From contig OW203723.1 of assembly GCA_934045075.1 (NCBI GenBank), positions 3,798,577-3,862,576 on the forward strand: 64,000 nt of DNA. The letters run 5' to 3'. The stretch's first letter is position 1. Every line of letters begins with the position of its first letter. A model generated the notes under the pieces. That model ran no database searches and was not told where the DNA came from. It saw only the letters and a program-made list of their open reading frames with translations. This document shows positions 1 through 64,000 of the stretch, piece by piece. Made by a program: the position numbers and the translations under genes. The DNA is from Yponomeuta sedellus. Its lineage: Eukaryota > Arthropoda > Insecta > Lepidoptera > Yponomeutidae.

Positions 1-170
1 ATGTCATCATCATGTATTTATTAATATAAAGAGAACAAGTTACAAATGCTTTAATAAAACTCCACAAAAGCAACTGCTTTATAATACTTTTACTAAGGTT
101 AACACAAGCACTAGACATAATTAAAACTGTATACCACCTTAATTCCATTAACAACAAGATCCAGTTTACA

Positions 171-404
171 ATGGAGTTAAAAGCAGATTGTTCTTTAGCT
201 TTCTTAGATATTTTAGTCATCAGGAATCCAAATGGAACCTTAGGACATACAGTTTATAGGAAAAAGACCCATACTGATAGGTACCTAAACGGTGAGTCTG
301 ACCATCGCCCGTGTCAGTTGTCTACCGTTGGGAAATCTCTGTTACAGAGGGCTCACCGAATCTGCGAAAAGTTAATTAACTTTTGTAATTTTTGCCGAGG
401 GTAG
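171..404 (+). pseudogene. Penelope-like element reverse transcriptase fragment
   Basis: About 77 codons carry the motifs FLDILVIRNPNG and YRKKTHTDRYLN followed by LLQRAHRICE. This order is typical of the late RT domain of Penelope-like retroelements (PLEs), which reverse-transcribe their own RNA at the integration site. The N-terminal RT motifs and the GIY-YIG endonuclease domain usual in the family are not seen, and the frame closes with TAG after a cysteine-rich end, so this is a 5'- and 3'-truncated relic. A tail with a GAAACGTCGG motif follows directly, matching motifs in fold-back repeats elsewhere in the window. The family call rests on recognised motif wording, not on an alignment. Confidence 0.7.
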
Positions 405-429
405 TAAACTAACAGTTAATGCTTTCAAA

Positions 430-545
430 AAGACGCCTGTCACCTCAATCATCCGAGACCACGGCACCTGAAAAATTATCGAAACGTCGGAAAATTGTAA
501 AAAATGTAGTTAACGAGTGAAATCCGTATAAAAACAGTTTTAACT
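430..545 (+). repeat. GAAACGTCGG tail downstream of the Penelope-like fragment
   Basis: The sequence CCGAGACCACGGCACC followed by CGAAACGTCGG is a degenerate copy of the arm found at 5340-5440, 6466-6560 and 6672-6770. It lies directly 3' of the PLE reverse transcriptase relic. That placement suggests the dispersed GAAACGTCG arms are PLE-derived ends, which is inference. Confidence 0.45.
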
Positions 546-604
546 AATACTTTAACTACAGATGATAACATTACATTGAGCATTAAATTAAATAAATTAA
601 ATTA

Positions 605-775
605 GCATTAATAAATAGATAGATAGAGGACACTTTATTGCACAACCAAAAAAGAATACAACCATGATTTCCTAAATCTAAGTAACGTTATAGAATTGGC
701 GGTCTTATCGCTTAGAGCAATCTCTTCCAGACAACCTTTGGATGGAGTGGATTGCCCATAACAGCACACAAATTA
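605..775 (-). repeat. LINE 3'-end repeat (TTTATTGCACAACC family)
   Basis: The stretch begins near GGACACTTTATTGCACAACC and continues with GGCGGTCTTATCGCTTAGAG and CTCTTCCAGACAACC. The same series of words recurs at 3665-3800, 4250-4400, 42165-42290, 42880-42990 and 61680-61790. It looks like the reverse complement of a LINE 3' end, since the other strand ends with an AATAAAG-type signal. There is no coding potential. Confidence 0.5.
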
Positions 776-1640
776 GTAGATTATGAAGCAACTTGACTCT
801 TTATTTAACAAACCATGGTCATGAATAGCCAATTTCACTTTACTGTTTAATAACGACAGAAATGATTATTTGATGAAAATGCTATGAGAACTCGCGGCAC
901 GGTTACTGGTAAGTTGGGAACTAATTATATCCGCGCTATACTTGAGTATAGCGCAGGACGTGCGATGGCATCGCCCAAATGTAGTCGTGGAAAACTAAAG
1001 ACAATTATATATAGACAAAGTTTTACTTAATTTCTCCAGTTTCAAGTCGAAAAATCAACGAGCGCTTCCCAACTCTGAAACTTTAAATCAACGTTCCAAA
1101 TTCAAACTTTCCCTTCTCAATTTTTCGGCCAACTTTTTGCCTCTGCTGTTTTCCGCTATTATTTTACGTCGCATTTGACTCGCGGAGGTAAATATTAAAT
1201 GCTTAGGTCGGAGTTCATGCCGGGAGGTGTAAAGTTATCTCGGGAGCATCACGTCTAGAAGAGCAATCTGCCGGCATCTGGCACCTGTCTCCTGACCTTG
1301 TAGCCCGTGCGCTGGCCGTCGATAACCCTGCGTCATATGAAAATCATGGTATAGGGTGACCTACTTTGATTTTTGACGTGTCATAATAATAAACATACAT
1401 TTTGTTACACAATAGGTGCAAGATAATAATATTACCTGTAATTATTATCTTGTACTTTTCTGAAGTATGTAAGATGTTATTATAATTAATAAAATTTCTT
1501 TATTTCATAAGGTAACCAAGGCAAGATAATTTAAGGTGGTTTATCTTCAAAATTTGAGTCTTAGTATTATTTTCCTAGAGGTGCCAGTTCGAAACGTGGA
1601 TAATCCTGATTATATTCTTTTTAATGCACTAACCCGTGCT
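776..1640. other. Gene-free stretch
   Basis: No gene or recognised element is seen. A short perfect palindrome, CGCTATACTTGAGTATAGCG, lies near 933-952. The rest is AT-rich with stops in all frames. Confidence 0.5.
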
Positions 1641-1644
1641 AAGG

Positions 1645-1870
1645 AAAACCTAACTACAAAGTAAGGTACTCAGGGCTGCAAATGATGCAAATTACTTCAG
1701 CCAGATTTCGCTGCCTGTACGTAATACAGAGAGTATTGTAAAGAGGTTCAAAATTTCACTGACGCCGGTAAGTTGCCCATTAGCTCATTTGGGAGAGCGC
1801 TGGCATGGTTAGCCAGAAGTGGCGCGTTCGAGTCCCGGCATGGCTAAAATTTTTAGCCTCTACATAGGTG
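1645..1870 (+). repeat. tRNA-like SINE, diverged copy
   Basis: This diverged copy has the body words TGCCTGTACGTAATACAGAG and AAGAGGTTC, then a tRNA-like core at about 1775-1846 (box A TAGCTCATTTGGGAG, box B CGTTCGAGTCC). The anticodon arm is CTGGC/GCCAG around a 7-nt loop that here keeps T at position 33. It ends with TTTTTAGCCTCTA. The full family consensus is best seen at 55024-55333. Confidence 0.7.
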
Positions 1871-2104
1871 GATAATCTTGTACTGTCATTAATAAAAATG
1901 GACATAGTCTTGTATGACATTCACGCAATTTTATAAATTTCATGATTCATTGGAAAAAACGTAGCTTAAACGCCTTATGACCTGGTGAAGCGACGACATT
2001 GCGAAGCAGTGAGCAGTTTAAAGGATGAGCCGAAGAACGGGCTTAGCAATAATAATAGAGAGGAAAACCCGCATTTCTAAATAGACATGGAGATTTTTTG
2101 ACAC

Positions 2105-2107
<3 letters not shown>

Positions 2108-2191
<84 letters not shown>
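2108..2191. repeat. (TA)n microsatellite
   Basis: About 84 bp of pure TA dinucleotides. Confidence 0.98.
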
Positions 2192-2194
<3 letters not shown>

Positions 2195-2475
2195 CTCCTT
2201 AGTTACACATGTATACCTCTTTTTAGTAACCTATGGGGAAGGTTTACCGACGGACCGACCACAAACTATTTCTTCTTCAGTGACTCTGGTTAAGAAAATT
2301 AAGTGGTTGTGATATAATACTTTACAAGTTACTACCGGTGGTAAGGGCCTGTTTATTCTCCAGTAGAGACAGTCCCTTTTAACAGTTGAATAAATAAGTG
2401 GATTCGTTATCTGCCAACAAATGATGGGCAGGTAAATATTTTCTCAAAAGTTAAAACTGAAAGAAGCAAGAAAGT

Positions 2476-2889
2476 GGAATTAATGCAATAGAAATGAGGT
2501 CCTTGAGAAGTGTGTGTAGTGTTACTTTGAATGACAGGATACGCAATAGTCTGATTAGAGAACGTTGTGGGCTGAAAGAGGATGTAGTGACTAGAATTGA
2601 GAAAGGAATGTTGCGTTGGTTTGGACATGTGGAGAGAATGAAGGAAAAAAGATTGACGACACAAATATATATTGCGAATGTGAGTGGAAAGGCTGGTAAG
2701 GGACGTCCCAGGCGGACATACATCGACCAAATAGGGGATGTATTAGCAAAGGGAAAGATAAAAAGTACCCGGAACCGGCGCGCGTACATGCAACGACTTA
2801 TGAACCTTGATGAAGAGAAGGTGATCTGTCAGGATCGTGGCAAGTGGCAGTCCCTGGTCTCTGCCTACCCCCCTGGGATACAGGCGTGA
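2476..2889 (+). pseudogene. LINE ORF2 C-terminal relic
   Basis: The open frame (ATG 2494, readable a few codons earlier) encodes LRSVCSVTLNDRIRNSLI, then RCGLKEDVVTRIEKGMLRWF and GHVERM, then GKGRPRRTYIDQIG. This is the tail found after the RT domain in several insect LINE families. The polymerase and endonuclease parts are missing, so it is a 5'-truncated insertion. A degenerate copy of the same tail lies at 52670-53040, where a MITE has landed in it. The frame is still open over 131 codons, so this copy is fairly young, or open by chance. The exact clade cannot be given from this fragment alone. Confidence 0.65.
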
Positions 2890-3004
2890 GGTTATGTATG
2901 TAGTGTATTTATGTATATTCAAAGTGAAAGACGCGGTAAGTCAATACGAAGATCAGCCGAATCAATTGGACAGAGACGTCATTTTACAATAAAATTTTTT
3001 TTGT

Positions 3005-3165
3005 GTCTGTGGCGGTAGCTCAGTGGATAGAACAATCGACTCGGAAGCGAGAGAGCCATGTTCGATTCCCGGTACAGGCATGTACCAATGAGTTTATTTG
3101 CTAATTTAGGTATATTGTGCTTTCTTTATGATTTTTATGTGTGGAATAAAGTATGATGATGATGG
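3005..3165 (+). repeat. tRNA-derived SINE, second family
   Basis: GGCGGTAGCTCAGTGGATAG (box A) and GTTCGATTCCCGG (box B) lie about 35 bp apart and form a tRNA-like head at 3010-3080. An AT-rich body ends in GGAATAAAGTATGATGATGATGG. The anticodon arm pairs poorly, so this is a retroposed SINE and not a tRNA gene. Confidence 0.65.
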
Positions 3166-3465
3166 CAATGATGGCACAACCTTGCGCTATTGCGCTAATT
3201 AGGGGAGGGCTATGTCCAGCAGTGGACTAATATAGCCTGAAGAAGAAGATATCTGCCACAGGGCCTATAACTTTTGGGGTAGACTGGTTCTAGAGTGGAG
3301 TGTGGGAAGCAGCGTTAGACGCCCCAAGACGATGGGATGACGATCTGAGAAAAACTGCTATCAGTTGCTGGATGCGGCAAGCTGAAGACAGGGCGCTATG
3401 GCGCTCATTAGGGGAGGGCTATGTCCAGCAGTGGACTAATATAGCCTGAAGAAGAAGACTAAAGT
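3166..3465 (+). pseudogene. Two LINE 3'-end fragments in tandem
   Basis: Both fragments end with GGGGAGGGCTATGTCCAGCA followed by GTGGACTAATATAGCCTGAAG. The second (3245-3460) can be read as a broken reading frame, with WGRLVLEW, then RRPKTM, then LRKTA-like and MRQAEDRALWRSL-like words. Those words are the C-terminal end of a LINE polyprotein. The same tail occurs at 13150-13240, 34017-34107, 48120-48185 and 59690-59755. Confidence 0.6.
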
Positions 3466-3489
3466 ATAAAGTAAAGTACATTTGTAAAG

Positions 3490-3800
3490 CTATAGTAGCA
3501 ATACCACTCGCTAATTGTGAAGGAAAACATCGTGATAAAACCTGAGTGTCAGAGGTGTTCAAATTTCTCAATATCTCAGCGCATGAAATTGCCAATCCAC
3601 GGTGGGCACGGTGGTAATTAAGCCCATACGCTCTCTGAGAGGAGGCCAGTGCCTTGAAGTGGGACGCTTCATTATAAGCTACATAAAAATACTCTATTGC
3701 ACACGAAACATCTAACAGGACATTACATAATTAATAACATGTACAAAGGCGAGCTTATCTCTGAAAGAGATTTCTTCCAGCAAACCTTAGAGAGTCGGAG
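3490..3800. repeat. SINE body fragment followed by LINE 3'-end repeat
   Basis: Positions 3500-3665 carry GGAAAACATCGTGA, AGGTGTTCAAATTTC and GAGAGGAGGCCAGTGCC, the reverse of the SINE body at 48815-49095. Positions 3665-3800 carry CTATTGCACACGAAACA and GAGATTTCTTCCAGCAAACC, the LINE tail family listed at 605. Confidence 0.5.
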
Positions 3801-4250
3801 AAGCAGTAAATGTTTCTGTCCTATAGTAAAAATTCTCCCCCAGCTTTACACGGCTCAATCTTTTCTAAAAGTAAAAGAACCTAAGTTCACTGGTAGAAAA
3901 TGCTAGTTTTTGATGTAGTCCCGATTGTGGCCCACTGCTGGGCAAAGTCCACCCTTTTTGCTTTCTACCCCTGTCGATGGCCACCTCCTGGCAACCCAGA
4001 AAAAGGAATGGTCGTGAGGTCGCGCCATGGTCGGCCACGTTTGCCCACCTGTCTGGGCCCATAAGGCTTACGTTGCCCGCTTTACTACACTTCCGCTTAG
4101 CAGTTCCAGCTCCAACATCGACCATTTTAGTTCTGAAGCGCGGTGTTGTATTACGGATTTTGTGAATTCAAAAATGCTTGTAACAGCATATTGGGCGTCC
4201 CACGGCTATGCCACATAGAGGAAAAGTGTATTATGTAGTATTAAGTCCGG
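3801..4250. other. Unassigned stretch with a degenerate repeat
   Basis: GGCCCACTGCTGGGCAAAG and GTCGCGCCATGGTCGGCC resemble a moderately repetitive element, but no second copy exists in this window to confirm it. No gene is supported. Confidence 0.3.
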
Positions 4251-4251
4251 C

Positions 4252-4402
4252 GCAATTGATAAGATAAGAATATTCTTTATTTGGAAGGTTGTCTGGAAGA
4301 AATTGCTTTTAGCAATCAGGCCGCCAATTGCACTTTGTATCTTTACATGTTTTATAATATGTGCTCTGGTGTACAATAAAGAATATTCTTATCTTATCTT
4401 TA
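4252..4402. repeat. Fold-back LINE-tail repeat
   Basis: GATAAGATAAGAATATTCTT at the left edge is the inverse of AAGAATATTCTTATCTTATC at the right edge (4379-4400). The middle holds the GCAATCAGGCCGCCAATTG words of the LINE-tail family. The two edges form a roughly 25-bp stem. Confidence 0.6.
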
Positions 4403-4578
4403 CTGTACAAACCAGAAAATAATTACAGATGCAACAGTTACAGAAGTAGAGGTACGATTGTTCTGTTTTTACTCATATGCAATAAGCGTAATATAATAAT
4501 AATAAAACTGTCGAATCAGTATGGAATGTTTTTCGTGCGTATTCGCGGTTCGCCCTTTCTGCATGCATCTTTTCACAT

Positions 4579-4840
4579 GTACAGTCTATTTATTCTTACT
4601 TGTCCAATTTATTAAACAAGATTCTACCCTTAAACTGTGACTTTGTAGTCCAAAACTGCCATATTTCCATAAATTAAGTAACCTGGAACACTCTTTCAGA
4701 TAACACGCTGTCAATTTTATAGACATAGTTCATGATAGTTCATGAATTTGCGAGAAAATGTCTAGTTTAGCCATCTAATCTCAATTTTAAGGTTAGAATC
4801 TTGTTTACTAAATTGGACAAGTAAGAATAAATAGACTGTA
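4579..4840. mobile_element. MITE family M1, copy 1 (TA-flanked, long TIRs)
   Basis: A roughly 262-bp element bounded by TA. Its ends are inverted copies of CAGTCTATTTATTCTTACTT, and the inverted repeats run on to about 55 bp, down to the word ATTCTACCCTTAAA. A second copy lies at 53837-54097 in the same orientation. There is no coding capacity. TA flanks and long TIRs fit a Tc1/mariner-type non-autonomous element, although the transposase family is inferred. Confidence 0.8.
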
Positions 4841-5339
4841 GGTACATCTGTGCTCTTTTGAGCACAAAAGCGGAATGTTTACTTTGCCCTGCCGTTTAGA
4901 TATGAGGCGTTATATGTATCAAACACAGTGGATACCAAATTTTAGAGGATGTCTGATACGTGACAGCGATATGAAGCCACTTAATTCTACGACAACGCCC
5001 AGTGGATGTTTCGTTTTTGCACACAGATGTATGCGCGGAAAGTTACATAATGAAGGCACAGGTCATAGACTGTTTCGACGAAACAAACGCGTACATTGTT
5101 TTAAAGCGCTCGGCAATTTTTCACGGACATTCCTCTCTTTTCCACTGGTGCACCGACTCTTCAGTAATTTCTTTTCACGCGTAAAGTTGCCTGCAAACTA
5201 AAGCAGAGATCTTAGCAGCACATCAAGCTTTACTTGCGATGCATGTGCTCTACGCGTTGTACATGGATAGAGATCACTTTATATTAAGGGCGACTGTACA
5301 ACATCCGCATATAAAAATATACAAAAATGTATAGTAACA
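4841..5339. other. Gene-free stretch
   Basis: Open frames of about 60-108 codons occur (for example 4875-5201), but they show no recognisable domain or codon signal. No repeat shared with the rest of the window was found. Confidence 0.4.
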
Positions 5340-5480
5340 TATTAAACGGGTCAAATCGCGATTATTTATTAGGTAAAACGTAATTACCTTATTTCCCGAC
5401 GTTTCGGCAGCGTTACAGTTGCCGTGGTCTCGGATAGACGTTTAATATATATGAGTATCGCGAATCATTAAGAAATACCT
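5340..5480 (-). repeat. PLE-like arm with CCCGACGTTTCGG
   Basis: ACGTAATTACCTTATTTCCC runs into GACGTTTCGGCAGCG, CCGTGGTCTCGG and then GAGTATCGCGAATCATTAA. The order matches the left arm at 6466-6560, but here the second arm is missing and the sequence jumps to the tail words also seen at 6779-6800. Confidence 0.6.
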
Positions 5481-5604
5481 ACTATTACAAAAATTTAATA
5501 TATAAAATCTCGTGTCACAGTGTTTGTTACCGAGCTCCATCGTAATATGTAACTATTTATAAGCATCCCGAGTAATTAAGAAATATTGTACAGTTGTTAT
5601 CTGC

Positions 5605-5962
5605 TTATGACGATGTTAACCCCTTGTATGTCCCCACTGCTGGGGCACGGGTCTCTGCGTTGAAGCAATGTTATGCCATACTCCACCATGAGCCCAAGTC
5701 TGTTTTGGTGGAGGATTATAAGGCAGTGGCGGGCCTTACTGTCAGAAATTATCAAGCCGCCCATAAAGCCTCTGATATGGCTTAACAACTGCCATTACAT
5801 GACAGCCGGCACCAACGGCTCAACGTGTCTTGCGAAGCACGGAATCGCTCGGTAAGATCCCACTTGTAGTAGTCACGGGATGGTCACCCATCAAATACTT
5901 ATTGCTGAAACCCAATTGATTCCAATTACTCGGTTCCACTATGCCACACGCGCTTCTTTGCT
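5605..5962 (-). repeat. 5S rRNA-like SINE, near-complete copy
   Basis: On the minus strand the element begins with a 5S-like head at about 5870-5962, with words corresponding to GGATGGTGACC-type box C and a GAAACCCAATTGATTCC core. The body follows (CGTGCTTCGCAAGACACG-like, then CATGTAATGGCAG, then GGGCGGCTTGATAATTTCTG). The 3' part contains GGTGGAGTATGGC and ends at GGGGACATACAAGGGG. The body matches the copies at 43730-43965, 48480-48735, 51225-51600 and 62835-63025. Confidence 0.7.
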
Positions 5963-6465
5963 TATAAATACTAACAATCGTGTAGTTCCGATAGATACCG
6001 TAAATTCGCACACTTGAAATGAATTTGCAGTGGTGATGTGAATTCATTTTTTTACTATATTTGTGTAAAAGAAATACTTCCATGCAAAGTCAAAGTTACG
6101 TCTATGCGATGTCAAAGCCATTTGGTCAAGCTGTTTGTGGGGCTTCACACAATATCCCAAAGCGTTAACACCTCTGTGAATTTTCTGTAAGTACGACTGT
6201 AACCAGCCAGCCCCATTTAATAGCAACGACGGCATTTTATTGCTTGTTCTATCCAGTGCCGCTTCGGTGAGGCGGCGGCCTTACCGCCGGTACGTGCGTC
6301 ATAAAACACCCGCCAACAACCACTGGAACTAAAGCCAAGATTAAGTGTCGACACATACTGACAAAACGCTTGTTTCCACTCGAGGAAAACGGGAATCATT
6401 AGTCTTGGTTTCGGAAGGTCGGAAGAGGCCAATGGATGTGGTAATCTACCTCCCCCTAGTTATAT

Positions 6466-6800
6466 ACTGAACGGGTCTAATCGCGAATATTAATTAGGTG
6501 AAACGTAATTACCTTATTTCCCGACGTTTCGGCAGCGTTATAGTCGCCATGGTCTCGCGTAGACTGAAGTGGCGAGTACCTGTCCGTTGGCGTAGTGAGT
6601 GTTGTGCGTCAGCCAGCTGCGAAAAGTTAGTAGTGATTGACTAATTGACCGTTCTCGCCACTTCAGTCTACCCGAGACCACGGCAACTGTAACGCTGCCG
6701 AAACGTCGGGAAATAAGGGAATTACGTTTTACCTAATAAATAATCGCGACTAGACCCGTTTAATATATAACTATGTAGGAGTATCGCGAATCATTAACAA
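6466..6800. repeat. Fold-back element with GAAACGTCGGG arms
   Basis: The left arm (about 6466-6580) and right arm (about 6655-6770) are inverted copies of each other. Both contain ACGTAATTACCTTATTTCCC next to GACGTTTCGG, plus the block TCTCGCCACTTCAGTCTAC. They are separated by only about 75 bp and flanked by TAAACGGG-like ends. A solitary arm lies at 5340. The arms resemble the tail beside the Penelope-like RT relic at 171-500. Confidence 0.75.
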
Positions 6801-6837
6801 ATACTACCTCCCCCCTGTAATGAAGGAGTTTTACAGT

Positions 6838-7035
6838 TAAAAACGTTGTAACAATGGGAAAACTACGACCACGGAACGAACAACGCAGCGTGGGCAGACC
6901 CTGCATCAGATTGTCCGACCTTGTTACGGTGGCGGGGAGTCGCTGGATACGGACAGCTCAAGACCGTGTAGCTTGAAAAACCAAGAAGGAGGCTTATTTA
7001 TGCCCTGCAGTGGGCGTCAAATGGCTGATCATGAT
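6838..7035 (+). pseudogene. LINE C-terminal relic (GRP...VAGSRWIRTAQDR type)
   Basis: Broken frames read GRPCIRLSDLVTVAGSRW followed by IRTAQDRVA, then a stop, then KTKKEAYLCPAV. This matches the end of a LINE ORF2 (RGRP...W.DDI..VAGS.WMR.AQDR...EAYV). It is a truncated, inactive copy with an in-frame stop. Shorter pieces of the same type are at 3245-3400 and 44600-44660. Confidence 0.55.
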
Positions 7036-7259
7036 GATGACGGGATCGTATCCACTTTTACGGACCGTTTTTGATCGAAAGATGTTATTTTTTAAACCTA
7101 AAACTTTCGTCAGGACTACATATTAACTTAATTCTGGCCCCGAAATCAGTTTTACGATGGTACGGTACAGGTAAAAGTCCTAAAAATCAAGATATTATGA
7201 GCTGTTTCGGTACCTGATACATAGTGGCACTGAGAACAAGGAAACATCCAGTTTCGTGG

Positions 7260-7865
7260 CTGGCGTGTGCCCCTTAGCATTTGCCGGCGCCCGCTTCGCC
7301 TTGGATGAATAGGATGGTGCAGATTCTCAGAGACCAGGGGAATTGTTAAGATCACTTAGATTTGAATCGGTGTACTTGAGTTTGAACCACCTGTTTGAAC
7401 TACCTGCGTTTATTTCTGCCTGCTTGCGGTGTTGCAATCTTGGATCAATAGGGTGGTGTAGACTCTCGGAGACCGGGAGCCTTGTTAAGATCACAAGTTG
7501 GGGTTGAAGCTACTCGTAGGTTTCCTCAGCCAATTAAGACTACAAGAACTGGATTTTTTTCAAAATATTAATGACTTCTTTCAATACTGGCACATTATGC
7601 CGAGCAAACACATACCATATCCATATTTAACCAGATCGTTCCTTCTCCGTTCTTGCTCTACCATTGCACATGGTCTCTTCATTTGGACGCGGCAGAGACA
7701 CAAGCCTGCATATTGCGCCACCTGTTACTGACAACACACGTAGCGTCTGCGTTTATTTCTGTCTGCTTGCCGTATTGCAACCTTGGATGAAAAGGGTGGT
7801 GTGGATTCTCGGAGACCGGGGATTTGTTAAGATCACTCAAATAGGAGTTGAAGCTACTGACGTTC
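7260..7865 (+). repeat. Three dispersed copies of a roughly 105-bp unit
   Basis: Copies near 7275-7372, 7405-7512 and 7750-7860 share CGTTTATTTCTG.CTGCTTGC (absent in the first), CTTGGAT, AGGGTGGTGTGGA, TTCTCGGAGACCGGGG and TTGTTAAGATCAC. They lie in direct orientation with unequal spacing. They could be fragments of a local duplication or of one unnamed repeat. Confidence 0.55.
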
Positions 7866-8009
7866 GCGGGTTTTCCCTCGTTGTTCGTCAGTGAATAGGC
7901 TGCACGTGCATGCATAAACATGGAACGTTGTATATCCTTGACAAATAATAATAAACACTGGAATGACTTCAATTGTGGCTTTATTTGTAGATATGTAGTA
8001 ATATTTAAA

Positions 8010-8455
8010 TGAAGCAGAAAACTGGATAAAAACAGATAAGCAGGTAAAATAGTCAGATCTGAAAACCTATTTAGAGGCTAAAAATTTCACCCATGCCGGG
8101 ATTCGAACCGGCAACCTCTGGCTATCCGTACCAGTACTGGTACGTAGCCAGAGGTTGCGGGTTCGAATCCCGGCATGGGTGAACTGGTACAAATAGCCAG
8201 AGGTTGCGGGTTCGAATCCCGGCATGGGTGAAATTTTTAGCCTCTAAATAGGTTTTTTTAAATTTGTTCCTTAGCACGGGTTAGTGCATTAAAAATAAAA
8301 ATAGTGTAGTCAGATCTGGTCGAAGGGTGAAGTAGTAGTGATGAAAAATTAGGGAAATCGAAAAATGTGTGACGTAATTTTAATATTTGAAAATGATAGA
8401 TAGAAAAATAAATTAAAATGGTGTGAAGAGGTTTGCACCGTTACAAACTTACGCA
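8010..8455 (-). repeat. R180 repeat, interrupted by a SINE
   Basis: The two pieces 8015-8061 and 8308-8450 together form a minus-strand copy of a roughly 180-bp repeat. Its words include CGGTGCAAACCTCTTCACAC, TCATTCTTCGATTTCCCT and CATCACTACTACTTTACG. Plus-strand copies are at 10185-10375 and 42462-42640. The interruption is a SINE insertion at the word AGTCAGATCTG. Confidence 0.75.
8062..8307. repeat. tRNA-like SINE, inverted (fold-back) insertion with 11-bp TSD
   Basis: The insert is flanked by direct repeats AGTCAGATCTG (8051-8061 and 8308-8318). It starts in minus orientation (AAACCTATTTAGAGGCTAAA, then the reverse of box B) up to a centre at TACCAGTACTGGTA near 8130-8143. It then continues in plus orientation with two successive copies of the T-arm word GGGTTCGAATCCCGGCATGG and ends with the normal A-rich 3' tail. 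The flanking duplication shows it was inserted as one unit. Confidence 0.85.
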
Positions 8456-8536
8456 TATATCACAGAGCAGAGCGGTAGGCAGAGGCCACGATCCTGACTA
8501 ACCTTCGCTTCATTGATATCCAGTTATTACGTTTTA

Positions 8537-8700
8537 AGCATTCGTGGCCTAGTGGAACAGAGTGACGGGAATCAATCACTAGGGCTAAGCCACATCAGGC
8601 ACCGCAAGATGCTGGATGGATAACCATCTCGTGACTACTGCTAGTGGCATTTTTTCCAAGTGCTTCCGAGCTTAGCAAGGCACACTAAGCCTTGTTGTAA
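8537..8700 (+). repeat. 5S rRNA-like SINE, 5' half
   Basis: The words TTCGTGGCCTAGTGGAAC, AATCAATCACTAGGGCTAAG, GCTGGATGGATAACCATCTC and GTGACTACTGCTAGTGGCAT are in the order of the 5S-like head and start of the body seen at 51225-51600. Confidence 0.65.
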
Positions 8701-8734
8701 TGACTTTGTTTAAATTCAAAGTTACGCACATTTG

Positions 8735-9000
8735 CGAATTTGTAGTCACAATACCACACGCTAACGGTAAAGGAAAACATCGTGAGGAAACCCGCGGCTT
8801 GGTTGGCTCCGCACGTATTGACTAGTCTTTCCTGTGGGCTAGGCCGACCAAGCTGTCAGGATGGTATAGGTGCTGGGCAAGCCTACACCATCTATAAAAT
8901 CATGTCCCAGGCACTACAGCGTCGGAGTGGTCCCTTCACCCATCTAGTGTGAGTGAAGATGCCACAGGACGCTGTATAGATCATCTCATTAAGTAAATGA
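8735..9000 (+). repeat. Interspersed repeat Q
   Basis: GGAAAACATCGTGAGGAAAC, GGCCGACCAAGCTGTCAGGA, TGGTATAGGTGCTGGGCAAG and GTCCCAGGCACTACAGCGTC recur in reverse order at 60848-61190 and partly at 47735-47870. A short piece is at 13068-13140 and in its duplicate at 33935-34007. The reverse copies end in a box-B-like word, so this is probably another SINE body. Confidence 0.6.
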
Positions 9001-9329
9001 AAACAGGCCAATATTATTATTAATCGCTATTGAAACTGTTTATTATAAAACATTTAAGACTGCGCGCGAATTTCTTTTGTGGTCGCAATTTGTATTATTA
9101 ACTCTAATCGGCAGTTCTATATTTCAGAAACAGCGAACAAACAATATAATCCTCTAACAAATGCAATTGCCATTCGGAGCGCCAATTTCACTAGTTAGCT
9201 TTCACAAATAATACAATGACGTAAACAATGCTTTTGCCAATACCTGGGTGGCTACTCAATTCGTCCAAGTCTGTTTTGTATGCTTTTATCAAGCAATCAA
9301 AGCATTTCAATAAAAAATACAAAGAAACT

Positions 9330-9600
9330 GTGACTTGTTGAACGTTAGAAAACAGACTACCTCTATCGTGAAGCGGTAGCGCATCTACCTACCATGCAAA
9401 AGGTCCCGGGTTCAAACCCCGGCTGGGGACAAAAAACCCCAAGTCTTGTAAGTTTACATGTTTGTGATGTCGTGGTTTCTGGTTCCCAAGACACAGGGTA
9501 TCCTAGTGTGGGGCCAGAAGCAATGTATTTGCCTGTATGTAAATGCTATGTTATGTTCCAAGTAAAACTAGGTGTGTCCATTTCTAAATGTAGATAAGAA
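9330..9600 (+). repeat. tRNA-derived SINE, third family
   Basis: GTGAAGCGGTAGCGCATC (box A-like) and GGTTCAAACCCCGGCTGGGG (box B) form a tRNA-like head at about 9366-9430. The tail TAGGTGTGTCCATTTCTAAA resembles the LINE-type 3' sequence near 46590. Confidence 0.55.
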
Positions 9601-9689
9601 AAAATACAGAAAAAAACTATTTTTTTCTTTAGAACGATTGTTTACATTTGGCAAAGAATGTTTAATTAGGTGATTTTAATCAAATAATG

Positions 9690-9790
9690 CAGCGTATTAC
9701 GTCCCATATTAGGGCACAGGCCTTCTCCCAGAGAGAGAGCTTACTCGCTATGGGCTTAATCTCCACGCGAGCCCACCAGCGGTAGGAAAT
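9690..9790 (-). repeat. SINE body fragment
   Basis: GGGCACAGGCCTTCTCCCAG, GAGAGAGCTTACTCGCTATG and GGGCTTAATCTCCACGCG match the body of the copy at 48815-49095. The tRNA-like end is missing. Confidence 0.5.
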
Positions 9791-10180
9791 TTGAAGCGCA
9801 GACCAACGAGGCAGTAACTTCGTAACTAAACCAAGCAATAACATTCAGCTTGATCAGTTTCATTCGAATAAGAGGTAAATCAATTATGTAATTGTTTATA
9901 CTCATAAAATAAAAATAACTGAATATACAATACAGAATAAACAGTAGTGAGAAACAAACAACACATACAAAACTCAGTGAACAATTTGCAAAAAAAAACA
10001 TTACCAATTTATATACACAGCAATGCATTATACAGTGTACGGTCTGTTAGCTTTTAGAATATACCTCGGGCTCTAGAGTAGGCTTCGGTTTTTGCCGAAA
10101 GCACACCAGTGTAATACTTCTTCCAGCTCTGTATAAAACATTTCTTCACTATTTTGAAAATTTATGTAAATTTGAGTGTC
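9791..10180. other. Gene-free stretch
   Basis: AT-rich with no recognised repeat. A 90-codon open frame on the minus strand at 9756-10028 is low-complexity and not supported. Confidence 0.4.
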
Positions 10181-10184
10181 ATAG

Positions 10185-10375
10185 TGTAACGGTGCAAACC
10201 TCTTCACACCATTTTTATTTCTTTTTCCATCTATCATTTTTAAATATTTAAATTATGTTCGTCACACATTCTTCGATTTCCCTCATTTTTCATCACTACT
10301 ACTTTACGCTTTGACCAGATCTGACTTTTTACCTGTTTCTCCGTTTTTTTATCCAGTTTTCTGTTTTAAAGTTAC
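10185..10375 (+). repeat. R180 repeat, full copy
   Basis: Runs from GTAACGGTGCAAACCTCTTC to TTATCCAGTTTTCTG. It matches 42462-42640 on the same strand and the interrupted minus-strand copy at 8010-8455. Confidence 0.75.
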
Positions 10376-10391
10376 TACAGTAAACATTCCG

Positions 10392-10396
<5 letters not shown>

Positions 10397-10424
<28 letters not shown>
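10397..10424. repeat. (CA)n microsatellite
   Basis: About 13 CA units. Confidence 0.95.
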
Positions 10425-10427
<3 letters not shown>

Positions 10428-10700
10428 TATGTGAAACGGTACAAACCCAGGCGCAGGTTCAATATAAAAATAAATAGCAACAAGAGAAGTTACATTTTAG
10501 TCGTGAGTAGACCCCCACGTAGAGCTTACTAATTAATATTTCGCCAGCTTCGTTCGCTGACGATCGGCAGTCGATAATTAAACGACTTTGACTCTGCCAA
10601 GCTCCGCTGCGAGCGGGCGTGAGGTTGAATTTATAGCAGCGCGAAACAATTTAATCAAGAGTTCATGTTATGTCAAATAGTGCGGTGCATGAACGAAGCA
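10425..10700. other. Gene-free stretch before the duplicated block
   Basis: No recognised feature. The left boundary of the large direct repeat is at 10701, where GACTTGTTCTAAATCGC begins. Confidence 0.4.
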
Positions 10701-11597
10701 GACTTGTTCTAAATCGCTTAGAGGTTCTATCAAACATAGAAAGATATTTTTTCAATTTATTATGCATCCAGCCGCTATATTACGCGCACCAAATCCTGAA
10801 CGATTCCAATCGTCTAACGGTCAAATGAGTAAGAAAGGAGACGGATACACTTTCATACATTCTTGGGCCTGGATGTAAAAAGGTGAAAGATGTCAATTTA
10901 GAGCTTATGTATTAGTAAACCATCTCGAAAAATTCTGCGGATTTTGGCAATCTGAGAGCAGAGTTATAAGAGATTTAGTAAAAGTGAGGCTATGCAACAA
11001 GCTGACAATGAAACTTATACTTAACTTATCCGTGTCCGTACAAGTTAAGCAAGATAGTAAGTTTGTAGAAAGAAAGCACTGGTCGGAGAATTATAATAAC
11101 AAAAACAACAGGAAACACACTCAAAACGCACTAAACTAAACGAGAAGACGCTCTATTATTCTGAGAGAAGACGAGTGATCTTAAATTGAGTCAGGGAGCT
11201 GTCACGGCTTTCACTGTTAGCACAGACCAAGCATGTTTTTCTTGGCACAGACACAGACTAAAAATACAGTTGACAAACACGGGTAATAAATCGATCCGTA
11301 AACGAGAATCAATTTAAAGATTTATTTTCATCAAGTTAATATTTGGATTTTTTTAAACTGTTGACATTAAGTATATTATAATGTATTTATTTAATTTGAT
11401 TACATCAATCATCTGCTGCAGGTTTTTTTTTATTTAATACATGCGGACCTTCGATTAAAGTAATTGGTATCCTATTTTATTAGGGACATAAACTTATTTT
11501 AAGATTTCTCGTCTTCCAGATTGTGAATTTAGGTCATTTTTTATATTTTCAAATAGAAAAATACAACGCTTTTTTGAACCATATCTCAACTTTATTT

Positions 11598-12180
11598 TAA
11601 AAACCTATTTAGAGGCTAAAAATTCCACCCATCTTTACCTGGCTATCCGTGCCAGCGCTCTTTTCAACTGAGCTAATGGGCGACTCACCGGCATCAGTGA
11701 AATTTAGAACCTCTTTACAATATTCTCTGTATTACGTACAGGCAGCGACATCTGGCTGAAATAATTTGCATCACTTGCAGCTCCGAGTACCTACTTTGCA
11801 GTTAAGTTTTACATCGGAATGATATCGCTGTACCCACATGATTATATTATTTTTAATGCACTAACCCGTGCTAAGGGCAATTTTGCAAAACTATTTAGAG
11901 GCTAAAAATTCCACCCATGCTGGGATTCGAACCCGTGATCCGTGCCAGCGCTCTTTTCAACTGAGCTAATGGGCTTCAGTGAAATTCCTAACCTCTTTAC
12001 AATATTCTCTGTATTACGTACAGGCAGCGACATCTGGCTGAAGTAATTTACATATCTCAACTGGCACGGATAGCCAGAAGTCGCGGGTTCGAATCCCGGC
12101 ATGGGTGGAATTTTGGCCTCTAAATAGGTTTTTAAAATTGTCCTTAGCACGGGTTAGTGCATTAAAAATAAAAATAGTAT
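11598..12180 (-). repeat. tRNA-like SINE cluster (two minus copies and a plus half)
   Basis: Minus-strand copies run 11598-11850 and 11852-12058. The second copy's tRNA-like core is damaged (CCCGTGATCCGTGCC). A plus-strand 3' half at 12060-12175 runs from CTGGCACGGATAGCCAG to TTAGTGCATTAAAAATAAAA. The arrangement is again partly head-to-head. It is duplicated at 32465-33047. Confidence 0.75.
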
Positions 12181-12244
12181 ATCTCAACTATTTACAATCG
12201 GGCCCAGAAATCCCCGTCTCCTTTAACATACTCGTACTATTGGT

Positions 12245-12475
12245 ACGATTAAGGATTTGGTGCGCATAACTAGGCCCGAGTGATTGGAATCAATCTCTCA
12301 GGTTTAGCATCAACAGGCGCGGTCAAGTGCCGGATGGGCGACCATCCTGTGACTGCTGCTAATGACTTCCGTGTTTTGCAAGCCGTTGGTTCTGGCTGTC
12401 ATGTAATGGCTGTCGTTGAGCCTTATCAGAGGCCTTATGGGCGGTTTGATGACCTCTGACTGTAGTCGGGGCTGT
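12245..12475 (+). repeat. 5S rRNA-like SINE copy
   Basis: The words AGGCCCGAGTGATTGGAATC, GGCGCGGTCAAGTGCCGGAT and GGGCGACCATCCTGTGACTG form the 5S-like head. They are followed by the body words TGTCATGTAATGGCTGTCG and GGCCTTATGGGCGGTTTGAT. The head parallels the 5S rRNA region around box C (GTTAAGCAACG...GGGCGCGGT..GTACTTGGATGGGTGACC), which is established knowledge. It is duplicated at 33112-33342. Confidence 0.7.
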
Positions 12476-12775
12476 AAGTAATGCAATTTGCTTAAGTCAG
12501 ATGTCGCTGCCTGTACGTAATACAGAGAATAGTGTAAAGAGGTTCGAAATTTCACTGATGCCGGTTAGTCGAGTCAAAAAATTAAAGTACGAAGTAAGAA
12601 GTGAAGCGCTTGTGGCCTAGTCAAACCGAGTGATTCGACTCAATCATTCGAGTTAAGCAACAACTGGCGCGGTTAGGTACAGGATGGGTGACCGTCTCGT
12701 GACTCGAGGTTGCGGGTTCGAATCCCGGCATGGGTGAAATTTTTAGCCGCTAAATAGGTTTTTAAATCTGACTGT
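12461..12775 (+). repeat. Chimeric tRNA-like / 5S-like SINE
   Basis: A tRNA-SINE 5' body (12461-12570) is followed by a 5S-like head (12600-12706). That head has GAGTTAAGCAACAACTGGCG, CGGTTAGGTACAGG and ATGGGTGACCGTCTCGTGAC. It joins directly to the tRNA-like T-arm word GGTTGCGGGTTCGAATCCCG and the normal tRNA-SINE tail. Either the 5S-type element inserted into the tRNA-type one or a template switch fused them. It is duplicated at 33328-33642. Confidence 0.7.
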
Positions 12776-13145
12776 AAGGCTCGTCACTGCCTTACAATCC
12801 GTCACAATATAGCGACGGCCGTTCTGGCTTAACTTTCCCGTGGATGGAAAGTAAAGAGTTTAATAACCTCTTAACCCTATGATTGATATCGCAGCGCATC
12901 AATCTAAAACGTCATGAAGATACCTATCTCTGCAAACGGAGGTCGTCAATCAACGCAGCTGAAGTACGATATTTTAATTTGGCGCAGCATCGCAGACTTT
13001 CATTGAAATAAAGTAAAATCTTTGGCCTTCGCATCTCGTAATGAGACGATTAATATATCGCCCAGTGGCACATTCATCCACACGAGATGGGTAAAGAGAC
13101 GACTCAGCAGTGTCTGGGACATTGTTTTTAGATGGTTTTTTAGTG
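12776..13145. other. Gene-free stretch
   Basis: No gene. Positions 13068-13140 (CCACACGAGATGGGTAAAGA, CAGTGTCTGGGACATTG) are a fragment of repeat Q. Confidence 0.45.
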
Positions 13146-13149
13146 GGCT

Positions 13150-13240
13150 TTTTCTTCTTCAGGCTATATTAGTCCACTGCTGGACATAGCCCTCCCCTAA
13201 TGAGCGCCATAGTGCAAAGTTGTGCCATCATTGAGGGGTA
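13150..13240 (-). repeat. LINE 3'-end fragment
   Basis: CTTCTTCAGGCTATATTAGT, CCACTGCTGGACATAGCCCT and CCCCTAATGAGCGCCATAG are the reverse complement of the tail at 3166-3465. It is duplicated at 34017-34107. Confidence 0.65.
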
Positions 13241-13254
13241 ATGCCCCCAACGAT

Positions 13255-13284
13255 GTACGAACGAACGAACGAACGAACGAACGA

Positions 13285-13315
<31 letters not shown>

Positions 13316-13450
13316 AACGAACAAACGAACAAACGAACAAACGAACGAACGAACGAACGAACGAACGAACGAACGAACGAACGAACGAACGAACGAACGA
13401 ACGAACGAACGAACGAACGAACGAACGAACGAACGAACGAACAAACAAAC
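13255..13450. repeat. (AACG)n microsatellite
   Basis: About 45 AACG units with a few variants (GAGCG, AACA). Because 4 and 3 share no factor, all frames stay open and spell RTNE or SFVR repeats; these are not genes. Confidence 0.97.
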
Positions 13451-13477
13451 GAACAATCAATCGATCAAAGAAACATA

Positions 13478-13482
13478 CATAC
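13478..13482. other. BEL left target-site duplication CATAC
   Basis: CATAC directly precedes the LTR start TGTTATCG. The same five bases follow the LTR end at 41105-41109. A 5-bp duplication fits BEL/Pao integration, although the surrounding CATA repeats make it easy to match by chance. Confidence 0.6.
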
Positions 13483-15297
13483 TGTTATCGAGCAACGCCA
13501 GTTTGATGTTAGTATGTACCTTAGGTAAGAGTAGTATTATGTAGTTAGGTATTATGTGTGTTAGGGTAAATAGGTTTTTATTTTTGCCTTGGATTTTACA
13601 AAAGTTAATTTGCTTTAAAAGATTTATGACCTTGTTTTGCTCGATTTCTTTTGTTTGCATTTAGACGAACATTCGGTGCGAGGCCCATTGTCTAGTTTTG
13701 GGCTTTTACAACTCTCTGCCATAAACGCGTGGCGGCGCGCAGTAAAGGCAATAAACGCATACACTGACGTGGTGACTCACGCACACAGATGTGAGCGGCC
13801 ACCAGCGACGCGTGCGCCTAGAGTCATCTAGGTATTTTGTCAAGTTTTTGAAAGCCTAACCTCGACGAAGCCTACTCTAATCTAGGTCCTGCAGTAGGTT
13901 AATAGATGCATACATAGATAAAGCATATCCAAGACCTAGTTTGCAAAACATTGTGTCTACAATTCACAAGCGTTAGTACCATGCAAGCCTTAAAATCTAG
14001 ATATATATAGGTTTAGATAGAAGCAATAATAAAAATAGGGTGCGCTAATAAATAAAGAGTTAAATAAATACATGCATAAATGAAAGCCTTAAATCTAAAA
14101 GCACTTAATGCATAAAACTTAAGCCTAGAAAGCCGATCAAACTTACAACTAGGAAAAATTCATTGTATTTTATTCTTAATCCTAAGATAATTTGTAAGCA
14201 AAGCAGCCTTAAAGTACCCAGGGCCCATATAGATAAGTAAATATAATATTTATATGAGGGAATAAATAAAACAAGTATGCATAAGTCATCCCACGCCGTC
14301 GACGTGTACCTGGGATTCCTTATGCAGCATTTATTGACGTCCAACCAATAAAAGAAACTCGAAGTACCATAGCTCTGAAAAGAGCTGTTTGTCTCGCAGA
14401 CCGGCCGGTGCTCCCATAGTTTAAAGACTTGGGACAAGTCTGACCCAGCGATAACAAGTATTGAAAACGGCCGCATGGACGCGTCTGCTTCCAATGCCGG
14501 TCGATCGCTGAGTGGCGCGCGCGGGCTGGCGCTTCGACTTTTATGCAAATCCCTTGAGTAAGTCTTCTACGTTTAAAATTTGCACGTAAATTAAAATTTA
14601 AGAACGTAGTTTGATTAAGCGTGTTTTGTTTAGTATATTTGTAAAATTTGATGATGATCGGCCTACGTTTACTAGGAGAAAATCGATGTTAAAGTTTGTA
14701 TGGAGAAACTTTAGAGGCTTATTTCAGCACTTTAATTTGGAAAATTTTACAAAAATGTACGTTGTTTACGTAAAGAATGTTAATATCTAGTGAATAAGCT
14801 AAAAATATCTGAAAATTGTTACATTTTTCTACCAATTAAAGCTGTTCAAAGTTTGCAATGTTTAAAACCTAATATCTTCAAAGTTATAATTGGAAAATGC
14901 AAATAAATGGTTTTATACTGAAGAGTTCATGAAAACAAACAAATGTAAATAGGTATAATGTTAATTTTTTATGTATTTCATGGAAAAAAAAAAAAAAGTA
15001 GTGTTGAAAGTTCGTAGTACATTTTGCTCAATAACTCCCAAACTGTTAAAGTTAGCGTAATGAAACTTACACCATTGGAATTGTGAACAAATTTTCTTTC
15101 GAATTGCATACTTTTAATCAAAGAAATCTAAATGATGTAAATTCAAACTTTGTATTGAATAGTTAGAACGGTGCGGCAGCGCTATCTCGCTCTTGCGTTT
15201 TTGTGAGCCACACCTATTATGTTCATCTCGTTACAACAACACCAAGCTACGATTGTATTTTTCTGCATAAATTGAGCGCATTTTTTATTGTCAGTCA
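13483..15297 (+). repeat. BEL 5' LTR, first 1.8 kb
   Basis: Begins TGTTATCGAGCAACGCC. Site 1 is intact here (GTGGCGCGCGCGGGCTGG at 14512-14529). The segment stops at site 2, ATTGTCAGTCA (15287-15297). With 16637-16765 the uninterrupted LTR is about 1.94 kb. That is long for the superfamily, whose LTRs are usually several hundred bases. Confidence 0.85.
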
Positions 15298-16188
15298 GCC
15301 GACAACTTCAGGAGTCTTACTAAGCTCCTTACCCTCAATAAAATCCCCTACCACACCTATGCGCTTCCCGAGGAGCGCAAGGTGCGGGCTGTCCTTCGTG
15401 GCGTTCCGACGGAACTATCCAAGGACGCCATCAGGGATGACCTTATCTCCCAAGGTCATCCCGTCGAGGCTGTGTATCCCATGCACAGCAGCCGCGGGAA
15501 GTCCTTCCCCCTGGCCTTGGTGGTACTCACCAATTCCCCCCAAGCCCGCTCCATCTTCTCGGGAGTTCCCACAGTTTGTGGCCTCTCGAATATTAAAGTC
15601 GAGAAGCCCCATAGGCGGGGCCACCCCGGCCAATGCCACCGCTGCCAGCTTTATGGCCACGCGGCGGCAAACTGCTCCGCTCCTCCCAGATGCGTGAAGT
15701 GCCTAGAGCCTCACGCCACTGCGGAGTGCTTGCGCACTCGCGACTCGGAAGTTCCTCCGGCTTGCGTACTGTGCAATCAGTCCGGCCATACGGCCAATTA
15801 CCGGGGGTGCCCGCGTGCCCCCCGCCCCTCCGCCGCTAAGGCTCCCAAGGCCCCCTTCGCTCAGAGGAAATCAGTTCCCGCACTGAATACCCCTGCATTC
15901 CCACCCCTAGGCCGCCCCAGTGCCAAACCTAGCCCCCCACCGACCCCCGCATGGGGCCCCCGACCTAGTCCCCCCGCTACAGCCGAGCCCGTAGCGGCCA
16001 CTCAGGCAAATCCCCCCTCAGATAGGTCTCAGACAGCTGACGACCTTAGGCTGATCAGTGCTGCCATCAATAATATTGATCTGGCGGAGATCTCTAAACT
16101 GGCGGGCAAGCTGCGCGCCGCCACCTCCCCCGCTGAGCGTCTTATCGCTCTTGCCGAGCATAGCGATATGCTCTCTAGTCTCGTTTAA
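15298..16188 (+). pseudogene. Half-LINE X1 ORF1, C-terminal part (nucleic-acid-binding protein)
   Basis: The frame is open from the first base after the target repeat, starting ADNFRSLTKLLTLNKIPYHT, and ends TAA at 16188. It has no N-terminus or own start codon because the insertion is 5'-truncated. Three CCHC-type zinc knuckles are visible: CHRCQLYGHAAANC, CVKCLEPHATAEC and CVLCNQSGHTANYRGC. They are followed by a proline-rich stretch and a C-terminal helix ending MLSSLV. In jockey-clade elements this protein binds the element RNA. The part present is nearly the same as in copies B and C, with no internal stops. Confidence 0.85.
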
Positions 16189-16625
16189 TTAAACTATTTC
16201 GTACTCCCCGGTCCCTCTCTTTATTGTATTCTCCCTCACGATGAACTCTGTTCTGAACTGGACCACCTACTAGAGGCTCGGTCCCAGGCAGACACAGCCC
16301 CCGCCCGCTAGTGTCCCCGCTTGTGGTGACACTATTCTCTCCTAGCAGCTGTAGCTAACCTTCTAAGCGGACGCTTCATTTAGGGAGCTCCGCTGCGCAC
16401 CCGTCCTCGGCCTCGAGGGGGTCGCTCCGATGTCGGTTTAGGGGTCCTTAGGACCAAAACTAGCCCCAAGGTGGTGTTTAGTGGGTAGGCGCACTTCTTG
16501 TGAGTCCCACATTGGCAGCACGGCCGGGTCCGTGCTGTTATGCATGAGCATTCACCACCTCCCTCCCCCGTGTCCTCCGGAGGGTGCCCTTTATAGGGTT
16601 AAAAAAAAAAAAAAAAAAAAAAAAA
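15298..16625 (+). mobile_element. Half-LINE X1, 5'-truncated, in LTR site 2
   Basis: A jockey-type retrotransposon fragment inserted between two copies of ATTGTCAGTCA (15287-15297 and 16626-16636). It keeps the C-terminal half of ORF1, a short remnant of the ORF2 end (words equal to SELDHLLEARSQAD), the 3' UTR and a poly-A run (16603-16625). The rest of ORF2 is missing at the same point as in copies B and C, so it belongs to an ORF1-only family. The 5' end corresponds to the interior of copy C near 39638. Confidence 0.85.
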
Positions 16626-16636
16626 ATTGTCAGTCA

Positions 16637-16765
16637 GTCGTTCTACCGCCGCGCTCTTCAACACTCTTGTATACCGTATACCGTGTGCCAATATACGTCT
16701 GAAATCGACATCATCGTGTTTTTCACTGGACCTGCTATGCCACCCTGCACCTGAAATCCCCTACA
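16637..16765 (+). repeat. BEL 5' LTR, last 129 bp
   Basis: Resumes after the site-2 target repeat with GTCGTTCTACCGCCGCGC and ends CTACA. The same 129 bp close the LTR at 40976-41104. Confidence 0.85.
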
Positions 16766-16768
16766 GAG

Positions 16769-16788
16769 TTTGGTCCTTCGAGCCGGAT
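16769..16788 (+). promoter_or_regulatory. BEL primer-binding site (candidate)
   Basis: TTTGGTCCTTCGAGCCGGAT starts 3 bases after the LTR end. TGG followed by a tRNA-3'-end complement at this spacing fits a minus-strand primer site. The primer tRNA is not assigned. Confidence 0.6.
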
Positions 16789-16831
16789 CTTCAGGGCAGG
16801 CCTCCAGTCACGTCGACCAGACCACCGTGCT

Positions 16832-18505
16832 ATGGAAACTAGGAGCAAGACAGCAGCAAGGAAGAGCACGGCGGACGACTCCGGCGTCAATATTGTTCAG
16901 ATGGCGACGACGCCGTCATCAACTGCTCTGGGATCGTCCACGCCGGCGGCAGCGGGAGCTGCTGTTGCGAGCGACAGACGACCTACGAACCTTCATACGT
17001 CGCTCACTATGACCGACGTCACCACAAGCACGATTCGCCGCCCGGCGAGTCAAGCATCGTCCTCCAGCAGACGGAGCAAAACACTGCGACTTCAAGCCGA
17101 AGCAGAGGCCCAAGAAGAGCTAGCACGCCTTGAAGAAGCCGCCGCTCAAGATAAACACCGCGCCCGGGCACTACGCATCTCAATCGAGGAAGAAAATCAA
17201 CGAGATCGCGCTAACTTGCGGGCCCAGCGTCTCGCTTTTGAAGAGGAACGTCTACGCGACCTCGAGCGCACGAGAGAGCTTCGCAAAGCAGCGGTGGAGA
17301 AGAAACTCGCCTACGACATCTCGATAGCCGAAGAAGCCGACAGCGACAACGCCGACAGCGACGTCAAACGCACCCCAATGGATCCTACAGTGCGCGTAGA
17401 AGAGTGGATTCAGTCGCAGTCGACGGACTACAAAGAAGTTACCCCGCGCCCGCTACCGCGAACGAAAACTGTTACTGTCGAGAGTGCCGCGCCTAAAAAC
17501 CGCGAATCGCTGAGAAATGTGCCTAAAGAATTTTACGAACTTCCGCCTTTCACAGGCTCAGTAGGCGCGTGGATTTCGTTCAAACGAAAATTCGAAGAAA
17601 CAACGCGAAAATACGGTTTCGACGACTATGAAAATCTCTGTAGACTACAATCGGCAGTGCGGGGCGATGCGAGACGGCGCGTTGAAGATATGTTAGTCAG
17701 AGGTGACTCACCGCGCGTTATTATGGACCATTTAAGTGATTTATACGAGGACCCTCTGGCAACAATAAATGAAGTGACGGACAGAGTGTCGAAATTGCCG
17801 TTCATCAGTGAAAATTTGCGCGAAGTGACGGACTTTGCTGCTGAACTGCGAAACTGCGTTTTCTTGCTCGAGTACGGGGGCGGCCAACTTCACCTACATG
17901 ACCTGTGGCTGACCCGCGAAGTTTTACTGCGATTCCCGCAACACTTGATGCAAGCCTATGACCGGTACCTCACAGACATGGGACCCGAGCACGAGTTACT
18001 GAGAGTTTCACCGAGCCTGAAAGTGTTGGCGGAGTTTCTCGCCACTCAAGCCAAAAGCGCTGCATTGTTGGCCAGCTGCTCGGCGGGCATGCGTCATACA
18101 TCTGCACGACCACGCGCAGCGCCGGTGCCGCCACGAACAACTACTCAGCAACGGGACCCGCCACGACCGCAACAAAGGCCTCCACAAGCACCACAGTCGC
18201 GTCCTTACGCGCCTAGTAGGCCTCAGCGTGCTTTTGTAACAGCGGAGCTGCCTGAAAAAGTAAATACCGACACACCGCCCGAACCTTGTAAAATGTGTGA
18301 AAGTACCGAGCATAAACTGAAAGACTGTGCCAAATTCAAAGAACTTTCGCTAAGTGAGAAATGGGACTCAATAAAGAAATGGCGTTTGTGTGGCAAGTGT
18401 CTAGCACGCCCGCATCATCGGTTCTTATGCCGGGCTAAACGTTGTCCACGTTGCAACGCTCATCACCACGTCTTGCTTCACGACGACAGTAAAAACAACG
18501 CGTGA
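16832..18505 (+). CDS. gag: BEL/Pao Gag protein
   Basis: 557 residues from ATG 16832, 44 bp downstream of the PBS, to TGA 18503-18505. Gag forms the particle that packages element RNA. Residues about 80-165 are strongly charged, rich in E, R and A, and look like a long coiled coil (ending RELRKAAVEKKLAYDISIA). Residues about 235-410 match the Pao-type retrotransposon Gag domain (LPPFTGSVGAWISFKRKFEE and following). A basic, proline-rich linker leads to a cysteine/histidine cluster at about 486-550 (CKMCESTEHKLKDC, CGKCL, CPRCNAHHHVLLH). The frame is the same as pol, separated only by the TGA. That is unusual because BEL/Pao elements often encode one polyprotein. Confidence 0.9.
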   Translation: METRSKTAARKSTADDSGVNIVQMATTPSSTALGSSTPAAAGAAVASDRRPTNLHTSLTMTDVTTSTIRRPASQASSSSRRSKTLRLQAEAEAQEELARLEEAAAQDKHRARALRISIEEENQRDRANLRAQRLAFEEERLRDLERTRELRKAAVEKKLAYDISIAEEADSDNADSDVKRTPMDPTVRVEEWIQSQSTDYKEVTPRPLPRTKTVTVESAAPKNRESLRNVPKEFYELPPFTGSVGAWISFKRKFEETTRKYGFDDYENLCRLQSAVRGDARRRVEDMLVRGDSPRVIMDHLSDLYEDPLATINEVTDRVSKLPFISENLREVTDFAAELRNCVFLLEYGGGQLHLHDLWLTREVLLRFPQHLMQAYDRYLTDMGPEHELLRVSPSLKVLAEFLATQAKSAALLASCSAGMRHTSARPRAAPVPPRTTTQQRDPPRPQQRPPQAPQSRPYAPSRPQRAFVTAELPEKVNTDTPPEPCKMCESTEHKLKDCAKFKELSLSEKWDSIKKWRLCGKCLARPHHRFLCRAKRCPRCNAHHHVLLHDDSKNNA

Positions 18506-21500
18506 CAACCCACAGTGACCGAGTTAGTAACTGCAATAGACAATAAGTGTTCGCTCGGTACATGGTTGAAAGTGACTCCAGTGACAATTGTGTTGAGTGA
18601 TGGCGTAGAGCGGGATACGTACGCGTTACTGGACGATGGTGCGACAGTTTCGTTAGTGGACAATAGTATTGTAAGTCAATACGTTAAAAATATGATCCCA
18701 GCTCCGCTAAGACTAGTAACCGCCGGCGGACAGTGTTTAGCTGATAGACATTCTCGGCCTATCTCGGTCACAATTCGTGGTGTAAATGGAAAGACTCATA
18801 AAGTGATTGTTCGCACGTGGCAAGGCCTCGATTTGCCGACACAAACTGTTCCCGCGAGTGCTCTCAGTGAGAATGTACACCTGAGAGATCTGAATTGCAG
18901 CGAATTGAGAGATGCGAAACCGCTGCTGTTGCTTGGCCAGGACAACTTCGAGCTCATCGTCGGCGAGGAAATCCGAAGGGGTAAGTCCGGCCGACCGGTC
19001 GCTTCTCTAACTAAGTTAGGCTGGGTGGTGCATGGACCCATAGGCTCCCTTAGCAGTGCAGAGTCAGTCAATTGCATGTCCGTGTCGCAGCCTGACCTTC
19101 ATGATCTTGTAAAGGAGCAGTTCGAGATGGAGGCTATTGGTGTTTCTAACTTGACCAGAAAGAATGTGGAATCCGAGCGCGCGCTGGATATTCTAGATCG
19201 AACATGTAGACGTGTAGAAGGTGGCTGGGAAGTCGGTCTACTATGGCGTCGTGATTTCAACGATTTTCCCAATAGCAAAAGTATGGCTAAGTCTCGACTG
19301 CGCAGTGTAGAGAAAAAGTGCGACCGCGATCCATCATACAAAGCAAGCTATTCAGCTCAAATCGACCGCTTGGTGTCTGAGAACTACGCCGAAAAAGTAT
19401 CGCAGCAAATGCAGTGGGATTCCAATTGGTTTTTGCCTCACTTTGGCGTATTGAATCCCAATAAGCCTGGAAAACTGCGTTTGGTGTTTGATGCTGCTGC
19501 TAGTGTTAACGGTCGTTCTCTTAATGATTATCTTCTAACAGGTCCTGATCTACTTACGTCTCTACTTGGTGTCCTAATTAGATTTCGGCAAGGTCCAATT
19601 GGATTTACTGCAGACATTGCCGATATGTTCCTACGTGTTAAGATTAGGCAAGCAGACCAAGGCGCACAGCTTTTCCTTTGGCGAGGAGATGACAGAGATC
19701 GAGAACCTGACACCTATGTAATGAAGTCATTGATTTTTGGAGCAACTTCATCGCCTACAACTGCCATCTATGTTCTCAATAAGAATGCCGCTGAGTTTTC
19801 AGATTCACATCCGGCTGCAGTGAAGGCGATAAAGGAGAAGCATTACATGGACGATTATTTAGATAGTGTAGGATCGCTAGAGGAGGCGCGAAAATTGGTA
19901 GATGATGTAACTCACATCCACAAAGCTGGCAATTTTCATATTAGAGGATGGGTTACGAACTCGCCTGCTCTACGCGAATCTTTTCCAATTGACGAAAGAA
20001 CTAGAATTCCCATTGAGAAATCTCCCAATAGTGACCATAGAACACTTGGAATGATTTGGTCAACTGATTCCGATACATTCGAATTTGATTTGTCTTTTAA
20101 AAGATTACCTCCTAGTTTGGCTGATGGTACAGTAGTTCCCACTAAAAGACAATTTCTGAGTTTTATTATGAGTATTTTCGACCCTCTTGGCCTTCTATAC
20201 CCTTGCATTATTCAATCAAGAATAATCATGCAACGTATTTGGATGTCTAGTATAGAATGGGAACAAAAGATTCGAGATACTGAGGCCGAGTTATGGTTTA
20301 AATGGCTTAACAATTTAAAAGTAATAAAAGAAGTTAAAGTTCCTCGCTGGTACAACATAGTCTCAGGCCCTATTGAACTTCATGTTTTTGCCGATGCTAG
20401 TGAACTGGCTTACGCTGCTGTAGCCTATATTGTTGGTTTTAACTCAGATGGAAATCGACACTGCGCTATCGTCGCTGGAAAAGCACGAGTAGCCCCTGTT
20501 AAGATAACGTCGATTCCCCGTCTCGAGTTACAGGCTGCGGTACTGGCGTGCCGGCTGGCTCGTACTGTTAAGAAGGAACTGGGACTGGAAGTTGCGAGTG
20601 TTCACATGTGGACAGACTCACGTACTGTCCTTCATTGGATTTTTGCGGACGCTCGCGACTATCAAAAGTATGTAGCTACCAGACTAGCTGAAATTGATGA
20701 AACTTCTAAGAGAAGTGACTGGCGCTGGGTTCCCTCTGAGGATAATCCCGCCGACGAAGCAACCAAGTTGGGCTGGCCCCACGGCAAATTAAGTAAATGG
20801 CTTTCTGGTCCCTCTTTTCTCTGCAATTCCAGTGATCAATGGCCTACACCTCGCTGGGGCGCTGGGAGCTGCCATGGCGATGTCGACATCGAGCTGCGAC
20901 ATCGCGCGCTCCTCGTGGCACCGGGGCAGCCGCCGCTCATCGACCCGACACGCCATTCCAGTTGGCAACGCGCGCTGCGCGTCATGGCGTGGGTACTGGT
21001 CTTCGTGAGGGCATGTAAGGCGAAGAAGCCCTCCACTCTTACGACTGAGCGACTACAAGAGGCTGAGGTTGTATTGTTCCGATTTATTCAAACCCAGTCA
21101 TTTCAAGCTGATGTAGATGCCCTGCGTGCTGGTCAACCACTGCCATCCAGCAGTCATCTGAGAAGCCTCGATCCCATGCTTTTTGAAGATGGGTTACTAC
21201 GTGTTCGAGGTCGACTTAGTGCTGCCACAGAACTGTCCTTCGACGAGCGTCACCCTGTGATCCTAGACGGTCACCATCCACTTACGAGACTCATGGTGCG
21301 GGACTATCATTCCAGAGCTTTACACGCCAACCACGAGGCCGTCATCAACCGCATCCGTGAGCGCTTCTGGGTGACCAAGCTCCGGCCAACCGTCAAAGCA
21401 GTGGCTGCCAGCTGCCAACACTGTCGCGTGCAGCGGGCTCAACCGCGCGCGCCTAAGATGGGCGATCTGCCCGCCGTTCGCCTCACCACCACGAGGCGAG

Positions 21501-22396
21501 CCTTCGTGCACGTGGGCGTCGACTACTTCGGCCCCATGGAGGTGGCCATCGGAAGGCGCCGAGAGAAACGGTGGGGCGTGTTGTTCACATGCCTCGCCAC
21601 ACGCGCCGTCCATCTCGAGCTCGCCGCCTCGCTGAGTGCTGACTCAGCCATCCTCGCCCTGCGGCGCTTGATAGCGCGTCGCGGCCAACCGGCCGTAATC
21701 CTGTCCGACCGGGGCACCAACTTCGTCGGTGCTGACGCCGAGCTGCGGGCTGCCTTGCGCTGTCTCGACGGACAGCGTCTACAAAACGAGGCAACGTCGC
21801 GCGGCATCGAGTGGCGCTTCAACCCACCGCTCGCGCCACACATGGGTGACTGCTGGGAGCGTCTTGTTCGTTCGGTGAAGACCGCCCTGCATACTACTCT
21901 GCACTCACGAGCTCCACGTGAAGAAGTCCTTCACACGCTTCTGTTGGAGGCTGAGCTGGTCATCAACAGCCGGCCCTTGAGCTACGTGACTGCGGACCCC
22001 GACGAGCCTACGGTCATCACACCCAATCACCTGCTACTCGGCACTGCCGCCGGGGACACGCGAGTAACAAGGTACAATCCGGCAGACGTCGATATACGTA
22101 GTCAGTGGCGCCGTGTCAACGCCCTGGCTGAGATGTTCTGGCGCAGATGGACTCGAGAGTACCTACCAACTTTACAACAACGACATAAATGGACAAATAG
22201 TGTAAACCCGCTTAAGGTCGGTGACTTAGTGATTGTCGTTGATGGAACGTTACCGCGAAATACGTGGCCCCGTGGCATAGTAAGTGAAGTGCACCCGGGT
22301 GCAGATGGACAAGTACGTATCGTTAGTGTTAAGTTTGCTAGTGGTAAGATATTACAACGCCCTGTTACCAAACTGGCCTTGCTCCCAACAGATTGA
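18506..22396 (+). CDS. pol: BEL/Pao Pol polyprotein (protease, RT, RNase H, integrase)
   Basis: Open from the codon after the gag TGA to TGA at 22394-22396. No ATG lies at the join and the first candidate start is GTG 18515, so translation probably needs readthrough or this is a disabled polyprotein. Residue numbers count from 18515. The aspartic protease is at about 20-190 with LLDDGATVSLVD at 38-49. The Pao-type RT has FGVLNPNKPGKLRLVFDAA and the catalytic box YMDDYLDS at 444-451. RNase H has HVFADASELAYAAVAY (D627), an RLELQAAVLACR helix and WTDSRTVLHW. The integrase has an H/C zinc finger (HANHEA...CQHCRVQR), then D1003, D1065 (SDRGTNFVGA) and E1115 (DCWERLVRSVK). No internal stops or frameshifts are seen, so all four enzymes look intact. 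Confidence 0.92.
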   Translation, partial: QPTVTELVTAIDNKCSLGTWLKVTPVTIVLSDGVERDTYALLDDGATVSLVDNSIVSQYVKNMIPAPLRLVTAGGQCLADRHSRPISVTIRGVNGKTHKVIVRTWQGLDLPTQTVPASALSENVHLRDLNCSELRDAKPLLLLGQDNFELIVGEEIRRGKSGRPVASLTKLGWVVHGPIGSLSSAESVNCMSVSQPDLHDLVKEQFEMEAIGVSNLTRKNVESERALDILDRTCRRVEGGWEVGLLWRRDFNDFPNSKSMAKSRLRSVEKKCDRDPSYKASYSAQIDRLVSENYAEKVSQQMQWDSNWFLPHFGVLNPNKPGKLRLVFDAAASVNGRSLNDYLLTGPDLLTSLLGVLIRFRQGPIGFTADIADMFLRVKIRQADQGAQLFLWRGDDRDREPDTYVMKSLIFGATSSPTTAIYVLNKNAAEFSDSHPAAVKAIKEKHYMDDYLDSVGSLEEARKLVDDVTHIHKAGNFHIRGWVTNSPALRESFPIDERTRIPIEKSPNSDHRTLGMIWSTDSDTFEFDLSFKRLPPSLADGTVVPTKRQFLSFIMSIFDPLGLLYPCIIQSRIIMQRIWMSSIEWEQKIRDTEAELWFKWLNNLKVIKEVKVPRWYNIVSGPIELHVFADASELAYAAVAYIVGFNSDGNRHCAIVAGKARVAPVKITSIPRLELQAAVLACRLARTVKKELGLEVASVHMWTDSRTVLHWIFADARDYQKYVATRLAEIDETSKRSDWRWVPSEDNPADEATKLGWPHGKLSKWLSGPSFLCNSSDQWPTPRWGAGSCHGDVDIELRHRALLVAPGQPPLIDPTRHSSWQRALRVMAWVLVFVRACKAKKPSTLTTERLQEAEVVLFRFIQTQSFQADVDALRAGQPLPSSSHLRSLDPMLFEDGLLRVRGRLSAATELSFDERHPVILDGHHPLTRLMVRDYHSRALHANHEAVINRIRERFWVTKLRPTVKAVAASCQHCRVQRAQPRAPKMGDLPAVRLTTTRRAFVHVGVDYFGPMEVAIGRRREKRWGVLFTCLATRAVHLELAASLSADSAILALRRLIARRGQPAVILSDRGTNFVGADAELRAALRCLDGQRLQNEATSRGIEWRFNPPLAPHMGDCWERLVRSVKTALHTTLHSRAPREEVLHTLLLEAELVINSRPLSYVTADPDEPTVITPNHLLLGTAAGDTRVTRYNPADVDIRSQWRRVNALAEMFWRRWTREYLPTLQQRHKWTNSVNPLKVGDLVIVVDGTLPRNTWPRGIVSEVHPGADGQVRIVSVKFASGKILQRPVTKLALLPTD

Positions 22397-22417
22397 GTTA
22401 TCGGTTTGAATCCTCAA

Positions 22418-22431
22418 CTAGGGGGCGGAAA
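22418..22431 (+). promoter_or_regulatory. BEL polypurine tract
   Basis: CTAGGGGGCGGAAA lies directly before the 3' LTR start TGTTATCG. This is the expected plus-strand primer position. Confidence 0.75.
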
Positions 22432-23474
22432 TGTTATCGAGCAACGCCAGTTTGATGTTAGTATGTACCTTAGGTAAGAGTAGTATTATGTAGTTAGGTA
22501 TTATGTGTGTTAGGGTAAATAGGTTTTTATTTTTGCCTTGGATTTTACAAAAGTTAATTTGCTTTAAAAGATTTATGACCTTGTTTTGCTCGATTTCTTT
22601 TGTTTGCATTTAGACGAACATTCGGTGCGAGGCCCATTGTCTAGTTTTGGGCTTTTACAACTCTCTGCCATAAACGCGTGGCGGCGCGCAGTAAAGGCAA
22701 TAAACGCATACACTGACGTGGTGACTCACGCACACAGATGTGAGCGGCCACCAGCGACGCGTGCGCCTAGAGTCATCTAGGTATTTTGTCAAGTTTTTGA
22801 AAGCCTAACCTCGACGAAGCCTACTCTAATCTAGGTCCTGCAGTAGGTTAATAGATGCATACATAGATAAAGCATATCCAAGACCTAGTTTGCAAAACAT
22901 TGTGTCTACAATTCACAAGCGTTAGTACCATGCAAGCCTTAAAATCTAGATATATATAGGTTTAGATAGAAGCAATAATAAAAATAGGGTGCGCTAATAA
23001 ATAAAGAGTTAAATAAATACATGCATAAATGAAAGCCTTAAATCTAAAAGCACTTAATGCATAAAACTTAAGCCTAGAAAGCCGATCAAACTTACAACTA
23101 GGAAAAATTCATTGTATTTTATTCTTAATCCTAAGATAATTTGTAAGCAAAGCAGCCTTAAAGTACCCAGGGCCCATATAGATAAGTAAATATAATATTT
23201 ATATGAGGGAATAAATAAAACAAGTATGCATAAGTCATCCCACGCCGTCGACGTGTACCTGGGATTCCTTATGCAGCATTTATTGACGTCCAACCAATAA
23301 AAGAAACTCGAAGTACCATAGCTCTGAAAAGAGCTGTTTGTCTCGCAGACCGGCCGGTGCTCCCATAGTTTAAAGACTTGGGACAAGTCTGACCCAGCGA
23401 TAACAAGTATTGAAAACGGCCGCATGGACGCGTCTGCTTCCAATGCCGGTCGATCGCTGAGTGGCGCGCGCGGG
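22432..23474 (+). repeat. BEL 3' LTR, first 1,043 bp
   Basis: Equals 13483-14525 in the stretches compared. It ends at the site-1 target word GCGCGCGCGGG (23464-23474), where the poly-T of LINE A begins. The remaining roughly 900 bp of LTR are absent. Confidence 0.9.
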
Positions 23475-23497
23475 TTTTTTTTTTTTTTTTTTTTTTT

Positions 23498-23757
23498 AAC
23501 CCTATAAAGGGCACCCTCCGGAGGACACGGGGGAGGGAGGTGGTGAATGCTCATGCATAACAGCACGGACCCGGCCGTGCTGCCAATGTGGGACTCACAA
23601 GAAGTGCGCCTACCCACTAAACACCACCTTGGGACTGGTTTTGGTCCTAGAGACCCCTAAACCCACATCGGGAGCGACCCCCCTCGAGGCCGAGGAGGGC
23701 GCACAGCGGAGCTCCCTAGCGGAGCGTCCGCTTAGAAGAGTTTATATTACAAAACTG
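23498..23757 (-). other. LINE A 3' UTR
   Basis: Shared in sequence with the 3' ends of half-LINEs X1, B and C (ACCCTATAAAGGGCACCCTC next to the poly-T; CTCGAGGCCGAGGA). This shared end is the likely recognition region for the element's reverse transcriptase (inference from known LINE behaviour). Confidence 0.7.
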
Positions 23758-26652
23758 CTATGAAAGAGCAGTGCCCCCCCTAGGGGGGACACTGGCAGAG
23801 GAGGGGGGCGCGTCTGACTGAGACCGAGCCTCTAAGAGGTGGTTCAGGTCGGACGACAATTTGTCGGGCGGGTCAACGAGTACGTTCCTGGGCCTGCGCA
23901 CCAGGTAACGTGGGTCCGTCGTGGGCGGAGAGTAAGCCGCTGCTTCGCGGATCAGGGGGTTGGGATGTTCTTCAGCAGTGCTGAAGAACGTCTCTGAGAG
24001 GGACCTAATAAATTGCTGCATGGTTGGGATTTCCATGTCCCGATGTAGGTCTGCGTTCCTGACGCACCAGTGAGCGTTCAGTGCCCTACGAATAAAAATG
24101 TTCTGTACCCTCTGCAGTCCGTACAGGGCTGAGGGGGACGCGTGAGCGAAGACGGGTGCCGCGTAAGTCATCACGGGACGAATGCAAACCTTATAGAGCG
24201 TTCGCTTGTTCCTAGCTGACATCCTACTGTGCCGGCCTATCATGGATGATAGGCGGCCTAGGTAAAATCGGGCTGTCCGGGTCACCTTCCGGATGTGTGG
24301 GACGAAAGTCAGGTTCCTATCTAAAATGACACCTAGGTACTTGGCGGATTTTTGCCAGGGGACTGGGGTCCCTAACATGCGAATGGGGGGGTCCTCGCCG
24401 AGAAACCGTCCACGCTTGTGTTCAAAACGCACAGCCGTGCTTTTCTCCGGGTTGACCTCGATGCGCCATAGTCTGAACCAGGCTCCTAGCTTATCGACCG
24501 CGGGTTGGAGTTTGCGGAGGATACACGACATCTGCCGACTCTTGCAGTAGAGTGCGGTGTCGTCGGCAAAAAGTGACAATTGGACCCCATCGCCGGGAAT
24601 GGGAATGTCATTTGTGTACGAAATGTACAGGAGGGGGGAGAGCACGGAGCCTTGCGGGACCCCGGCTCTGAGCGGACGGGGGGACGAGAGTACCCCCTCG
24701 TGTCTAAAACGGAAGGACCGATCCTTCAGAAAGCTATATATGACGCGGACAAGTCGGTCGGGGAGACCCAGTTCGTACAATTTGTACACGAGCCCTGCGT
24801 GCCAGACCTTGTCAAAGGCCTTGGCGACATCGAAGAAGACGGCTACCGTCTTTTCGCGCCTAGGGAAGAAACCACTCAAGATATACTCTACTATGCGGTG
24901 GACTTGTTGAGGGCAAGAGTGCCTAGCTCGAAAGCCAAATTGGTGATGGATGATGAGAGGGGGTCCCTCTGACGGGAAGAGGTGGTTTCTCATACGAGTG
25001 AGAATAACTCGTTCGAAGAGCTTGCCCATGGCCTTAAGAAGGCTGATGGGGCGGTGGCTAGATGGGACGTTGAGGGGCTTCCCGGGCTTGGGAATGCCTA
25101 TGACTGTCGCCTCTTTCCATGCGGATGGAAAGTGACAGAGGTCAAAGCAGGCATTGAAGAGAATGGCAAGGAGGGTGAGCACCTGGCCGGGGAAGTTTTT
25201 GAGCGCTAGGTTGGCAATACCGTCCGCTCCTGGGGCCTTTTTACGTTTCAGTCTTTTGATAAAAAGCTGAATTTCGTCAGTGGATACCGCGATAGGGTCG
25301 TCGGTTAAGGGGAGGGAGGTCTTTTTACGGACCTCCTCCTCAACCTTGCCTATGTGAACTGGGTCTCTATGCTGGACGCTGGGAGAGCATTGAGCCTCAA
25401 TGCTGTCAGCGAAGCATTCGGCCTTTTCGTCGTCCTCGAAGGCGGTAGTGCCATCGGGACGCATCAAGGGAGGGGTGTGGGTGATCGCGTCAACCCGAAG
25501 GGCCCTAGCTACTTTATAGTATGCTACGTGGGAGGGGGAAATGGTCTCCATGAGGTCACCCCAATTGGAGTTGCTCAGTTCGGAGAGCCGCGACCGGACT
25601 TGCCGTTGGAGGACGTTTGCACGTTTCCTGTAGGCAGGAGTTGGGTAGAGCGAGGCCCTTCGAAGGGCGGCTCTTTTGGCCCTTATCAGATTTCTGACGT
25701 CGAGAGGGAGCTTACGGTCATGGACCGGGACTTGGTGTTCGTTGTCACGGATGGCTGTTTGGATCACATGCGTGAGGGAGTCTACGGCGCTATCTATTTT
25801 ATCCGTGCTGTCAAGACAGCCGGGTGTGAGCACAAGCGGCGAATCGGGGGCTTCAGCAACGGTGACTAGGGAGGCTTTAACACCGTCCCAGTTAGTGATA
25901 GTCTTAACAGAGAGTGTGGAGTGAGTCGGGGGACCTAGCTGGAGCGAGACCGGTCGGTGGTCGGAACCTAGGTCGTCGAGAGGCTCGATCGACCTGAGGT
26001 TGAGGCTGACGCCCTTTAAAAGGGCGAAATCTAGCACGTCGGGGGAGTGCGCTGGGTTGTCAGGGTAGTGAGTTGGAGAAAACGGACATAGGACGTCTAA
26101 TTCCAACGATTCGGTTAGACCGAGAAGGGCAATGCCACCAGAGTTCGTCTGTAGGCAGGTCCAATCCGTGTGTTTCGAGTTGAAATCCCCGAACATCACG
26201 GTATGGGGGCCTAGAGCGAGGATGGCTTCGAAATCACTCCGTAAGGGTAGTGTTCCGCTGGGAATATAAATTGAAGCTACTACTAAGGACGGATGTCCCG
26301 TCATACCTAGTCTGCAGACAGTGGCTTCCATGTTGGAGAGAGCCGGAGTGGGGACATGGGAGCAGTGAAGGGAGCTCTTGTAATAAATGGCAGTGCCGCC
26401 GCCTTGACGGCCGTCGGCTCTGTCATTTCTTACGAGAGTAAACTTGGGAATCCTCAGTCCCCGAGTACGGGGCTTGAGCCAAGTTTCCTGCACGAGGAGC
26501 AGGTCCACTTCGTTGACTTTAACGAATTCCCTGAGTTCGTGTACATTGCTGCGGAGACCGCGAGCGTTGTACGAAATAAGCGAGACGCCCTTAGGCTTGA
26601 GTCGGCCCGTGCTGACGCGCGGGGGTGGGGGAGTGTCCTGAGGGACCGGCAT
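23758..26652 (-). CDS. LINE A ORF2: endonuclease and reverse transcriptase
   Basis: 964 residues, ATG at 26652, 27 bp after the ORF1 stop. It nicks target DNA and copies element RNA at the nick. The APE-type endonuclease is at about 22-240: SYNARGL with N29, QETW with E56, GDFNSK with D156/N158, PDVLDFAL, and GSDHRPV with D231/H232. The RT is at about 460-760: PKPGKPLNVPSSHRPISLL, FGFRARHS, FDVAKAFDKVWH, AGVPQGSVLSPLLY and the catalytic FADDTALY at 695-702. A C-terminal region with the KVCIRPVMTYAAPVFAHAS words follows. Motif wording and the zinc-knuckle ORF1 partner place it in the jockey clade. There are no stops or frameshifts. The last roughly 25 residues (LNHLLEARSQSD) are the piece retained by the half-LINEs. 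Confidence 0.93.
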   Translation of the reverse strand: MPVPQDTPPPPRVSTGRLKPKGVSLISYNARGLRSNVHELREFVKVNEVDLLLVQETWLKPRTRGLRIPKFTLVRNDRADGRQGGGTAIYYKSSLHCSHVPTPALSNMEATVCRLGMTGHPSLVVASIYIPSGTLPLRSDFEAILALGPHTVMFGDFNSKHTDWTCLQTNSGGIALLGLTESLELDVLCPFSPTHYPDNPAHSPDVLDFALLKGVSLNLRSIEPLDDLGSDHRPVSLQLGPPTHSTLSVKTITNWDGVKASLVTVAEAPDSPLVLTPGCLDSTDKIDSAVDSLTHVIQTAIRDNEHQVPVHDRKLPLDVRNLIRAKRAALRRASLYPTPAYRKRANVLQRQVRSRLSELSNSNWGDLMETISPSHVAYYKVARALRVDAITHTPPLMRPDGTTAFEDDEKAECFADSIEAQCSPSVQHRDPVHIGKVEEEVRKKTSLPLTDDPIAVSTDEIQLFIKRLKRKKAPGADGIANLALKNFPGQVLTLLAILFNACFDLCHFPSAWKEATVIGIPKPGKPLNVPSSHRPISLLKAMGKLFERVILTRMRNHLFPSEGPPLIIHHQFGFRARHSCPQQVHRIVEYILSGFFPRREKTVAVFFDVAKAFDKVWHAGLVYKLYELGLPDRLVRVIYSFLKDRSFRFRHEGVLSSPRPLRAGVPQGSVLSPLLYISYTNDIPIPGDGVQLSLFADDTALYCKSRQMSCILRKLQPAVDKLGAWFRLWRIEVNPEKSTAVRFEHKRGRFLGEDPPIRMLGTPVPWQKSAKYLGVILDRNLTFVPHIRKVTRTARFYLGRLSSMIGRHSRMSARNKRTLYKVCIRPVMTYAAPVFAHASPSALYGLQRVQNIFIRRALNAHWCVRNADLHRDMEIPTMQQFIRSLSETFFSTAEEHPNPLIREAAAYSPPTTDPRYLVRRPRNVLVDPPDKLSSDLNHLLEARSQSDAPPSSASVPPRGGTALS

Positions 26653-26679
26653 TAGTTAGTTTAGCTATAAACTAACTAA

Positions 26680-27099
26680 CTAAGCAAGACGAGAGAGCAT
26701 ATAACTATGCTCGGCAAGGGCGGCAAGACGCGCGCCGGGGGAGGTCGCGGTGCGCAGCTTGTGCGCCAATACGGAAATCTCCGCCAAATCAATATTTTGA
26801 ATGGCATCACTGATGACTCTGAGGTCGTCAGCTGTCTGAGACCTGATTGGGGCAGAGGGGGGACAAGCCTGAGTGGCCGCTACGGGCCTTGCTGCGGAGG
26901 GAGGAGGAATAGGGCGGGGGCCCCATGCTGGGGTTGGTGGAGGGGTGGGTTTCGCACTGGAGCGGCCCAGGGGCGGGAAGGCGGGAGTGTTCAGTGCCGG
27001 CACTGATTTCCTCTGGGAGAGGGGGGCCTTTGGGGCCTTGGGAGCCTTAGGGGCGGAGGGGCGGGGGGCACGCGGGCACCCCCGGTAATTGGCCGTATG
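26680..27099 (-). pseudogene. LINE A ORF1, C-terminal part beyond the Transib insertion
   Basis: Reads TANYRGCPRAPRPSAPKAPK and a proline/alanine-rich stretch to MLSRLA and a TAA stop at 26680. It is the continuation of 30038-31311 after a 2.9-kb Transib insertion. The join falls in the third zinc knuckle, between SGHT and ANYRGC. The reading frame is otherwise conserved with half-LINE ORF1s B and C, so disruption is due only to the insertion. Confidence 0.9.
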
Positions 27100-27145
27100 C
27101 ACGGTGGTACCGTAGTAGGTCATAGGACTCGGATGGCAATGACTG
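27100..27145 (+). repeat. Transib left terminal inverted repeat
   Basis: CACGGTG heptamer-like start at positions 1-7 of the element, GTACC at 8-12, GGTCATAGG at 19-27 (27118-27126), AATGACTG at 39-46 (27138-27145). The right end has the same blocks but GGTCATAGG begins at position 29. Confidence 0.85.
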
Positions 27146-27200
27146 AGCTAAGCCATGATATCTGGCTCAGTTACCCACTAATTGTCATACTACCTGAGGG

Positions 27201-27209
27201 TATAAAAGG
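27201..27209 (+). promoter_or_regulatory. Transib TATA box
   Basis: TATAAAAGG lies about 160 bp before the transposase start codon and about 100 bp inside the element. It is the only good TATA match in this leader. Confidence 0.6.
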
Positions 27210-27362
27210 TTTCGCAATCTATTGTTCCCAACATTCCTTTTTCGGCATCCGAAGTGAACACAAGTAATTAGTCATCAACCTGTTATCACCAAGTGCTTTA
27301 ATTAGCCCAAGACGCGACGCGTGTGTTTAAGTTCCAACTTGTCTATGACCTGCTATTTTACA

Positions 27363-29667
27363 ATGGAATTTGAAGTCACAGGTATGTATTATTAATTTAC
27401 TTTACTATTTTGCCTTTTCCTTCTACATTTTTTTTTTAAATAGAGTGCTACGCCAACGTGGCATTTTTTATGTATTTATGTCTGTATATTTTTTACGTTG
27501 AAGCTTTTACTTATGTTTGTACCTACTTGTACCATTCAATTTGGTATAGAAATATGGGTTACAATGTCTACTACTAGGCCTCTCCAAATTTAGCTGCGTC
27601 ATGCTGCGTCTGTAAGGTGCAGCCAGGTGCTACGCCGCGCGCCTGAACGCGTAGCAGGCGCGTAGCACTTGCTACGAAACATGTATCTATTTTGATCCGC
27701 TTTTAACGTATTTTTATTTTGTTTTAGGTACTAGTATTAAGTGTTCTTTCAAAAGAATGCTTGTACTAGATACTTGGCTGTCTATTAAAGACAGCAAATC
27801 TGAACTGGAGCGTTGGCATCGAGTTTTTCGAGACCTAATACAATTGCTGCCTGATGTTGAGAATTACATTGCTGATGACTTGGAAAAAAGAGTTACTAAA
27901 GTTTGTACAAGATTGGTAGCAATTTGGAAGCAAGTCACGCGCAACCATTCTCGCATGGTCTCTAAGTACGGAGACTGGCTGAACGAAATTGAAGTTTGCG
28001 TTCTGCCAACTTGTGCAACAGTAGGGAGCCACAACACCCAACGGCCAGCAGCAGAAGCTTCGACAAGCACCCAACAGCACCAGCACAGGAAGGACTTTGA
28101 GGAATGTAGCAAGAGATCAAAACGCCGCAGGCTTGCAGAGTTAAGTAAAGTAGACAGTTCTGCGATAAATTCTTTGTTGGACGATTCTAGTCTATCTAAC
28201 GCCGCTGCATCTTTAAATTTCAGCACTGACGAAGTCTTGTCTCTTATAAATGAGACAAAACTGACTAAACATCTTTTGGTGAAAGACTTCGTTAATGCAA
28301 AATCACCTAATGCATTACCATCTTATCAAAAAGTGTTAGAAGCTAAGAAGCGGTGCTATCCATCGCAAGAGTTTATCACGGAATCATCTGCTGAAGTAGA
28401 ATTACAATCATTGTTAGATCATACTGCTTGCCGGATACTAGAATCCCAAAAACCCGTTTTGAATAATATTGACCCTAATAAAGAATTTGTTTTGATTGGA
28501 AAATGGGGTTTCGATGGGAGTACGGGGCACAGCGAATATAAACAGATTTTTGGAGATTCTGGTATCGATGATGATGGCAGTATGTTTGTTACTTCATATT
28601 GTCCTCTTCAATTGGTTTGTAAGTCCAATACCTCCGACCCAGATCAAATAGTTTGGAAAAATCCGCGCCCTTCTTCCACCAGGTATTGTAGGCCTATTCG
28701 ATTCCAATTTGCCAAAGAATCCAAAGACCTTTCTGTGCAAGAAGAAGCTTATTTCAAGACTAAAATTGATAGTTTACAACCGACTTCTTTCACTCACGGT
28801 GAATATGAAATAAAAGTGCAGCATTCTTTACAATTAACCATGGTTGATGGTAAAGTGTGCAGTGCTCTGAGCGATACATCTTGTAGTAGATGTTATATTT
28901 GTGGTTCAACTCCAAAAGAGATGAATGACATTGATAAATCGCTGAGCAAAACTGCAGATAGTGGTACCTATCAATTTGGACTATCTCCTCTTCACTCGTA
29001 TATCCGATTCTTCGAATATTTAATTCACGTTTCTTATAGATTAGACATAAAGAAATGGCAGGTACGTTCTTCAGACGAAAAAGCTCTTCTTGCACAAAAA
29101 AAACAACATGTGCAGCAACAGTTTAGGCAGAAACTTGGTCTAATAGTCGACAAACCGCGAAGTGGAGGAAGTGGCACATCTAACGACGGAAACACTGCCA
29201 GAAAGTTTTTTTCTAACTCAGCGGTTTCAGCGGAAATTACTGGATTAGATAAAATCCTTATTGACAGATGTCATAATCTGCTGCAGTGTCTTTCGTCGGG
29301 ATACAAAATTAATAACGCCACTTTTAAAGAGTATTCTCTAGAAACAGCACGTAAACTTGTTGCTACCTATCCATGGTACAACTTGCCATCGTCTGTACAT
29401 AAGGTCCTCATTCATGGGTCGGAAGTAATTGAACACGCATTATTGTCAATAGGTGAGCTTTCGGAAGAGGCCGCCGAATCTTGCAATAAATTAATCAAAC
29501 TCTTCAGGCGTGACAACACGAGGAAAATGTCTCGGGTTGTCACAAACACCGACTTGATACATAGACTTCTCCTTAATTCGGATCCTTATATTTCTAGTTT
29601 AAGAAGGTTACCACAGAAGAAGAAGTCTATTCTATCAAAAGAAGTATTAAATTTGTTGTCGGTTTAG
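27363..29667 (+). CDS. Transib transposase (RAG1-like DDE recombinase), two exons
   Basis: Cuts the element at its CACxxTG ends and joins it to a 5-bp staggered target. Exon 1 is 27363-27381 (MEFEVT plus one base). The intron is 27382-27727, with GTATGT donor and a TTTTGTTTTAG acceptor. Exon 2 is 27728-29667. The join keeps frame and gives 652 residues. Visible family marks (numbered on the spliced protein): KWGFDGSTGHSEYKQ with candidate catalytic D269; MVDGKVCSALSDTSC with candidate D380, followed by the CYIC zinc pair as in the RAG1 zinc-binding region; VHKVLIHG histidines; and IGELSEEAAESCNK with candidate catalytic E586/E587, followed by TRKMSR and LLLNSDPYIS. Residues about 110-150 are a Q/R/K-rich linker with a likely nuclear signal. 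There are no stops. The catalytic assignments are from remembered family patterns, not an alignment. Confidence 0.88.
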
Positions 29668-29854
29668 GAAAAAATGTAAAAAATAAGATAGGTATTTATG
29701 TTATTTTTTACATAACTCCTATTATGTAAATATAATATTTTTTGTCCAATTGTGTGTTTGTACTTAGATGTTAGTTAAGTATTTACTTTATTTGTAATAT
29801 AAAATGTAAATAGTAAGGTTTAATAGTTATTAAGTTGCAAACCTTCTTTTAAGT

Positions 29855-29888
29855 GTAATAAAAATGCATAATTTTGTAAATAAAATAA
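29855..29888 (+). terminator. Transib poly-A signals
   Basis: AATAAA occurs twice (about 29858 and 29881), roughly 190-215 bp after the transposase stop. These are the likely mRNA 3'-end signals. Confidence 0.5.
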
Positions 29889-29979
29889 GCTTTTTAAGAT
29901 TATTTTGTTTTTTTTTTATTGTGTTATGGCTTAAAGTATTACAAAACACCATAATAATAATAATCAGCTATGACAACGA

Positions 29980-30037
29980 CAGTCATTATTATCGCGAAAC
30001 CCTATGACCGCTACTCTTAGGGCGTGGAACCAGTGTG
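29980..30037 (-). repeat. Transib right terminal inverted repeat
   Basis: Read inward from 30037: CACACTG at 1-7, GTTCC at 8-12, an extra block with ACGCCCTAAGA at 13-23, GGTCATAGG at 29-37 (30001-30009) and AATGACTG at 51-58 (29980-29987). Compared with the left end, the inner block is displaced by 10 bp. Confidence 0.85.
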
Positions 30038-31311
30038 GTATGGCCGGACTGGTTACACAGTACGCAAGCCGGAGGGACTTCCGAGTCGCGAGTGCGCAAG
30101 CACTCCCCGGTGGCGTGAGGCTCTAGGCACTTCACGCATCTGGGAGGAGCGGAGCAGTTTGCCGCCGCGTGGCCATAGAGCTGGCAGCGGTGGCATTGGC
30201 CGGGGTGGCCCCGCCTATGGGGCTTTTCGACTTTGATGTTCGAGAGCCCACAAACTGTGGGGACTCCCGAGAAGATGGAGCGGGCTTGGGGGGAATTGGT
30301 GAGTATCACCAAGACAAGGGGGAAGGACTTCCCGCGGCTGCTGTGCATGGGATGCACCGCCTCGACGGGATGACCTTGCGAGACAAGGTCGTCCTTGATG
30401 GCGTCCTTGGAAAGTTCCATGGGAACGCCTCGGAGCACGGCCCGCACCTTGCGCTCCTCGGGGAGCGCATACGTGTGATATGGGACCTTGTGAAGAGTGA
30501 GGAGCCTAGTCAGGCTCCTGAAGTGGTCAGTAGTCGCGGTCTCGATAACTATGTTATCGGCGTTGTTCCGCGCCCTGAGGTAGTGGACATTGTTGTCCTT
30601 ACACAACTGCCCGACTTTAGTCCATGCGGACTTGTCCCGTAGGTACACGGGAGGAGGGGATTTGGCCTTCGAAGGCTGGGGGGAGGACCGTGAGAACGGC
30701 TTCGGTGGGGCGGGAATGTCAATTGACATTAGCGGACGTATAGTATCCGTGGAGGAGGGGGGCGCGGAGACCGCGGGGGAGGGGGCGGCGGGAGCCGCGG
30801 GGGATGGGGTGGCGGGAGCCGCGGGGGTGGGGGGAGTCCTCTTCGAAGAGGCTAGCTTGCGCTGCCTCTTCTTCCTGGACGTGACGGTGGTGAAGTCACC
30901 GGTGACGGTGTTCACCTCCGAGGAGGAGGAGGGGGAGGAGCAGGAGCTCCCGGGCCGCTCGGAACGCGAGATGGATCGCTTCCTAGTGCGGGACGTGGCG
31001 GAGCCCGAGATGGACTCGGTATCCATCGGGGACGGGGAGGGGAGGATCACGGGAGAGGCCGGGATAACGGTGGGGGCAGGGGGGGACTCAGGAGAGTCAG
31101 AGATGGCAGCGGGGGCGGGGGAGTCGGGGGAGTCGGGGATAGCGCCCTGCACTTCATTGAAAAATGACTGTACTTCGTGATCAAGCGCCCGACTTGTCAC
31201 GAAGTTAAGGAGCAGAGAATAGCTCCATTTATTTGCCATAGTGGCGGACGGCTCCCCTGCCAGTGGCAGGGGAGCGGGAGATAACGTGAGTTTAGACGTA
31301 ATGCCTAGCAA
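30038..31311 (-). pseudogene. LINE A ORF1, N-terminal part (zinc-knuckle RNA-binding protein)
   Basis: Starts MLGITSKLTLSPAPLPLAGE at 31311 and reaches the third zinc knuckle (CVLCNQSGHT), where Transib interrupts it. The N-terminal 200 residues are low-complexity P/S/A with a serine-rich patch. A conserved region follows (YLRDKSAWTKVGQLCKDNNV; PYHTYALPEERKVRAVLRGV), then the knuckles CHRCQLYGHAAANC and CVKCLEPHATGEC. The protein would bind LINE RNA. It is clearly a different subfamily from ORF1 B and C at the N-terminus (MANKWSYSLLLNFVTSR against MEPQHSLSVYVDFMTSR), so LINE A is not the direct parent of those copies. Confidence 0.88.
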
Positions 31312-31561
31312 TTACGTTATAAGAAAAAAGAAAAAACAATAAAGCAAAGCGGGGAGTAATACCTAGTATAGAACCTAGGCACTTACTTGAGCAATCCGGC
31401 AGGACGGAGCACTCGAACTCTGAAAAAGAGAGAAGAGTGTATTAGAATACAGTACGCAAAACTCGCCGGCAATGCACGGGCGCACTGTGCACGCGAGCGA
31501 GTGGCCGACAGCGGAGAGGGACGCGCGATGCGACCGCTCTCGACGCTGGTAAACGAACTGT
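31312..31561 (-). other. LINE A 5' UTR / internal promoter region
   Basis: The 250 bp between the element 5' end (CAGTTCGTTTACCAGCGTCG on the minus strand) and ORF1. The same leader is present at 37550-37799 (copy B) and 38584-38835 (copy C). Jockey-type elements carry a downstream promoter here; I see no TATA. Confidence 0.6.
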
Positions 31562-31568
31562 GCGCGCG
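31562..31568. other. Duplication junction
   Basis: GCGCGCG, the first seven bases of the expected right target copy of LINE A, runs straight into ACTTGTTCTAAATCGC, which equals 10702 onward. Only one or two bases of overlap exist at the join. Confidence 0.75.
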
Positions 31569-34155
31569 ACTTGTTCTAAATCGCTTAGAGGTTCTATCAA
31601 ACATAGAAAGATATTTTTTCAATTTATTATGCATCCAGCCGCTATATTACGCGCACCAAATCCTGAACGATTCCAATCGTCTAACGGTCAAATGAGTAAG
31701 AAAGGAGACGGATACACTTTCATACATTCTTGGGCCTGGATGTAAAAAGGTGAAAGATGTCAATTTAGAGCTTATGTATTAGTAAACCATCTCGAAAAAT
31801 TCTGCGGATTTTGGCAATCTGAGAGCAGAGTTATAAGAGATTTAGTAAAAGTGAGGCTATGCAACAAGCTGACAATGAAACTTATACTTAACTTATCCGT
31901 GTCCGTACAAGTTAAGCAAGATAGTAAGTTTGTAGAAAGAAAGCACTGGTCGGAGAATTATAATAACAAAAACAACAGGAAACACACTCAAAACGCACTA
32001 AACTAAACGAGAAGACGCTCTATTATTCTGAGAGAAGACGAGTGATCTTAAATTGAGTCAGGGAGCTGTCACGGCTTTCACTGTTAGCACAGACCAAGCA
32101 TGTTTTTCTTGGCACAGACACAGACTAAAAATACAGTTGACAAACACGGGTAATAAATCGATCCGTAAACGAGAATCAATTTAAAGATTTATTTTCATCA
32201 AGTTAATATTTGGATTTTTTTAAACTGTTGACATTAAGTATATTATAATGTATTTATTTAATTTGATTACATCAATCATCTGCTGCAGGTTTTTTTTTAT
32301 TTAATACATGCGGACCTTCGATTAAAGTAATTGGTATCCTATTTTATTAGGGACATAAACTTATTTTAAGATTTCTCGTCTTCCAGATTGTGAATTTAGG
32401 TCATTTTTTATATTTTCAAATAGAAAAATACAACGCTTTTTTGAACCATATCTCAACTTTATTTTAAAAACCTATTTAGAGGCTAAAAATTCCACCCATC
32501 TTTACCTGGCTATCCGTGCCAGCGCTCTTTTCAACTGAGCTAATGGGCGACTCACCGGCATCAGTGAAATTTAGAACCTCTTTACAATATTCTCTGTATT
32601 ACGTACAGGCAGCGACATCTGGCTGAAATAATTTGCATCACTTGCAGCTCCGAGTACCTACTTTGCAGTTAAGTTTTACATCGGAATGATATCGCTGTAC
32701 CCACATGATTATATTATTTTTAATGCACTAACCCGTGCTAAGGGCAATTTTGCAAAACTATTTAGAGGCTAAAAATTCCACCCATGCTGGGATTCGAACC
32801 CGTGATCCGTGCCAGCGCTCTTTTCAACTGAGCTAATGGGCTTCAGTGAAATTCCTAACCTCTTTACAATATTCTCTGTATTACGTACAGGCAGCGACAT
32901 CTGGCTGAAGTAATTTACATATCTCAACTGGCACGGATAGCCAGAAGTCGCGGGTTCGAATCCCGGCATGGGTGGAATTTTGGCCTCTAAATAGGTTTTT
33001 AAAATTGTCCTTAGCACGGGTTAGTGCATTAAAAATAAAAATAGTATATCTCAACTATTTACAATCGGGCCCAGAAATCCCCGTCTCCTTTAACATACTC
33101 GTACTATTGGTACGATTAAGGATTTGGTGCGCATAACTAGGCCCGAGTGATTGGAATCAATCTCTCAGGTTTAGCATCAACAGGCGCGGTCAAGTGCCGG
33201 ATGGGCGACCATCCTGTGACTGCTGCTAATGACTTCCGTGTTTTGCAAGCCGTTGGTTCTGGCTGTCATGTAATGGCTGTCGTTGAGCCTTATCAGAGGC
33301 CTTATGGGCGGTTTGATGACCTCTGACTGTAGTCGGGGCTGTAAGTAATGCAATTTGCTTAAGTCAGATGTCGCTGCCTGTACGTAATACAGAGAATAGT
33401 GTAAAGAGGTTCGAAATTTCACTGATGCCGGTTAGTCGAGTCAAAAAATTAAAGTACGAAGTAAGAAGTGAAGCGCTTGTGGCCTAGTCAAACCGAGTGA
33501 TTCGACTCAATCATTCGAGTTAAGCAACAACTGGCGCGGTTAGGTACAGGATGGGTGACCGTCTCGTGACTCGAGGTTGCGGGTTCGAATCCCGGCATGG
33601 GTGAAATTTTTAGCCGCTAAATAGGTTTTTAAATCTGACTGTAAGGCTCGTCACTGCCTTACAATCCGTCACAATATAGCGACGGCCGTTCTGGCTTAAC
33701 TTTCCCGTGGATGGAAAGTAAAGAGTTTAATAACCTCTTAACCCTATGATTGATATCGCAGCGCATCAATCTAAAACGTCATGAAGATACCTATCTCTGC
33801 AAACGGAGGTCGTCAATCAACGCAGCTGAAGTACGATATTTTAATTTGGCGCAGCATCGCAGACTTTCATTGAAATAAAGTAAAATCTTTGGCCTTCGCA
33901 TCTCGTAATGAGACGATTAATATATCGCCCAGTGGCACATTCATCCACACGAGATGGGTAAAGAGACGACTCAGCAGTGTCTGGGACATTGTTTTTAGAT
34001 GGTTTTTTAGTGGGCTTTTTCTTCTTCAGGCTATATTAGTCCACTGCTGGACATAGCCCTCCCCTAATGAGCGCCATAGTGCAAAGTTGTGCCATCATTG
34101 AGGGGTAATGCCCCCAACGATGTACGAACGAACGAACGAACGAACGAACGAACGA

Positions 34156-34186
<31 letters not shown>

Positions 34187-35392
34187 AACGAACAAACGAA
34201 CAAACGAACAAACGAACGAACGAACGAACGAACGAACGAACGAACGAACGAACGAACGAACGAACGAACGAACGAACGAACGAACGAACGAACGAACGAA
34301 CGAACGAACAAACAAACGAACAATCAATCGATCAAAGAAACATACATACTGTTATCGAGCAACGCCAGTTTGATGTTAGTATGTACCTTAGGTAAGAGTA
34401 GTATTATGTAGTTAGGTATTATGTGTGTTAGGGTAAATAGGTTTTTATTTTTGCCTTGGATTTTACAAAAGTTAATTTGCTTTAAAAGATTTATGACCTT
34501 GTTTTGCTCGATTTCTTTTGTTTGCATTTAGACGAACATTCGGTGCGAGGCCCATTGTCTAGTTTTGGGCTTTTACAACTCTCTGCCATAAACGCGTGGC
34601 GGCGCGCAGTAAAGGCAATAAACGCATACACTGACGTGGTGACTCACGCACACAGATGTGAGCGGCCACCAGCGACGCGTGCGCCTAGAGTCATCTAGGT
34701 ATTTTGTCAAGTTTTTGAAAGCCTAACCTCGACGAAGCCTACTCTAATCTAGGTCCTGCAGTAGGTTAATAGATGCATACATAGATAAAGCATATCCAAG
34801 ACCTAGTTTGCAAAACATTGTGTCTACAATTCACAAGCGTTAGTACCATGCAAGCCTTAAAATCTAGATATATATAGGTTTAGATAGAAGCAATAATAAA
34901 AATAGGGTGCGCTAATAAATAAAGAGTTAAATAAATACATGCATAAATGAAAGCCTTAAATCTAAAAGCACTTAATGCATAAAACTTAAGCCTAGAAAGC
35001 CGATCAAACTTACAACTAGGAAAAATTCATTGTATTTTATTCTTAATCCTAAGATAATTTGTAAGCAAAGCAGCCTTAAAGTACCCAGGGCCCATATAGA
35101 TAAGTAAATATAATATTTATATGAGGGAATAAATAAAACAAGTATGCATAAGTCATCCCACGCCGTCGACGTGTACCTGGGATTCCTTATGCAGCATTTA
35201 TTGACGTCCAACCAATAAAAGAAACTCGAAGTACCATAGCTCTGAAAAGAGCTGTTTGTCTCGCAGACCGGCCGGTGCTCCCATAGTTTAAAGACTTGGG
35301 ACAAGTCTGACCCAGCGATAACAAGTATTGAAAACGGCCGCATGGACGCGTCTGCTTCCAATGCCGGTCGATCGCTGAGTGGCGCGCGCGGG
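31568..35392 (+). repeat. Large direct repeat, copy 2
   Basis: Second copy of 10701-14525. It includes the SINE cluster (32465-33047), the 5S-like and chimeric SINEs (33112-33642), the LINE tail (34017-34107), the AACG array (about 34122-34317), CATAC (34345-34349) and the LTR start (34350-35392). The AACG array differs from copy 1 only by moving its GAGCG variant four bases. Confidence 0.9.
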
Positions 35393-37799
35393 TTTTTTTT
35401 TTTTTTTTTTTTAACCCTATAAAGGGCACCCTCCGGAGGACACGGGGGAGGGAGGTGGTGAATGCTCATGCATAACAGCACGGACCCGGCCGTGCTGCCA
35501 ATGTGGGACTCACAAGAAGTGCGCCTACCCACTAAACACCACCTTGGGGCTAGTTTTGGTCCTAAGGACCCCTAAACCGACATCGGAGCGACCCCCTCGA
35601 GGCCGAGGACGGGTGCGCAGCGGAGCTCCCTAAATGAAGCGTCCGCTTAGAAGGTTAGCTACAGCTGCTAGGAGAGAATAGTGTCACCACAAGCGGGGAC
35701 ACTAGCGGGCGGGGGCTGTGTCTGCCTGGGACCGAGCCTCTAGTAGGTGGTCCAGTTCAGAACAGAGTTCATCGTGAGGGAGAATACAATAAAGAGAGGG
35801 ACCGGGGAGTACGAAATAGTTTAATTAAACGAGACTAGAGAGCATATCGCTATGCTCGGCAAGAGCGATAAGACGCTCAGCGGGGGAGGTGGCGGCGCGC
35901 AGCTTGCCCGCCAGTTTAGAGATCTCCGCCAGATCAATATTATTGATGGCAGCACTGATCAGCCTAAGGTCGTCAGCTGTCTGAGACCTATCTGAGGGGG
36001 GATTTGCCTGAGTGGCCGCTACGGGCTCGGCTGTAGCGGGGGGACTAGGTCGGGGGCCCCATGCGGGGGTCGGTGGGGGGCTAGGTTTGGCACTGGGGCG
36101 GCCTAGGGGTGGGAATGCAGGGGTATTCAGTGCGGGAACTGATTTCCTCTGAGCGAAGGGGGCCTTGGGAGCCTTAGCGGCGGAGGGGCGGGGGGCACGC
36201 GGGCACCCCCGGTAATTGGCCGTATGGCCGGACTGATTGCACAGTACGCAAGCCGGAGGAACTTCCGAGTCGCGAGTGCGCAAGCACTCCGCAGTGGCGT
36301 GAGGCTCTAGGCACTTCACGCATCTGGGAGGAGCGGAGCAGTTTGCCGCCGCGTGGCCATAAAGCTGGCAGCGGTGGCATTGGCCGGGGTGGCCCCGCCT
36401 ATGGGGCTTCTCGACTTTAATATTCGAGAGGCCACAAACTGTGGGAACTCCCGAGAAGATGGAGCGGGCTTGGGGGGAATTGGTGAGTACCACCAAGGCC
36501 AGGGGGAAGGACTTCCCGCGGCTGCTGTGCATGGGATACACAGCCTCGACGGGATGACCTTGGGAGATAAGGTCATCCCTGATGGCGTCCTTGGATAGTT
36601 CCGTCGGAACGCCACGAAGGACAGCCCGCACCTTGCGCTCCTCGGGAAGCGCATAGGTGTGGTAGGGGATTTTATTGAGGGTAAGGAGCTTAGTAAGACT
36701 CCTGAAGTTGTCGGTGGTGGCGGTCTCGATGACGATGCTATCGCCAACATTCCGGGCCTTGGTAGTATGGACATTATTGTCCTTACAAAGTTTGGAAAGA
36801 TTGGTCCATGCGGACTTGTCCCGTAGGTACACGGGAGGTGGGGACTTTGCCTTCGGAGGCTGGGGGGAAGACCGTGCGAACGATCCTGTCGGTACGGGGA
36901 CGTCGATATCCATGAGGGGGGGTATCGTAGCGGGGGAGGGGGGCGTGGAAGCCGCGGGGGAGGGGGGCGCGGGAGCTGCGGGGGAGGAGGGGGCGGCAGA
37001 GAAAGCCGCAAGGGAAGGGGGCGCGGAAGCCGCGGGAGAGGAAGGGGCGGAGGCCGCGGGGGAGGCTGAAACCTCAGAGGACGGGCAGGGAGTCCTTTTA
37101 GAAGTGGCAAGCTTACGCTGCCTCTTCTTGCGGCGAGAGACCGAAGTAAAAGCATCGGTGAGGGTGCTAGTCTCGGAGTAGGGAGAGCTCCCTGAGAGGT
37201 CGGACCGCGATTTAGAACGCTTCCGTGCGTGGGAGGCGGGGGAGTCCGAGACAGACTCGGTATCCATAAGGGAAGGGGCGTGGGTCTCGGGAGAGACCGG
37301 AATAATGACGGGGGCAGGGGGAGACTCAGGAGAGTCCGGGATCGCAACAGGGGCGGGGGACTCAGGGGAGTCCTTCGAGAAGTTTTCGATAAACAATTTA
37401 TAGTCGTCCCAAAGGCCACGACTTGTCATGAAATCGACGTACACCGAGAGGCTATGTTGGGGTTCCATAGTGGCAGACGGGGCTGCCGGTTCCCCTGCCA
37501 GTGGCAGGGGAGCGGGAGATAATGAAAGTTTAGACGTAATGCCTAGCAATTACGTGACAAGAAAATAGAAAAACAATAGAAGCAAAGCGGGGAGTAATAC
37601 CTAGTATAAACCTAGGCACTTACTTGACCAATCCGGCAGGACGGAGCACTCGAACTCTGAAAAAGATAGAGGTGTGTATTAGTATACAGTACGCAAAACT
37701 CGCCGGCAATGCACGGGCGCACTGTGCACGCGAGCGAGTGGCCGACAGCGGAGAGGGACGCGCGATGCGACCGCTCTCGACGCTGGTAAACGAACTGTC
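35393..37799 (-). mobile_element. Half-LINE B in LTR site 1
   Basis: 2.4 kb, minus strand, flanked by GCGCGCGCGGG (35382-35392 and 37800-37810). It has a poly-T (35393-35412), a 3' UTR shared with LINE A, a remnant of the ORF2 end, complete ORF1 and the 5' leader. All of ORF2 apart from its last roughly 25 codons is missing. Its site and orientation are the same as LINE A in the other LTR. Confidence 0.88.
35825..37549 (-). CDS. Half-LINE B ORF1 protein (CCHC zinc-knuckle)
   Basis: 574 residues, intact from MLGITSKLSLSPAPLPLAGE to MLSSLV. The N-terminus (MEPQHSLSVYVDFMTSR) precedes a long P/S/A-rich low-complexity region at about 40-235. A conserved globular part follows (YLRDKSAWTNLSKLCKDNNV; YHTYALPEERKVRAVLRGV) at about 240-385. 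Three knuckles lie at 391-449: CHRCQLYGHAAANC, CVKCLEPHATAEC, CVLCNQSGHTANYRGC. The last roughly 50 residues are a leucine/alanine helix. By family knowledge it binds retrotransposon RNA and telomere- or chromatin-bound particles in some relatives; the role here is inferred. It has no ORF2 partner of its own, yet its frame is preserved, which suggests recent trans-mobilisation. Compared with copy C it has 11 extra residues, all in the low-complexity region. Confidence 0.88.
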   Translation of the reverse strand: MLGITSKLSLSPAPLPLAGEPAAPSATMEPQHSLSVYVDFMTSRGLWDDYKLFIENFSKDSPESPAPVAIPDSPESPPAPVIIPVSPETHAPSLMDTESVSDSPASHARKRSKSRSDLSGSSPYSETSTLTDAFTSVSRRKKRQRKLATSKRTPCPSSEVSASPAASAPSSPAASAPPSLAAFSAAPSSPAAPAPPSPAASTPPSPATIPPLMDIDVPVPTGSFARSSPQPPKAKSPPPVYLRDKSAWTNLSKLCKDNNVHTTKARNVGDSIVIETATTDNFRSLTKLLTLNKIPYHTYALPEERKVRAVLRGVPTELSKDAIRDDLISQGHPVEAVYPMHSSRGKSFPLALVVLTNSPQARSIFSGVPTVCGLSNIKVEKPHRRGHPGQCHRCQLYGHAAANCSAPPRCVKCLEPHATAECLRTRDSEVPPACVLCNQSGHTANYRGCPRAPRPSAAKAPKAPFAQRKSVPALNTPAFPPLGRPSAKPSPPPTPAWGPRPSPPATAEPVAATQANPPSDRSQTADDLRLISAAINNIDLAEISKLAGKLRAATSPAERLIALAEHSDMLSSLV

Positions 37800-38583
37800 G
37801 CGCGCGCGGGCTGGCGCTTCGACTTTTATGCAAATCCCTTGAGTAAGTCTTCTACGTTTAAAATTTGCACGTAAATTAAAATTTAAGAACGTAGTTTGAT
37901 TAAGCGTGTTTTGTTTAGTATATTTGTAAAATTTGATGATGATCGGCCTACGTTTACTAGGAGAAAATCGATGTTAAAGTTTGTATGGAGAAACTTTAGA
38001 GGCTTATTTCAGCACTTTAATTTGGAAAATTTTACAAAAATGTACGTTGTTTACGTAAAGAATGTTAATATCTAGTGAATAAGCTAAAAATATCTGAAAA
38101 TTGTTACATTTTTCTACCAATTAAAGCTGTTCAAAGTTTGCAATGTTTAAAACCTAATATCTTCAAAGTTATAATTGGAAAATGCAAATAAATGGTTTTA
38201 TACTGAAGAGTTCATGAAAACAAACAAATGTAAATAGGTATAATGTTAATTTTTATGTATTTCATGGAAAAAAAAAAAAAAAAGTAGTGTTGAAAGTTCG
38301 TAGTACATTTTGCTCAATAACTCCCAAACTGTTAAAGTTAGCGTAATGAAACTTACACCATTGGAATTGTGAACAAATTTTCTTTCGAATTGCATACTTT
38401 TAATCAAAGAAATCTAAATGATGTAAATTCAAACTTTGTATTGAATAGTTAGAACGGTGCGGCAGCGCTATCTCGCTCTTGCGTTTTTGTGAGCCACACC
38501 TATTATGTTCATCTCGTTACAACAACACCAAGCTACGATTGTATTTTTCTGCATAAATTGAGCGCATTTTTTATTGTCAGTCA

Positions 38584-40964
38584 CACAGAGTTCGTTTACC
38601 AGCGTCGAGAGCGGTCGCATCGCGCGTCCCTCTCCGCTGTCGGCCACTCGCTCGCGTGCACAGTGCGCCCGTGCATTGCCGGCGAGTTTTGCGTACTGTA
38701 TTCTAATACACTCTTCTATCTTTTTCAGAGTGCGAGTGCTCCGTCCTGCCGGATTCGTCAAGTAAGTGCCTAGGTTTATACTAGGTATTACTCCCCGCTT
38801 TGCTTCTATCGTTTTTCTATTTTCTTGTCACGTAATTGCTAGGCATTACGTCTAAACTTTCTTTTTCTCCCGCTCCCCTGCCACTGGCAGGGGAACCGGC
38901 AGCCCCGTCTGCCACTATGGAACCCCAACATAGCCTCTCGGTGTACGTCGATTTCATGACAAGTCGTGGCCTTTGGGACGACTATAAATTGTTTCTCGAA
39001 AACTTCTCGAAGGACTCCCCTGAGTCCCCCGCCCCTGTTGCGATCCCGGACTCTCCTGAGTCTCCCCCTGCCCCCGTCATTATTCCGGTCTCTCCCGAGA
39101 CCCAAGCCCCTTCCCATATGGATACCGAGTCTGTCTCGGACTCCCACGCACGGAAGCGTTCTAAATCGCGGTCCGACCTCTCAGGGAGCTCTCCCTACTC
39201 CGAGACTAGCACCCTCACCGATGCTTTTACTTCGGTCTCTCGCCGCAAGAAGAGGCAGCGTAAGCTTGCCACTTCTAAAAGGACTCCCTGCCCGTCCTCT
39301 GAGATTTCAGCCTCCCCCGCGGCCTCCGCCCCTTCCTCTCCCGCGGCTTCCGCGCCCCCTTCCCTTGCGGCTTTCTCTGCCGCCCCCTCCTCCCCCGCGG
39401 CTCCCGCGCCCCCCTCCCCCGCTACGATACCCCCCCTCATGGATATCGACGTCCCCGTACCGACAGGATCGTTCGCACGGTCTTCCCCCCAGCCTCCGAA
39501 GGCAAAGTCCCCACCTCCCGTGTACCTACGGGACAAGTCCGCATGGACCAATCTTTCCAAACTTTGTAAGGACAATAATGTCCATACTACCAAGGCCCGG
39601 AATGTTGGCGATAGCATCGTCATCGAGACCGCCACCACCGACAACTTCAGGAGTCTTACTAAGCTCCTTACCCTCAATAAAATCCCCTACCACACCTATG
39701 CGCTTCCCGAGGAGCGCAAGGTGCGGGCTGTCCTTCGTGGCGTTCCGACGGAACTATCCAAGGACGCCATCAGGGATGACCTTATCTCCCAAGGTCATCC
39801 CGTCGAGGCTGTGTATCCCATGCACAGCAGCCGCGGGAAGTCCTTCCCCCTGGCCTTGGTGGTACTCACCAATTCCCCCCAAGCCCGCTCCATCTTCTCG
39901 GGAGTTCCCACAGTTTGTGGCCTCTCGAATATTAAAGTCGAGAAGCCCCATAGGCGGGGCCACCCCGGCCAATGCCACCGCTGCCAGCTTTATGGCCACG
40001 CGGCGGCAAACTGCTCCGCTCCTCCCAGATGCGTGAAGTGCCTAGAGCCTCACGCCACTGTGGAGTGCTTGCGCACTCGCGACTCGGAAGTTCCTCCGGC
40101 TTGCGTACTGTGCAATCAGTCCGGCCATACGGCCAATTACCGGGGGTGCCCGCGTGCCCCCCGCCCCTCCGCCGCTAAGGCTCCCAAGGCCCCCTTCGCT
40201 CAGAGGAAATCAGTTCCCGCACTGAATACCCCTGCATTCCCACCCCTAGGCCGCCCCAGTGCCAAACCTAGCCCCCCACCGACCCCCGCATGGGGCCCCC
40301 GACCTAGTCCCCCCGCTACAGCCGAGCCCGTAGCGGCCACTCAGGCAAATCCCCCCTCAGATAGGTCTCAGACAGCTGACGACCTTAGGCTGATCAGTGC
40401 TGCCATCAATAATATTGATCTGGCGGAGATCTCTAAACTGGCGGGCAAGCTGCGCGCCGCCACCTCCCCCGCTGAGCGTCTTATCGCTCTTGCCGAGCAT
40501 AGCGATATGCTCTCTAGTCTCGTTTAATTTTAATTAAACTATTTCGTACTCCCCGGTCCCTCTCTTTATTGTATTCTCCCTCACGATGAACTCTGTTCTG
40601 AACTGGACCACCTACTAGAGGCTCGGTCCCAGGCAGACACAGCCCCCGCCAGCTAGTCTCCCCGCTTGTGGTGACACTATTCTCTCCTAGCAGCTGTAGC
40701 TAACCTTCTAAGCGGACGCTTCATTTAGGGAGCTCCGCTGCGCACCCGTCCTCGGCCTCGAGGGGGTCGCTCCGATGTCGGTTTAGGGGTCCTTAGGACC
40801 AAAACTAGCCCCAAGGTGGTGTTTAGTGGGTAGGCGCACTTCTTGTGAGTCCCACATTGGCAGCACGGCCGGGTCCGTGCTGTTATGCATGAGCATTCAC
40901 CACCTCCCTCCCCCGTGTCCTCCGGAGGGTGCCCTTTATAGGGTTAAAAAAAAAAAAAAAAAAA
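38584..40964 (+). mobile_element. Half-LINE C in LTR site 2
   Basis: 2.38 kb, plus strand, flanked by ATTGTCAGTCA (38573-38583 and 40965-40975), with a poly-A at 40946-40964. The organisation is 5' leader, ORF1, ORF2-end remnant, 3' UTR. The position is the same as X1 in the other LTR, but small differences (for example GCCAGCTAGTCTCC against GCCCGCTAGTGTCC) show that X1 is closer to B than to C in the 3' part. Confidence 0.88.
38836..40527 (+). CDS. Half-LINE C ORF1 protein (CCHC zinc-knuckle)
   Basis: 563 residues, complete and without stops, starting MLGITSKLSFSPAPLPLAGE 252 bp after the element 5' end. Domain order equals copy B: low-complexity P/S/A region, conserved globular region, knuckles at about 380-438, C-terminal helix ending MLSSLV. 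Substitutions are few (for example ECLRT preceded by HATV instead of HATA), and two short in-frame deletions in the proline-rich part explain the shorter length. The ORF2 remnant after the stop codon reads SELDHLLEARSQAD before meeting a stop. Long open frames overlapping in the other frames (up to 367 codons) are by-products of the GC-rich proline repeats. Confidence 0.88.
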   Translation: MLGITSKLSFSPAPLPLAGEPAAPSATMEPQHSLSVYVDFMTSRGLWDDYKLFLENFSKDSPESPAPVAIPDSPESPPAPVIIPVSPETQAPSHMDTESVSDSHARKRSKSRSDLSGSSPYSETSTLTDAFTSVSRRKKRQRKLATSKRTPCPSSEISASPAASAPSSPAASAPPSLAAFSAAPSSPAAPAPPSPATIPPLMDIDVPVPTGSFARSSPQPPKAKSPPPVYLRDKSAWTNLSKLCKDNNVHTTKARNVGDSIVIETATTDNFRSLTKLLTLNKIPYHTYALPEERKVRAVLRGVPTELSKDAIRDDLISQGHPVEAVYPMHSSRGKSFPLALVVLTNSPQARSIFSGVPTVCGLSNIKVEKPHRRGHPGQCHRCQLYGHAAANCSAPPRCVKCLEPHATVECLRTRDSEVPPACVLCNQSGHTANYRGCPRAPRPSAAKAPKAPFAQRKSVPALNTPAFPPLGRPSAKPSPPPTPAWGPRPSPPATAEPVAATQANPPSDRSQTADDLRLISAAINNIDLAEISKLAGKLRAATSPAERLIALAEHSDMLSSLV

Positions 40965-41104
40965 ATTGTCAGTCAGTCGTTCTACCGCCGCGCTCTTCAA
41001 CACTCTTGTATACCGTATACCGTGTGCCAATATACGTCTGAAATCGACATCATCGTGTTTTTCACTGGACCTGCTATGCCACCCTGCACCTGAAATCCCC
41101 TACA

Positions 41105-41378
41105 CATACATATATACATACATACATACATACATACATACATACATACATACATACATACATACATACATACATACATACATACATACATACATACATA
41201 CATACATACATACATACATACATACATACATACATACATACATACATACATACATACATACATACATACATACATACATACATACATACATACATACATA
41301 CATACATACATACATACATACATACATACATACATACATACATACATACATACATACATACATACATACATACATACC
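41105..41378. repeat. (CATA)n microsatellite
   Basis: About 270 bp of CATA, slightly irregular at the start, right next to the LTR end. The left BEL flank ends in the same motif, so BEL probably inserted into a shorter version of this array. Confidence 0.97.
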
Positions 41379-41454
41379 ACAAACAAACAAATAAATAAAT
41401 GAATAAGGCGTAACCTAAGTTGATTTATATGCATTTTTTCTATAGCCTATAAAC

Positions 41455-41775
41455 ATCTCACTCCAGGGCATAGGCCGTCTCTCAGAGCGAGAGTATGGGC
41501 TTAAATATCAAGCGTGCCCACCGCAGATTGGCAATTTCAAACGCTGAGGTACTTGAACTCCTCAGACTCTCAAGTCTCCTTACGATGTTTTCCTCCACCT
41601 TTGGCCAGTGGTATTGCTACTATAAATTCACAAATGCACCTGCGTAACTTAGAAAACAAAGTCATTGGTACATGTCCGCACTGGGAAACAAACTTGGTCT
41701 CTCGCTTCCTAGTCCATAGTTCTCTGGACCTCTCCACCCACAGCGCTACCGCCGCTCAGACATCTTATTATTAGG
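41455..41775 (-). repeat. SINE copy (body and tRNA-like end on minus strand)
   Basis: GGGCATAGGCCGTCTCTCAG, GCCCACCGCAGATTGGCAAT, GATGTTTTCCTCCAC and ACTTAGAAAACAAAGTCATT are followed by a degraded box-B region. It is the same family as 48815-49095. Confidence 0.6.
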
Positions 41776-41870
41776 GATAATTTGTTAGGTATTAAGTGAA
41801 TTGTTACAGTGTTGCAAAGTCGCCCGTAACTCAACTGAATAGAGTGCAAGCATATAAACGTCCATTATTA

Positions 41871-42137
41871 CATATCGCACTCTCAGAACGAAAGAGGCCT
41901 AAGTCAAAAAATAGTTTAATTACTCAAAAAATTCTGAAAAAATTGAGTACCTAACAGTCATAGAGAGACATAAAAAGGTATGCTCTATCCGACGAATAGT
42001 AAAACAAAGGCACTTATTGTAAAAAAGAGCATAGCGAATCTTCCGTCTACGGCATACCTTTTTATGACTCTATGATTGTAACTCAATTTAACTATTTTTT
42101 TACTTAGGCCTCTTTCGTTCTGAGGGTGCGATATATG
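41871..42137. mobile_element. MITE M2 with about 50-bp TIRs
   Basis: The left end CATATCGCACTCTCAGAACG and right end (read inward) CATATATCGCACCCTCAGAA continue as inverted repeats through GAAAGAGGCCTAAGT and AAAAATAGTTAA. It is 267 bp with no coding. A second internal inverted pair (AAAAAGGTATGC and GCATACCTTTTTATG) strengthens the hairpin. TSD not resolved. Confidence 0.75.
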
Positions 42138-42164
42138 TTTTTTTAATAAATTTCTTGGACATTA

Positions 42165-42290
42165 AGATAAGATAAGAATATTCTTTATTGTACACCAGGA
42201 AAAAACAAACAAAACATAATTACAAAGATACAATTACAATTGGCGGCCTTATTACTTAGAGCAATTTCTTCCAAGCAACCCACGATGGAT
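42165..42290 (-). repeat. LINE 3'-end repeat (TTTATTGTACACCAGG family)
   Basis: AAGATAAGAATATTCTTTAT, TGTACACCAGGAAAAAACAA, CAATTGGCGGCCTTATTACT and ATTTCTTCCAAGCAACC occur in the order of the other copies. Confidence 0.6.
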
Positions 42291-42461
42291 AGTTGCTGAA
42301 GGAAAAGTGAGACGGGTAGTTGGTGCAAATATGAACATTGATATACATACTTATACTTAAAAAAATTATTACACAGATCTAGTTAGCCCTATACTAAGTA
42401 CAACTAAATGACTTGTGTTACAGGTGCCAACTCGACGATAGATTTGATACAATATATACTG

Positions 42462-42640
42462 TAACGGTGCAAACCTCTTTACACCATTTTTTTTTTTTCT
42501 ATCTATCATTTTCAAATATTTAAATTTGGTCACTCATTCTTCGATTTCCCTCATTTTTCACCACTACTACTTTACCCTTTGACCAGATCTGACTTTTTAC
42601 CTGCTTATCCGTTTTTATCCAGTTTTTTCTGTTTTGTTAA
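42462..42640 (+). repeat. R180 repeat, full copy
   Basis: From TGTAACGGTGCAAACCTCTT to TTATCCAGTTTTTTCTG. Third copy of the family seen at 8010-8455 and 10185-10375. Confidence 0.75.
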
Positions 42641-43425
42641 AATATTATACTAAATCTGCAAATAAAATCACACCTGAAGTCGTCCCAGAGTTTATTTATT
42701 AATTATAAAAGTTATAAAACGTTCCGATACATAGATAACATCAATGACCCGAGACAAATTAGAAAAGTTCGTTTCCTAGTTTGACCCGGATTATTTAGGT
42801 ATTTAATTAATTTTTAGTGTCGCCAAGTTGCCCATAGCTCAACTGAAGAGTGCAAGCATACGGCCATTATTATTATTATTACTATTATTATTCTATTGCA
42901 CACGAAACAGTTAACATGGCATTACATAACAAATAACAAGTACAACGGCGAGCTGATCTCTGTAAGAGATTTCTTCCAGCAAACCATGTGCCGCCAATGG
43001 CCGGAAAACGTCGCATTACACAAATACATAAACGTCACTTTTCAACGCAGATAAACGTGAAAGAGCGATCACCTAATCGCGTTTCGGACTCCATTTGCCG
43101 CAACGTATCGATGGCAAAGCTGGCTGGATTTTTCAATGTAAAAAAGAGAAAAAAATTACCTAAAAAAACAAAGAAGATAAACTCCTGTCGTTGACGCTCG
43201 GGCGCGAAAAAAGGCCGAATGATTGATCGAACGGCTCATTAACGAATGAAAAATTACAAAAAGAGCCTCCAATCTAAAACAGATTTTAGGGTTTCGGTAT
43301 TTTATCGCGCTTAGGGTCGCCGTGAAGAGATAGATTATGTTAAGGCTCAGCTGTTTGGCTAGTTGTCATCTCTTTATCTATCCAGCGAATGAAAGAAACT
43401 CTCTTGGTTCCCTGCCATTCATCGT
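42641..43425. other. Gene-free stretch with repeat scraps
   Basis: Positions 42825-42865 (GTTGCCCATAGCTCAACTGA) repeat 41820-41860. Positions 42890-42990 are a LINE-tail fragment. The rest shows no gene. Confidence 0.45.
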
Positions 43426-43434
43426 CATCATCAT

Positions 43435-43481
43435 CCCGTGCCCCTCGATGGGGACATTATGTCCCCATCGAGGGGCACGGG
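43435..43481. repeat. 47-nt perfect palindrome
   Basis: CCCGTGCCCCTCGATGGGGA continues to a single central T at 43458 and is followed by its exact inverse. That gives a 23-bp perfect stem at the edge of a 5S-SINE-related repeat whose normal copies have only one arm (CGAGGGGCACGGGTCTC, as at 45868). Confidence 0.9.
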
Positions 43482-43665
43482 TCTCTTCCCTGAGGAAGGT
43501 ATAGGCTATACTCCACCACGGGGGATTGTCCCAAGTCTCCCAAGTCCGGATTGGTGGAGGCTTGCAAGACAAGTGGCTGGTCTTACTGTCACAGGTTTTT
43601 CAAGCCGTCCTAGGGCATTTGATTTGGCTTCACGACTGCCATCTATCGACCATTAATTTTCGACG
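43458..43665 (-). repeat. 5S-SINE-related 3' body (TCTTCCCTGAGGAAGG subtype)
   Basis: Words GGGCACGGGTCTCTTCCCTG, AGGAAGGTATAGGC, ACTCCACCACGGGGG and GGATTGGTGGAGGCTTGCAA recur at 45860-45975, 48595-48735 (reverse) and 54720-54810. It is a subtype of the body attached to 5S-like heads. Confidence 0.6.
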
Positions 43666-43724
43666 GCATTACTAATGTCATTGAGCCGTGGCTCAGTTTT
43701 TTTATATAATCTAATCTACCGCTA

Positions 43725-43965
43725 TTGGCACTTTTTCCGAGCGATTCAGCGCTTCGCACGGCGCGCTAAGCCGCTGGTGCCAGCTGTCATGTAATGGTAG
43801 TCGTTAAGCGATTTCAGAGGCTTTATGGGCGGCTTCATAACTTCTGATAGTCTTCTCTTCTTGCCAGACCTCTACCTTTACAAACCTCTACCAACCCGGA
43901 CTTGGCCCCCGTGGTGTAGTGTGTCCCAGCAGTGGGGACGTACAAAGGGTTGATATCAAATAAAT
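43725..43965 (+). repeat. 5S rRNA-like SINE, headless copy
   Basis: Body words TTTTTCCGAGCGATTC, GCTGTCATGTAATGGTAGTC, TTATGGGCGGCTTCATAACT and AACCCGGACTTGGCCCCCGT, ending GGGACGTACAAAGGGTTGAT. The 5S-like head is missing. Confidence 0.65.
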
Positions 43966-43966
43966 A

Positions 43967-44400
43967 ATGTCGATAAAACCTAACGAAAAAAGTATTCAGT
44001 GCGTTCTACCCGTCGTGATATACGAAGCCGAGATGTTCGCGCGAGAATCGATCGCGCGACGTAATCATGAATCTGTGGTCATTCATTCACTACTGAGTCG
44101 TTCCGGTGCCGTCGCTCGTGCCGCTCGCTCGCTACTAATTTATCCAGCCATCTGCACACACATTCGCACTGTGACATACGCGCGTGATAAATGCTCGAAT
44201 TCTCGTGAAGCGATAGACATTTTGGTGACCAAGAAACTTTATCAGCTCAAAGAACAATATATTGACAATATTAGACTATAAGTGAACAGTGCAGGAGTGT
44301 TCTCCGTGCGCTGGACGCATCAGCTCATCCATCACCGCTCATCATCTGCCCAACAGCTAAAGCGAGCCATCATCCACCATCACCAAGTAAGTCCATTCAC
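43967..44400 (+). other. GC-richer leader-like stretch: LTR-element remnant or host first exon
   Basis: GATAGACATTTTGGTGACC (44210-44228) looks like an LTR end (..ACA) followed by a primer-site-like TGGTGACC. A CAAGTAAGT splice-donor match lies at 44384-44392. Two adjacent open frames (104 and 84 codons) show no known domain. No gag or pol follows. Both readings, a retrotransposon leader and a host 5' exon, remain open. Confidence 0.25.
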
Positions 44401-44559
44401 TAGCCGACACTGGCTGACTACCACGAGACATGGACACTCACGGTTCGAAAGGTCCCCCAATTTAAAGTCGCTGAGTGAGCTATGGATAGAGATATGCTCG
44501 GTGTTTCTCTGTGAAATCGAATCCGACACGAAGTGATTCGCCAAAGAACTAAAGCGATC

Positions 44560-44665
44560 GGCGTAGCTCAACGGATTAGCAAACTGAAGTAGCAGTGGGC
44601 GGGTCATATCTGCCGCAGGTCTGATAACCGTTGGGGTCGACTGGTTCTAGAGTAAAATACACGCA
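44560..44665 (+). pseudogene. SINE/LINE scraps
   Basis: GGCGTAGCTCAACGGATTAG resembles a tRNA box A. It is followed by a LINE C-terminal word, GTTGGGGTCGACTGGTTCTA, comparable to 3270-3300. Confidence 0.4.
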
Positions 44666-45390
44666 CAATTAATATAATCGGTCACCATTAAACCAATCTA
44701 ACAACCACTGACTAGTAAATTGTAATTTATTACGTGATCAGAATGTCTTGAACCTTAATTATTGCGGATATTTTTTTTTATCTAATTTTCTATTTTAAAT
44801 CACATATTTGAGTCAGATCGCTGTCAGGCGGTAGAGTACCAAGAAGGCTGGCGTCATTGCCTCGCTGTACAGCGAGGCTTAACCTTCGGCCAAATTAAGC
44901 ACGAGCATTCGGGTCTCCTAAAGCGTCGACACGGCGCGACGAGATCTCGTTAAAGAGGAGTCGCGTCTCCAGACCCCATGGCCCCAGAGTTACTTTTCGA
45001 ACCCGAAAGGATAAAATATTCCCTGTCCTATGGCTGCATACTTGTGCCTCTTATTGGACTACCAGACTAGCGACCGCCCATTCTTCTATGGTATGAGCGT
45101 CATTCTGTCGGGCCTCTTGCCATCGTCGCGAAGAAAATTAATAAACTTATTTAAGCAGACGTCAAATAAACTTTAAATTCCTCCACGGCTTCGTACAGAA
45201 AATGTTTCCATCTGCCCTTAAGCGTGACAAAGGTTCCCGCTACGTGTTAAGGTACTACGTAAATCGGCGACGCGGCGGAAATTGAGTAATTAAATAAACC
45301 CTTTTTAAAATAAAATCGAGGAAGGCTGCGTCACTGACTGAGTGAGTATAACAGAAGAAAAATTATCCGCTAGAACCTTTTTGCGATGCA
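44666..45390. other. Gene-free stretch
   Basis: No open frame with support. No repeat shared with the window except for the last few bases. Confidence 0.4.
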
Positions 45391-45454
45391 GATAGAGACC
45401 CGTGACCCAGCAGTGGGGGCATACAAGGGTTAGTATCGAATTTATAACAACCTA

Positions 45455-45675
45455 TTTTAAAAACCTATTCAGAGGCTAAAAATTCCACCATGCCGGGATT
45501 CGAACCGGCGACCTCTGGCTATCCGTGCCAGCGCTCTTTCCAACTGAGTTAATGGGCGACTCACCGGCATCAGTGAAATTTCGAACCTCTTTACAATATT
45601 CTCTGTATTACGTGCAGCCTCTAATTAGGTTTTTAAAATTGTCCTTAGCACGGGTTAGTGCATTAAAAGTAATAT
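45455..45675 (-). repeat. tRNA-like SINE copy
   Basis: Minus-strand tRNA-like core (CGGGATTCGAACCGGCGACC; CTTTCCAACTGAGTTAATGG). It is joined at 45618 to a plus-strand tail (CCTCTAATTAGGTTTTTAAA), so this copy is again inverted on itself. Confidence 0.75.
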
Positions 45676-45854
45676 ATCCTATTTTAATTTACTAACAATT
45701 TCTTTCTTGTGAAAATGTGAAAGTGAAAGTTAATATCCACAGAATAGCATTGTATTTTACCTTTTGGAACAGCACGATATACTGAGATACAGGTCCCTGC
45801 CTAGTTAAGGATTCAAGCACAATAATATTTTAAGCAAATAGAGTTTATTTACCC

Positions 45855-45985
45855 ATTAACGCCCCACCGAGGGGCACGGGTCTCTTCCCTGAGGAAGGTA
45901 TAGTCCGTACTCCACCACGGGGGCCAAGTTCGGATTGGTGGAGGCTTGCAAGACTAGTGGCTGCTCTTACTGGTGTTATCCGGAG
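45855..45985 (-). repeat. 5S-SINE-related 3' body fragment
   Basis: GAGGGGCACGGGTCTCTTCC, CCTGAGGAAGGTATAG and ATTGGTGGAGGCTTGCAAGA. A shorter piece is at 45390-45440. Confidence 0.55.
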
Positions 45986-46040
45986 TATTCGAGGAGTTTA
46001 TTCGAAAGTCGCGACTTTCCAGTACTTTATCTTCTCTCTT

Positions 46041-46320
46041 AGTTAGAATATTTTCGGGGCTTAATCACGTAGTAATTTTTTACCTCGACGTTTCGAATGT
46101 CGCATGGCTTATCGTCCGACATTGTCAGTGTAGTGTGTCGCAACCCTAATAGTGCTTTGTGATAGCTGATTAAGGGTAGTCTGCAACCTCATCAGCCGAA
46201 GATGCGAACGGGTGCCAGCAATCAGTCTTCTCGTGACCACGATGACTGTAACGTCGTCGAAACGTCGAGGTAAAATAGCAATAAATTACTACGCGATTAA
46301 GCCCCGAAAATATTCTAACT
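46041..46320. repeat. Fold-back element with CGACGTTTCGAA arms
   Basis: The left arm starts AGTTAGAATATTTTCGGGGC and runs to TACCTCGACGTTTCG; the right arm is its inverse (CGAAACGTCGAGGTAAAATA to GAAAATATTCTAACT). The stem is about 60 bp with one offset, over a roughly 170-bp middle. The same TTATCTTCTCTCT word occurs just outside both ends (46028-46040, 46353-46365). The core motif is shared with the GAAACGTCGG fold-back at 6466. Confidence 0.75.
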
Positions 46321-46499
46321 ATGTGTACAAGTCGCGAAAGTTTAAAATATGTTTATCTTCTCTCTGTTAACCAATCTTTTTAAAAACTTTGAATGCCGTT
46401 GTGATTTTTTTTAAATGAAATAATGCAAAAATGTAAAACTAACATTGATGTGGCGATCGACTTTCAAGAGGCCATTTTGGTCTCTGCCAACCCCACCGC

Positions 46500-46885
46500 G
46501 TTATCGCGATATCTCCGGAAGTAATGAAATGAAAAGGTTTTATTCAAAGTAGCGCAGAAACTGCGGCTTGGTGAACGTTACAATTCAAACGAGGTGTCCA
46601 TTTCAAAATCTAGATAATTGTGGAATAAAATGGACAAAAAAACGTCAAACTTAGTGTTTTCAAAGTCCTTAATTAAAATAGTTTACATAATATTATAAAG
46701 AAGAAAATTATGATAAAGAATAGAACTCATGCATTGTACTGGCTTTAATTCCAGAACTCATTGTCATCTAAATAATCCTTTATGTTATAGTAGCCCTTTT
46801 GGCACAAAGTCTGCTTGACATATTTTTTGAACCGCGTTTCAGGCAAGCTTAATAAGTCGTCAGGGATTTTATTATAGAAGCGGCA
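46500..46885 (-). pseudogene. CR1/jockey-type LINE ORF2 C-terminus and 3' UTR
   Basis: On the minus strand 46745-46885 reads FYNKIPDDLLSLPETRFKKY, then VKQTLCQKGYYNIKDYLDDN and EFWN, then stop. This is the recognisable end of an insect LINE polyprotein. The 3' UTR continues downwards with GTGAACGTT, GAATAAAACCTTTTCATTTC and ends in an A-rich tail. Everything upstream of the last roughly 47 codons is missing, so this is a 5'-truncated copy, with the reading frame still intact. Confidence 0.65.
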
Positions 46886-47094
46886 CAACTAGTACAGGGG
46901 CACAACTACAAAAATCGTAGAAAAAATTGACACGTGTAAAGTACACGGGCATATTCATAAATATATGAGTCGTATCTCATGCAAATAATAATCACTTTGA
47001 AGCAATACAAAGCCGAATAATAAGACATTGAATAAAAAAAAAACGTAAAAATGGCTCTCCTGTAAAATTACATAAAGTGCAGTTGTGCCATTCA

Positions 47095-47151
47095 CATCAC
47101 ATCGCATCGTATCGCATCGCATCGCATCGCATCGCATCGCATCGCATCGCA
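47095..47151. repeat. (CATCG)n microsatellite
   Basis: About ten CATCG units with one TATCG variant. Confidence 0.95.
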
Positions 47152-47154
47152 CTA

Positions 47155-47330
47155 ATCGCACTAATATTAAAAAGGCGTTTAATATTAGTGCGATTAAAAT
47201 GTTTGTTACTTCTTCACGTCTAAGCGGCTGGAGGGATTTTATGAAAATTTGGTATGGAGCTAGCTGACAGTCTGCATTAACACATAGGCTACGTTGTACT
47301 GCAGGAAAATATTTTATTCCCATGGGACAA
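47155..47330 (-). repeat. Interspersed repeat T (copy 1)
   Basis: Reverse complement of the words at 49485-49690: TACTTCTTCACGTCTAAGCG, GGCTGGAGGGATTTTATG, TTAACACATAGGCTACGTTG and TTCCCATGGGA. Such tails are found at the 3' end of RTE-like LINEs and their SINEs; the assignment is tentative. Confidence 0.55.
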
Positions 47331-47734
47331 TCTATAAACCGTATCCTAGCACTGCTAGTCTAAGTATTTAAAGTATTTTCCCTTCTTGTCGCATAATTGT
47401 GGGACGCTCTGTTGAGTGCTCTGTACGTGCACATAAATAAGTACGTGCTCTAGTTAACGTTTTTTTTTGCGGCGTTTATCGAGTTGTGCTTCTATTGTAT
47501 TCTATCTACGGTTCCACGGTTTTCCCGGAAGAGAGCCTAAACACACATTGTCTTATGTACTTCAAAGCTTTAAGATTCATTATTGTAAAATGTTTGTTTT
47601 AATCCGTTGTGATAATGTTATAACAGTTAAGCTCTGAAGCTCGGAAACATGATATACTTTATTGCTCTTATGTTTAACTACAGCGTACAGGCCTTCTCTC
47701 AGACTGAGTGAGGGCTAGCCTCTTGGCAAAGGCC

Positions 47735-47870
47735 TTTTGCATCTACTAAATGAGATGATTTATTTTTACAGCGTCCAGTGGTGTCTTCACGCACACTAGA
47801 TGGTTGAAAAGACCACTCCGACGCTGTAGTGCCTGGGACATGGTTTTATAGATGGTTTGATGGTTAATAG
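47735..47870 (-). repeat. Interspersed repeat Q fragment
   Basis: TGAGATGATTTATTTTTACA, CACACTAGATGGTTGAAAAG, CCACTCCGACGCTGTAGTGC and CTGGGACATGGTTTTATAGA are the reverse of 8900-9000. Confidence 0.6.
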
Positions 47871-47929
47871 CAAAGGCATCCTCAAGTGATTTCCACTGTT
47901 TACTATCCTAATTAGTTATGATCATATAT

Positions 47930-48190
47930 AAATGCTGCTGTGTGGTGTCGGCCTAGAGAATAGCACCAACCCAATTCTTCCCGCGGGTGTCGTAAAAGGC
48001 GACTAAGGGACACAAACCGGGGGTTGAGCAGCAGCGCCCCTTGCAGTACAATTCCACCGAACTGCGATCCCAACCCGCATGCCCAGCGTGGGGATTATGG
48101 GCATTACCCCCTATGATAGCATAACGTGGCGCTCTTTAGGAGGAGGTCTATGTCCACCAGTGGACTAGTATAGCCTGACGACGATAGATA
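47930..48190 (+). repeat. SINE-like repeat with LINE 3' tail
   Basis: TGTGGTGTCGGCCTAGAGAA, CTTCCCGCGGGTGTCGTAAA, GACTAAGGGACACAAACCGG, CAGCGTGGGGATTATGGGCA, then the LINE tail GGAGGAGGTCTATGTCCACC and GTGGACTAGTATAGCCTG. The copy at 59495-59755 has the same two-part structure. Confidence 0.65.
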
Positions 48191-48474
48191 AATGTAACTC
48201 TGAGAATTGATGAGTTGCATGTCTTGTGGTTCTGCATTAATTGGAAAATTTGCTAGAAGGAATCAATTAGAGCACCTAATTAGTGTTTATGTAACACTAC
48301 ACAAGAATTAATTAGGTGCAATAATTCTGGCTGAGTGCCTAAGTGCCCATAATGCATTGCGATTCCAACAATCACCAATTCAAAGACCATCTTCATTGCA
48401 AGAAGCACCTACCCGGCCATTATCCACAAACCGAAGGTTGACTGGAAGAAAATGCTATTTAGCATTAAGTAAGA

Positions 48475-48740
48475 TGACTAACGCTAGTGGCATTTGTCCG
48501 AGCGGTTCCGTGCTTCGCAAAGCACGTAAAGCAGTTGGTGCCGGCTACCGTCGATAGATGACAACGCTAAGCCAAGTCAGAGGCCTTAGGGCGGCTTGAA
48601 AACTTCTGACAGTAAGACCAGCCACTAGTCTTGCAAGCCTACACCAATCCGGACTTGGCAACCGTGATGGAGTATAGCGTATACCTTCCTCAGGGAAGAG
48701 ACTTGTGCCCCTCAGTGGGGACATAATGGGTTGATGATGA
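48475..48740 (+). repeat. 5S rRNA-like SINE, headless copy
   Basis: AACGCTAGTGGCATTTGTCC, TTCCGTGCTTCGCAAAGCAC, CAGAGGCCTTAGGGCGGCTT and CAATCCGGACTTGGC, ending in the CTTCCTCAGGGAAGAG subtype and GGGGACATAATGGGTTGATG. Confidence 0.65.
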
Positions 48741-48814
48741 CGATGGTGATGATTAAGTGGGCCTTTGTATCAAATACGATGTGTTTTGTGCGATAAAGTT
48801 TTTTTTTGTTTTAA

Positions 48815-49095
48815 TGTAGCGTATGAACGTCCCACTGCAGGGCACAGGCCTTCTCTCAGAGAGAGTATGGGCTTAATTGCCACGCGTGCCCACCGCGGAT
48901 TGGCAATTGCAAGCGCTGAGGTATTTGAACACCTTGACATTCAGATCGCTTCACTATGTTTTCCTTCAGCGTTAGCGAGTGGTATGCCTACAAACGTACA
49001 TAACTTAGAAAACAAAGTCATTGTTACATGCTCGCACTAGGAATCGAACCTGGGCCTCTCGCGTCCACTGTCCAACCCACTGGGCTATTGCCAAC
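48815..49095 (-). repeat. tRNA-derived SINE, complete copy
   Basis: On the minus strand the tRNA-like head is at about 49025-49095, with box B as the reverse of AATCGAACCTGGGCCTCT and box A as the reverse of CAACCCACTGGGCTATTGCC. The body follows with CCGCGGATTGGCAATTGC and ends at CTCTCTCAGAGAGAGTATGG and AACGTCCCACTGCAGGGCAC. Fragments are at 3490, 9690, 41455, 52425 and 61235. Confidence 0.65.
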
Positions 49096-49479
49096 TTTTT
49101 TTTTAATTTTGTATCATTTATTTCTCCGGCCTAAGGCCGCACAAAAATACTCGCAATTTTTCTAACTTAACTTATTTTGAATTTAATATTGTATCGTGTA
49201 TGTACCCAACTGCATTTACCCCTGCTCTAAATTACAAACATAGATCTGGGGAGTGCTACAAATCAGCAACCAATGCTACAAACTGCTATATGACAATATA
49301 TAGCAGTTTGTACCACTGTTTATTACTATATAGCGTCACTATATACACTGACTATATAGCGGTATCGACATGCTAGCTAAGCTCTCTCCGATAACTAGCC
49401 TGAAAGAAGTTACATACTAAGAATGTTATTACCCATGTAATTGAAATAACACATTTGGACTTATTCAAGACATGTACAT

Positions 49480-49695
49480 TACTAGGTGCGCCACGAGGTT
49501 TTACCCGCGTCGTACCGACTTTCCCATGGGAATAAGATGTTTTTCCGCAGTAAAACGTAGCCTTTGTGTTAATCTTTGGTGTCAGTTAACCCCATACCAA
49601 TTTTTATTAAAATCGCTCCAGCCGTTTAGAGGCGAAGAAGTAACAAACATCCACACTCACAAATTTTCGCCTTTATGATATTAGTGTGACAGTCT
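49480..49695 (+). repeat. Interspersed repeat T (copy 2)
   Basis: CGCCACGAGGTTTTACCCGC, TTTCCCATGGGAATAAG, AAAACGTAGCCTTTGTGTTA, AAAATCGCTCCAGCCGTTTA, GAGGCGAAGAAGTAACAAAC and TATGATATTAGTGTGA. It is longer than copy 1. Confidence 0.6.
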
Positions 49696-50430
49696 ATCTA
49701 TAGGCACTGAGGTGAACGACAGAGCCTATCTCCAATACTTATTTGACCTCGCGGCCTATTTAATTGTCAATTATACTGCGGCCCTCAACGCCCACAACTT
49801 GTTGATGCCTCTGACCTTACGTGTTACTATGGACTCCACTCTCGTAGGTATTTCTAGCAATCATAAATTGTGCCTACAGTGACAGTTTCTCCTAAAGAGG
49901 CAGAGTTGCTGTGACGTAATAAAATATGTTATTTTATTTCAATATATGGAAAAGCAAGAATACAGAGTTTTATGCTTTTGGGTATAGAATAACCACCAGG
50001 ACATAATATTATGTATTGTAAGAAGTCAATCTGTCACTTATGTCTCCCCGTAAGAACCACCTCGTACTTCAAGGAATATTCTAAAGAAAGAATTAGCAAA
50101 CTCGGTTCAGCTGCTCTCGAGATTTGCGCTTACCAACACATTCAGCGATTCATTTTTATATTGTAGATTATACCACAATAATGTAAGTTATTCTTAAATC
50201 TCTAAGTGTCCAATTATTGTACACCAGGAAAAAAGAAATTAAAATAAGAATGTAAAATAAGGATTAACAAGAACTATATTGATTTTCAATGTGTTGTCCA
50301 TTTATTACTTCCACGATAACATCTAAATACTCCAACAGATAAATAATTGTAGTATTGTTAGACTGTTATTGTGTTATTACAGTATTTTTGGTGTCAAGAT
50401 TGGCTTTTTTTACTCTTTTCTCTTTTTTCA
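49696..50430. other. Gene-free stretch
   Basis: AT-rich, no supported frame or repeat. Confidence 0.4.
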
Positions 50431-50435
50431 GCCTT

Positions 50436-50488
50436 TACTTGGCCATGGCCACACACAGTCCAACATTGTGGCCATGGCAAGCAAAGGT
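50436..50488. repeat. Hairpin around GGCCATGGCCACA
   Basis: CTTGGCCATGGCCACA and TGTGGCCATGGCAAG are inverted across a 16-base gap, and the stem extends with CCTTT / AAAGG. Total stem is about 21 bp with few mismatches. Confidence 0.7.
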
Positions 50489-50572
50489 AAAAGAAGGCGT
50501 TTTACACAGACTGTATAGATACAGGTCATAAAAGACGCCCACTGTTGAACTGTGTGTTTCCGTAACTAATAA

Positions 50573-50870
50573 CACAGTCCGTCCATATTAACCCAAATGG
50601 AAGCCTGTAAAATCATAATTAGGTTATGTGGACAAACAGTCTAATAATGGGAATCTTTACATGGACTGTACAGATAAGATAGATACACAGTCCATCCACG
50701 GAAGCACCACTGCAAGCCTGTAAAATGTATTTTTCTTTTGAGTTAAGAGCACACACAGTGCAACAACGGGCTCGCGGCTTCCATTGACTATATAGATAAG
50801 ATAAATATACAGTCCGTCCATGGTAACACCACTGTAAGCCTGTAGAGCAAGCCTATTGGCTCGGTGCCTG
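50573..50870. repeat. Tandem repeat, about 2.5 units of 113-122 bp
   Basis: Units start at 50573, 50686 and 50808 with CACAGTCCGTCCA-type words. They share AGCACCACTGCAAGCCTGTA and end in ATAGATAAGATA. The preceding stretch (50450-50520) carries weaker pieces. Confidence 0.65.
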
Positions 50871-51224
50871 ATGCTCGGATTTAAGAGTAGTTTATATGGT
50901 GCAAAACATGTCGCGTCTCGTTGGATACTTGGCAGTTGCACTGGGCTGATTTTCAGGCAGTAAAAAGACGATTAATATGTTTTGTTTTTGATTATTACTG
51001 CACATTTGATTTAAAGTCAGTTAAAGTAAATGCATGTTGGCACTTCCCATATCAATTACTTTGTATTGTAGTATTCAAGAAATTCTGCTAAGACAAATCT
51101 GAACATTGTATTTTGGCCGGCGTATCTTGGGAAAGACAATGTCCATCAGTGGACTAATATTATATGGCTGTTATATGAATAATACGGAGTTTCATTTAAA
51201 AAACTAAAACTCCATATAAAGCGC

Positions 51225-51600
51225 CACGAAGCGTTCGTGGCCTAGTGGAACCGAGGAATTAAAATCAATCAATAAGGTTACACAACAATAGGCCCGATTA
51301 AGTGCAGGATTAGCGACCATCCTGTGACTACCGCTAGTGGCATTTTTCCTGAGCGCTTCCGTGCTTTGCAAGGCACGTGGTACCGGCTGTTGTGTAATAG
51401 CAGTCGTTAAACCATGTCATAGGCTTATGAGCGGCTTGATAACTTCTGACAGCAAGGCCCGCCAGTGTCTTACAATCCACCACCAACCCGGACTTGGCCC
51501 CCAACGAGGAGTATGGTGTAACATTCCTGCGATGCAGGAAGAGACCGGTGCCTCAGTAGTGGGGACATACAAAGGGTTGATATCATTTCAAAAACTATTA
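51225..51600 (+). repeat. 5S rRNA-like SINE, full-length copy
   Basis: The 5S-like head is 51228-51335: GTTCGTGGCCTAGTGGAACC, ATAAGGTTACACAACAATAG, GCCCGATTAAGTGCAGGATT and AGCGACCATCCTGTGACTAC. The body follows with GAGCGCTTCCGTGCTTTGCA, CTTATGAGCGGCTTGATAAC, CAACCCGGACTTGGCCCCC and CCTGCGATGCAGGAAGAGAC, and the end is GGGGACATACAAAGGGTTGA. This copy best shows head and body together on the plus strand. Confidence 0.7.
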
Positions 51601-52420
51601 TTGATGTCCTGCTGAGCACTCACTAAAATCAAACCCGTTTCAAATGATCCCATTACAGTAGTGGCTTGACAAAGACAAAGCTTTTTTAATTTCCATTTTC
51701 CACTGCTCTTCATTTCCCGGCGCGATATTGATTCCAGTTCTCGTCACAGAGATTTTATTTGTACCTGTTGGTTATTTAATACGGATTTTGAGCCACAGCA
51801 TGTAAAACTCAGGCGAACCACCACCGATGGAAAAATTCATATCCTCTTTTACATACAGTTTTTGCTAAAAGTGCATGTTTATTCTCGCAATTCAATTAAA
51901 ATATTTTTATTAATGTTAAAAATTGTTTATTTAATGAACGCCAAATTTGTTAGTTTCACAATTACCGTGTTCAAAAACGTTTTAAACATATTTATGTTAT
52001 TTGCCTGTTAAAAATTTGACCAATTAGATGATAATGTTATTTATTATGTTAAACTACTATGATTTTGGTCAAATTTCATACACTTTACTGTTTTTAAAAA
52101 TAGTATCTTCGCTACTATAAATTGGTGCTATCGTTTATTGGGTTTTACCAGTAGGAAACCCGTAAAAAAATACATATAACTGTATTTATAACTCAATTTT
52201 GCCAAAAAGTGTATTTATTCGTTTTTAGCAGTAATCAGACCATGTGGACAAATTAATAGCCTTCAAAGAAACTATGAATTTATACTTACAAAATAGTAGA
52301 GATTTATGGAATGTCGATCACTTAATCCTCAAGCGATCGACATTCCAGAGAATATCGTTCGTTCAGAAAGTTATAGAAAATAATTGACACTTTGGAAATC
52401 CAATTACGTTAGCAACACCA
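51601..52420. other. Gene-free AT-rich stretch
   Basis: No gene. An inverted pair GGAATGTCGATC / GATCGACATTCC lies at 52309-52346. Confidence 0.5.
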
Positions 52421-52424
52421 CTGG

Positions 52425-52650
52425 CTTCGGGGCAGGAAAACATCTTGAGAAAACCTAAGTGTCTCATACCTGAGATATGAGACACTCAGGTATACCTGAG
52501 GTACGAATGTTACATACCTCAACGCTCGAAATTGCTAGGTATGAGGTACCTGAGGTATAAGTGCTAATCTGTGGGCACGCTTGGTAATAAAGCCCATACT
52601 CTATATTTGAGAGAAAGCCTGTGGTCAGCAGTAGGATTTAAATAGGTTAC
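52425..52650 (+). repeat. SINE body fragment with internal palindromes
   Basis: GGAAAACATCTTGAGAAAAC, GTGTCTCATACCTGAGATAT, TACATACCTCAACGCTCGAA and GAGAGAAAGCCTGTGGTCAG. This is the reverse of the 48815-49095 body. The palindrome GTGTCTCATACCTGAGATAT with GAGACAC, and repeated CCTGAGGTA words, suggest slippage during copying. Confidence 0.55.
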
Positions 52651-52669
52651 ATTAAAAAATATATGTGCA

Positions 52670-53040
52670 AAACAGAATGGTGGACATGCTTTGACCAAAT
52701 AGGGCATGTATTAGGAAAGGACAACGTAAAAAGTACCCGCAACCGTCGAGTGTGCATGCGATGACTAATGAACGTTGATGAAGCGGTTTGTTCCACTAAT
52801 CCGCATTGAAGATCCCCACTGATGGGGATTTGTGAACTTTTTATTCACAAATCTCCATTGGCGTGTCTTAGTATTGGCTATGGGGATTAGTGAACAAAAA
52901 GTTCTCAAATCCCCATCAATGGGGATTTTCAATGGGGATTAGTGGAATAACCCGATGAAGCGAAGGTGATCTGTCAGGACGTGGCAAGTGACAGTTCCCG
53001 GTCTTTGCATACCCCTCTCTCAGATAGGCGCCAGGTGATG
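52670..53040 (+). pseudogene. LINE C-terminal relic, split by a MITE
   Basis: Outside the insertion the sequence follows 2700-2885 closely: GACCAAATAGGGCATGTATT, AAAAGTACCCGCAACCGTCG, AACGTTGATGAAGCGAAGGT (after removing the MITE), GATCTGTCAGGACGTGGCAA and CAGATAGGCG. In-frame stops show it is dead. It ends in a poly-A-like stretch after GATGGAAG. Confidence 0.7.
52785..52953. mobile_element. MITE M3, 169 bp, 8-bp target duplication
   Basis: Flanked by GATGAAGC at 52777-52784 and 52954-52961 (9 bp if the following G is counted). The ends are GGTTTGTTCCACTAATCC and, read inward, GGGTTATTCCACTAATCC, an 18-bp TIR with two mismatches. Inside, TGGGGATT occurs several times in both orientations. 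The uninterrupted target is known from 2811-2826, so the boundaries are firm. An 8-bp TSD fits hAT, P or Merlin-type transposases; the GG start is not typical of hAT. Confidence 0.88.
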
Positions 53041-53329
53041 GAAGTTTTTTTTTATTTAATTTATTTTAACTTTAATTACATTAAACTGTTTTAATAATTT
53101 CATTATGTACTTATTTGTTATTTCTTTGCTTATTATTATTTATTGCTACATATTATTATCATATTAAGATCATTGTTACTTAGATATTATTATATACTTA
53201 GTATATTTCACAGCATATTCTACTCTATTGACGTTGTTTTATAAATATTATTTTTTATGTAAGATCTGTATGTAGGTATATTCTATACTTAATGTTTGTA
53301 TAAATTGAAGAATAGGTGCTGACTGAAAA

Positions 53330-53560
53330 TCAGTGTTGCAGGCCCAGCCTGCAGCAAATGCTGAGTCAGCTACCTGTTTGTGGCTGCGGAGATACAATGC
53401 CCTTCCAAATTGTAAATGTTTGTTTTATATCGTATTCTTTGTTTTATAATATTTTTCTTTGTTCTTTCTTTTCTTATTTGTCTGTATTATTTTAATATCG
53501 TTATGTGTGTTATGTGTATTGTATCTTTGTGGCTTCAAATAAATGTCTGTCTCTCTCTCT
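53330..53560 (+). other. Probable LINE 3' UTR with poly-A signal
   Basis: GGTGCTGACTGAAAATCAG, CAGCCTGCAGCAAATGCTGA and GTGGCTTCAAATAAATGTCT. It has the look of an element 3' end closing with AATAAA at about 53539 and a TCTG run. No coding piece is attached. Confidence 0.35.
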
Positions 53561-53836
53561 GATGTTATTAAAAAAAATCCTAAAAAAAAATAAAACCTAA
53601 AAGTAGAGAAGGATTGTTTTCAAGCTTTCGAGCACCTTCAAGCTTTGAAGCACATGGTATCTAGTATCCGGTAAATTCCAACTATGCGTCTTAATAACAG
53701 AGCTGTCCGTGGACGTAAATCGGTTGGATCCACCTGACACCTCGCCGTTAGCTTACCCCTTTGAGTTTCCTTATAAACGTCTCTTCAGTCCGGTGTCATG
53801 TTAATTCGGGCTGTACAGGTGGACTTGAGGGTAAGC

Positions 53837-54097
53837 TACAGTCTATTTATTCTTACTTGTGCAATTTAGTAAACAATATTCTACCCTTAAACTGTGTCTT
53901 TTTAGTCCAAAACTGCCATATTTCCATAAATGAGGTAACCTGGAACACTCTTTTAGATAACACGCCGCCAATTCTATAAACATAGTTCATGATAGTTCAT
54001 GAATTTGCGAGAAAATGTCTAGTTCAGGCATCTAATCACAATTTTAAGGTTAGAATCTTGTTTACTAAATTGGACAAGTAAGAATAAATAGACTGTA
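53837..54097. mobile_element. MITE family M1, copy 2
   Basis: 261 bp bounded by TA. The ends CAGTCTATTTATTCTTACTT and its inverse, and the internal words CAAAACTGCCATATTTCC and GATAGTTCATGAATTTGC, match 4579-4840 almost base for base. A few point differences exist, for example TGTGCAATTTAG against TGTCCAATTTAT in the left TIR. Confidence 0.85.
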
Positions 54098-54710
54098 GTA
54101 ACCCACACTACTATAGTCGACCGTACTCGCTACTTCAGTTGATTTCAGCCTACTCGTGATCAACTTAAATGCAATGCCACGGAAAATAACGTTATAATAT
54201 TTGCTGGTGTATAGCTATGTGATGGTACCTAATTCAAATGAGACCGCCCTTCGATCCCTTTGCCTTCGTAAGCGAGTCACGTCTGGGCGCGTCCGGCAAT
54301 GACGCTCTAACGAAGCCCGCCCTTTTGTTGCTTTTTAATAGCCGAAGACACGTGCATTGCCCCTCAGAAAGGTCGGTTTCACATTGGACGATGACCGACA
54401 TCGCTGGGAAACTGGGAGACAGCGATTTTGTTAATAAATTTTTAGGGAACATTTCAATCATGACCTGGAAACTAATGTAAAATTGTATGTAATTTTTTTT
54501 ATACCCTTAATTACGCAACTGCCGTTAATTACCCTCTTAGACGTGGAAAGGATCCTTTCTCTTCGCAGAGAGAGTAACTTGAGTGAAGCTACCATCCCTA
54601 GCCATGAACAGAGATAAATGGAAAGCCCTTGTGTCAGCCCCAGACTCCACCGAGGATTAAAGCGACCAAAGAAGAGAAGAATTGCTTAAATGAACAAACA
54701 ACCATCATCA
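54098..54710. other. Gene-free stretch
   Basis: Overlapping frames at 54234-54480 on both strands (75 and 80 codons) have no recognised domain. Confidence 0.35.
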
Positions 54711-54714
54711 TCAT

Positions 54715-54815
54715 CATCAACCCATTATGTCCCCACCTAGGGGAACGGGTCTCTTCCCTGAGGAAGGTATAGGCCATATTCCCTCACGGGGGCCAAGTAC
54801 GGATTGGTGGAACAA
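54715..54815 (-). repeat. 5S-SINE-related 3' body fragment
   Basis: ATCAACCCATTATGTCCCCA, GGGTCTCTTCCCTGAGGAAG and ACGGATTGGTGG. TCTTCCCTGAGGAAGG subtype. Confidence 0.6.
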
Positions 54816-54846
54816 ACAATGTCGGGACAAATAGGTATCACTCACG

Positions 54847-55023
54847 CGACTCACCGGCATCAGTGATGCCGGTGAGTCGCCCATTGGCTCAATTGGTAGA
54901 GCGCTGGCACGGATAGCCAGAGGTTGCGGGTTTGAATCCCGGCATGGGTGAAATTTTTAGCCTCTAAATAGGTTTTAAAAATTTGTCCTTAGCACGGGTT
55001 AGTGCATTAAAAATAAAAATAGT
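54847..55023 (+). repeat. tRNA-like SINE, fold-back 5' end
   Basis: Starts with a perfect inverted repeat CGACTCACCGGCATCA / TGATGCCGGTGAGTCG (54847-54879). The tRNA-like core follows at 54879-54950 (GCCCATTGGCTCAATTGGTA, CTGGCACGGATAGCCAG, GGGTTTGAATCCCGGCATGG), then the tail to TTAAAAATAAAAATAGTATA. Confidence 0.8.
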
Positions 55024-55335
55024 ATAATCATGTGGGTACAGTGATATCGTTCCGATGTAAAACCTAACTGCAAAGTAGGTAGTCGGGGCTGTAAGTGATG
55101 CAATTTGCTTAAGCCAGATGTCGCTGCCTGTACGTAATACAGAGAATAGTGTAAATAGGTTCGAAATTTCACTGATGCCGGTGAGTCGCCCATTGGTTCA
55201 ATTGGTAGAGCGCTGGCACGGATAGCCAGAGGTTGCGGGTTCGAATCCCGGCATGGGTAAAATTTTTAGCCTCTAAATAGGTTTTAAAATTTGTCTTTAG
55301 CACGGGTTAGTGCATTAAAAATAAAAATAGTATAA
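55024..55335 (+). repeat. tRNA-like SINE, reference full-length copy
   Basis: About 310 bp. The 5' body is AATCATGTGGGTACAGTGAT, CCTAACTGCAAAGTAGGTAG, CTGCCTGTACGTAATACAGA and TCACTGATGCCGGTGAG. The tRNA-like core (55188-55259) has an acceptor-like GCCCATT / CATGGGT, box A TGGTTCAATTGG, a 5-bp anticodon stem CTGGC/GCCAG with loop ACGGATA (anticodon GGA, but C33 not T33), and box B GGTTCGAATCC. The 3' body is TTTTTAGCCTCTAAATAGG and TAGCACGGGTTAGTGCATTA, with an A-rich tail. The pol III boxes lie in the middle, not at the 5' end. Confidence 0.85.
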
Positions 55336-56730
55336 ACAATACTAGGACAAAAACAAATAACAACCGGAAAAAACAGGATTCGAGGATCTTGCGTTGGCGC
55401 CGGCCAATTTACTTTTGTTTGCTATTGTCCGTTGAAAATATGCCTTATCCACCTTCCTTAGACCGTGATCATCAAGTTTTCCAAACGTCCTGATCAAAAC
55501 TGATTAAATTAGCCATCATCCATCCCTTTACTTACTCGAAGGATCTGATGTAATTCGTTAAAAAGCGATCCCTCACCTACGTTTTAGTCCCATCATAATA
55601 CTCGTGGCTCCATATTTTTCAATTAACGTCTCTTCTTAATACCTATCGAATGAGACTAAATTCATAATGATGGGATGTTATGGAAAACATTAATTAAAGA
55701 ATTCCAGCGTCTTTCAGTGCAATCATCAGTCTTTACAAATATTCATTTTATCTTTTCATGTAGACAATAAAAAAAACTAGAATGTTTTTCAATTGTTCAA
55801 CAAACACGTTTCTTAATGAAAACGCAATTAAGACACTGGCTCCAATCGTACTTTTAAACTATCCAGAAACCTACATAAACACATTCATAATATAGGTAAT
55901 AATAATAATAAAATATAGTTTATTTGCCAATTACTCGTAAAAGAATAGTACAAAAAAGAAATATTCACAGATACATCTTTACTGCAACAATTTGTACTTC
56001 GTGAGATAGCTTGAGATCTCCACACTAGGCATAGCCCAACATACTCGTGGCATCTAAATTGCTGCAGGCATTTAGGAGAAGTTATGTGACAAAAACAGGT
56101 ACAGATGACTTGTACATTTAAAGAAATATGGAATGTCTTTAATGTAAAAAAAACAAGGTATCTGAATAGATAGTTCCACCTCGCTGGTGGTAGATAATTT
56201 CACCCGATTTCTTATATTCATTAAGAGACGGGCAAAATGGGCAAAAGAATAGCGCAGTCACGACGATAATGAAACGCCGCAAGATAAGAGATAAATGAAA
56301 AAAGGTATTAATGGCACAGGAAAAACCATCGTATAGACCGATCTATTGTTTCCTTTTATCTATTGGTTTTTGTCTCGTAACAAAGTATCAAAGGCTGAAT
56401 CTGACACAATACCTTATTCTCAACTGATTAGTGTCAACAGACTTAAGATGAGATCAGAATATTCTTTATTCTTGGCCCCTGTGGTGGAGTATGGGCTAAC
56501 CTTCCTGTGATACAGGAAGAGCAGCACAGTCAAGCAATCAGCTCGTATTTGTGAAAAGCTTTCTTTGCCAGTTCGTGGTCTTCCCTCGGGAACCTTTGTT
56601 CCATATTGGCTATCATACATAACATTTGCTTGACTTGTTACATGATCTAACTATGATTATTTTTTTTTATTGCACGAATGAAATGATTGAAGCAGACATT
56701 GAAAATGAAAATAGCCATTATTTATGTTCT
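55336..56730. other. Gene-free stretch
   Basis: No supported gene. Positions 56475-56525 are a scrap of 5S-SINE body (CCTGTGGTGGAGTATGGGCT, CTTCCTGTGATACAGGAAGA). Confidence 0.45.
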
Positions 56731-56734
56731 TTTT

Positions 56735-57345
56735 TTTTAATTTTTTTTATTGCTCTAACCCGTGCTAAGGACAGTTTTAAAAGCCTGTTTAGAGGCTAAA
56801 AATTCCACCCATGCCGGGATTCGAACCCGCGACCTCTGGCTATCCGTGCCAGCGCTCTTCCAACTGAGCTAATGGGCGACTCACCGGCATCAGTGAAATT
56901 TTGAACCTCTTTACAATATTACACTATTTTTTATTTTTAATGCACTAACCCGTGCTAAGGAACAAATTTAAAAACCTATTTAGAGGCTAAAAATTTCACC
57001 CATGCCGGGATTCGAACCCGCAACCTCTGGCTATCCGTACCAGCGCTCTACCAATTGAGCCAATGGGCGACTCACGGCATCAGTGAAATTTCGAACCTCT
57101 TTACAATATTCTCTGTATTACGTACAGGCAGCGACATCTGAGTTAAGCAAATTGCATTACTTACAGCCCCGACTACCTACTTTGCAGTTAGGTTTAACAT
57201 CGGAACGATATCACTGTACCCACATGATTACACTATTTTTTATTTTTAATGCACTAACCCGTGCTAAGGAACAAATTTAAAAACCTATTTAGAGGCTAAA
57301 AATTTTTAGCCTCTAAATAGGTTTTTAAACTCTTTACAATACTCT
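56735..57345 (-). repeat. Two tRNA-like SINE copies and a tail-to-tail end
   Basis: Minus-strand copies at 56740-56935 (core 56809-56878) and 56936-57240 (core about 57000-57070). The region 57241-57300 repeats the tail. It then reverses at CTAAAAATTTTTAGCC (57297-57312) into a short plus-strand piece. Confidence 0.8.
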
Positions 57346-58200
57346 CTGTATTACGTACGTGAAATTTCACTCGTCTTAAATTCTTTACTATGTTACATAA
57401 TTTACTATATTTACAGCTTTTACAAAAAACATATGTATAAAGAAGTAATTTTACAGCTTAATATTTCTCAAACGGATCCCTAAATTATTTACAATTATAC
57501 CAAATAAAATAGTAAATTTTCCTATAATTATTATTATGATACGAAATTATTGCAAAAAATGCACATAGGCGAGCTTAATGCTACTTAAAAATTAACTACC
57601 TGACAACCTTACTTTTCGAAACAGGATTAGCAGCTAGTACCAGTAACACTCTTAAAAATATTTCTTATCTTTCGTCTTTCTCCTTAATTAATTTTTCCAA
57701 CGAAATTCTCTCCGGTTACGCTTTGGCCACGTAATGTCTACAATATCGAGACGAACCATTCATTTCTCTAAACAACCTCATTTTATCTTTTAGTTAAGGT
57801 CAACAGCTGTTAAAACTCACAACCGTTCTGTTGGCGTGGTCAAAAGGAAAGAAAAAACATCAAGCGGTGAATCTCTAATCGCGGATTTGTGCCGAAGCCA
57901 CAGAACAAAGAAGACAGAACGGACAGAACCTACAAAAGGTTGTAGGTTCAAACCCTGGCCGTCGATATACCATCGATCGATCTTCGATATCAACCCTTGT
58001 ATGTCGCCACTGCTGGGGCTCGGGTATTTTCCTGCATCTTCCAGGAAGGTTAAATAAATCGTTTATTTCAGGCCTTGCCCATTTTAAAATTAGTACATCT
58101 ATCACAAGTGAGTATTAGGTACCTATATAAAACTAAACTAAAACATAAATAAGCACTTCAAATTACCTAATATGAGGGGTGCGAGAGACAGCAACCTATC
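57346..58200. other. Gene-free stretch
   Basis: Only a 5S-SINE-related end at 57985-58060 (CAACCCTTGTATGTCGCCAC, TGCTGGGGCTCGGGTATTTT) is recognised. Confidence 0.45.
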
Positions 58201-58204
58201 TATC

Positions 58205-58450
58205 TTATGGCAGGGCGGGGGGCCACAATGTGCAAGTCTTCAGTATAGGACCGTCTACACGACCGGCAATGATCTTCAGGGGGACACTGGTGCTGCCCCG
58301 CACTCTACGCATTAGGGATGCCACTCTATTGAGCATTATGGCGTGGAAGCCATGCGTTCGAGCTTCTGCGGACATTCCCGACGCAATACAAAAACGTGGC
58401 AGCCCCAGTAGCACCCTAAAGGCATTGTTATATTGGACGCGCAGGCACAT
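58205..58450 (-). pseudogene. LINE ORF2 C-terminal relic (VQYNNAFRVLLGLPRF type)
   Basis: The minus-strand frame reads RVQYNNAFRVLLGLPRFCIA, SGMSAEARTHGFHAIMLNRV and ASLMRRVRGS. This wording occurs downstream of the RT domain in several insect LINEs. Only about 75 codons survive, with no RT motifs attached. A 5S-SINE body starts right beside it at 58440. Confidence 0.65.
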
Positions 58451-58630
58451 ACTCCACCATGTGCTCGTTGGTGGAGGATTGTAAGACAGTGGCGGGCTCT
58501 ATCCTCCACCAACCCGGACTTAGCCCTCGTACCTCGTAGTGGAGTATGGCCTAACCTCTCTGTGATGCAGTAAGATACCCGTGCCCAAGCAGTGGACACA
58601 TACAAAGGGTTGATACCATATCATCATCAT
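58435..58630 (+). repeat. 5S rRNA-like SINE 3' body, rearranged
   Basis: CATACTCCACCATGTGCTCG and GTTGGTGGAGGATTGTAAGA run in one direction. They meet CCTCCACCAACCCGGACTTA, GTGGAGTATGGCCTAACC and ACATACAAAGGGTTGATACC in the other. The two pieces form an inverted pair near 58470-58520. Confidence 0.6.
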
Positions 58631-59490
58631 GTATTTTTACTTTATCTGATAGTGCATTTCATAAGCTATTCGGAAATATTTTTTACATTGTGGTAGCTGC
58701 AGCAGTTCTATAGTTATTGCAGTTTTTCTAAAAATGGTACCGGCAGCTCGGCGCGCAAAAATGTAATACGCGCGCGCGGACGTTTGAGGCTTACATGGCC
58801 GCGCGACCCGGACGTTTGAGTGGATAAAGGGAACACGTTACAAATGATATAGTAAAGCTCTTCAAAAACAACTGCTTGGCTCGGATGTGGGAAAAATCTC
58901 GCTTACAATCGTTTTGCCAAAGATTTTACATTACAATTGAGGACTAAACTAAATGTAATGTGATTGCATGCAAGCGGTGGATAATGAAGGATCTTGACTC
59001 TATCCTCATAAGCCCTGGCGTTCTAGAAGTAGGACATCACGAAAAACTTTCTTAATTCACACTCAATGATTTAGTAGAAAGTAAGGAAAACTTACCAGGT
59101 TTGGTAAGGAACAATGATCTCAGTCACAAATAAATGGTCAAGTGCGTGTCAAGCCATGCCCAGTGTAGGGTTCCGTGGGACCGAGACGGCTTTATCCGCT
59201 TTAGATGAAGATAAATAGGCTTAATTTATAAAGGCCTCCTATAATGTTGCGTGCCCTACAGGCTCCACAAAGATCAAGACTTTTTGTTATGTCATCTGTA
59301 TACATGTCTGTCTTAATCTGGAATGTAATAAATTATTGAGTATTGAGTAGATGGAAAAAAGCTCTCTATTGCACAACCAGAAAAAAATAGAAAAACATTT
59401 ATTCAAATACCATAACACACATAAAATCTTGAAAATAATAACATGGCCAGTGAAAGAACACACTTAAGGTAAGAAATACCAATAGCTAAA
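58631..59490. other. Gene-free stretch
   Basis: Positions 58740-58810 are locally GC-rich (GCGCGCGGACGTTTGAG repeats once as CGACCCGGACGTTTGAG). Positions 59350-59405 are a LINE tail scrap. Confidence 0.4.
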
Positions 59491-59494
59491 GTCA

Positions 59495-59757
59495 AGCTGT
59501 GTGGTGTCGCCCTAGACAATAGCACCAACCCAAATTCTTCCCGCGGGTGTCGTAAAAGTTGACTAAGGGACACAAACCAGGGGGTGGGCAGCAGCGCCCG
59601 CTGCAGTACAATTCCACCAAACTGCGATCCCTAACCCGCATGCCCAGCGTGGGGATTATGGGCATTACCCCCCAATGATGGCACAACGTTGCGCTATGGC
59701 GCTCATTAGGGGAGGGCTATGTCCAGCAGTGTCCAGTTCAGCCTGAAGAAGAAGAAT
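59495..59757 (+). repeat. SINE-like repeat with LINE 3' tail, second copy
   Basis: GTGTGGTGTCGCCCTAGACA to GGGCATTACCCCCCAATGAT, then GCGCTATGGCGCTCATTAGG and GGAGGGCTATGTCCAGCAGT. It is parallel to 47930-48190. Confidence 0.65.
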
Positions 59758-60139
59758 ACAAAATTACAATTGGGCCTCGCGACGCATTAAAGAATACTAA
59801 AGAAAATAAAGAAAACTTCGTTTAGGCGGTACTTCTGTCAGCACGATTCTGTGGTAAATGGCTCCTGATTGATTTTTGTTGTGTCTCGAGCCACTCGCGG
59901 CATTAGCTCCGGCTAATCGCTCTTCGGACTTCGGATGAGTTGAGACGAAGAGCTAAATGCGAGGAGGAAGGCGAAGTTTTATTTAAATCGAGGTAGTTGG
60001 GCGGTGTTTTGCGGCTTCGAGTGGGAAGCCTGTTTTGTTTTTCACTCCTTGAACTAGTTTACAGAAACAAAAAATTTGCTGTACGTGAACTGTTCTAAAA
60101 CAAGTTAGTGAAATGAAAAATTGCATACGAAAATTTCAA

Positions 60140-60385
60140 TGTAAAACCTAACTGCAAAGTGATGCAAATTACTTCAGCCAGATGTCGCTTCCTGTACGTA
60201 ATACAGAGAGTATTGTAAAGAGGTTCGAAATTTCACTGATGCCGGTGAGTCGCCCATTGGAAGAGCGCTGGCACGTATAGCCAGAGGTCGCGGGTTCGAA
60301 TAGGTGGAAGTTTTAGCCTCTAAATAGGTTTTTAAAATTTGCCTTAACACGGGTTAGTGCATTAAAAATAAAATAATGCATACGA
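60140..60385 (+). repeat. tRNA-like SINE, box-A-damaged copy
   Basis: The body CCTAACTGCAAAGTGATGCA and GTCGCTTCCTGTACGTAATA is followed by a shortened core. GCCCATTGGAAGAGCGCTGG lacks box A, and GCGGGTTCGAATAGGTGG lacks the right T-arm. The tail to TTAAAAATAAAATAATGC is normal. Confidence 0.75.
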
Positions 60386-60477
60386 AAAGTTTATTGTTAA
60401 ATAGTTTATTTACATCTTTTCATTATTTTCTCCTCTAACCCCTATCTACGCATTTAATACATTCAGATGAACCCGCC

Positions 60478-60825
60478 TTAAGCCGGTTTTTTACTATGGG
60501 ATGTAATTTATTATTCTTAGCTGTCCCCGGCGATGGCAGTGACGTAGCGAACCGGACTGCTATTTAAGGAGCGGCCTAAGCGTGAAGCGCGGCGCGCTCA
60601 CTTGCTCGAGAATCATCAAGACGATCGGACGTGTTTTGTGAAGCTCTGTTATATATCTTTGATGAAAATTGTTATTTTTGATTTGTATGAATAAAGGTCG
60701 TTATTATTAATTTTAGGTTTTTGTATAATTATTTTTAAAAAAATCAGACCCTCTAAAAATATAATATATTGTATGACCAGTGGTAACTTCTTATATTATA
60801 TCCCATAGACAAAAGCCGGCTTTAA
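60478..60825. mobile_element. MITE M4 with TTAA target sites
   Basis: TTAA at 60478-60481 and 60822-60825 bound a 340-bp element. Its left end is GCCGGTTTTTTACTATGGGA, and the right end read inward is AGCCGGCTTTTGTCTATGGG. The inverted repeats extend to about 30 bp (TATGGGATRTAAT). Inside are TATTTAAGG, a GC-rich block and AATAAAGG. TTAA targets fit piggyBac- or Kolobok-type mobilisation. Confidence 0.7.
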
Positions 60826-60844
60826 TAACATTGGACTTTTGCAT

Positions 60845-61192
60845 CTACGTAATGAGATGATTTATACAGTGCCATCTTCACTCACTCTAGAAGGGTGAAG
60901 GGACCACTCGGATGCTGTAGTGCCTGGGACATGGTTTCATAGATGGTGTAGGCTTGCCCAGCACCTATACCATCCTGACAGCTTAGTCGGCCTAGCCCAC
61001 AGGATAGACTAGTCAATACATGCGGAGCCAACCAAGGTGCGGGTTTCCTCACGATGTTTTCCTTCACACTTAGCGTGAGGTATTGTGACTATAAATTCGC
61101 AAATGTACGTAACTTTGAAATTAAACCAAGTCATTGGTACATGCCCGCAATGGAGATCGAAAATGGGTCTGCCCACTGAGCTACCACCGCTT
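60845..61192 (-). repeat. Interspersed repeat Q, longest copy
   Basis: Minus-strand copy from GAGATGATTTATACAGTG through CTGTAGTGCCTGGGACATGG, CACCTATACCATCCTGACAG and CTCACGATGTTTTCCTTCAC. It ends at GGGTCTGCCCACTGAGCTAC, which resembles a reversed tRNA box A. Repeat Q is therefore probably a tRNA-SINE body. Confidence 0.65.
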
Positions 61193-61234
61193 TAAAAACA
61201 TTTAAAAAATATTCTAGCGAGTCGTAAAATAACC

Positions 61235-61405
61235 GGAATTCTTTGACGGTCTCGTCTGAAACCCGAGTGTCTGAGGTGTTTAACATACCTCACACATGTT
61301 ATGGCTTGAGACAGCCAATCTGCGGTGGGCACGCGTGGTGATGGTGCCCAAGCTCTCTTTCTCCGAGAGAAGGCCTGTGCCCTGCAATGGAACGAATACA
61401 GGCTG
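61235..61405 (+). repeat. SINE body fragment
   Basis: GAAACCCGAGTGTCTGAGGT, TACCTCACACATGTTATGGC, CAATCTGCGGTGGGCACGCG and GAGAGAAGGCCTGTGCCCTG. Reverse orientation of 48815-49095. Confidence 0.6.
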
Positions 61406-61481
61406 CGTTTGACTACGCTAAGTCTCAAGCTAAGTTCGGATGTGAGCCTCGTATCTACAAGTTGAGACAGGTCGCCTAATA

Positions 61482-62190
61482 CTATTAACAGACGATCGAA
61501 CTTGGTACGGACCCGACAGCAGATTAGGCGCACCATCGGACCAAGCGAACACGATATAGGACTAGTAGGCGTGACGACCGTATCAAATAACCAAAGATTT
61601 AACGATATGATTGGAAAGCACTTATTTATTTGTATGAAAAAATAGATTACCAAATTTTCAATAAAATAAAAATAATGAAATAAGATGAGATAAGAATATT
61701 CTTTATTGTATTCCGGAAAATTGATACAGAATAGCAGATACAGAAGATAAGATACAATTGGCGGCCTTATTGCTAATAGCAATTTAATACTACTTTTAGC
61801 CACTTTGACTGAAACGCCCATCACACCGCGTGACGTCACGCTTAGGTTAAAGTTGGTAAACTTCACCCGTGCTTTGTTGTGACTACTAGTGATTAAGATG
61901 TGGCGTGACGTCAGATTCGACGCCATGACACTGCGAGCTGTGTTTCCACTGATTTAAAATACGTAATTTCAAAATAGGCCTAAACATTTGTTAGTTTATT
62001 ACTGAAATACAGGTTTTTTTTGTAAATAATAAATGTGTCCCCAAATAAAGAGGATTTAAAAATCTTTCTTCGTGCCTATTGTGTTTGGCAGACAATTTTC
62101 CAGACGAACGGATATAGTACCTATGGAGCGTACCGAATCCGCTGGCCGGACCGTATCAAGTTCGATCGTCTATTAATAGCAATAAGTCGT
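61482..62190. mobile_element. TIR element M5 interrupted by a LINE tail
   Basis: The left arm CTAATACTATTAACAGACGA, TCGAACTTGGTACGGACCCG and the right arm (read inward) GCTATTAATAGACGATCGAA, CTTGATACGGTCCGGCCAGC form a roughly 55-bp inverted repeat. The 600-bp middle contains a LINE 3'-end repeat at 61680-61800 (AAGATGAGATAAGAATATTC, GGCGGCCTTATTGCTAATAG). A long chance frame of 244 codons crosses it. Confidence 0.6.
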
Positions 62191-62439
62191 GCAAGCCAGG
62201 ATTAGAATCCACGATCTCCTAAAGCCAACCGTAGTGTACATTAAGTTATCAACATAATGAGGTTAGTACCTCCAGCTTGCTCCTGGACCCTGCTCAAACT
62301 TTCCCGGCAGCTCCTCGCCTGTAGTCGAACACGTCAAATCAGAGGATGACGCATACATGGTAAAATTGAGACATCGGTGACACTTTCGGTAAAGTTCACA
62401 AAGTTTTAACGTCAATTTGTCTATTTTTTGTCTAAAATG

Positions 62440-62632
62440 TCCGGTCCGGTCCAGTGCGGTCCGGTCCGGTCCGGCCCGGTCCTGGCCGTACCGGTCCGGT
62501 AAGGTCCGGTCCGGTCCGGTCCGGTCCGGTCCGGTCCGGTCCGATCCGGTCCGGTCCGGTCCGGTCCGGTCCGGTCCGGTCCGGTCCGGTCCGGTCCGGT
62601 CCGGTCTGGTCCGGTCCGGTCCGGTCCGGTAA
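62440..62632. repeat. (CCGGT)n minisatellite
   Basis: About 190 bp of CCGGT with variants (CCAGT, CCGAT, CTGGT, AAGGT) mostly in the first third and at single later sites. Five-base units keep frames open and spell RSGPV; this is not a gene. Confidence 0.95.
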
Positions 62633-62829
62633 TTTTTACGTTTTAATTTCTATTAGAAAGTACCTCACAGTACGATACAAATAGCGTGTGCTATGGTAAC
62701 AAAGGACATCAAACATGCTGAGCCCAGACTCAGGTGATTATAGTACATAAAGTAATAGTATTTACGAGGGTTGACAGGGCACAATACTGAGAATAGTTTT
62801 AATAGTATGTGCCGGCATTTGTAATATAA

Positions 62830-63030
62830 ACCCTTTGCATGCCCCCACTGCTGCGGCACGGCTCTTCCTATATCGCAGGAAGGTTAGGCCATACTCCGCC
62901 ACGGGGGCCAGGTCCGGGTTCATAGAGGATTGTAAGACAGTGGCGGGCCTTACTGTCAGAATTCATCAAGCCGCCCAGAGGCCTCTAGCATGGCTTCACT
63001 ACAAGATAGCCGGTTCAGAGGTTTGCTAAC
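62830..63030 (-). repeat. 5S rRNA-like SINE 3' body
   Basis: AACCCTTTGCATGCCCCCAC, CTTCCTATATCGCAGGAAGG, TACTCCGCCACGGGGGCCAG, GATTGTAAGACAGTGGCGGG and CATCAAGCCGCCCAGAGGCC. It stops before the 5S-like head. Confidence 0.65.
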
Positions 63031-64000
63031 AATCAGCGTTGTGTTCAACACAACATTTATGCTGAGCAAATTCCTTTTTATCAATATCCTAAGTCTGTAT
63101 AATAAATATAAATTATTATTAAGTTTTTTGTAATGTGATAATGATAAATAAATGTTTTTTCAATTTCAATTTCAATTATGAGCTATGACAAAATAAGCAG
63201 CAAGAGAATACCTTATTTTAAAGACAATCGCGCATATTTAGCACGAGCGCTGGCACAAATGATATACGGGATTTTAGTTGGCAACTTGCGTCGAAGTTTA
63301 ATAGTTTACTTTATGATTTCGATGCCGCTTACTTTATGGCTGTGCCAACAGTTTGATGGCAACATAAAAGTTACCTGTATGACATGGAAGTGATACTATA
63401 AAAATGTTAGTCTTCGCAAGCGACAGTGTTCCTAGTATGCAAAATCCAAGGTTTCTAAAGCTGCACGTCGACGTAGAAACTGTAAACTCGACAAATACGT
63501 ACTTTTGTCTCCAAACTGAACTGAAATGAGAACTGCCAGTTTTTATTTTAATAGAATTGCACTGTATCTGACAAGTAGGTAAATATTTTCTTGGTAGGTT
63601 CCGTTTTCTGTTATAAGTTAAGAATAATTATTATTAACTTCCACATAACGCAATCCTGGTCCCAAACATGATAATATTTTGTATTTTGACTATAATCCTC
63701 AATATCATGGTTAGTAATTTAATTGTTTCGTTATCCAGCAAAATTACGAGATCACCCGACTACTTTTGTTTGGACGCATGTTATTTACCCGCAACTCTTT
63801 AATTTGGCTCTGCAGCACCTTGATTATGTAACTTTTCACTCATACATTTGTGTACAAAACCGCAAGATCTATTGAGCTGACCCCCATTTTCTCGTACTCT
63901 AACATACTGTTAATCTACTCTTAACAGCTGTCAAATGTTTTTTTTGTATGCACTTTGTCCAACTTACGGAATAGATTAACGGCTAGTTATTGTACCAGAA
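63031..64000. other. Gene-free stretch
   Basis: AT-rich. A 71-codon frame (63178-63393) starting MSYDKISSKRIPYFKDNRAY has a hydrophobic patch (RSLIVYFMISMPLTLWL) but no recognised family. It may be chance. Confidence 0.35.

What the first reader, a model, noticed from the sequence alone, without database searches (positions are those of the whole stretch)
27100..30037. Transib with asymmetric, RSS-like terminal repeats
Seen: both ends start with a heptamer close to CACAGTG (CACGGTG left, CACACTG right), then G-T-(A/T)-C-C. The next shared block, GGTCATAGG, begins at position 19 on the left but 29 on the right, so heptamer-to-block spacers are 11 and 21 bp. A third shared block, AATGACTG, is displaced by 12 bp. 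Known: Transib transposases are the closest DNA-transposon relatives of RAG1, and V(D)J signals use CACAGTG with 12- or 23-bp spacers, about one helical turn apart. Inference: this element may use a 12/23-like pairing of unequal ends. A simple deletion in the left TIR is the main alternative.
Basis: partly seen in the sequence, partly recalled or inferred. Interest (0 to 1): 0.88.

Follow-up and report, generated by a model that had tools for sequence, protein, structure and literature searches.

The report
Recently active Transib with unequal ends
A jumping gene related to the enzyme that shuffles antibody genes has two ends whose inner marks sit about one DNA turn apart, and dozens of near-identical fresh copies in the same genome show that these unequal ends work in nature, although unequal ends are already known in this group.

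Summary
Window 27100-30037 is a complete Transib insertion with a GTATG duplication; three uninterrupted copies of the host retrotransposon in the window confirm both boundaries. The shared block lies 10 bp further in on the right end; taken as the octamer GTCATAGG it follows spacers of 12 and 22 bp. The offset is not damage to one copy. Of 40 copies read from the same genome, 38 keep both unequal ends, 33 have exact 5-bp duplications of 29 kinds, and 29 match a 2944-bp consensus without a difference over their aligned span. The consensus transposase is intact, 654 aa. So the unequal ends have served repeated, very recent transposition, but all come from one young burst and count as one evolutionary case.

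A 12/23-like pairing rule is not shown. The inner block does not resemble an RSS nonamer, three further shared blocks lie in scrambled order, and the transposase lacks the RAG1-like GRP hook that 38 of 46 aligned relatives and itself carry or lost (this element is among the 8 without it). Unequal Transib ends are already in print (PMC8355894, PMC9435367). New member of a known kind. Ends of related families could not be compared.

The parts
27095..27099 (.). left target-site duplication GTATG
27100..27106 (+). left terminal heptamer CACGGTG, followed by GTACC
   Evidence: same in the 38 of 40 copies with both ends intact
27107..27118 (+). left spacer, 12 bp before GTCATAGG (11 bp before GGTCATAGG)
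27118..27126 (+). shared inner block GGTCATAGG, left copy
27138..27145 (+). shared block AATGACTG, left copy
27201..27208 (+). TATA-box-like TATAAAAG in the left subterminal region (proposed promoter)
   Evidence: sequence; inference, no expression data
27363..27381 (+). proposed first coding exon (MEFEVTG...)
   Evidence: GT..AG boundaries and frame; splicing inferred, no transcript seen
27382..27727 (+). proposed intron, 346 bp
   Evidence: GTATGT..TTTTAG; inferred
27728..29667 (+). transposase exon 2: RAG1/Transib DDE enzyme; N-terminal helical domain, degenerate nonamer-binding-like segment, catalytic core
28273..28274 (+). site of the 6-bp in-frame deletion private to the window copy (loses Q-Y of TKHQYLLV)
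29980..29987 (-). shared block AATGACTG, right copy
30001..30009 (-). shared inner block GGTCATAGG, right copy
30009..30030 (-). right spacer, 22 bp before GTCATAGG (21 bp before GGTCATAGG)
30031..30037 (-). right terminal heptamer CACACTG, followed by GTTCC
30038..30042 (.). right target-site duplication GTATG
23758..31311 (-). host non-LTR retrotransposon split by the insertion (ORF2 23758-26652; ORF1 in pieces either side of the element)
   Evidence: name of the retrotransposon class from reading the ORFs, not from a family search

Best explanation
It is one copy of a very young Transib family. Shown: family members carry the same two unequal ends and make 5-bp target duplications at many different sites; the consensus copy has an intact RAG1-related transposase. 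Inferred: the 654-aa transposase binds the terminal CAC heptamers with its core and the inner GTCATA-type sites with its N-terminal DNA-binding parts, cuts by nick and flank hairpin as HzTransib does, and pastes the element into C-R-N-Y-G-like targets. The inner site lies about one helical turn further in on the right end, which keeps it on the same face of the helix; the transposase either bridges both spacings with a flexible N-terminal arm or simply tolerates the difference. The window copy itself, with two conserved residues missing, is probably moved (if at all) by the enzyme of its sister copies.
Against: The copies read are the best-scoring 40 of 336 first-look candidates, so older or differently ended copies may be missed. 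All copies descend from one burst and cannot show that the spacing is selected. 7 of the 40 copies lack an exact 5-bp duplication by the script's test (5 with both ends intact, 2 with a damaged left end). Binding, cleavage and expression were not tested.
Confidence: 0.78

Rival explanations
1. Obligate 12/23-like pairing: the transposase joins only one short-spacer and one long-spacer end, as RAG does.
For: Spacers 12 and 22 for GTCATAGG, inside the 12 and 23 +/- 1 of the asymmetric Transibs described in PMC8355894; offset near one helical turn; 38 of 40 copies keep one short and one long end; the amphioxus relative ProtoRAG works better with its unequal pair (PMC8289069).
Against: Every ordinary transposon copy has one left and one right end anyway, so the copies cannot test the rule. 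Block unlike an RSS nonamer; GRP hook absent in this transposase; further blocks in scrambled order. PMC8355894 says that RAG1 alone shows no preference for 12/23 over 12/12 pairs and ties the rule to RAG2, and only one gene was found in this element.
Confidence: 0.15
2. Neutral indel: the family founder lost about 10 bp from the left end (or gained them in the right) and the change is tolerated because the core reads mainly the terminal heptamer region.
For: Right spacer equals the 20-22 bp of symmetric Transibs (PMC8355894); PMC7204232 argues that invertebrate RAG-like enzymes rely mainly on the terminal 15-17 bp; terminal 12 bp are 9 of 12 identical between the ends, and without a gap the first 30 bp are only 11 of 30 identical; the second block is displaced by 12, not 10 bp.
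Against: Size near a helical turn, and the shared blocks survive as exact 8-9-mers, which suggests that they are bound. Neither is strong.
Confidence: 0.45
3. Multi-site ends: each end carries several short transposase-binding motifs in loose arrangement, and no single spacer matters.
For: Five inverted 8-9-mer blocks in 120 bp with offsets +10, +12, -21, +55, -72; the core GTCATA occurs twice inward in each end (L20, L85; R30, R64).
Against: Blocks were chosen after seeing them; one GTCATA-type site at 27343 is private to the window copy; no binding data.
Confidence: 0.35
4. Defect of this copy: the left end was shortened in the window copy only.
For: The window copy does carry one private substitution and a private deletion inside its gene.
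Against: The same ends in 38 of 40 copies and in all 40 scored left-end places.
Confidence: 0.01

Closest known systems
Transib superfamily, with HzTransib of Helicoverpa zea as the characterised member
   Same: RAG1-type DDE transposase, CAC-starting ends, 5-bp duplications, single gene; HzTransib has 5-bp TSD and TIRs (PMC1852546).
   Different: HzTransib ends are called symmetric (PMC8289069). The solved HzTransib chain starts at this protein's residue 161 in the fold alignment, so this protein has about 160 further N-terminal residues; whether native HzTransib has more upstream was not tested.
Asymmetric 12/23 Transibs: Transib5 of Drosophila melanogaster, Transib2/N1/N2/N3 of Anopheles gambiae (described in PMC8355894 after Kapitonov and Jurka 2005; the 2005 paper itself was not held)
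   Same: One short and one long spacer, 12 and about 23, CAC heptamers.
   Different: Inner block here is GTCATAGG rather than a nonamer like that of RSSs; sequences of those ends were not seen, only the passages.
Subgroup I and II Transibs of PMC9435367
   Same: That paper reports asymmetric ends in all Subgroup I and in part of Subgroup II Transibs and a GRP-bearing NBD in both (passages).
   Different: Subgroup of this element was not tested; its GRP motif is replaced by HQHRK.
V(D)J recombination signals with RAG1/2; ProtoRAG (27/31 spacers)
   Same: Heptamer-spacer-block layout with two spacer lengths; RAG1 core fold.
   Different: No RSS-like nonamer, no RAG2-like gene found in the element, sequence identity to RAG1 about 17% in the fold alignment.

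Membership tests
Transib superfamily | transposase related to RAG1 core and HzTransib | tested here: met
Transib superfamily | catalytic D-D-E and zinc residues | tested here: met
   D262, D373, E583; C388, C391, H557, H562
Transib superfamily | CAC-starting terminal inverted repeats | tested here: met
   CACGGTG and CACACTG; 9 of 12 terminal bases shared
Transib superfamily | 5-bp target duplications | tested here: met
   33 of 40 copies exact, C 28/33 at position 1 and G 26/33 at position 5
Transib superfamily | nick and flank-hairpin cleavage | not testable with these tools
   needs biochemistry
Asymmetric 12/23 Transibs (as described in PMC8355894) | spacers of 12 and 23 +/- 1 bp | tested here: met
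   12 and 22 for GTCATAGG; 11 and 21 if the 9-mer is used, which would miss
Asymmetric 12/23 Transibs (as described in PMC8355894) | nonamer-like inner block resembling the RSS nonamer | tested here: not met
   GTCATAGGA and GTCATAGGG against ACAAAAACC (consensus quoted in PMC8289069)
V(D)J RSS pair | efficient joining only between unequal spacers | not testable with these tools
   needs a cleavage or recombination assay
RAG1-type nonamer-binding domain | GRP(R) hook | tested here: not met
   GRP in 38 of 46 aligned relatives; HQHRK/HQYRK in P0001-P0003; five further rows also lack exact GRP; HQHRK also in P0026
RAG-like (RAGL) transposon | RAG2-like partner gene | tested here: inconclusive
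   only the transposase frame of 300 aa or more lies in the element; no RAG2 profile was run

The most novel reading that the evidence does not exclude
A presently mobile Transib that, without RAG2 and without the RAG1-type GRP hook, reads a GTCATAGG inner signal at 12 and 22 bp and prefers one short and one long end: a natural 12/23-like rule in a stand-alone transposon.
Probability: 0.15. Interest if true: 0.85.

Novelty: new member of a known kind. Interest (0 to 1): 0.5.

Why it matters
Whether unequal ends had a function before RAG2 is an open point in the origin of V(D)J recombination (PMC8355894, PMC8289069 passages). PMC4411706 states that autonomous Transibs are typically present in one or at most a few copies; this family has at least 68 places with an intact transposase frame and ends proven by recent insertions. 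It therefore offers an apparently active, unequal-ended Transib in which spacer length, block and end pairing can be tested directly. If pairing turns out not to matter, that too would be informative: it would place the 12/23 rule after Transib.

Full report
What is there. The element spans 27100-30037, 2938 bp, flanked by GTATG on both sides. It interrupts ORF1 of a non-LTR retrotransposon on the minus strand. Three other places in the window carry the same retrotransposon sequence without the element and with a single GTATG, so both ends are known to the base.

The ends. The left end begins CACGGTGGTACC and the right end CACACTGGTTCC, 9 of 12 bases shared. GGTCATAGG follows at position 19 on the left and 29 on the right, AATGACTG at 39 and 51. 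With the octamer GTCATAGG as the inner block the spacers are 12 and 22 bp; with the 9-mer 11 and 21. A shared 9-mer alone would not be remarkable (about 1-2% of control pairs), but 9-mer plus 8-mer in order is (5e-5 to 1e-3 depending on the control), and five inverted blocks in 120 bp against none in direct orientation are. These tests are post hoc. Three of the five blocks are out of order between the ends (TTGTCATA 83/62, TAAGCCAT 50/105, GGTTTCGC 109/37), and GTCATA occurs twice in each end, so the picture is of ends with several short shared motifs rather than of a clean heptamer-spacer-nonamer signal.

The nonamer-binding question. PMC9435367 reports a GRP-bearing nonamer-binding domain in Transibs (passage). 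In my alignment 38 of 46 proteins have GRP at that place; this element and its two closest listed relatives have HQHRK, HQYRK or HQHRK, and five more rows lack exact GRP in other ways. A named relative, P0026 of Eumeta japonica, also has HQHRK. So a RAG1-like minor-groove hook is unlikely here, which fits an inner block that is not A-rich; that the two changed together is a guess that needs the ends of related families.

Other copies. The genome holding the window (657.5 Mb, 57 contigs, unnamed) gave 336 first-look candidates for the whole element, of which the best 40 were scored and all matched at 99-100%. I read all 40. Both ends are intact in 38; the left end is damaged in L054 and L059. 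Exact 5-bp duplications flank 33, of 29 kinds, with C at position 1 in 28 of 33 and G at position 5 in 26 of 33. Exceptions with intact ends are L027 and L044 (4 bp shared), L039, L053 and L063. 29 of 40 show no difference from the 2944-bp consensus over the aligned span, one of them being L054 with its truncated end; 10 substitutions occur in all 40. These are the best-scoring candidates and so biased towards the youngest. The left 120 bp gave 322 candidates; the 40 scored were all identical and lay on contigs C1-C4. Of these, 19 were not in the full-length list; I read 1.2 kb of each: 16 run on like the consensus for the stretch read, L065 is a 711-bp deletion derivative with both ends and an ATGCG duplication, L072 has an internal deletion and L080 stops at position 133. 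A protein search scored 68 places, all with frames of 670-672 codons and no stops, out of 952 first-look candidates.

What this means. The offset is a property of the family, and ends with this offset have been used again and again very recently. A lesion of one copy is excluded. But one burst from one source is one evolutionary case. It shows that 12/22 ends work, not that they must be unequal. The window copy itself has one private substitution and a private 6-bp in-frame deletion that removes two residues, Q-Y, shared by its relatives; it may be a poor source of enzyme, while intact sister copies exist.

Against the known. PMC8355894 (passages) lists Transibs with 12/23 asymmetry in Drosophila and Anopheles and symmetric ones with 20-22 bp spacers; PMC9435367 (passages) says that Subgroup I Transibs all, and Subgroup II partly, have asymmetric ends; PMC8289069 (passages) calls HzTransib ends symmetric and shows that ProtoRAG prefers its unequal pair. 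The original 2005 paper was not held. So unequal Transib ends are not new. What is less usual is the abundance of young, intact copies: PMC4411706 (passage) says that autonomous Transibs are typically present in one or a few copies. I did not find this family in print in those searches, but they cover open-licence papers only and I did not search for the sequence.

Verdict. Observation confirmed; mechanism partly supported. New member of a known kind, with value as an apparently live system for testing end pairing.

Noticed in passing
L039 and L053 (own-genome copies), left junction: Between the presumed duplication (ACACG, ACCCA) and the terminal CAC lie three (CGT) and one (T) extra bases; possibly donor flank carried along by imprecise cutting, or later mutation.
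   Followed up: partly
L065, 711 bp element: Internally deleted derivative (consensus 1-319 joined to 2556-2944) with both unequal ends and an ATGCG duplication; a possible start of a non-autonomous family.
   Followed up: partly
28273-28274: Window copy lacks 6 bp inside the transposase frame and has a substitution at 27345; sister copies are intact.
   Followed up: yes
36500-39852: Two retrotransposon copies lie head to head as an inverted repeat of 98-99% identity; a further copy lies at 15387-16163, and two ACGA arrays with equal statistics lie at 13257 and 34124, suggesting a larger duplication in the window.
   Followed up: no
transposase residues 116-157: The GRP hook is replaced by HQHRK and a stretch of about 30 residues present in more distant relatives is absent, so the nonamer-binding-like part is shortened in this clade.
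   Followed up: partly
transposase residues 1-94: Well-predicted N-terminal domain outside the HzTransib alignment; fold not identified because it was not folded and searched alone.
   Followed up: no
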